A DNA stretch of 21,886 nucleotides from a virus: positions 1 through 21,886 of IMG/VR virus record IMGVR_UViG_3300043466_000226. One strand, written 5' to 3'. This document shows positions 1 through 21,886 of this stretch, piece after piece. How positions within the stretch are numbered: the stretch's first letter is position 1; every line of letters starts with the position of its first letter. The notes beneath the pieces were generated by a model. The model was not told where the DNA came from. It saw nothing but the letters and a program-made list of their open reading frames with translations, and made no database searches. Made by a program: the position numbers and the translations under genes.

Positions 1-1507
1 CTGCAAAGGCATCACGACTGCTAAAAACCGCCTTAGAATTGATTATGGTATAATCACTCTTTGGTTCTCCAACCTCTCTGAATAAGCCTATAACAGTGTC
101 CTCATCCAATGCAGAAAAACTAAAGTCCTCAGTCATTGGGTCATCATCTATGCCAAGCATTGCATTAACCTCATTGTCGGTCATTCCAAGACCCGATTTG
201 AGCATAGTTACTGCAATCTCTTTGGATATCTTACCTTGTGAGAATTGGCGAATAACTCGCATCAATTGTTGGTATTGTCTACCGCTTAGATTCTTCAAGT
301 TATCGTTTACCTCAACTTGCTCTTGATTCAAACTCGGTTGAGTTGCTTCAGTTGGTGCATATTTTGCAACATCTATTCCTGCCTTCTCCAATAACCACTC
401 TTTAGGAGCAATCTGCAACAATGCTTGTTCACTTAACTCATATCCAATAGGTTCTACTGGTATGATGCTAATTTCAGAAGTAGCACCTTTTAAGACCGCT
501 AACTCACTAAATATTGATTCAAGGAATTGTTGCTTATCGTTTACATAGGTGTTCTTAAATATCTCATAAGAATCCCTCATCTGTGTTCGACTTCCCAATT
601 GACCAGGTTCTGCAATTCCAAAAAGACTTGGTGAGGTAATTTGATGACCTGCAAAAAGGTTATTCTGTATAATCAAATCAACCCTTGTGAAGTCCTCCTT
701 TGTGATATCACTTGCACCAAGGTCCTCTATGATTGGTTTTCTTGCAGGGTCAGTGGTAAAGGATAAGATAAATTTCTTACCATCGCTACCGCTAAACCTA
801 TCTGTAAACCTCCTCTCAATGTTCCTCTTCTCATCAGGAGAAGGTTCGCCATTGGGAAGGGTAATAAGTTTGGATGCACTGAAACCCGTTTGAGCATTGC
901 CAAGAACGTGTCGTGAAACTTCTATATCAGATTCAATATAGTTCAGCGCACCCATATATCCTGGAAGAGCATAGGTATCCAAACCTGGTCTATACTCTTT
1001 AATGTAAAGTATCTGCTTACCTTGTCTGACCTTCGTATTGAATGCCATTAAAGGTATCAACTCATCCTTCCTCTCGTTCCAATCTTTCTTGTACCAAAAC
1101 TGCGTATTATCCGTGTTGGACCTAATTTTGGTATAGTCAATGTGCAAGACATCAGTTAACTGCCCACCTGTAACAGACCAAATAACTTCAAGGTAAGCAC
1201 CTCCAAAGATTTCAATGTCAATGGATACCTTCCTTGTTAAATCTGCTAAAGATTCAAACTGGTTAGGTTGAGCAATGAACTGCTCTGCTATCGGGTCTGC
1301 CTCATCTGCTTTCCATCCGTTCCCGATAATGTAATTAACCTTGCCCTTAACGATAGCGTTATGCTTAGCACTCTTATTGTAAAGTGCCAAAAGATAGTTA
1401 GGGTAATCGTTCTTTTCACCGAATTCAATATACCCCTTACCCCTCTTTTCTCTATATTCGGGTTGCCTTGCCTCTTGGAAATTTAATATGACTAAATCAT
1501 TCATCAT
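1..1507 (-). CDS. Phage portal protein (3' end missing)
   Basis: The reading frame is open from ATG at 1507 to the left edge, giving at least 502 residues, so the C-terminus lies outside the window. The N-terminus has the pattern of Bacteroidota phage portals: a short lead, then the RGKGYIEFGEKNDYPNYLL stretch (residues ~22-40) and the KGKVNYIIGNGW stretch. Acidic, mixed alpha/beta sequence follows, with a linker rich in Q, N and E in the last 130 visible residues. Portals form the dodecameric ring at one capsid vertex, through which terminase pumps DNA and to which the tail attaches. The start overlaps the stop of the upstream gene as ATGA, so translation is probably coupled. The gene is displaced: it comes after the capsid gene instead of directly after terminase. 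Family assignment is from sequence pattern only. Confidence 0.8.
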   Translation of the reverse strand, partial: MMNDLVILNFQEARQPEYREKRGKGYIEFGEKNDYPNYLLALYNKSAKHNAIVKGKVNYIIGNGWKADEADPIAEQFIAQPNQFESLADLTRKVSIDIEIFGGAYLEVIWSVTGGQLTDVLHIDYTKIRSNTDNTQFWYKKDWNERKDELIPLMAFNTKVRQGKQILYIKEYRPGLDTYALPGYMGALNYIESDIEVSRHVLGNAQTGFSASKLITLPNGEPSPDEKRNIERRFTDRFSGSDGKKFILSFTTDPARKPIIEDLGASDITKEDFTRVDLIIQNNLFAGHQITSPSLFGIAEPGQLGSRTQMRDSYEIFKNTYVNDKQQFLESIFSELAVLKGATSEISIIPVEPIGYELSEQALLQIAPKEWLLEKAGIDVAKYAPTEATQPSLNQEQVEVNDNLKNLSGRQYQQLMRVIRQFSQGKISKEIAVTMLKSGLGMTDNEVNAMLGIDDDPMTEDFSFSALDEDTVIGLFREVGEPKSDYTIINSKAVFSSRDAFA

Positions 1508-1881
1508 CTTGTAATATATGTATTGTCAACCTCGTGTTGTGTGTACTCAAATGTGGTTGATGGTGACAGTTTCATAATGCCTTCTTCAAGCAATCCAGTC
1601 GCTTTAGTATAGTCTACATTGTAGGCACTTGTTTGCTCATAAACGTAGTATAAATACTCGCCAATATGACCCAAACTAAAGTATTTAGGTACTTTGATGC
1701 TGAACTTGTTATACCTATCCTTAAAAGGTGATACATCAAGAGCATTAAGCAAAACAAAAGCAACCTCATCCCGTGTAGTCCTATTGACAAAACGGAATAA
1801 ATAATTCGGAGTAGTCAGCGTTTGCTTCTCCGTCAATGTTAGGTAAATGAACTCAGTTGAACCTTGTGTCAGTTGTATCAT
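1504..1881 (-). CDS. Small conserved virion-associated protein, 125 aa
   Basis: This encodes 125 residues beginning MIQLTQGSTEFIYLTLTEKQ. The frame is open to an ATG at 1929, but those 16 extra codons would be made from the 3' arm and T-tract of a terminator hairpin (1915-1943). The internal ATG at 1881 is therefore the better start. The protein looks beta-rich, with alternating hydrophobic residues and a FRFVNRTTRDEVAFVLL strand pattern. Similar short proteins are common in structural operons of Bacteroidota phages, but their role is not known to me. It lies between a tail-tube candidate and the portal and is joined to the portal by an ATGA overlap, so a head-tail connector or other minor virion role is plausible but inferred. 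Confidence 0.7.
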   Translation of the reverse strand: MIQLTQGSTEFIYLTLTEKQTLTTPNYLFRFVNRTTRDEVAFVLLNALDVSPFKDRYNKFSIKVPKYFSLGHIGEYLYYVYEQTSAYNVDYTKATGLLEEGIMKLSPSTTFEYTQHEVDNTYITR

Positions 1882-1914
1882 TGTATCTAAATAGGTAATC
1901 CCTTGACTTTTACC

Positions 1915-1943
1915 CAAAAAGAAAGGCATCCGATATGGATGCC
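1915..1943 (-). terminator. Rho-independent terminator downstream of the 170-aa gene
   Basis: On the minus strand GGCATCC-ATATC-GGATGCC forms a perfect 7-bp stem with a 5-nt loop, followed directly by TTTCTTTTT. It sits between the stop at 1969 and the next start at 1881, so it probably limits readthrough into the 125-aa protein and portal genes. Confidence 0.8.
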
Positions 1944-1968
1944 CTTACTCAATTCTAAACCTTCCTAT

Positions 1969-2481
1969 TTACGCAGTAAGACCTGCAATTATTGAACTTG
2001 AAACCTCAGGAGCAAGTGCAGGTTCATTGCCAGTGAAGGTCAATGTGTAACCATTCCTATCTCCAAAAGCAGTACCAGTCGCACCATTGCCACCAGTCAA
2101 ATCAGCACCATTTACCTTTCCAAGCAACCAATACTTGTCATTACCATCCTGTACAACTGCAAGGAGATTATTCTTAGCAAGAAGGAGAATCTCGTTTCTT
2201 GTAGATGCTTGAAGTTTATTGAGGATTATTGACAATTCTTGTGCATAGAATACAGTACCGTTCTCAACAGAAGCAGTAATGTTTTCGGTAAGTGAAGAGG
2301 TTTGCTTTACAAGTTGATACTTGTAAAATACTTTACCTCCTGCCTTTGTGATAGTAGTAACAACGCCTGATGCTTCAGTTATTGCAGTAACATCAGCGAA
2401 TGGAATGAACCAAACCGCCTTTATCCCGCCTATTGACTCTTTACAGTCTAAGACATAATTTTGTGTAAGTGCACAGGACAT
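1969..2481 (-). CDS. Virion structural protein, tail-tube candidate, 170 aa
   Basis: This encodes 170 residues. The N-terminal CALTQNYVLDCKESIGGIKAVW pattern, with two cysteines, is one I associate with a structural protein family of Bacteroidota phages. The middle (~50-110) holds a YKYQLVKQTSSLTENITASVENGT stretch, then a helix-like ELSIILNKLQASTRNEILLLAKNN segment. The C-terminus (~120-165) is a beta-rich, glycine-rich region ending YTLTFTGNEPALAPEV, as seen in tail-tube and decoration proteins. It lies just after the major capsid gene, with hairpins on both sides, consistent with an abundant virion protein. Tail tube is the best guess; head decoration or a head-closure protein are alternatives. 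No catalytic motif was seen. Confidence 0.65.
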   Translation of the reverse strand: MSCALTQNYVLDCKESIGGIKAVWFIPFADVTAITEASGVVTTITKAGGKVFYKYQLVKQTSSLTENITASVENGTVFYAQELSIILNKLQASTRNEILLLAKNNLLAVVQDGNDKYWLLGKVNGADLTGGNGATGTAFGDRNGYTLTFTGNEPALAPEVSSSIIAGLTA

Positions 2482-2507
2482 ACCTATAATTTTTATAATG
2501 AAGGCAA

Positions 2508-2524
2508 GGGATGGAAACCACCCC
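2508..2524 (-). terminator. Hairpin after the major capsid gene (weak terminator)
   Basis: The minus strand can fold GGGGTGG-TTT-CCATCCC, a 7-bp stem with one G-U pair and a tight 3-nt loop. The downstream sequence TTGCCTTCATT is only partly T-rich. It lies between the capsid stop and the next start. It could be an inefficient terminator, or a 3' stabilising hairpin for the capsid mRNA. Confidence 0.45.
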
Positions 2525-2540
2525 TCACCTACAATGTTAT

Positions 2541-3491
2541 TTAAACGAAGAACTTAACAATCTCATCAGGGAATGCATAGTTAACTCCCATCTTGAATTC
2601 TGCTACATAGCGAACTTGGTCTGCTTCCTTTGCATAGAAGATTTCAAATCTTTCTTCTTCGTTCAAAAGGTCAGTTCCCAAGAACAGGTTAGAAACCCTC
2701 ATTGCAACAATCTTACCGCTTCCGTTCAAACCTTGTACCGCCATAACTTTTACGTTAGTACCTGGGAGGAAGAACTGACCATTGGCAGCCTCATCATACT
2801 TGTAATGGAACAAGTTAGAAGACTTCAACTTTACAGTATAGGTACGGAAAACATCCATACCACAGAAGATAGTGATATCATCCTTGTCTACTACTTGGGC
2901 AGGGATTGCTTTGTAGATGTCATCAAAGATGCTGATTACGTTTGCATCAGTGATTGCAGTTTCTACAACTCCGTGAAGAGCAACGCTATTAGCATTTACA
3001 ACTGCTGCACCATCGGCAGTAATCAAGGTAGTGATACCGCTAAACTTATTCAAGTTTACATCAACGCTACCAGTTGCACCAACCCAAAGAGTTTTCTCAA
3101 GTTGTTGAGCAATTTTCTCTGCTTTACGCTTAGAATACTCTTCAGAGTAAATCATTGAATCGTAAGAAGAACCAGCAGGGAGTGCTTTCTGCAAGTACTT
3201 TGCTTCAAGGTCTTTCAAGCAAAGTGCTTCGTTAACCTTAATTTTTCCAACTGTTACAGTCCTTTGTGTGAAAGAAGTCAGACCTGATGCGTTAAATCCG
3301 CAAGATGAACCATCTTGGAAGATTGCATCTGTATCCATAATGTTGATGGTTTCGGCAGACTTAACACCTACCATCACGTTTCCAGCATCCTTAATCAAAG
3401 ATGCAGTTTTGCTACCAAGTACAGAAGATGCAACAAGTAGTGCCTCGTTCTCTTTTGTATAGGCTGCCAATGTTCCTACTGAAAAACTCAT
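2541..3491 (-). CDS. Major capsid protein, 316 aa
   Basis: This encodes 316 residues with the pattern of HK97-fold major capsid proteins from Bacteroidota phages. There is an N-terminal helix-rich arm (1-60) and a DGSSCGFNASGLTSFTQRTV segment. A VGKIKVNEALCLKDLEAKYLQKALPAGSSYDS stretch follows, then a YSKRKAEKIAQQLEKTLWVGATG helix and a C-terminal domain containing DDITIFCGMDVF, VMAVQGLNG and RYVAEFKMGVNYAFPDEIVKFFV. This is the shell subunit. It follows the scaffold and prohead protease genes, the usual head-gene neighbourhood. Length is normal for the family. The start is preceded by an A-rich leader without a Shine-Dalgarno sequence, typical of highly expressed Bacteroidota genes. Confidence 0.88.
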   Translation of the reverse strand: MSFSVGTLAAYTKENEALLVASSVLGSKTASLIKDAGNVMVGVKSAETINIMDTDAIFQDGSSCGFNASGLTSFTQRTVTVGKIKVNEALCLKDLEAKYLQKALPAGSSYDSMIYSEEYSKRKAEKIAQQLEKTLWVGATGSVDVNLNKFSGITTLITADGAAVVNANSVALHGVVETAITDANVISIFDDIYKAIPAQVVDKDDITIFCGMDVFRTYTVKLKSSNLFHYKYDEAANGQFFLPGTNVKVMAVQGLNGSGKIVAMRVSNLFLGTDLLNEEERFEIFYAKEADQVRYVAEFKMGVNYAFPDEIVKFFV

Positions 3492-3522
3492 TTTATTTGT
3501 TTTTTATTTGTTTGAGAAATTT

Positions 3523-4116
3523 TTACTTAATTGATTTTGCGAAATCAAGGAATCTGCTAATCTTATCTTCCTTTTTTTCAACGTGCTGATTAAACTTTTC
3601 CTTTGGTTGCTCAGTTGCATTTGCAGATGGTGTGTTCAAAAGTTGAACCAAAACATCTGAAATATCACTCATACCCTTGCTGAACTTTGCTTCTTGAGAT
3701 GCAAGTTTAGCATCATATGCCATCTTAATCTCATCAAGTTGCTTTTGCATTTCTTCAATCTTCTTCTTCATCATGTCCTTGTCCTCATAATGCTTGTTTG
3801 TGTCAATCTCAACCTCAGGAACTTCAGGAAGTTCTACATTAGGTACTTTGATTTCTACAATGGCAGATGCTTCATCCAACAGAATAACAGAACCGTCAAT
3901 AAGTTCATGTTCACCAGCAGGAGCAGGAACTTCGTTGCCACCCTCGTCTACCAGTGTAACCTTACCACCGACTTCTAACTTGTCAATCATTACTTTAGCA
4001 CCACTCTTCAGCGTATATTCCGCAAAAGATTGGAGAGGTTCAGCAGAAGGCATAGGCATTTCACCCGCCTCAGCAAACATTTGTTTAATCTTGTTAATTG
4101 CTTCCAAAGTTGTCAT
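3523..4116 (-). CDS. Capsid scaffold protein, 197 aa
   Basis: The ATG at 4116 (MTTLEAINKIKQMFAEAGEM) is preferred. An ATG at 4152 would add 12 residues but lies just behind the terminator T-tract. Residues ~30-90 form a small beta module (SGAKVMIDKLEVGGKVTLVDE...GSVILLDEASAIVEI) with a lipoyl-like look. Residues ~105-155 are a charged coiled coil (DKDMMKKKIEEMQKQLDEIKMAYDAKLASQE), and the C-terminus is short and basic/amphipathic. An acidic coiled coil with a short capsid-binding tail, lying between protease and capsid genes, is the pattern of a scaffold that drives procapsid assembly and is then removed by the protease. The role is inferred from composition and position. Confidence 0.72.
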   Translation of the reverse strand: MTTLEAINKIKQMFAEAGEMPMPSAEPLQSFAEYTLKSGAKVMIDKLEVGGKVTLVDEGGNEVPAPAGEHELIDGSVILLDEASAIVEIKVPNVELPEVPEVEIDTNKHYEDKDMMKKKIEEMQKQLDEIKMAYDAKLASQEAKFSKGMSDISDVLVQLLNTPSANATEQPKEKFNQHVEKKEDKISRFLDFAKSIK

Positions 4117-4164
4117 AATAACTTTTGGTAATAAATAGGAGGCATTTACCAATGTACCATATAC

Positions 4165-4192
4165 AAAAAAGGCAGGTGTGGAAACACCCGCC
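4165..4192 (-). terminator. Rho-independent terminator after the protease gene
   Basis: On the minus strand GGCGGGTGT-TTCC-ACACCTGCC forms a 9-bp stem with one G-U pair and a 4-nt loop, followed by six Ts. It lies between the protease stop (4224) and the scaffold start (4116). Confidence 0.85.
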
Positions 4193-4223
4193 GTCTTATC
4201 AAATTAATTTATGGTAAAAAACT

Positions 4224-5120
4224 CTAACTAACCATAGATAGCACTTTAAGGACATTTTCCCAAAGTTGCTCAATCTTTTTATCTCCTGTTTTCCTGTAAT
4301 TAAACTGTCCTTCAACGGAGAACCCTCTGACATTCCCTGCCTTTATTTCTGCCCATACTTCAGGATTATCTACCTTGAATGACCCAAACCAAGACCCATC
4401 GGGCACATCCTCAAATCCTTTCATTGGTTGGATGCCCCTAACCTTGTCGCTTATAAAAGATTCAAACATTGTCACACCTTCAACAGATTGCCCTGAATCG
4501 TGCATAAGATTCACGTTTGCTTGATACCCTTTCTTGAAGTACCTCTGTGCAATCTTTTTTATCGTTTCCTTTGTGAAGACCACATAATACTCCCCATTGT
4601 GGTCATTGCGATAGATAGGAGTATCTGCCAACATTAATGGTCCGCTAATTATTTGTTGGTCCTCATCTTGGATGACAAAGGTCTGTTTATCAATCTTTTT
4701 AAGTTTGTTACTTGCCCATTCAATCATGGAAGTGCCACCCCAAGCATCCCACATAAGACCTCCGCACCCTTCACTATATGGCACATCCTTGTTTTGCTGA
4801 TGCCTCTTGAATCCGCTAATCCTTGCGATTGTTTCACGTGAAATAGGTTCTCCCTTTGCGATTTGGTTTGCCCTAATCTTTCCAGTTGCTTCACCGCAAG
4901 AACCCCATCCGTTTTTCTCTACCCAATCCAATGCTCTTTGTGCGTTGTTCTTAGCACTTTCAGGATAGTCGGTATAAGATTCTGCAAACTCATCCTCAGT
5001 AAAGGCAAGGAACTGTCTTTCAATCGCTGGTCTGTCTACTAAACTGACCACATCAACCTCAACATCATCTTCAAGGTCGTTGGTTATCTCAAGGTTAAAA
5101 ATTGGAATATTCTTTTCCAT
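4224..5120 (-). CDS. Prohead protease (XkdF-like) with inserted module, 298 aa
   Basis: The N-terminus (1-42), ending VVSLVDRPAIERQFLAF, matches the start of XkdF-type phage serine proteases. Residues ~160-275 contain GPLMLADTPIYR, NLMHDSG (candidate catalytic His207) and VWAEIKAGNVRGFSVEGQF (candidate nucleophile Ser268), the usual order in prohead proteases. Between them, residues ~48-145 form a separate helical module with SCGEATGKIRANQIAKGEPISRETIAR and GCGGLMWDAWGG motifs. I recall similar modules in other phage head proteins, but I do not know their function. The enzyme should cleave scaffold and capsid arms during maturation, and it lies directly upstream of scaffold and capsid. The catalytic residues are my reading and have not been aligned. 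Confidence 0.78.
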   Translation of the reverse strand: MEKNIPIFNLEITNDLEDDVEVDVVSLVDRPAIERQFLAFTEDEFAESYTDYPESAKNNAQRALDWVEKNGWGSCGEATGKIRANQIAKGEPISRETIARISGFKRHQQNKDVPYSEGCGGLMWDAWGGTSMIEWASNKLKKIDKQTFVIQDEDQQIISGPLMLADTPIYRNDHNGEYYVVFTKETIKKIAQRYFKKGYQANVNLMHDSGQSVEGVTMFESFISDKVRGIQPMKGFEDVPDGSWFGSFKVDNPEVWAEIKAGNVRGFSVEGQFNYRKTGDKKIEQLWENVLKVLSMVS

Positions 5121-5145
5121 TGTTACTTTTTTTATTGGTTATTTG

Positions 5146-7050
5146 TTACCCAAGCCTCGCTGCTCGGTTTATTCTTACAATCTTTTCTTGTTGGTTAGTG
5201 ATGTCAGATTCAACCACGTATGCCCTATTGGTAGCAGACCCAAGTTGATTAATGCTTTGTTGGTCCAACCTTGTTACACTTGCCGTTTGAAATAATGAAT
5301 TAGGTGAAATAGGAGCAGCACCTCCACCTTCAGAGGATGGTGTTTTAGGTTGTTCTGATGACCCACTTTTAAACTTAGATATTGTACTTCCAACAATACC
5401 TGCAATCTGTGCAGCAGCGTTAATCTTTAAACCTGCTATCTTCTTAGCACCTATTGCACTTGCAATGGCAAAAGCAGGATTTGGAATACCTGGTGGAAGA
5501 ATAGCAGGTATTGCAGCAGTTTGTGCAGCAACCTGAGTAATTGCAGAACTTGTTGCAGTAAATATCTTACCTATTTCAACAGCCTTTTGAATAGCAAAAA
5601 TAATGTTTGCTAACTTTTCATTCTCGCCAACCAATACTGCTAATGCATTTAAACCTTGTACTGCAAGGTTTGTTTTTGCATCTTGTAACTCGCTAAAAGC
5701 ATCTCTATCTGCTTGATAAAGTTCTTTTAACTTTGTATAAAACTCTGTTTGTTCTTCTAATTTTTTGGTCTGTATTTCGCTATCAGATGCAGCAATCTGT
5801 ATCTCTATTTCACTTTTTTTCTGAGCAAAAGCAATTTCTGCCTCTGCCCTTGCTGCAGTACCTTTTGCAGTATTATTTATATTGGTCTGTAACCTTATAA
5901 GTTCAAGTTCTGCCTCTTCTTCAAATATCTCTCTTTTCGCTTCTAACCTCTGTATCTCATCTTGTATAAGTTCAGCACTTGCTTTCCTTTGGTCAATTGC
6001 AATCTTATTATTACTCTCACTGATTGACTTATTTATGTCAATTTGCTCCCTAAGTAAAGAGTTTTGATTTACCAACTGTTCCGATGCAAAAGCAGTATAT
6101 TTTTCTTGTATGTCTGCTCTTTCACCTTCCAACCTTATGAGTTCTGCTTGTAGTTCCTTATTTACACCATTCAGAGCAATCTCATTCTGTATCTTTTGTT
6201 GCCTAATTCCTATAAGTGCCAACTCTTGTTGCTGACCCTTTTTGAGAACATCTGCAAGTTGATTGTTTGCTTTGATTCGGTCTTGTATTGCAAGTGCCTC
6301 ATTGTCCCTTTGTTGCCTCAATTTCTCTGCTGCAATCTCTGTCTGCTTGATAGTATTTAACTGCCTTGCTTCTGCTAATACTGCATCATTTGTTGCCTTG
6401 GTAAGTGCCTTTGCTTGGTCTAATTTCTTAGAGAAGTAATCCCCTGCTGCCTCCGTTAAGTCACCAAGTGCCTTACTTGTTTTATCAAAAGCATCATCTA
6501 CACCTGTGGCAACATCAAGCATCTCTTTTCCAAAGAGTTTTGCTGATTCTTTTGCTGCTTCAAAGTCTCCAGTAAATAAGTTTTTTAATGTTTGACCCAA
6601 TAAACCCAATGCCTCAATAGCAGAGTTAAGTCTTTCAAGTAGGTTGTTTTTTATCGCAGTTGCTAAATCAACAACTAACTGCTTTGGATTCTCAAATATC
6701 TCTTTAAAGAAATCAACTACCTTGCCAGTATTGTCTACAAAGAAAGAAACTAAATCAGAAAAAACTCCCGTTAAGAAGTTCATTGAGGTACTTAGTAAAT
6801 CTGCTACCTTTTGATTCTTGCCAAGCACTTGCTGAAAGAACTCAAAACCCTTGTTTATCACATTAATGATACCAAGCGTTTTAATTGCATTACCTATTGA
6901 CCCAAAAGCACCTGCTGCCTGTTTTGCTTCCTTACCTGCGTTTTTAGCACTCTTCCCTGCATTGTCTATTTTTTTACCTAACTCATCAACGCTTTTACTT
7001 GCATTGCCCGAGTCTACCGATATTGTTATACCTACCTTCTCATTTGCCAT
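5146..7050 (-). CDS. Tail tape measure protein, 634 aa
   Basis: This encodes 634 residues. The N-terminus is A/K/G-rich and helical (SVDELGKKIDNAGKSAKNAGKEAKQ). A hydrophobic region with repeated phenylalanines follows (~60-190). Next is a long alternating-charge coiled coil (~215-480) rich in Q, E, A, L and R. Near the end is an alanine/isoleucine-rich hydrophobic segment (~490-590, including AVEIGKIFTATSSAITQVAAQTAAIPAILPPGIPNPAF). This layout is standard for tape measure proteins, which set tail length and help DNA entry. By the usual 0.15 nm per residue rule the tail would be about 95 nm, an inference. The start abuts the stop of the upstream 674-aa gene (TAGATG). Unusually, head genes follow it. 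Confidence 0.82.
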   Translation of the reverse strand: MANEKVGITISVDSGNASKSVDELGKKIDNAGKSAKNAGKEAKQAAGAFGSIGNAIKTLGIINVINKGFEFFQQVLGKNQKVADLLSTSMNFLTGVFSDLVSFFVDNTGKVVDFFKEIFENPKQLVVDLATAIKNNLLERLNSAIEALGLLGQTLKNLFTGDFEAAKESAKLFGKEMLDVATGVDDAFDKTSKALGDLTEAAGDYFSKKLDQAKALTKATNDAVLAEARQLNTIKQTEIAAEKLRQQRDNEALAIQDRIKANNQLADVLKKGQQQELALIGIRQQKIQNEIALNGVNKELQAELIRLEGERADIQEKYTAFASEQLVNQNSLLREQIDINKSISESNNKIAIDQRKASAELIQDEIQRLEAKREIFEEEAELELIRLQTNINNTAKGTAARAEAEIAFAQKKSEIEIQIAASDSEIQTKKLEEQTEFYTKLKELYQADRDAFSELQDAKTNLAVQGLNALAVLVGENEKLANIIFAIQKAVEIGKIFTATSSAITQVAAQTAAIPAILPPGIPNPAFAIASAIGAKKIAGLKINAAAQIAGIVGSTISKFKSGSSEQPKTPSSEGGGAAPISPNSLFQTASVTRLDQQSINQLGSATNRAYVVESDITNQQEKIVRINRAARLG

Positions 7051-9075
7051 CTAAATATAGTTTAATTCAATTACTTTAAGAAGTTCAACCTTTGTTACGT
7101 TAAAGTCCATAGGGTTATAATCCAAGACCTTATTCAACCGCCAAAGTGAACCATCAATGTATATTAGTTTACTAAAATCAAGGTTATAAATGTCAACCTC
7201 ATTCAACTTTAAGGAGCAGGTCAGTAACTTACTATCCTTGTCGGTTATCTCTGCAATGTACTCAGACCAATAACTATTAAATAAGTTTGCTGCCGTGACT
7301 GCTGATGCATTATAAAAGAGTTCTTTTGTTGCACCCCAATTGATATCTGCTTGTGGATTGAATGGGTCATCAAAGTGACCTGCATACCCATATGCAGTGT
7401 AAGTATCATGCCCTGATAGATGGTTAAGTTTCCAAGATGCTCTACCCGTTATCTTCTTTGCTTGAAGGATTCTAATAACCGAATCCATTTTATCTTCTTT
7501 GGTATTCTCGTTGGATAGTTTATAAATAGTGCTATAAATTTTATCAGTAGCAGTAAGTTGGTAAAGTATGGTAGATGCAAAAATCAACTCAGTGCTATCA
7601 ACTTCCTTCACAAATTCGTTCTCACTATCATAGATAAAATCACCATACCCTTCGTTATACTTCTTGCGATAGTTCTCCGCATAGAAGTCATTGTCTTGCT
7701 TGTACTTATAATCGTAATAACGTGCAGTAAACTCTGACATTGGTTTCAACCTAATCACGCTTCCCCTGTCTACCTTTGCAGTCCAATCAATCTGACTACC
7801 ATCATAGAAGTTTATAAATGGTTTAATTATAAGTTTTTTCTCTACCAACTTGTCTTCATAGACATAAAGATTAAACATCTTTACAATGGAGGCAAAGAAA
7901 TCCTTTTGAAAGATTCCCTTTGGTATCGTGTCATTTATTACGATTGTGTCACCATAATTAACAGTAACAAGTGTTGGATTATTTGAGATTACGTTGAAGT
8001 TTCCTGATTCAATATCTAAGTCTGAAAAGTTGCCTATCAAATCAACATCCAAGGTATCAGTATTTACAAGCGTAACAGATGCCACACTAAGGTCAGCATT
8101 GAAGTTGTAATTATTGCCAGGGGTAGTGTAGGTAACCCCCGAAATAGGTGTTCCATTCTTACGCAGTTGAATGGTAAAGTCACTTGATGGACTAATTGCG
8201 TTAATCACTCCCGATATGCTTAATGCTATGCTTCCTGAGAATGCCGTGCCTGAATTATAAGTAAAGTCACTACCACTTCCTGTGATTGTAAAGTTTCCTG
8301 CATTTATAATATCAAACTCAACATTACCACTGGCATTGATATAATTTTTAACTTTTGCCGTTGCAAGTAATATTGTTGATGAACTTTTTGTAAGTGTTTT
8401 TTGATTGTTAGGAATAACCAATCTGTCCATCAATGCCGTACTAAGCAAAGGAAAGTCATAGGTGTAACCTGACCCATCAAGTATCTTGGTGAGGTATTGC
8501 TTGACATACAAAGCAGGTCTGAAAGCATCAAAAGAAAAGTCTATCTTATTTGTAGATACTACCCCGTTATCAATAAGAGGATAGTAAACACCAGTACCGC
8601 TAATGTTATCCCAACTGTTTGCGATGGTAGTAGCGTTCCAAGTTTGGTCCGCAATACCAAAGTCGATGTCTTCTAACTTATTATTTCCAAGTGCATTTAT
8701 AAAACCCCCTAACTCACCGAACACTGCAACCTCATACTCTATGCTTCTGTCATCAATAATTATCTCAAGCAGTCTAAGTACACCCTTAAATATTTGTATC
8801 TTATCTACCAAGATGATACATGGTACTGACTTGGTAGCATTGAAGTTGTAACCCACGTTTGGGATTGCGGGATTGTATAGATTGGAATTTCCAAACTCGA
8901 ATATATTACCGAATAACTTATTATTTGTATCATTGCCAGGTAGTACTATTGTTTTACTAAATGAGGTATTCCTTGTTGCAAAGTCTTGGATTTCATCAAT
9001 GGCATAGGTAAACTCTGCTGAGATTTCCTTAGTCAAATCAAGTCTGTAATTGTCTATGTAAACCTCTGTCCTCAT
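7051..9075 (-). CDS. Large tail/baseplate protein, 674 aa
   Basis: This encodes 674 residues. The N-terminus (MRTEVYIDNYRLDLTKEISAEFTYAIDEIQDFATRNTSFSKTIVLPG) is a pattern I associate with large tail proteins of Bacteroidota phages. Residues ~75-140 look like a beta domain (SVPCIILVDKIQIFKGVLRLLEI). Residues ~235-370 are a serine/threonine/glycine-rich beta region that may be an inserted Ig-like or carbohydrate-binding domain. The C-terminal third is rich in Tyr, Asp and Lys (ARYYDYKYKQDNDFYAENYRKKYNEGYGDF). By size and by position next to the tape measure, it may be the tail hub or baseplate protein. I see no enzyme motif. It overlaps the upstream gene by ATGA, so expression is coupled. Confidence 0.65.
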   Translation of the reverse strand: MRTEVYIDNYRLDLTKEISAEFTYAIDEIQDFATRNTSFSKTIVLPGNDTNNKLFGNIFEFGNSNLYNPAIPNVGYNFNATKSVPCIILVDKIQIFKGVLRLLEIIIDDRSIEYEVAVFGELGGFINALGNNKLEDIDFGIADQTWNATTIANSWDNISGTGVYYPLIDNGVVSTNKIDFSFDAFRPALYVKQYLTKILDGSGYTYDFPLLSTALMDRLVIPNNQKTLTKSSSTILLATAKVKNYINASGNVEFDIINAGNFTITGSGSDFTYNSGTAFSGSIALSISGVINAISPSSDFTIQLRKNGTPISGVTYTTPGNNYNFNADLSVASVTLVNTDTLDVDLIGNFSDLDIESGNFNVISNNPTLVTVNYGDTIVINDTIPKGIFQKDFFASIVKMFNLYVYEDKLVEKKLIIKPFINFYDGSQIDWTAKVDRGSVIRLKPMSEFTARYYDYKYKQDNDFYAENYRKKYNEGYGDFIYDSENEFVKEVDSTELIFASTILYQLTATDKIYSTIYKLSNENTKEDKMDSVIRILQAKKITGRASWKLNHLSGHDTYTAYGYAGHFDDPFNPQADINWGATKELFYNASAVTAANLFNSYWSEYIAEITDKDSKLLTCSLKLNEVDIYNLDFSKLIYIDGSLWRLNKVLDYNPMDFNVTKVELLKVIELNYI

Positions 9076-10259
9076 CGGAATTGACTATATTTTTTGTTCG
9101 CTATCTGCACATCAAGTTCAAGGTTGAACATCTTGTCTGCAATCCTCTTCTTCTCTTCCCAATTGCTTGTCATAGTGACTACGGGATAGTAGTACCCACC
9201 TTGCTCAAAGTAGACCTCAGGTGATTGAATTAACTCTGCTAACCAGTTATAATCTTTTACATTTAAGTAATTACTTCGCAGTTTGTACATTGTTGAATGC
9301 TCAACCACATACTTAGTTGCACCTGGGTTGATTCTGTTAAAGTCATCATAAGTACGCATTGCTACCGCAGAAGAATTATACCTAAACTTGCTACCTTCAT
9401 ACTGCTTAGATTCCACGTTCCTTGATTCCTTATTGACCAATCGGAAATGCATCGTATCATACCCTCCGAGTTGATTCAAGAAATGTAATGCGATAGGTGA
9501 GTAGTTAGGATTGCAAACAAGTTTAACCCTTACCTCATCCCCGAATCCTGTACCATTGTGCAACTTAATGCCGTATGAGTAAGCGGTTGAAGGGATTACA
9601 GTTGCATCATACCACTCATTTATCGCAGTTGGTGATATATCAAGAAGACTAAATGTTTCTTGTGGGTCTGTTGCAGTTGTTACCGCACTTCCACTCGGTG
9701 TTCCATTCTCGTTATACAACTGAACAGATGGGTAAATATTTGTAGTTACCCCACTTGCAGACATATAACCAATATGCAACTTGTCAGTAAACGCACATTC
9801 AACATTGCTCAAATCCCTATTGGTCAACCATTTATTGATATATGACTTGTAATAGGCAGGAGATTGAGCAGGATTGTAAAAGTCGGGATAGTAGAAATTG
9901 AACGCTACATAAGTCTGCTCAAGCAGATTGGTGTAGGTAGTCCCTCCGTACTCTTCACCATATTTTATAGTATATTCTTTATAAATATTATCGTTTGATG
10001 CACTGAATAAAGTAGTAGCAGGATTCGGGATAAAATTAGATTGAGCATAATTCCTCATTATATTCCCTGCGTTAAATATCCCCTTCGTACTGCTCACATC
10101 AGGAAACTGCTTAATCCTTGCTATCAATGTTGAATCTACATAAACATCAAAGACATACTTAAAGTTTGTTGATGCCTTATTGGTGCTATCTACCACAAAC
10201 CAAAGTTCATCATGTAGGGATGCGTATTGCTCAGGTATTGAATTAACTGTTATTGCCAT
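9072..10259 (-). CDS. Putative tail/baseplate structural protein, 395 aa
   Basis: This encodes 395 residues, rich in aromatic residues and asparagine, with many short beta-strand patterns and no transmembrane segment or catalytic motif that I recognise. Visible features include an N-terminal beta region (SLHDELWFVVDSTNKASTNFKYVFDVYVD), a Tyr/Pro-rich middle (FNFYYPDFYNPAQSPAYYKSYINKWLTNRDL), and a C-terminal DYNWLAELIQSPEVYFEQGGYYYPVVTMTSNWEEKKR segment that resembles the end of other Bacteroidota phage tail proteins. It sits between a gp10-like protein and the 674-aa tail protein and overlaps the latter by 4 nt. A distal-tail or baseplate role is the likely reading, from context only. Confidence 0.6.
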   Translation of the reverse strand: MAITVNSIPEQYASLHDELWFVVDSTNKASTNFKYVFDVYVDSTLIARIKQFPDVSSTKGIFNAGNIMRNYAQSNFIPNPATTLFSASNDNIYKEYTIKYGEEYGGTTYTNLLEQTYVAFNFYYPDFYNPAQSPAYYKSYINKWLTNRDLSNVECAFTDKLHIGYMSASGVTTNIYPSVQLYNENGTPSGSAVTTATDPQETFSLLDISPTAINEWYDATVIPSTAYSYGIKLHNGTGFGDEVRVKLVCNPNYSPIALHFLNQLGGYDTMHFRLVNKESRNVESKQYEGSKFRYNSSAVAMRTYDDFNRINPGATKYVVEHSTMYKLRSNYLNVKDYNWLAELIQSPEVYFEQGGYYYPVVTMTSNWEEKKRIADKMFNLELDVQIANKKYSQFR

Positions 10260-10261
10260 AA

Positions 10262-10969
10262 TTACTTGTTGTCTTTGTTAATTAGCAGATTCTTTGATTT
10301 TATGACTACCGCAATATCTGCCACCATTGCCTTGGCAATTGTCTGAGTAAACAAGTCACCAAAGTATTCATTTACTGCATCATCAAAGAACCCCGTCCTC
10401 TTTAATCCTTGTTGCTTTATCTTCCTTGCTATAAGAAATGCAGTGGTTCTTCCAGTGTTTAGTTCTGAAACTGATTTACGCTTTCTTTGCAGTCCTGAGG
10501 TGTTATACTTTTGGTCATCTCTTCTGGAGGCAAGTCCGTTCCTCTTCACCCATTTCTGAATGGCATTTACCATTGGTCCTTTCATAGAAGGATTTGCTGA
10601 CTTGTAACTATATGGAGAATTAGGTTGTTTAGATATAAAACCTTGCACACCCTTGTTCACGTAGTCATAATACTTTGAGGCTTGACTGCTTGGGTCATAA
10701 CCTACCTGCAACTCGTACTTTGATTCTTTTCTTGTTAGTTCTCCGCTACTGATTCCATCAATCAACCCACCAGTGTCTATGACATTTGCATTTGTTATGT
10801 TCTCTTTAACCTTTTCAATAAAGGCAAGAGCAAACTGAATTATGGCATCTTCAACGAATGGCAGTTCAGTAATTGTGGCATCACCTTTACGCTCTAATTC
10901 TTTCACAATGGCATTTATTGTGCCATCGTTAACAAGTTCGTTCTGTATCTGACTAATGCTTTTTGCCAT
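10262..10969 (-). CDS. HK97 gp10-like neck/tail-completion protein, 235 aa
   Basis: This encodes 235 residues. The central part (~65-115) carries an IDTGGLIDGISSGEL segment followed by VGYDPSSQASKYYDYVNKGVQG. Later there are PYSYKSANPSMKGPMVNAIQKWVKRNGL (~120-146) and RTTAFLIARKIKQQGLKRTGFFDDAVNEYF (~173-203). The DTGxL...YYDYVNxGVxG...GLKxTxFFDDA order is the hallmark of gp10-like (HK97) proteins from Bacteroidota phages, which sit at the head-tail joint or tail terminator. The 5' end overlaps the preceding small frame by 17 nt. Confidence 0.72.
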   Translation of the reverse strand: MAKSISQIQNELVNDGTINAIVKELERKGDATITELPFVEDAIIQFALAFIEKVKENITNANVIDTGGLIDGISSGELTRKESKYELQVGYDPSSQASKYYDYVNKGVQGFISKQPNSPYSYKSANPSMKGPMVNAIQKWVKRNGLASRRDDQKYNTSGLQRKRKSVSELNTGRTTAFLIARKIKQQGLKRTGFFDDAVNEYFGDLFTQTIAKAMVADIAVVIKSKNLLINKDNK

Positions 10970-11126
10970 TCTTTATGCTTTGCTCTCTGTCAAGTTCTGC
11001 CTTCGCTTTAATGTATGACAAATCATTTAAGAAGTTTATTGTTGATAGTTCAAAGGATTGCTCAAGTGTAATCTTTTCATGCTCTGCAACCAACTTGCAT
11101 TGGTAAATCCATCCATACTGTCGCAT
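10953..11126 (-). CDS. Small overlapping tail-module protein, 57 aa (or -1 frameshift extension)
   Basis: The sequence from ATG 11126 reads MRQYGWIYQCKLVAEHEKIT, then TLEQSFELSTINFLNDLSYIKAKAEL and a basic end. I associate the GWIY...VAEHE...FLNDLxYxKxK pattern with a short conserved phage protein next to tail chaperones. It overlaps the end of the 225-aa gene by 91 nt in the -1 frame. The same frame is open further upstream, through a T9 run at 11233-11241, to a TAA just before it. A -1 slip there would fuse 160 residues of the upstream protein to this one, giving 253 residues. Both models fit. The independent ATG is preferred because the sequence I recognise begins near it; the stretch upstream is charged and of low familiarity. 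Confidence 0.6.
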   Translation of the reverse strand: MRQYGWIYQCKLVAEHEKITLEQSFELSTINFLNDLSYIKAKAELDREQSIKNGKKH

Positions 11127-11713
11127 AAAACTTGAAGTATCATCTCTGTGTGCCCCTCTGTCATCCTCATCTTCTTCATGTCCTTTTTCAAATAATCCTG
11201 AGAAACTTTTATCCAAGTTCTGAATACAAGATAAAAAAAAACCACGCTACCCATTACATCAGTGATAGAGGCAGCAAGTAGGTCATCTGCATACTCATCG
11301 TGTTTATTTGCTTGGTACTTGTCATCCTTCCACCCAAATATGGTTAACTTTTGAGGTATAACCATAGAGGCAGCAATCTTGTGGATGTTACCTGCAAAGT
11401 CACCTGAGAAGTATTTACTCTCAATATACCTCCCTGCTTCCATGTTTTTAATGTTGTAATTACAACGATACCTTTTGCCTTTTACCTTTATGTAATCAAC
11501 CTTGTTTACTGGTACATCCGTTTTTAAAAACTCAATCTTTTTGGCAAGTTTAATGGTCTGTGTTAAAGGTAGGTTCAAGACCTCGGTTTCTGTCTTGCCT
11601 GTGATTATGGAGATAACCTTTATAGATACTGCTTCTAAGTCCTCAGATTCAGATTGAGTAAATAGTTGCATTAACTGTTGCCATTGGAATACTGTTACGT
11701 TGGACCAATTCAT
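11036..11713 (-). CDS. Tail assembly chaperone-like protein, 225 aa
   Basis: This encodes 225 residues starting MNWSNVTVFQWQQLMQLFTQ. It has a helical N-terminal half and a middle with DYIKVKGKRYRCNYNIKNMEAGRYIESKYFSGDFAGNIHKIAASMVIPQ (~75-123). The C-terminal part is VVFFYLVFRTWIKVSQDYLKKDMKK...LCDSMDGF (~157-212). I know this layout from proteins upstream of tail genes in Bacteroidota phages. A place in front of the gp10-like, baseplate and tape measure genes suits a gpG-like chaperone that binds the tape measure. Codons 158-161 run across nine Ts (11233-11241), and the -1 frame is open from there to 10953. About 500 bases of non-coding DNA lie upstream, so this is the first gene of the virion operon. 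Confidence 0.65.
   Translation of the reverse strand: MNWSNVTVFQWQQLMQLFTQSESEDLEAVSIKVISIITGKTETEVLNLPLTQTIKLAKKIEFLKTDVPVNKVDYIKVKGKRYRCNYNIKNMEAGRYIESKYFSGDFAGNIHKIAASMVIPQKLTIFGWKDDKYQANKHDEYADDLLAASITDVMGSVVFFYLVFRTWIKVSQDYLKKDMKKMRMTEGHTEMILQVLCDSMDGFTNASWLQSMKRLHLSNPLNYQQ
11233..11241 (-). other. T9 slippery run, candidate programmed -1 frameshift site
   Basis: Nine consecutive Ts on the minus strand span codons 158-161 (GTT TTT TTT TAT) of the chaperone-like gene. In the -1 frame the last stop (TAA) lies only about four codons upstream of the run, and that frame is then open for about 95 codons. A -1 slip is the standard way lambda-like phages make the gpG-T fusion. Both frames after the run look protein-like, so this is not simply a sequencing indel. 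Confidence 0.5.
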
Positions 11714-11754
11714 AATGTTAAATAGTTTATTCTTAGTTAAGTGTAATACAATGT

Positions 11755-11937
11755 CTATCCAAGGATACCCTTGATGTCTTGGGATTCTTTATGCACTCCC
11801 AATCATTGCCAAACTATGCACCCCTATCCAAGAAGGGAGAACGGGTTTTTTGGTTATCCTTGTCGGTAGTTATCATTGTAATTACTACCACTTTTATCCC
11901 GTTCTTATAATCTCCAGTCTGTTACCGAAGCAGACTG
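11755..11937 (-). other. Structured non-coding leader upstream of the virion operon
   Basis: No credible gene lies between 11714 and 12027. Four inverted repeats are present: TTGGGA/TCCCAA (11779-11784 with 11797-11802), AGAACGGG/CCCGTTCT (11838-11845 with 11898-11905) enclosing GGTAGT/ACTACC (11865-11870 with 11884-11889), and CAGTCTG/CAGACTG (11915-11921 with 11931-11937). CTATCCAAG occurs twice (11755-11763, 11824-11832). This could be a long 5' leader, a structured RNA or a protein-binding packaging site. I see no TAnnTTTG promoter directly in front of the operon. Confidence 0.45.
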
Positions 11938-12027
11938 TTAAGCATAGATGACACGTTCATTCATTTACTTTTTGTGCTAAAGTTGGGGTGAACCCGTGTT
12001 AAGACCCAATCAAGTCCGAAGGTAAGT

Positions 12028-12064
12028 AAAAAAAAAGAACCCACACTGGTAGAAGCAGGTGGGT
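12028..12064 (-). terminator. Rho-independent terminator ending short RNA 2
   Basis: On the minus strand ACCCAC plus CTG, a 7-nt loop CTTCTAC, then CAG, a bulged T and GTGGGT form a stem of 6 and 3 bp, followed by TTC and nine Ts. It lies well upstream of the virion operon start. Confidence 0.82.
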
Positions 12065-12125
12065 CTAATTTATGCGGGTTGCATGAATCAAACCCGAATT
12101 ATACTTCTACTATCATTCGGATTGA
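12028..12125 (-). ncRNA. Candidate short RNA 2 with terminator-loop pairing
   Basis: A transcript of about 95-100 nt is predicted from the promoter at 12131-12159 to the T-tract at 12028-12036. It contains GTAGAAG (12110-12104), then a hairpin CGGGTT/AACCCG (12096-12091 with 12080-12075, 10-nt loop), then the terminator hairpin. The whole 7-nt terminator loop, CTTCTAC (12055-12049), is the exact complement of the upstream GTAGAAG, so a pseudoknot enclosing the first hairpin is possible. No ORF of note fits inside. The start site is inferred from the promoter, so its position is good only to a few bases. Confidence 0.55.
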
Positions 12126-12130
12126 CTCAG

Positions 12131-12159
12131 CAAAAATACTAAATATTTTATATAACCAA
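12131..12159 (-). promoter_or_regulatory. Bacteroidota-type promoter for short RNA 2
   Basis: The minus strand has TTG (12159-12157), an 18-nt spacer, then TATTTTTG (12138-12131), matching the Bacteroidota TTG-N17-23-TAnnTTTG consensus. It is in non-coding DNA directly upstream of the short hairpin RNA. Confidence 0.68.
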
Positions 12160-12179
12160 GTTTTTTAGTAAATTATTTT

Positions 12180-12202
12180 AAAAAAAGGGAGGCGAACCTC
12201 CC
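12180..12202 (-). terminator. Rho-independent terminator of the 79-aa gene
   Basis: On the minus strand GGGAGG-TTCG-CCTCCC, a perfect 6-bp stem with a stable TTCG tetraloop, is followed by seven Ts. It lies 8 bases past the stop codon. Confidence 0.92.
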
Positions 12203-12209
12203 TGAGTGA

Positions 12210-12449
12210 TTAATATAAACCTAATTCAATTTTCAATAATTCTGTTTTCATTTCAGGACTTTTGTAATTTTTTACTGCTTCATCAAAGTTTGCAAAATCC
12301 TTACCAACAGTTCCAAAAGGATTATTGGTTACTTTTCTAACTGAAACATAATTAAATCTGCCAGTTACAACAGTAACGGCAAATACATTACCTTTTACTA
12401 AAATTTCTCTTGTTGTGTAGGTTGCGTTGTTTTCAGTGAATGTTGTCAT
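12210..12449 (-). CDS. Small independently transcribed protein, 79 aa (moron-like)
   Basis: The ATG at 12449 gives MTTFTENNATYTTREILVKG and then a 79-residue protein ending LLKIELGLY. The frame extends further upstream, but only without an ATG and across the promoter, so 12449 is chosen. It appears as a small beta sheet (YTTREILVKGNVFAVTVVTGRFNYVSVRKV) followed by a helix (FANFDEAVKNYKSPEMKTELLKIEL). No family is recognised with confidence. It has its own promoter (12479-12505) and a strong terminator (12180-12202) and sits between terminase and the tail operon. That is the pattern of a moron gene: an extra cargo gene expressed apart from the phage operons. Function unknown. Confidence 0.7.
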   Translation of the reverse strand: MTTFTENNATYTTREILVKGNVFAVTVVTGRFNYVSVRKVTNNPFGTVGKDFANFDEAVKNYKSPEMKTELLKIELGLY

Positions 12450-12478
12450 TGTGTTTGGTTTAATTGTGATTTGTTTTT

Positions 12479-12505
12479 CAAATATACACCTTTTCACAAT
12501 ACCAA
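12479..12505 (-). promoter_or_regulatory. Bacteroidota-type promoter for the 79-aa gene
   Basis: TATATTTG (12486-12479, minus strand) matches TAnnTTTG. A TTG (12505-12503) lies 16 nt upstream, slightly short of the usual spacing. The predicted start near 12472 would give a leader of about 23 nt before the ATG at 12449. Confidence 0.62.
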
Positions 12506-12541
12506 CACTTTTTATCTTATTTATTTTAAAAAATATTTTAG

Positions 12542-12559
12542 TTGTAGGGAACCCTACAA
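12542..12559 (-). terminator. Inverted repeat after terL, possible terminator
   Basis: TTGTAGGG and CCCTACAA are perfectly complementary with only 2 bases between them, so the practical fold is a 7-bp stem with a GTTC loop. It starts 5 bases after the terminase stop. The T-rich stretch (TATTTTTT) follows only about 6-10 bases later, so termination may be weak. The symmetry also suits a protein-binding operator. Confidence 0.5.
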
Positions 12560-12564
12560 AAACC

Positions 12565-13722
12565 CTATGCAAAACTATACCTACCACTTCCCACATTCTT
12601 TTGGAGGTGCTGCCAAGCAAGGGAAAGGGAAACAACACAGTCATCATGGAATCCTTGAGGTGCTGAATACTTTACCCCGAATGAGGTGTATTGGTATTCA
12701 AAGATTTCTAATTCATCCACAATAGGACCAGGGGGGAATGTTATCTTCCTTTGGTGGATAGCGGATGCAAGACCCTCCATAAGCATCTGCTTTGAGGTAC
12801 TGCTGAACTTGTAACCTTGCACATCAAGACCCTCCCTTTGCATATCCTCAAAGATTGGGTCACCTACCCCCGTGCTATCCATAAGGATTGGTGCTTTGGG
12901 TAGATTGACAATATACTCTTTAGTCTGCCTCCAATCCCTTTGGAAGCGTTCATAATGGCATACAGACCCGTTCTTGTCAAGTCCTATTACCACGGTCCAG
13001 TCAACCGCTTTGGCAAGGTCTATCCCATAACAAGCAACAGGATTGGTAGACATCGGGAAGATGCACTGGCGAATGTAAGCAGACCCAAAAGGATTGGCAG
13101 CATTCTCAGCAGGGTTTGCCATGTACTCTTGCTCAAAGACCACTTCAGGTAGTTGCATTCTTGCACTATCAACCTCTGATTTATCTATGTACGGGTTATC
13201 ATAGGTGCTAAACTTGAAACTTTGCCAATCTTCCTCCCCTCCGTTCCCTTTCATGAACAATGAGTAAAAGTAGTTTTTGCCCTTTGGAGTAGACAGGAAT
13301 AATGCCTTGCCCTTGTAATCGGTCAAGGTAGGTCTGATACTATTTAACCAACCATCCTCAAGGTTAGGGATGAAGGATGCCTCATCAACCACAACAAGGT
13401 GAAACTTCCTGCCTCGCAGGTTATCTAACCGCTCCCCTGTAAAGAATTGTACCGAACCGCCATTTGGAAACTCAATAGTCAAATCAGACCTATTAGAGGC
13501 GAAAGGAACGGCTTTTGCTAACTTGTCAAAGAAAGTCTTGGCAAGGTTATAAGTCGGGGTAATATAGGCAACAGATTGCCCCACAATGGCATTCTTGATA
13601 ATCTCTACCTGTGAGAGTTCAGACTTGCCGAACCTCCTACCACACATCACTACCCTAAACCTTCCAGGGGAATCAATTATCTCAACTTGGTTTTTATGTG
13701 GTTCGGGTAGTTCAATTATCAT
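12565..13722 (-). CDS. terL: Terminase large subunit, 385 aa
   Basis: This is the ATPase-nuclease motor that packages phage DNA. Walker A is GRRFGKS (28-34), Walker B is LVVVDEAS (109-116), and the coupling motif is STPKG (144-148). The C-terminal RNase H-like nuclease has YGIDLAKAVDW (candidate Asp235), LMDSTGVGD (Asp282) and HDDCVVSLSLAW (Asp360/361). At 385 residues it is compact but has both domains. It overlaps terS by ATGA at its start. An inverted repeat follows the stop. The virion operon does not follow directly: an 850-base island with a cargo gene and short RNA intervenes. Confidence 0.93.
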   Translation of the reverse strand: MIIELPEPHKNQVEIIDSPGRFRVVMCGRRFGKSELSQVEIIKNAIVGQSVAYITPTYNLAKTFFDKLAKAVPFASNRSDLTIEFPNGGSVQFFTGERLDNLRGRKFHLVVVDEASFIPNLEDGWLNSIRPTLTDYKGKALFLSTPKGKNYFYSLFMKGNGGEEDWQSFKFSTYDNPYIDKSEVDSARMQLPEVVFEQEYMANPAENAANPFGSAYIRQCIFPMSTNPVACYGIDLAKAVDWTVVIGLDKNGSVCHYERFQRDWRQTKEYIVNLPKAPILMDSTGVGDPIFEDMQREGLDVQGYKFSSTSKQMLMEGLASAIHQRKITFPPGPIVDELEIFEYQYTSFGVKYSAPQGFHDDCVVSLSLAWQHLQKNVGSGRYSFA

Positions 13723-14099
13723 AGAATCGTTTTGCCCTTTGTAAATACCACCTCAATCTTCCCATCATTGGTGATATGTGCCGTTTCCTTTGGTTTGCCG
13801 TATACCCTGGTCAATAGGGTATCAATGGAATAAAGACTTCCCTTCTCCAATGACTTCCTCAATGCCCCTGCAATGGTCTTCTCCAGTACAGTTGCCTTCG
13901 GGTTATCCCATACCGCTTTAAGTTCCTGCATATCCATAGACATAATTGCTTGGATGCAATCGTTAACCTCGGCTAACTTGTACCCCTGCTCTTTGAGAAG
14001 TGATATATATTTCCTCGGTCTTCCGTTTGGGTTTCCCGATACTCCCTTCTCCCAATTCTGTATCTCGCCTCCGTGTTCTTGCTTGATTCGCTTTGCCAT
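13719..14099 (-). CDS. terS: Terminase small subunit-like protein, 126 aa
   Basis: This encodes 126 residues. A basic motif near the N-terminus, WEKGVSGNPNGRPRKY (16-31), is typical of a DNA-binding N-terminal region found in many phage small terminases. It is followed by helical segments (EVNDCIQAIMSMDMQELKAVWDNP, TVLEKTIAGALRKSLEKGSLYSIDTLLTRVYGKP). The last segment, with its VYGKPKE ending, is also common in this group. The small subunit recognises the phage DNA end or pac site and stimulates the large subunit. The 3' end overlaps terL by ATGA, and the start lies just after the DNA methyltransferase stop. Confidence 0.8.
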   Translation of the reverse strand: MAKRIKQEHGGEIQNWEKGVSGNPNGRPRKYISLLKEQGYKLAEVNDCIQAIMSMDMQELKAVWDNPKATVLEKTIAGALRKSLEKGSLYSIDTLLTRVYGKPKETAHITNDGKIEVVFTKGKTIL

Positions 14100-14101
14100 T
14101 G

Positions 14102-15289
14102 TTAGTCCATTGTTTTAGTATACTTCTGCCCGTTCCTCTTCACCTCCAAAGTCGGGTCAAGTTTAACCATCCTGTCAACTATAACTTGGCAGTATTTAGG
14201 GTCAAGTTCCATCCCGTAGCACTTGCGTTTAAGTTGATGACTTGCCACCATAGTTGAACCGCTACCGAGGAAAAAGTCAATTACTAAACTATTTTCATTT
14301 GAACTTATTTGCATTTCATTTGCAATCAATTCAATTGGTTTCATTGTTGGATGCAATCCAGTTTCTCTTCCAAATTCTAAACACCTTGAATAGTTTACAT
14401 TTTGTAATCCATAATTCCAAATTGATGATTTTCTAAACAATAACAAATACTCAATATCGGGTCTATGTGCTGAATTAATTGGTATTGCATTCGGCTTTTT
14501 CCAAATTAAAACATTGAATGAATAATTTGCATCTTTTGCCCATGTTAAATAATCGGGTAACAATTCATTATTGCAAAAAATATAGGCATTCATTTTTTTT
14601 TCAAATACCAGTGGCAAAACTTGCAAAAATTCAGTTGGATTAAATTCTGCAATAAATTCAATATCTTTCCCTTGCTTTCTTAATGCCTTGCCAATATTTC
14701 CATTTTCTCCTCCTTCTGTTTCTATTTTATAAGGAGGGTCAGTAAATACCATGTCTGCCTTCTGTCCATTCATCAACTTTTCTACTTGGTCGCTATCTGT
14801 TGAATCACCACAGAGTAAACGATGCTCACCTATCTCAAACAAATCCCCAAGAACGATATCGGTTTCAATTCCCCCATCAGGTACATTAAAGTCATCCTCT
14901 TCTGCTTCAAGCACCTCAGGTTTAAAATCGGGTATATCTAACCCCCAATCTGTCAATTGTTCTGCATCCCAATTATTCGCAAGGTCTTCCCAATCCCATT
15001 CGCCGAACCCAACATTATCTTTTATGATAAACTGCTTCTGTTGGTCTTCAGTTAAGTCCTCTGCTTTGATTATTGCTACTTCTTTAAGTCCTGCTTCCTT
15101 ACACGCCCTCAGTCGCATATTCCCACCGAGGACTACCATATCCGCATTGACTACTATTGGGCGAATGTTGAGCATCTCAGGGAACTCCTTAATTGACTTG
15201 ACTAACTTTTGGAACTTGTCATCCTTGATTATTCTTGGATTGTTCGGGTTAGACTTTACCTCGCTGATTTTAACTGTGATTGGATTCAT
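14102..15289 (-). CDS. ParB-like domain fused to DNA adenine/cytosine-N4 methyltransferase, 395 aa
   Basis: The N-terminal domain (1-115) is ParB/Spo0J-like (SNPNNPRIIKDD...RPIVVNADMVVLGGNMRLRACKEAGL). The methyltransferase has the catalytic DPPY motif at 184-187, HPTMKP at 313-318, and the SAM-binding FLGSGST at 340-346 with MELDPKYC after it. Motif IV before motif I is the beta-class order. It should methylate an amino group of A or C in a specific DNA site, protecting phage DNA or marking it. The part between DPPY and FLGSGST (about 14281-14700) is about 28% GC, against about 40-45% in flanking sequence I counted. This suggests exchange of the target-recognition region. The start overlaps the upstream stop as TAATG. 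Confidence 0.88.
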   Translation of the reverse strand: MNPITVKISEVKSNPNNPRIIKDDKFQKLVKSIKEFPEMLNIRPIVVNADMVVLGGNMRLRACKEAGLKEVAIIKAEDLTEDQQKQFIIKDNVGFGEWDWEDLANNWDAEQLTDWGLDIPDFKPEVLEAEEDDFNVPDGGIETDIVLGDLFEIGEHRLLCGDSTDSDQVEKLMNGQKADMVFTDPPYKIETEGGENGNIGKALRKQGKDIEFIAEFNPTEFLQVLPLVFEKKMNAYIFCNNELLPDYLTWAKDANYSFNVLIWKKPNAIPINSAHRPDIEYLLLFRKSSIWNYGLQNVNYSRCLEFGRETGLHPTMKPIELIANEMQISSNENSLVIDFFLGSGSTMVASHQLKRKCYGMELDPKYCQVIVDRMVKLDPTLEVKRNGQKYTKTMD

Positions 15290-15960
15290 TATTTTAGTTT
15301 AGTTAATACTCTGTTATGTACCAGGTTCAGTTCGTGCTTCCATTGTTCTGTCTGCCCTTCTCTTGGCAGGAATTGGTCTACTGCGTTTGATACAGATTGA
15401 ATCCCTGCAAAGTAACCCCACGGCATTGGTATTGCATTATTGCAGTCATCAATTACCAGTGTTCCCCCTACCTTTAGGATTGGCAAGTAGTTCTTAAGGT
15501 CAGACATTACTACCTCATAAGTATGTCCTCCATCTATGTAAAGCACATCGGGTGGGTTCTGAGATGCTAACTTGACCGCATTTGGATTGGTAGAATCTAA
15601 TCGGATTAACTCATAGTCTGCCGTAATATCAAACTCATCGTGTAGTCTTATAATGTCTGCTTCGTAGTCTGATTCCCAATGACCATCAGAGGTATCAAGT
15701 GGTGTGATTCCTATTCGCCTAACCTTTTTGCCGTGTCTTTCTGCAAGTAGAGCAACAAGTCCAAGAATCTGTCCTCTAAAAACCCCTATCTCCATAAAGG
15801 TGAACTCATTAGGCATCTTCTTTACAATCTCATTCCACATCCAAAGAAAACACCTTTCACCGAATCCGAATGCGTTTGTTTCAATCCAGTCCCTATACTC
15901 TTTTAGTTCTTGGTCTGCATTTACCTTGTCTGTATATTCTTTAACTATCCATTCCATCAT
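15289..15960 (-). CDS. Class I SAM-dependent methyltransferase (Methyltransf_24-like), 223 aa
   Basis: The SAM-binding motif is FMEIGVFRGQ (55-64). DVLYIDGGHTYEVVMSDLKNYLPILKVGGTLVIDD (138-172) is the classic signature of the Methyltransf_24/TylF-like O-methyltransferases, with acidic residues that bind metal or substrate. These enzymes methylate hydroxyl groups on sugars or small molecules. Directly following three glycosyltransferases, the likely substrate is a glycan, which is inferred. The start could be either of two adjacent ATGs (15960 or 15957); the first overlaps the upstream stop as ATGA. No signal peptide is seen, so it is cytoplasmic. Confidence 0.8.
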   Translation of the reverse strand: MMEWIVKEYTDKVNADQELKEYRDWIETNAFGFGERCFLWMWNEIVKKMPNEFTFMEIGVFRGQILGLVALLAERHGKKVRRIGITPLDTSDGHWESDYEADIIRLHDEFDITADYELIRLDSTNPNAVKLASQNPPDVLYIDGGHTYEVVMSDLKNYLPILKVGGTLVIDDCNNAIPMPWGYFAGIQSVSNAVDQFLPREGQTEQWKHELNLVHNRVLTKLK

Positions 15961-16577
15961 AATAAATAAAATTTACTCATATCAGTTTTGCCGTTCCCGT
16001 GAATGAACATAGGGAAGGTATGGGTCTTATTGTTATATAATCGGTTATAGGTTAAAGTAAAGTCACCTTCTACCTCAAAGGCAACGGATTGGAAGATATT
16101 GCAATAGTCAAGTCCTATCTTGTCGGGCATTGCAAGGAAGCGGTCCGTGTACCAACGTTGGTCATCATCTTCATATCTCGGGGGATTGCTATGGTAAACA
16201 TCAAGGAAGTCCTTTTTGTTTCCGTAAATCTGCCCACTGTTAAGAAACTTCCACTCATGGTTTACCACTGGAAACATTCCCATCTTATGAGTATCAGGAT
16301 AGCATCCTTTCTCAGATGATACTATCATAGGGAAGTCCTTCTTTTTAAACTTGAACTCTTGAGGACTTGCGATGCAGTAATTATCGTAAGCATCAAGGTA
16401 GATGAACTCATCCGTATCTGTTGCACATAGGTACTCATAAAGTCCTATAATCTTTGTCCCGAACCCTTGCCACTCTTTTACGATTGGGTGATATGACCAT
16501 CCGTGTTGCTTGAGGGATTCCTCTAACTTTAACCACCCTGGGTGATTAGGATTATCTAAGGATACTATTACTTTCAT
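15957..16577 (-). CDS. PLOD-like glycosyltransferase, 206 aa
   Basis: This looks like the glycosyltransferase domain of PLOD (procollagen lysyl hydroxylase/glycosyltransferase) proteins, as found in giant viruses and some bacteria. It has EFIYLDAYDNYC with a DxxD metal site (62-65), a KFLNSGQIYGNKKDF loop (110-124), YEDDDQRWYTDRFL (135-148) and FIHGNGKTD (191-199). The family moves glucose or galactose from UDP-sugars to an acceptor. It is the last of three glycosyltransferases, linked upstream by ATGA to the GT2 enzyme and downstream by ATGA to the methyltransferase, so these probably act on one glycan. The acceptor is unknown. Confidence 0.78.
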   Translation of the reverse strand: MKVIVSLDNPNHPGWLKLEESLKQHGWSYHPIVKEWQGFGTKIIGLYEYLCATDTDEFIYLDAYDNYCIASPQEFKFKKKDFPMIVSSEKGCYPDTHKMGMFPVVNHEWKFLNSGQIYGNKKDFLDVYHSNPPRYEDDDQRWYTDRFLAMPDKIGLDYCNIFQSVAFEVEGDFTLTYNRLYNNKTHTFPMFIHGNGKTDMSKFYLL

Positions 16578-17356
16578 TGAAAAGGATTATAGTAGATTGG
16601 TCTTGTGCCGTGATAGTATTCATGGGTCATCTTGATTACTTGCTGAGTAACCTCTGCACTATGCTTCTCCTTCCACGTTTGGTATTCCGTTTCCCCTTTG
16701 TCTATGTGTTCAATCTCAATATGAGGTAGAAACACATTCCACATCCCTGCAACTGTTGACCTATGAGAAGCAAGGACATCATCGTAACCATAGAGATTAG
16801 GTTGGCAAAGATACCCTATTTTGTCAAGCAAAGCGGATGAGTACATTTGGCAAGTACCGATTATGTGATGGCACTTCTCAACTATAATCCAACGCTGACC
16901 TGCGAAGTGTGGTAACATAATTAATTCGCTCCTCCAATCAGGTAATGCGTGGTTCGGTTCTTCCCAACAATCTTTTCTCTTTAGACCTACAATACCAATC
17001 TTAGGTTCTCTCTCAATTGCCTCTACCATTTCTTTCACCCAATCAACATTGTCTATAATTACATCGTTGTCCATCTTGATACAATGCTGACCAGGTTTAC
17101 GATGCTTCCAAGCAAGGTTAACCGCTTCTGCCGTTCCTATATTCTCTTCATTGGTTATGACATTTACAAAACCATCTGCTGCATATTCTTTTATAATATC
17201 CTTTGTTGTTTGGCAAGAGTTATTATCTATAATCCAAAACTCATGGTCATAAAAGATATGCTGAAAATGTAATTCATTTAAGACCTTTTCGGTTAGTTCT
17301 GACCTTTTGTTTTCTTCGGTGTCATGCACTGCCATTGCGATAAGTACCTTGTCCAT
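16574..17356 (-). CDS. GT2-family glycosyltransferase, 260 aa
   Basis: The GT-A fold is shown by MDKVLIAMAVHD at the start and FWIIDNNSCQTTKDII (40-55). NEENIGTAEAVNLAWKH (69-85) follows, then the DxD motif in IKMDNDV (93-99), which binds the nucleotide-sugar and metal. Later GYDDVLASHR (~190-200) is a likely acceptor/catalytic-base region. It transfers a sugar from a nucleotide donor in the cytoplasm, as there are no transmembrane segments. It begins with a TAATG overlap with the 80-aa gene and ends with an ATGA overlap with the PLOD-like enzyme. A stand-alone GT2 in a phage usually modifies virion protein, DNA or host surface glycan; which one cannot be told here. Confidence 0.85.
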   Translation of the reverse strand: MDKVLIAMAVHDTEENKRSELTEKVLNELHFQHIFYDHEFWIIDNNSCQTTKDIIKEYAADGFVNVITNEENIGTAEAVNLAWKHRKPGQHCIKMDNDVIIDNVDWVKEMVEAIEREPKIGIVGLKRKDCWEEPNHALPDWRSELIMLPHFAGQRWIIVEKCHHIIGTCQMYSSALLDKIGYLCQPNLYGYDDVLASHRSTVAGMWNVFLPHIEIEHIDKGETEYQTWKEKHSAEVTQQVIKMTHEYYHGTRPIYYNPFQ

Positions 17357-17598
17357 TAGTATATAAGTTTATTCATGTTTATGTTATGCTCACCAAGTAT
17401 CTCACCGAATTCCTCATAAACCATAAAGATTGCATCATCTACATCAAGACCTTTATCAAGTGCCTTCTCTGTTAGTCTTTTCCTTGTATTGTGTATGAAA
17501 TCAAATACCGCAGTACATAGGTCATAAGACTGCACACATCTCAGATGCTCTATCTTATCATCAGGGTCATTAAGGTCAAATGTCAATTGTGCCTTCAT
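17356..17598 (-). CDS. Small conserved phage protein, 80 aa, unknown
   Basis: This encodes 80 residues, acidic and largely helical: LNDPDDKIEHLRCVQSYDLCTAVFDFIHNTRKRLTE, then a second helix region ending GEILGEHNINMNKLIY. I recall similar short proteins (DPDD...C...ALxxWxxxxNTRK...LxEHxIxL) in many Bacteroidota phages, but no function is known to me. It sits between two glycosyltransferase genes, with a TAATG overlap to the next. It may be a small partner or regulator. Confidence 0.65.
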   Translation of the reverse strand: MKAQLTFDLNDPDDKIEHLRCVQSYDLCTAVFDFIHNTRKRLTEKALDKGLDVDDAIFMVYEEFGEILGEHNINMNKLIY

Positions 17599-17610
17599 TT
17601 AAGTTATGTT

Positions 17611-18615
17611 TTATATAAGTGATTCAAAAACCTGCTTTCTTGACTTATTTACATTGATTAGATTAAAGTTCTCCCTGCACCATTCACCATTTGCAATGCC
17701 CATCTCCTTTCTATAAATAGCATCTTTAACAACTTTTTTAATATTTGTAAACCAATCTGATTGATTGTTTACTGGGATGATATGCTTACAATCTGAGTAA
17801 GGTTTCACATTGGAACAAATTACAGGTGCATTCTTAGTTGCTGCCTCAAGGACCTTGAGATTAGACTTCATTGAGTTGAACTTTGAATCTACCAAAGGAA
17901 CAAGACAAGCATCTGCTTCATTATAAAAGTTCATGTATTGGTCCACTGGTAACGCACTGCGTATGTACCCATCTACTTTGAACCCACAAAGGTAATCATT
18001 AATCATTCTGCCCCAAGGTTCTGCTACTTGCTTGTCCTCTGAGTAACCGCAAAGGATAAAGGTTGAGTTATTCTTTACCATTGAATCTCCTGCCACCCTC
18101 TTCATTGGGTTTTTAAGTATGGCAATATCCTTCTCGTGTGTTACTGAACCTGCGTAAACAAACCGCACCTTGTCAGATTCAGTCTTGTAGTCTGTGAACT
18201 GGTCCTCCCCATAAGGTAAGGCATTAGGTATTACTATCCAATTCGGATTAAGTTCATCCACATAAACTGCCAAATCATTGTTAGAGCAAGTTACTATATC
18301 TGCTACCTTGATATGGTCAATGACTTTTTGCGTAGGATATTTGCCGTAAAGGATATGCCACGGGTCAAGATGCCAAAAGTCATCTATATCAACTACTAAC
18401 TTAAATCCGTACTTCTCCCTTAACCTTACAACCTCATCAACCTCCATCCCTGCTATGTAACGATTGATAAAAAGTATGTCATATCCTTTCTCAAGTTCTT
18501 CCTCGGTAAGTACATCTGTCATCATTGCATACTCCTTTGGCAAGTAGATTAACGGATTAAATAACCTATGGAATGATACCCCTGAGTTTCTTTGACCGAC
18601 TGTGATGATTCTCAT
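17611..18615 (-). CDS. GT-B glycosyltransferase (GT4-like), 334 aa
   Basis: The N-terminal domain begins MRIITVGQRNSGVSFHRLFNPL (substrate-binding loop) and contains GFKLVVDIDDFWHLDP (70-85), seen in GT4-like phage and bacterial enzymes. The C-terminal nucleotide-sugar domain has RFVYAGSVTHEKDI (151-164), a TFILCGYSED strand and NEADACLVPLVDSKFNSMKSNLKVLEAATKNAPVICSNV, matching the acidic-and-loop region of GT-B enzymes. It likely uses a nucleotide-sugar to extend a glycan. It is the first sugar-transfer gene of the cassette and overlaps the upstream small gene by ATGA. Donor and acceptor cannot be read from sequence. Confidence 0.83.
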   Translation of the reverse strand: MRIITVGQRNSGVSFHRLFNPLIYLPKEYAMMTDVLTEEELEKGYDILFINRYIAGMEVDEVVRLREKYGFKLVVDIDDFWHLDPWHILYGKYPTQKVIDHIKVADIVTCSNNDLAVYVDELNPNWIVIPNALPYGEDQFTDYKTESDKVRFVYAGSVTHEKDIAILKNPMKRVAGDSMVKNNSTFILCGYSEDKQVAEPWGRMINDYLCGFKVDGYIRSALPVDQYMNFYNEADACLVPLVDSKFNSMKSNLKVLEAATKNAPVICSNVKPYSDCKHIIPVNNQSDWFTNIKKVVKDAIYRKEMGIANGEWCRENFNLINVNKSRKQVFESLI

Positions 18616-18920
18616 TGCTTATTTTTAAATGGTCTACCTTTCTTCTTTGGTGTTTGTTCTTGTACAGATTCTTGTACCAATTCTGCATCAAGGACCTTCT
18701 TCGCTTGGTATTCATCCCAAAAGATAATCAGTCGCTTCATCATGCTACTGACACATGAACTGCACCAACTTGTCAGAATAAAACCACCATCAAGGTATCT
18801 CCTGTAAATCTGCTCGTACCCAACAAGAATATGCAAGGGAAGGTTCTTCATAAACCCAATCTTTACGCATTCAAAGTTGTAAATGTTTTCTTCTATAAAT
18901 TGCTCATCCTCTTGTGTCAT
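18612..18920 (-). CDS. Small conserved phage protein, 102 aa, unknown
   Basis: This encodes 102 residues. The core LPLHILVGYEQIYRRYLDGGFILTSWCSSCVSSMMKRLIIFWDEY (~27-71) has a CSSC pair that could bind metal. The C-terminus is a basic tail ending KKKGRPFKNKQ. The GRPxK motif is AT-hook-like and could contact DNA. I recall related short proteins in Bacteroidota phage genomes, but no function. It lies between the membrane protein and the glycosyltransferase cassette. Confidence 0.62.
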   Translation of the reverse strand: MTQEDEQFIEENIYNFECVKIGFMKNLPLHILVGYEQIYRRYLDGGFILTSWCSSCVSSMMKRLIIFWDEYQAKKVLDAELVQESVQEQTPKKKGRPFKNKQ

Positions 18921-18924
18921 GTGA

Positions 18925-19176
18925 TTATTTTTTAAAAAATATGTTATTTAAAAGATTTCGGAATAGTGGAGCAGATACCCCTGCAACGAATGCCACCAAC
19001 GTGCAATTCAAGACCATTACAGGCACGAAGTATAAAATGATGGCAACATATACACTGAGGCAAAGATTGCAGTTAAAAGGCTTAAAATTGAGTTTCCACT
19101 TCTCAGGAAGTCTTGCCATCTCAATAAAGTAAAAGACAAAGAAAAGGGATGCGATAACGATTTTAATCAAGTGCAT
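18925..19176 (-). CDS. Small membrane protein, 83 aa (holin-like by size only)
   Basis: A hydrophobic segment spans ~3-20 (LIKIVIASLFFVFYFIEMA), and one or two more span ~41-67 (SVYVAIILYFVPVMVLNCTLVAFVAGV). Between them is a conserved-looking KPFNCNLCLSVYV motif, and the end is basic (FFKK). This is a small integral membrane protein. Holin is possible from size and topology, but no endolysin is seen nearby, so I do not assign it. It overlaps the sigma-like gene by 14 nt. Confidence 0.65.
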   Translation of the reverse strand: MHLIKIVIASLFFVFYFIEMARLPEKWKLNFKPFNCNLCLSVYVAIILYFVPVMVLNCTLVAFVAGVSAPLFRNLLNNIFFKK

Positions 19177-19678
19177 AATTTTTAATTTTATATTTTAGTA
19201 AAGTGCGACTTTTTTTAATGGTCTTCATAAGGGACCTATATGGAATACCAGTGTCCCGTGAAAGACTCATTATGTTCTGTCCATTCTCGGAATAAAGTCT
19301 AAGTATCTCAAGTTCATACCAATGCAGAATCTTTAGACTATTATTTAATTTGACAGTTATCTCATCGGTTTGAATAGTATCGCTTACATCAGGTGCATCA
19401 TGCTTCTCGGTCCATTCCGTAAATACCCTCCTAAACTTATTGAAGAAGGTTGACCTATCAGACTTAATCATTGAGAGCATTGTGCGGACAAGGTAGAACT
19501 TTAAGAATCCACCAGTGTGCATTGACATAAACTTTACCTCATCCATCTCACAAAGTACCATAAACATTTCCTGCCTCAAGTCATCCTGCAACTCAAAAGG
19601 TTGCATCTTCTTGATGGCATTGTCTATATCCTTATCGGTGTATAGACCTGCTATGATATCGTTCTTTGTCAGACCCAT
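19163..19678 (-). CDS. Sigma-factor-like regulator, 171 aa
   Basis: Residues ~30-75 resemble sigma region 2 (LQDDLRQEMFMVLCEM...FYLVRTMLSMIKSD). Residues ~115-163 resemble region 4 with a helix-turn-helix (LEILRLYSENGQNIMSLSRDTGIPYRSLMKTIKKSRTLLKYKI). The layout is that of a small ECF-like sigma or phage sigma-like factor. It could direct host RNA polymerase to phage promoters that lack the host TAnnTTTG motif, which would explain why the virion operon has no host-type promoter in front of it (inferred). It overlaps neighbours at both ends. Confidence 0.72.
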   Translation of the reverse strand: MGLTKNDIIAGLYTDKDIDNAIKKMQPFELQDDLRQEMFMVLCEMDEVKFMSMHTGGFLKFYLVRTMLSMIKSDRSTFFNKFRRVFTEWTEKHDAPDVSDTIQTDEITVKLNNSLKILHWYELEILRLYSENGQNIMSLSRDTGIPYRSLMKTIKKSRTLLKYKIKNYALD

Positions 19679-19974
19679 TCGTTAAGTTCAGGGATGCCTT
19701 TGTTATCTGTTGCAAGGTAACACAATGCCCCAGAATTTTTTGCTCTATTGAGAAAAACTATCTGATAATCACTAAGTTTATCCTTAATTGTCTTTACCTC
19801 ACAATATACTGCCTTGCCCGTTGACTTGCAGAATCCAGTAATATCTGCCACACCACGTTCGCCAATAAACTTCCTTCCAGGTACAGACAGATTATTGTTT
19901 CGCCACACATAGTACCCTTTTGATTCCAATTTCATTAATGCAAACTTTGTTATTAATGCTACTGTAAGGTCCAT
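19669..19974 (-). CDS. VRR-NUC / PD-(D/E)XK nuclease, 101 aa
   Basis: This is a minimal single-domain nuclease. It has a GERGVADITGF strand (38-48, candidate Asp44) followed by GKAVYCEVKTIKDKLSDYQIVFLNRAKNSGALCYLA. There, Glu59 and Lys61 complete the E-x-K motif and SDYQ supplies the late Gln. VRR-NUC proteins are often structure-specific nucleases, such as junction or flap resolvases, next to phage replication genes. It starts at a TAATG overlap with the replication-module gene and ends overlapping the sigma-like gene. Confidence 0.82.
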   Translation of the reverse strand: MDLTVALITKFALMKLESKGYYVWRNNNLSVPGRKFIGERGVADITGFCKSTGKAVYCEVKTIKDKLSDYQIVFLNRAKNSGALCYLATDNKGIPELNEWV

Positions 19975-20735
19975 TATTTATTGTTTAAAAGTTTGTCAAA
20001 GTATTGTGCAACCGCCATCCGATAGCACTGATGCTCCATGTAGTCATCATCCTTTAATTTGTTTTTTATGTCAATTTTTTCCTGCCTTGAACCTTGAAAC
20101 ATTCTATCATTCATTGCCTTTATTACCTTGTCATAGGTATCCTCAACCTCTACAATGATTTTGCCTCTCTTGTGCAGGATGTGGAATACATCTATACCAA
20201 AGACAATGTTATCCCATTGCTTGAATTTAGAGTAGCAATCAAACGCAGTTTCTATCTTTTCATCATCAGATATGTACCTTGGTTGCCATTTAGACTCTTG
20301 CTCAACTGGTTTAATCTCATTCAGTTTCTGCATCCCATACCTTGCGAATGCTCTAAGTAACCTGTGCAGGTATAGCATTGAGAAGTTTTGATAAGTTTCT
20401 GCTTCTATGTCAAGTTTCCCCTTTGCTGCTAAGTCAAAAGCAAGGGAGATTTCCCCTATCTTGATGTTTGGGTATTCCTCCATAATTGACTTATACATCA
20501 TTAACAAGTCTGCATTGTTTGGCATTTTATCACCTTTAACACCAAGTTTCTGCATACCATTCATAAGTTCATCAACTACTAACCCACTGCTTAAATTCTT
20601 TATAGGTTCACTGGTCCTTGATAATTTAAACTTCTCAAGGTCTAATGCCTCGGAGGAAGTCAATTTTGTCTGTGTACTGACGGAGTTCTGCTCTGCGTTC
20701 TGCATAGATGTCAGAACTTGATTTAGTGGTAACAT
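19974..20735 (-). CDS. Replication-module protein of unknown function, 253 aa
   Basis: This encodes 253 residues. The N-terminus (to ~60) is polar and low in structure. Residues ~70-140 form a helical core (PNNADLLMMYKSIMEEYPNIKIGEISLAFDLAAKGKLDIEAETYQNFSMLYLHRLLRAFARY) that I associate with phage replication-accessory proteins next to initiators. The C-terminal part is helical and charged. Helicase loader or primosome helper is a guess from position. The ATG at 20735 makes a 101-nt overlap with the initiator in another frame; an ATG at 20705 would shorten it to 71 nt, and a later start (Met59, about 20561) would remove it. Confidence 0.65.
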   Translation of the reverse strand: MLPLNQVLTSMQNAEQNSVSTQTKLTSSEALDLEKFKLSRTSEPIKNLSSGLVVDELMNGMQKLGVKGDKMPNNADLLMMYKSIMEEYPNIKIGEISLAFDLAAKGKLDIEAETYQNFSMLYLHRLLRAFARYGMQKLNEIKPVEQESKWQPRYISDDEKIETAFDCYSKFKQWDNIVFGIDVFHILHKRGKIIVEVEDTYDKVIKAMNDRMFQGSRQEKIDIKNKLKDDDYMEHQCYRMAVAQYFDKLLNNK

Positions 20736-21336
20736 TTTTATTAAATTTTTTATCGTTTCTAATCCAGTTTCTAATTGCTGATTTGTAATCTTTCATTTTG
20801 TTTTTCCCTACCATCCATCCGTTGGATGTATAGAAGTCAAAGAATGATTCTGCAAGTTCAAGTCTTTCCTTTTCAGCAAAGTAATCCTCAACCATTTCCA
20901 TCGTAGGTATAATACTATTATTCTTTATATTAATATTACTATTAACCTTTATATTATCTTTTCGGTTTTCAATGGGAGGTATAATGGTTTTCAATGGGAG
21001 GGTATCATTATTTCCCATCATAGGTATATCGGTTTCCAATGGGAGGTGTTTATCTAAGATTAGAACTAAAACCCTTTGCTCAACTTGTTTTTTATCATTT
21101 CTGTAAATAATCCTACCAAAGTAACCTTTCTTTTCAAGGTCTGAAACTAATTGACTGACAGTAATTTTACTGATATTTAAGCATTCTGCAAGGTAGTCAT
21201 TTGATGCAAAGCAGTAACCTTTTAGGTTGGATAGACTTGATACTAACCCGATTAATAGTTTTTGTGTACTATTAATGTCCTTGCTCATTAAGTACCTGCA
21301 AGGTATAACTGCCGCCCAGTTATGATTTTCTTTCAT
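20635..21336 (-). CDS. Replication initiator-like protein with helix-turn-helix, 233 aa
   Basis: A winged/helix-turn-helix region spans ~20-80 (DINSTQKLLIGLVSSL...SNDYLAECLNISKITVSQLVSDLEKKGYFGRI). The central linker (~98-145) is rich in Asn and Ile. The C-terminal region (~160-195, AESFFDFYTSNGWMVGKNKMKDYKSAIRNWIRND) resembles the DnaT/phage replication C-terminal module that contacts the helicase or loader. DNA coding the linker holds repeated TTTTCAATGGGAGGTAT-like units and a very AT-rich stretch, as in the lambda O gene. The likely role is origin binding. Transcription comes from upstream; a short RNA ending in a terminator lies directly in front of the start, its T-tract ending 5 bases before the ATG. 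Confidence 0.75.
   Translation of the reverse strand: MKENHNWAAVIPCRYLMSKDINSTQKLLIGLVSSLSNLKGYCFASNDYLAECLNISKITVSQLVSDLEKKGYFGRIIYRNDKKQVEQRVLVLILDKHLPLETDIPMMGNNDTLPLKTIIPPIENRKDNIKVNSNINIKNNSIIPTMEMVEDYFAEKERLELAESFFDFYTSNGWMVGKNKMKDYKSAIRNWIRNDKKFNKNVTTKSSSDIYAERRAELRQYTDKIDFLRGIRP
20893..21049. repeat. Iteron-like repeats and AT-rich stretch, candidate replication origin
   Basis: Plus-strand units GGTTTTCAATGGGAGGTAT (20964-20982), GGTTTTCAATGGGAGGGTAT (20986-21005) and GGTTTCCAATGGGAGGTGT (21031-21049), plus a related TTTCCCATCATAGGTATA (21011-21028), place the AGG core at 20977, 20999, 21022 and 21044, a spacing of 22-23 bp. A further related unit is TTTCCATCGTAGGTATA (20895-20911). 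Positions 20911-20962 are about 12% GC. The same DNA unit is read in two frames (LPLKT and PPIEN), so the repeat is conserved as DNA and not as protein. Confidence 0.62.
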
Positions 21337-21341
21337 AAAAT

Positions 21342-21383
21342 AAAAAAAGGGGATTCAGGTGTAGTGTGTTTACCCGATTCCCC
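21342..21383 (-). terminator. Rho-independent terminator ending short RNA 1
   Basis: On the minus strand GGGGAATCGGGT (21383-21372) pairs with ACCTGAATCCCC (21360-21349) over 12 positions with one A-A mismatch and one G-U pair, with an 11-nt loop, followed by seven Ts (21348-21342). It ends 5 bases before the initiator ATG, so it may attenuate that gene. Confidence 0.85.
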
Positions 21384-21438
21384 ATTCTTGTCTGTTCTTA
21401 CAAACAAGCATTTGCACACTACCTCAAATGCTTGTCTA
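21342..21438 (-). ncRNA. Candidate short RNA 1 with complementary hairpin loops
   Basis: A transcript of about 97 nt is predicted from the promoter at 21444-21451 to the terminator. Hairpin 1 is a perfect 11-bp stem, ACAAGCATTTG/CAAATGCTTGT (21435-21425 with 21414-21404), with a 10-nt loop. Hairpin 2 is the terminator. The loop of hairpin 1 contains GTAGTGTG (21422-21415) and the loop of hairpin 2 contains its exact complement CACACTAC (21368-21361), so an 8-bp kissing pair is possible. A 43-codon frame (21464-21333) also crosses this stretch; see rejected items. Confidence 0.6.
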
Positions 21439-21443
21439 CTTTG

Positions 21444-21459
21444 CAAAGATACAAAACTA
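21444..21459 (-). promoter_or_regulatory. Bacteroidota-type promoter for short RNA 1 (two overlapping -7 motifs)
   Basis: Two back-to-back TAnnTTTG matches, TAGTTTTG (21459-21452) and TATCTTTG (21451-21444), lie on the minus strand. The second puts the start near 21438, right at the first hairpin. No good TTG -33 element is seen at the usual distance. The motifs overlap the stop of the upstream gene. Confidence 0.6.
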
Positions 21460-21705
21460 TTCATTTGTAACCTTTTTTTTCTTGACTCGGACCGCATAGG
21501 TTTTACCATCAAGTCTGCTGATAACCTTGCGACCAACTTGCCTCAAGTCGCTAATCTTATTGGGAGGATATCCCATAAAGTTACAAACGCACTTGCCTGA
21601 CCGATAGGTGACCGCCTTTGCCCTGCGTTCTTCTATGTCCTCAATGCTTAGGTCATAGACTAAGTACTCAACTGCATTCTCTAAATGATAGGTTATATCC
21701 CTCAA
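21457..21705 (-). CDS. Small protein of unknown function, 82 aa, TTG start
   Basis: No ATG is available before residue 44, so the start is TTG at 21705, overlapping the upstream stop as TTGA, a coupled arrangement. The sequence DITYHLENAVEYLVYDLSIEDIEERRAKAV is helical. It is followed by SGKCVCNFMGYPPNKISDLRQVGRKVISRLDGK, with a CxC pair, and a basic tail KKKKVTNE. A small nucleic-acid-binding protein is possible. I do not recognise the family. Confidence 0.6.
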   Translation of the reverse strand: MRDITYHLENAVEYLVYDLSIEDIEERRAKAVTYRSGKCVCNFMGYPPNKISDLRQVGRKVISRLDGKTYAVRVKKKKVTNE

Positions 21706-21818
21706 AACTTTGGTTTTATAAATGAAATAATGGTTGCACCCACATAAAATATGACCGCCAATGGAACTGAAACGACAAAAAAATAAATCATGTAGAATAT
21801 TTTAATTAAATTCATCAT
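21702..21818 (-). CDS. Single-pass membrane peptide, 38 aa
   Basis: Two adjacent ATGs (21818 and 21815) open a 38-residue frame: a short N-terminus, then one long hydrophobic span (IFYMIYFFVVSVPLAVIFYVGATIISFI) and a basic end KPKF. The first ATG overlaps the upstream stop as ATGA, and the stop overlaps the next gene as TTGA, so it fits tightly in the operon. Small membrane peptides of this kind occur in early phage regions; the function is unknown. Confidence 0.6.
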   Translation of the reverse strand: MMNLIKIFYMIYFFVVSVPLAVIFYVGATIISFIKPKF

Positions 21819-21886
21819 AACTCCATTTTAAGTCTGTCTTGTGATATTGCGTAGGTTGAACCATGTCCAAGGTCTACAAGGTTCTC
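21815..21886 (-). CDS. C-terminal fragment of an unknown gene (5' end missing)
   Basis: The frame is open from the right edge to a TGA at 21815-21817 and encodes the last 23 residues (ENLVDLGHGSTYAISQDRLK, then MEL). Its stop overlaps the next ATG as ATGA, which supports it as a real gene end. Too little is present to name it. Confidence 0.6.
   Translation of the reverse strand, partial: ENLVDLGHGSTYAISQDRLKMEL

Follow-up and report, generated by a model that had tools for sequence, protein, structure and literature searches.

The window, as the whole stretch of viral DNA analysed here is called (21,886 nt, IMG/VR record IMGVR_UViG_3300043466_000226), carries on its minus strand the terminase gene (12565-13722) of an abundant group of uncultured phages; genes for relatives of the protein occur on at least 596 contig stretches, and the ten cultured-phage relatives among the matches listed are at most 33.8% identical to it. 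Two proteins of 79 aa (12210-12449) and 225 aa (11036-11713), both encoded on the minus strand, flank the site considered here, and neither has a match in PHROGs or Pfam. Elsewhere on the same strand, the gene at 14102-15289 appears, by its PHROGs matches, to join a ParB-like N-terminal part to a DNA methyltransferase. The RNA that is the subject of this work lies after the terminase gene, and its principal features are as follows.

12186-12203, minus strand: separate terminator just upstream of the promoter, a good U-tract hairpin that ends the transcript of the preceding small gene
12131-12159, minus strand: promoter, with TTG at 12159-12157, an 18-nt spacer and the -7 box TATTTTTG at 12138-12131
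12028-12126, minus strand: short RNA or leader domain, predicted to start at G12126 and to be about 99 nt long when it ends in the U-tract
12094-12120, minus strand: hairpin P1 with its 7-nt loop L1; covariation (UA/AU, AU/GU/GC) in that part of the stem which varies
12104-12110, minus strand: loop L1, GTAGAAG
12072-12084, minus strand: hairpin P2 (ATGC-AACCC-GCAT), within the interval between L1 and L3; 95% of cells are paired, and both partners have changed in 4/4 pairs
12039-12064, minus strand: hairpin P3, the intrinsic terminator stem; 4/10 pairs changed on both sides, 99% of cells paired
12049-12055, minus strand: loop L3, CTTCTAC, the terminator loop and exact reverse complement of L1
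12028-12038, minus strand: T-rich U-tract, present in 43/43 RNAs
12006-12011, minus strand: candidate element e, GATTGG, past the U-tract and complementary to the 5' end of the RNA; weak in the window (6 bp, p 0.12)
11740-12012 (approximate), minus strand: downstream noncoding stretch, the "type A" long RNA (a working name); the short RNA is directly upstream in 16/16 contigs

The +1 position was assigned to the conserved G because the flavobacterial sigma-A box TAnnTTTG sits at -12 to -5 (PMC9723704). The sequence TAnnTT(T/C)G ends exactly 4 nt 5' of the first conserved G in all 43 distinct upstream stretches, and across phage lineages sequence conservation starts at the predicted +1. A promoter with an intrinsic terminator after it in the same leader, an arrangement expected of an attenuator, is found throughout the collection (-7 box and U-tract in 43/43), and the U-tract contains 8-9 T per 10 nt in every one of the 43 RNAs, the 10 nt including, at their start, the two final bases of the scored stem. 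In many cassettes a terminator also precedes the promoter, as it does in the window, where another good U-tract hairpin occurs at 4191-4172 on the minus strand.

The scan of the single window, which covered both strands, sought U-tract hairpins with a loop complementary over at least 6 nt to the 110 nt upstream, and the present site was the sole match in the two strands. Since ten second-order Markov copies of one strand produced 2 matches in total, a loop match in a single sequence is barely beyond chance and can be taken as suggestive only. Relatives of the RNA were gathered through neighbouring proteins and a two-box DNA pattern whose boxes do not overlap the loops, so that the collection is not selected for loop sequence. 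The resulting 43 distinct RNAs contain 20 L1/L3 types, and every pair is exactly complementary over 6-8 nt (7 nt in 33 RNAs, 8 nt in 5 and 6 nt in 5). When L1 was compared as a control with the L3 of another type, complementarity of at least 6 nt occurred in 18% of 1710 pairs, so that the loop codes are related but not interchangeable.

Structure counts are based on an alignment of 42 rows (A1). In this alignment L1:L3 is 100% paired, 7/7 column pairs have changed on both sides with no one-sided change, and 286/286 loop-loop cells are Watson-Crick, without a single G-U pair; the cells of P3 include 30 G-U and 4 unpaired out of 402. Over all structure cells 97.3% are paired, compared to 83.3% in shuffles, and the covariation score of the whole structure is 0.361, a value that is reached by 0/500 shuffles and that falls to 0.084 or less when the structure is slid along the alignment. 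Covariation is also present in P2 and in the tops of P1 and P3. The comparison of relatives is decisive and makes the match of the loops certain; it establishes the anatomy of the RNA and the position of its promoter and, by covariation, L1:L3, P1, P2 and P3.

The 99-nt RNA folds at -30.3 kcal/mol, compared to -16.8 +/- 2.9 kcal/mol for shuffles (z -4.6; 0/200 shuffles as good). The opposite strand of the short RNA folds nearly as well (z -4.0), and the strand therefore cannot be chosen by fold energy; its choice is based on the promoter and the U-tract. The covariance model R2 matches the short RNA of the window, which is a member of the model, at 106 bits (E 3.5e-23).

Much of what the earlier note on this DNA had described is borne out by these results: its coordinates are all correct, the promoter, the strong terminator and the enclosed hairpin are present, and the start that it placed near 12125 is predicted at G12126. 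The pairing that it proposed between the terminator loop and the upstream GTAGAAG is kept by compensatory change in 43/43 RNAs of 20 types, and the covariation to be looked for at 12104-12110 and 12049-12055 appears as 7/7 column pairs doubly changed, with no one-sided drift. Its suggestion that the phage contains a class of two unlike RNAs was not confirmed, since R2 finds the one site and scores 15 bits on the opposite strand, and the comparison with an "RNA 1" found no counterpart, the loop scan of the window showing no other site.

The covarying elements do not by themselves specify a single fold, because four strands of the RNA take part in alternative folds, each having two possible partners.

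12118-12123, minus strand: strand a, AAUCCG, nearly invariant; partner of b in P1, or of d in the rod
12088-12095, minus strand: strand b, GGGUUUGA; partner of a, or of c in the rod
12061-12068, minus strand: strand c, UUAGACCC; supplies the 5' side of the terminator stem, or pairs with b
12038-12043, minus strand: strand d, UGGGUU; supplies the 3' side of the terminator stem, or pairs with a

RNAalifold applied to the 42 sequences of A1 gives not two hairpins but a rod, composed of a:d, L1:L3 and b:c (with c = UURRACCC) and enclosing P2. The rod and the terminator hairpin are mutually exclusive. In nearest-neighbour energies at 37 C, which include no kissing terms, the best energy with the terminator enforced minus the best energy with b:c enforced has a mean of -0.5 kcal/mol over the 42 RNAs (sd 2.4, range -5.4 to +3.2). 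For a transcript cut after L3 the fold with b:c and L1:L3 is the minimum in 42/42, while for the full RNA the minimum is the terminator fold in 25/42 and the rod in 17/42; the preference of the full RNA for the terminator may merely reflect an efficient terminator.

The 12 core columns that have two rival partners show a mean identity of 0.998 in A1; the corresponding identity is 0.77 for the 42 columns with a single partner and 0.72 for L1 and L3 together. Near-invariant cores are expected of a switch, because each change must be matched in two partners, but protein binding could also be a cause of such invariance. Double-sided changes were sought in the cores and found in 0/8 pairs of b:c and 0/6 pairs of a:d, which are too invariant to covary; one b:c pair is broken (C-A) in 4 rows of A1, and G-U pairs account for 69/336 cells of b:c and 85/252 cells of a:d. 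A pseudoknot between the P2 loop (AACCC) and GGGUU was considered as well and is possible, but it is indistinguishable from b:c, because one invariant strand serves both. From the energies and the complementarity together we infer the rod, the switch between the two folds and the read-through that such a switch would permit.

Between the U-tract and the next ORF lie 300-480 nt of noncoding sequence, of which several sequence types with the working names A to E can be distinguished. Pattern scans for the long RNA found type A in 16 contigs, type B in 29, types D/E in 6 and type C in 2, and the short RNA is directly 5' of the long RNA in 52/53 of these contigs, the 53rd (L185) being cut by the contig end. 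At each of 15 loci viewed downstream of the short RNA the sequence continues as noncoding, in L114 just to the contig end. The independence from a fixed downstream partner that would mark a stand-alone small RNA is thus not observed. No promoter was seen between the short and the long RNA in lineages other than the window's own; some window-type phages have a TAnnTTTG-like stretch past the U-tract, for example TATCTTTG in L020, with no recognised -33 partner, and in these a second start past the U-tract is conceivable.

Single long RNAs fold just mildly better than shuffles (z -1.85 for type A, z -1.56 for another), and any statement about their structure is consequently based on comparison. 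Rfam gave no support for a group I intron, RNase P or tmRNA in the long RNA. The type B long RNA contains a short motif twice, internally and at its 3' end, in copies that are near-identical within a phage and different between phages (GGAGTAG, GGTATAG, GGAATAG, GTAATAG, GGACTGT, GGTGCAG); the type B alignment, A2, includes L108, L116, L135, L140, L184, L003 and L007, and similar direct repeats are apparent by eye in types D/E and in the type A of the window. In some cassettes an HNH endonuclease gene (PF01844, just at the curated cut-off) lies directly 3' of the long RNA (L169:1979-2401, on the same contig as L142, and L091:3517-3957). Sequences that look tRNA-like by eye occur downstream of the short RNA in the cassettes of L084 and L027; an ARAGORN search for tRNA and tmRNA called none, these two stretches included.

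The stretch past the U-tract offers a further partner for the 5' end of the RNA. In most other lineages the first 8 nt of the RNA are complementary to it over 7-8 bp. Among the 48 stretches compared, complementarity of 7-8 bp is found in 17, and p is at most 0.05 in the same 17; p exceeds 0.05 in 31/48, the window and its close kin are mostly weak, and L106 has no a:e complementarity. Matching changes of a and e occur in L184 and L200 (GUCCAUCC). When the read-through RNA was folded for 13 of 16 loci, the rod with L1:L3 and b:c, closed by a:e, was the minimum in 7 (L108, L116, L140, L183, L194, L142 and L121), and the terminator hairpin was kept in the minimum fold of the other 6.

The cassette as a whole is facultative and is found in unrelated phages. 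In L006, L023 and L025 the terminase stop and the gene that follows are about 40 bp apart, compared to about 850 in the window, and the RNA is absent. R2 found nothing above 25.2 bits in 36 records that encode relatives of the terminase or of the 225-aa protein, records that had been picked since blastn had shown no RNA in them; weak R2 matches of 20-25 bits at 8 places in whole virus records, five of which were inspected by eye, were dropped as noise. In other phages the RNA lies near genes for an ERF recombinase, a dNMP kinase or a DnaA-like protein, and among the relatives of one such region some carry the RNA and others carry other genes. On a terminase tree of 22 phages, which was obtained by a short search and has 10/19 inner branches open, at least 14 changes of loop code and at least 10 of long-RNA type are needed, the types having been assigned by eye and from sequence clusters. 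By these counts the cassettes are exchanged as well as mutated.

Searches of bacterial genomes were empty: of 15 bacterial genome contigs that match the two-box pattern, 0/15 carry the rest of the RNA when inspected by eye, and R2, run with stricter filters and without a positive control, found nothing in 349 genomes from the family of one Flavobacterium MAG and nothing in 395 genomes of a sample of the Bacteroidota phylum. The assignment of a host is for this reason derived from the promoter type alone, by which the carriers are probably uncultured phages infecting Bacteroidota; the view that the RNA is specific to phages, already taken by the earlier note, is supported. Rfam 15 gave no match at the gathering score in the window or in 13 loci, and below-threshold matches to Thr_leader, the trpB motif, His_leader, Hrs10 and NsiR1, the best of which (trpB motif) scored 33.9 bits against a threshold of 59, were taken as chance or as a generic leader shape. 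Three queries against 50,697 cultured-phage records produced no match to the RNA, and a search of the literature, which is no proof of absence, found no description of it. The RNA is apparently an undescribed phage RNA family.

The interpretation that we favour, with a probability of roughly 0.5, is that the short RNA is a terminator/antiterminator attenuator, that is, a bistable leader, with which a noncoding-RNA cassette of the phage begins. Transcription would start at G12126, and the first ~90 nt would be able to fold in two ways of near-equal energy: a state T with hairpin P1 and the terminator hairpin P3, and a state R in which b and the 5' half of the terminator form b:c and L1 pairs with L3 in a rod. 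The rod would be closed by a:d, which engages the other half of the terminator, or by a:e once the polymerase has passed the U-tract. On emerging from the polymerase L3 would be gripped by L1, which would stabilize the rod before the second half of the terminator exists, and the outcome would be either a ~99-nt terminated RNA or a transcript that continues into the long RNA and on to the gene after it. The attenuator is held at an even chance because a kissing-loop small RNA and a structural or oligomerising domain fit much of the same data. Taken alone, a plain attenuator gives no reason for the absence of G-U pairs from L1:L3 or for its frequent changes; in addition, the same linkage to the long RNA would be expected if the element were a 5' domain instead of a switch.

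A rival explanation is that the ~99-nt product is a free-standing phage small RNA that acts in trans on other RNAs or on a protein, made compact by 7 bp of kissing between the loops of P1 and of the terminator, with the long RNA as a second, independent product. Each of the 43 RNAs has its own promoter and strong terminator, L1 and L3 are the apical loops of two covarying hairpins, as in a kissing pair, the linker of about 16 unpaired nt plus P2 seems long enough by a rough hand estimate, and the absence of G-U from 286 loop cells, though P3 tolerates it in 30/402, suits a loop-loop contact. Such an RNA should nevertheless not require the near-obligate long RNA partner downstream, for which no promoter of its own is seen, and L1:L3 forms equally in a nested fold without kissing, so that we regard this explanation as possible but rather unlikely. 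The earlier note had proposed much the same, a short RNA regulator with a contact at the terminator loop; the promoter, the terminator and the pairing that it described stand, but a free-standing, complete RNA is not supported, given the long RNA directly 3' in 52/53 contigs, and contact with the terminator loop is not the sole reading of the pairing, which the nested rod also fits.

The RNA could also be the structural 5' domain of a larger phage RNA, or it could assemble with itself through intermolecular L1-L3 contacts into dimers or rings, on the principle of the phi29 packaging RNA or of the quaternary kissing loops of ROOL and GOLLD; homo-oligomerisation needs loops that change yet stay self-complementary, and ROOL and GOLLD are phage RNAs with covarying intermolecular kissing loops (PMC12286853). 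The sequence cannot separate pairing within a molecule from pairing between molecules, and the U-tract in 43/43 points instead to termination, which leaves this alternative improbable. A role of such an assembly in packaging is suggested by the position of the RNA after the terminase gene in the window, but the RNA is missing in close relatives that share the terminase (L006, L023 and L025), and other phages carry it among genes of DNA metabolism; a packaging role is therefore unneeded. It is very improbable that the element is purely an insulator, in which promoter and terminator isolate the transcription of an inserted cassette and the loop pairing just speeds the folding of the terminator: a terminator before the promoter is indeed also common in the cassettes, but a simple terminator needs no invariant 5' sequence, no P2 and no exact pairing in 20 versions.

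An extension of the attenuator, which we consider a speculative and unlikely addition to it, is self-recognition by RNA only, in which L1 or L3 of the terminated RNA, then an abundant product, would bind the matching loop of another nascent copy, block its L1:L3 pairing and force termination. If this were true, a cassette would repress itself the more strongly the higher its dose, and superinfecting phages would be silenced when they share its loop code but not when they carry another. Self-recognition would explain the exact pairing in 20 versions, the at least 14 changes of code among 22 phages, and the facultative, exchanged cassettes.

The renewal of a 7-bp pairing in 20 versions without a G-U pair or a mismatch is strikingly clean covariation, and the RNA offers a natural experiment on the evolution of terminator and antiterminator folds. 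The swappable loop codes make self-specific regulation by a phage RNA directly testable. The data also indicate that uncultured phages, probably infecting Bacteroidota, carry a noncoding cassette that is facultative and comes in several types.

Attenuators and the expression platforms of riboswitches, such as the leaders of amino-acid operons, place mutually exclusive terminator and antiterminator folds before a downstream transcript. The phage RNA resembles them as a leader right at its promoter, with exclusive folds of similar energy and a transcript downstream, and its far-below-threshold Rfam matches include such leaders (Thr_leader, trpB motif, His_leader); it differs from them in having no recognised ligand-binding core or leader peptide, in the hypervariability of its clamp helix L1:L3, and in being followed by a long noncoding RNA rather than a gene. 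The packaging RNA of phage phi29 has two mutually complementary loops that stay so while changing, as L1 and L3 do, but the RNA described here is untied from a packaging gene, given the terminase kin L006, L023 and L025 without it. In the immunity system of satellite phage P4, the CI RNA, a short RNA processed from the prophage leader, base-pairs with leader sequences complementary to it, and transcription then ends early in a self-specific manner. A short phage RNA that could act through a self-specific code is common to both systems, action in trans being a candidate for the loop RNA. We know of no loop code in the put element of phage HK022.

The putRNA of HK022 is an element of phage nascent RNA near a promoter that affects termination (PMC9378689); its direct target is RNA polymerase, at terminators further on, whereas the loop RNA carries its own terminator. 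IsrK of the Salmonella prophage Gifsy-1 has a short terminated and a read-through isoform from one promoter, and the short isoform acts in trans on the long one (PMC4825925); it affects how an mRNA is translated, with an antiterminator protein as the result. The architecture of the phage RNA would be compatible with short and read-through isoforms of this kind, but there is no known coding target for it, and no sequence relation is expected. ROOL and GOLLD are phage noncoding RNAs of several hundred nt and of unknown function, often located by tRNA genes, with kissing loops that covary (PMC12286853). Unlike these, the RNA described here is conserved over its ~100-nt 5' part alone and has a 3' part of several types; it shares with them the covarying loops and, in L084 and L027, a sequence by the short RNA that is tRNA-like by eye.

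Follow-up and report, generated by a model that had tools for sequence, protein, structure and literature searches.

Two hairpins with complementary loops lie between a small gene and a replication initiator gene at the end of an uncultured phage contig, which raises the question of whether they form a functional RNA and what such an RNA would do for the phage. The window analysed here, meaning the whole stretch of DNA, is one contig of this phage, a virus record of 21886 bases. Besides terminase, head and tail genes, it carries the 82-aa gene, the RNA and the replication initiator, which follow one another at the right end, all on the minus strand. The initiator gene is presumably the one that the RNA controls or borders, and the 82-aa gene has no Pfam or PHROG match. 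The promoter type and the isolated phages with related RNAs point to a Bacteroidota host. Elsewhere in the window, positions 14102-15289 encode a ParB_N domain fused to an N6/N4 DNA methylase, and overlapping frames among the tail-region genes (10953-11216 and 11036-11713) are possibly a programmed-frameshift pair.

Architecture of the element

The element is a predicted minus-strand RNA of ~98 nt (~21439-21342), composed of a 5' hairpin and an intrinsic-terminator hairpin with loops that pair exactly over 8 nt (Table 1). The promoter box, hairpins, linker, terminator and T7 tract listed in the preliminary description are all found where it placed them, as are the exact 8-nt complement of the two loops and the 5 nt that separate the T7 tract from the initiator ATG. 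The description overlooked the small hairpin M, a conserved feature of the linker. A sequence search of the window finds the complementary strands GTAGTGTG and CACACTAC once each.

Table 1. Features of the window, listed 5' to 3' along the RNA strand, and loop pairs in the leaders of isolated phages (positions refer to the window unless an accession is given).
Feature	Sequence	Position	Strand	Basis or remark
Upstream 82-aa gene		21457..21705	-	Kept as neighbour in classes A and B; 67 relatives in IMG/VR
Second TAnnTTTG		21452-21459		Overlaps end of upstream gene
-7-type box	TATCTTTG	21444..21451	-	Bacteroidota sigma-A type promoter; predicted +1 at 21439
First (5'-terminal) hairpin, H1	arms ACAAGCATTTG/CAAATGCTTGT	21435-21425 / 21414-21404	-	11 perfect pairs
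H1 loop, 10 nt	AGGTAGTGTG	21424-21415	-	Sequence
Kissing strand 1, in H1 loop	GTAGTGTG	21415..21422	-	Sequence and covariation
Linker between H1 and terminator, ~20 nt			-	Sequence
Small middle hairpin, M	TTTGT-AAGA-ACAGA	21391..21404	-	Within linker; outermost base 21404 common to H1
Terminator hairpin, T	arms GGGGAATCGGGT/ACCTGAATCCCC	21383-21372 / 21360-21349	-	11/12 positions pair, one A-A mismatch
Terminator loop	AAACACACTAC	21371-21361	-	Sequence
Kissing strand 2, in terminator loop	CACACTAC	21361..21368	-	Sequence and covariation
T7 tract, predicted RNA 3' end		21342..21348	-	Sequence; T-tract kept in relatives
Spacer and initiator start	ATTTT, then ATG	directly 3' of T7 tract; ATG at 21336	-	Sequence
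Replication initiator, HTH_36 N-terminus		20635..21336	-	Pfam PF13730, E 1e-8; PHROGs replication initiation families
Flavobacterium phages tooticki, lillamy, hemulen, hattifnatt	GTGAGACG/CGTCTCAC	MN812240.1 ~12646-12707
elemo phages	TGAGAGC/GCTCTCA	MT497075.1 ~20739-20677
Flavobacterium phage 11b	CGGGCAGG/CCTGCCCG	NC_006356.2 ~33643-33703
Olleya phage Harreka_1	GTGGTGG/CCACCAC	NC_062748.1 ~30092-30151
Cellulophaga phi19:3 and phi13:2	CTCTCACAA/TTGTGAGAG	KC821608.1 ~4093-4037		Weak first stem

The RNA folds at -34.2 kcal/mol compared with -20.4 for shuffled sequences (z = -4.75), and a scan for two neighboring hairpins with complementary loops matches only this element in the window. Among 400 simulated windows, loop matches of at least 7 nt arise at a rate of 0.1 per window, matches of at least 8 nt are seen on nine strands, and a match of at least 7 nt followed by a T-tract occurs in two. 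Neighboring hairpins with 8-nt complementary loops are expected ~0.02 times per window, in agreement with the earlier claim that the match is unlikely by chance. A generic terminator scan reports no terminator at the element because it admits no loop longer than 8.

Compensatory changes in three classes of relatives

Relatives of class A were found via the upstream 82-aa gene, the initiator and a sequence pattern. Overall, ~100 uncultured phage contigs yield three sequence classes, and the loop pair is 100% paired in the 36 distinct aligned sequences; these counts are not independent events, and the collections were sampled through a few linked genes. The alignments and structures behind the covariation counts come from the same sequences, and slide and shuffle controls were used against bias. 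When the partner strand is slid by 1-3 columns, at most 52% of cells are paired, compared with 97-99% in register.

Class A carries the loop pairs GTAGTGTG/CACACTAC, GTAGTATG/CATACTAC, GTAGTGC/GCACTAC or GTAGTGAG/CTCACTAC. Every cell of the kissing helix is a standard pair in the 12 distinct sequences, with 2/8 pairs doubly changed. H1 shows changes on both sides in 4/10 counted pairs (98% of cells paired), hairpin M in 2/5 and terminator T in 5/12, giving 13/35 over the whole structure. A covariance model built without the RNAs of L003, L006 and L171 recovers those three at 67-68 bits.

A different RNA occupies this position in many phages whose upstream gene is nearly the same. In this class B the first hairpin is shorter, and the terminator stem, 20 bp long, has a bulge of 7 nt to which the first loop pairs (GTGGAAC/GTTCCAC, GGGGAAC/GTTCCCC or GGGAAAC/GTTTCCC); a hairpin resembling M lies inside the terminator loop. 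Of 44 counted pairs, 98.1% of cells are paired; the kissing helix reaches 100%, with 2/7 pairs doubly changed. On inspection of classes A and B, each kissing strand lies directly against the 3' arm of the stem to which it belongs.

The entry point to class C, contig L070, came from a kissing-hairpin scan of distant initiator loci, and its upstream gene led to 56 loci, most of which carry class C RNA. The first loops belong to seven discrete 7-nt types (GTCAGAT, GTAGAAG, GTAAGAG, GTTGCAG, GTCGCAT, ATTGCGG and GTACGAG), which are almost unrelated to one another, and the exact complement of each is present in the terminator loop. Over 12 aligned sequences from six of the seven types, 6/7 kissing pairs are doubly changed and 100% of cells are paired. 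As far as sequence comparison can show, this is the strongest evidence for the loop-loop pairing.

Pairing that is kept through many sequence changes indicates a real functional RNA, either a switch or an RNA in its own right. The proposed kissing complex is well supported by stems and a loop pair that compensatory changes preserve in many relatives; loss of either, which the preliminary description had named as evidence against it, is not what the relatives display. The same covariation upholds the choice that it offered between a stand-alone RNA and an attenuator in the initiator leader.

Strand, promoter and reading frame

Flavobacterium sigma-A boxes of the form TAnnTTTG span -12 to -5 (PMC9723704; PMC6847099). 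A box of this type sits at a similar place in 23/23 leaders of different classes, with the predicted +1 at or no more than ~10 nt from the H1 base in each of the 23. The outermost two pairs of the first hairpin would precede the predicted +1 in class B, and the -33 element appears weak in class A on inspection. The number of TAnnTTTG boxes alone is not significant in the window (18 found vs 27 expected), and the box counts as evidence because of its constant position relative to the hairpin rather than its occurrence alone.

G-U pairs outnumber C-A pairs by 41:2 and 59:3, which indicates that the minus-strand RNA is selected, and not the DNA or the other strand. A DNA cruciform or origin hairpin was rejected because G-U pairs are kept and C-A pairs are not. 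An antisense reading was likewise rejected, as the covariance model scores the plus strand at 17 bits and the minus strand at 119. No TAnnTTTG is present on the plus strand near 21340-21460, in a scan that a weaker or unusual promoter would escape.

A 43-codon frame runs through the hairpins and could encode a leader peptide or small protein. It is open in most close relatives, and in contig L007 (2910-3100) the frame through the RNA continues in frame into the initiator without a stop. Nevertheless, it has no consistent start codon, and the open stretch in class A varies from 15 to 80 codons, the L007 fusion excepted, with early stops in L110, L136 and L151. The predicted +1 also falls after the ATG of the frame, and classes B and C have unrelated sequence where it would be. 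The frame is therefore not conserved as protein, the outcome that the preliminary description had set against an RNA, and a real product is hardly credible.

Isolated phages and distribution

The replication-gene leaders of named isolates show the same anatomy with their own 7-9 nt loop pairs, in five groups (Table 1). When one loop is permuted, 0.08 to 2.5% of trials give a match like that observed in single isolate cases, and the cases are largely independent. The terminator loop of lillamy and tooticki (L333, ~607-619) holds CACACTAC, the kissing strand of the window, overlapping the present partner CGTCTCAC; this may hint at common descent with a shifted pairing register. In elemo phages, a tRNA-Met is located ~180 nt upstream of the RNA (L337, 266-339).

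Isolates outside these groups that have related initiators were examined as well: no such loop pair occurs in the examined leaders of Vibrio, Shewanella, Psychrobacter, Enterococcus EF62phi and Flavonifractor phages, nor in those of Porphyromonas, Riemerella RAP44 and Leeuwenhoekiella Arctus_1 phages. Scanning bacterial and archaeal genomes with the class A pattern gave 14 chance matches, none confirmed by the model at the match site. The class C model, run with strict filters and no positive control, found nothing in 299 genomes of one family, and the distant initiators L009-L080 lack a class A RNA.

Three phage contigs of Gram-positive-like character carry what may be a fourth class, D (L065 2740-2830, L074 2460-2570 and L265 ~9800-9950). 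Their loop pairs are GTTGCGG/CCGCAAC in L065 and L265 and AGTGCGG/CCGCACT in L074, accompanied by a T-tract, a Shine-Dalgarno sequence and a sigma70-like box. L065 and L265 have the same RNA ahead of two different initiators, and in L074 an ssb-like gene comes before the RNA. We did not count this class because it comprises only two distinct sequences and its folding is ambiguous. Shortly before another initiator, contig L068 (1618-1702) has a terminator hairpin of 15 bp that encloses an inner hairpin and is followed by T7; a kissing partner was not seen there.

Exchange of the RNA between gene contexts

The link to the initiator drawn in the preliminary description stands in part. The RNA does adjoin the initiator in the window, but the same RNA precedes at least four initiator-type genes (the HTH_36 initiator and the Lin1244-type, MAKDPAV-type and MNTGQIV proteins), sometimes with a small gene between. 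In class C, the gene after the RNA is a 68-aa gene or one of different initiators. Annotated isolates have a replication gene (initiator, DnaB-type helicase or primase) behind the RNA, as do those class C contigs in which the next genes were read. On the other side, near-identical upstream genes carry either class A or class B RNAs. In L097, L133, L134 and L137, a MUG113/T5orf172 (GIY-YIG-like) gene, perhaps a mobile endonuclease, lies directly behind the RNA.

Six class C loop types with several members were compared within and between types. RNAs of the same type are 95-100% identical even where an adjoining gene is only 68% identical (upstream gene 68-97%). Between types, RNA identity is 49-85% even next to an adjoining gene that is 97% identical. 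Two downstream genes accompany type GTTGCAG, and two loop types accompany the MSKNKKS gene. The types have been exchanged independently of both neighboring genes. Non-matching loops share at most 4 complementary bases, and each pairs only with its own partner. The RNA therefore behaves as a cassette of ~100 bp with discrete specificities, and its exchange without selection for them is also possible. Discrete, swappable specificities are a pattern familiar from immunity and incompatibility loci.

Proposed role and alternatives

We favor, with a probability of roughly 55%, the view that the element attenuates transcription of the phage replication operon close to its promoter and would also yield the ~98-nt RNA. 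Such an RNA would probably control the extent of phage replication. Only 0-6 nt separate the T-tract from the start codon in the window and in classes A and C, and the distance in class B is similarly short. With the T-tract nearly touching the start codon, there is no room for another promoter, so the mRNA of the first gene must pass the terminator; by its position the element is thus an attenuator, whatever further role it has. Host polymerase would start near the H1 base and make H1, the linker and the terminator hairpin. It would stop at the T-tract unless termination fails, and the initiator gene would be present only on read-through transcripts. Pairing of the H1 loop with the terminator loop would serve as the regulatory joint, formed as the polymerase reaches the T-tract and setting the stop frequency. 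The polymerase covers ~14 nt of RNA, hence the terminator loop should emerge when the enzyme has reached the T-tract or is no more than a few bases from it, and kissing could act at the decision. Transcription from this promoter, a working terminator and conditional termination are what we infer from the leaders, and kissing may either help or hinder termination. Several points weaken the attenuator: the leader showed no anti-terminator pairing in competition with the terminator stem, kissing itself being compatible with the terminator, a constitutive, leaky terminator would look the same, the gap between T-tract and start is wider in isolated phages (13-43 nt) than in classes A-C, and other phages with related initiators lack the RNA.

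About half of the weight given to the attenuator goes to a form with self-recognition in trans. The terminated RNA would accumulate with phage copy number and pair with nascent leaders of the same type, causing the polymerase to stop. This would limit replication and shut off any co-infecting phage that shares the loop type, as in plasmid incompatibility. The discrete class C types, their independent exchange and the pairing of each loop only with its own partner fit this form, and given such a pattern of alleles, incompatibility or immunity based on RNA has to be taken seriously. We nonetheless regard allele-specific self-recognition between phages as tentative.

The terminator might instead merely end a kissed, nuclease-hard RNA that acts elsewhere in the phage or host, leaving the replication genes to constitutive read-through or upstream transcripts. 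Its own promoter box and terminator, and its retention while both neighboring genes change, would suit a stand-alone RNA of this kind. We consider it doubtful, given that the RNA sits at the head of replication genes, that both loops are hidden by their own pairing, and that the window has no second copy of either loop and so no exact phage target. A purely structural role, in which kissing braces the terminator and protects the 5' end at a strong operon boundary without regulation, accords with a kissing pair compatible with the terminator stem, a stem conserved as a good terminator and a predicted 5' end that sits at a helix. An essential gene with such a boundary directly ahead of its start codon would be shut off, however, and sharp, swapped alleles would be left unexplained. 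Ordinary phage terminators, to our knowledge, need no such brace, and we find this role unlikely. The attenuator could also be read by a ligand, or by a protein that recognizes the kissing complex by its shape, as Rom/Rop recognizes that of the ColE1 RNAs. The shape is kept while the loop sequence changes freely, and the geometry of classes A and B is fixed, judging from kissing strands that abut the 3' arms. Yet a conserved unpaired core, as expected of an aptamer, is missing and no linked protein is constant, making such a reader very unlikely.

A terminator with its own loop as the kissing partner recurs with unrelated sequences in isolates with cultured hosts, and is therefore testable now. 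Should the loop types prove to be specificity groups, sequence alone would give a simple prediction of which phages can replicate together, and orthogonal RNA attenuators for Flavobacterium would be readily at hand.

Comparison with known systems

We treat the kissing-terminator leader of Bacteroidota phages as a class of our own definition: a 5' hairpin, a loop complementary to a terminator loop or bulge, a T-tract, and a replication operon next. These features are read from the sequences of classes A, B and C and of the five isolate groups. No Rfam 15 family matches the window at gathering score, and the RNAs of ten relatives are without a match at E<=0.1, the only hit being a tRNA locus in an elemo phage. 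Kissing-loop RNA control of replication is known from plasmids; no report of it in Bacteroidota phages was found in the full-text literature, a coverage that leaves out most subscription journals, and the kissing-loop terminator RNA is apparently undescribed.

Passages of PMC4825925 describe two phage systems of similar arrangement. In CI RNA immunity of satellite phage P4 (seqB with seqA/seqC), a short leader RNA stops transcription before the replication genes by base-pairing to complementary sequences in the leader. As there, complementary leader sequences stand ahead of replication genes; here, however, a single ~98-nt RNA carries both complementary sites as hairpin loops, one belonging to an intrinsic terminator, and there is no processed CI-like RNA between two targets. 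The likeness to P4 is one of arrangement. The Gifsy-1 prophage promoter of IsrK produces a short terminated RNA plus a read-through mRNA, as proposed here, but the same passages describe no loop-loop pair of this kind and the genes downstream are different.

Plasmids provide further parallels. The pT181 initiator gene is under a leader terminator, with kissing hairpins deciding specificity (PMC4878617), and the phage sequences likewise predict that the leader of the replication initiator ends in an intrinsic terminator. The covariation also supports a loop-loop pairing of ~7 nt between two hairpins, as in ColE1. Kissing loops operate in ColE1 (RNAI-RNAII), and countertranscript-driven attenuation in pIP501. 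The likeness to plasmid copy-control RNAs suggested by the preliminary description does not extend to a countertranscript: unlike in pT181, pIP501 and ColE1, no opposite-strand antisense RNA was found, no TAnnTTTG promoter box was found opposite, and covariation favors one strand. Both complementary loops are encoded in one transcript, with trans pairing possible. Kissing loops in leaders before a terminator are also known from riboswitches; the phage RNAs differ in having no conserved ligand-type core and in using the terminator loop itself as the kissing partner.
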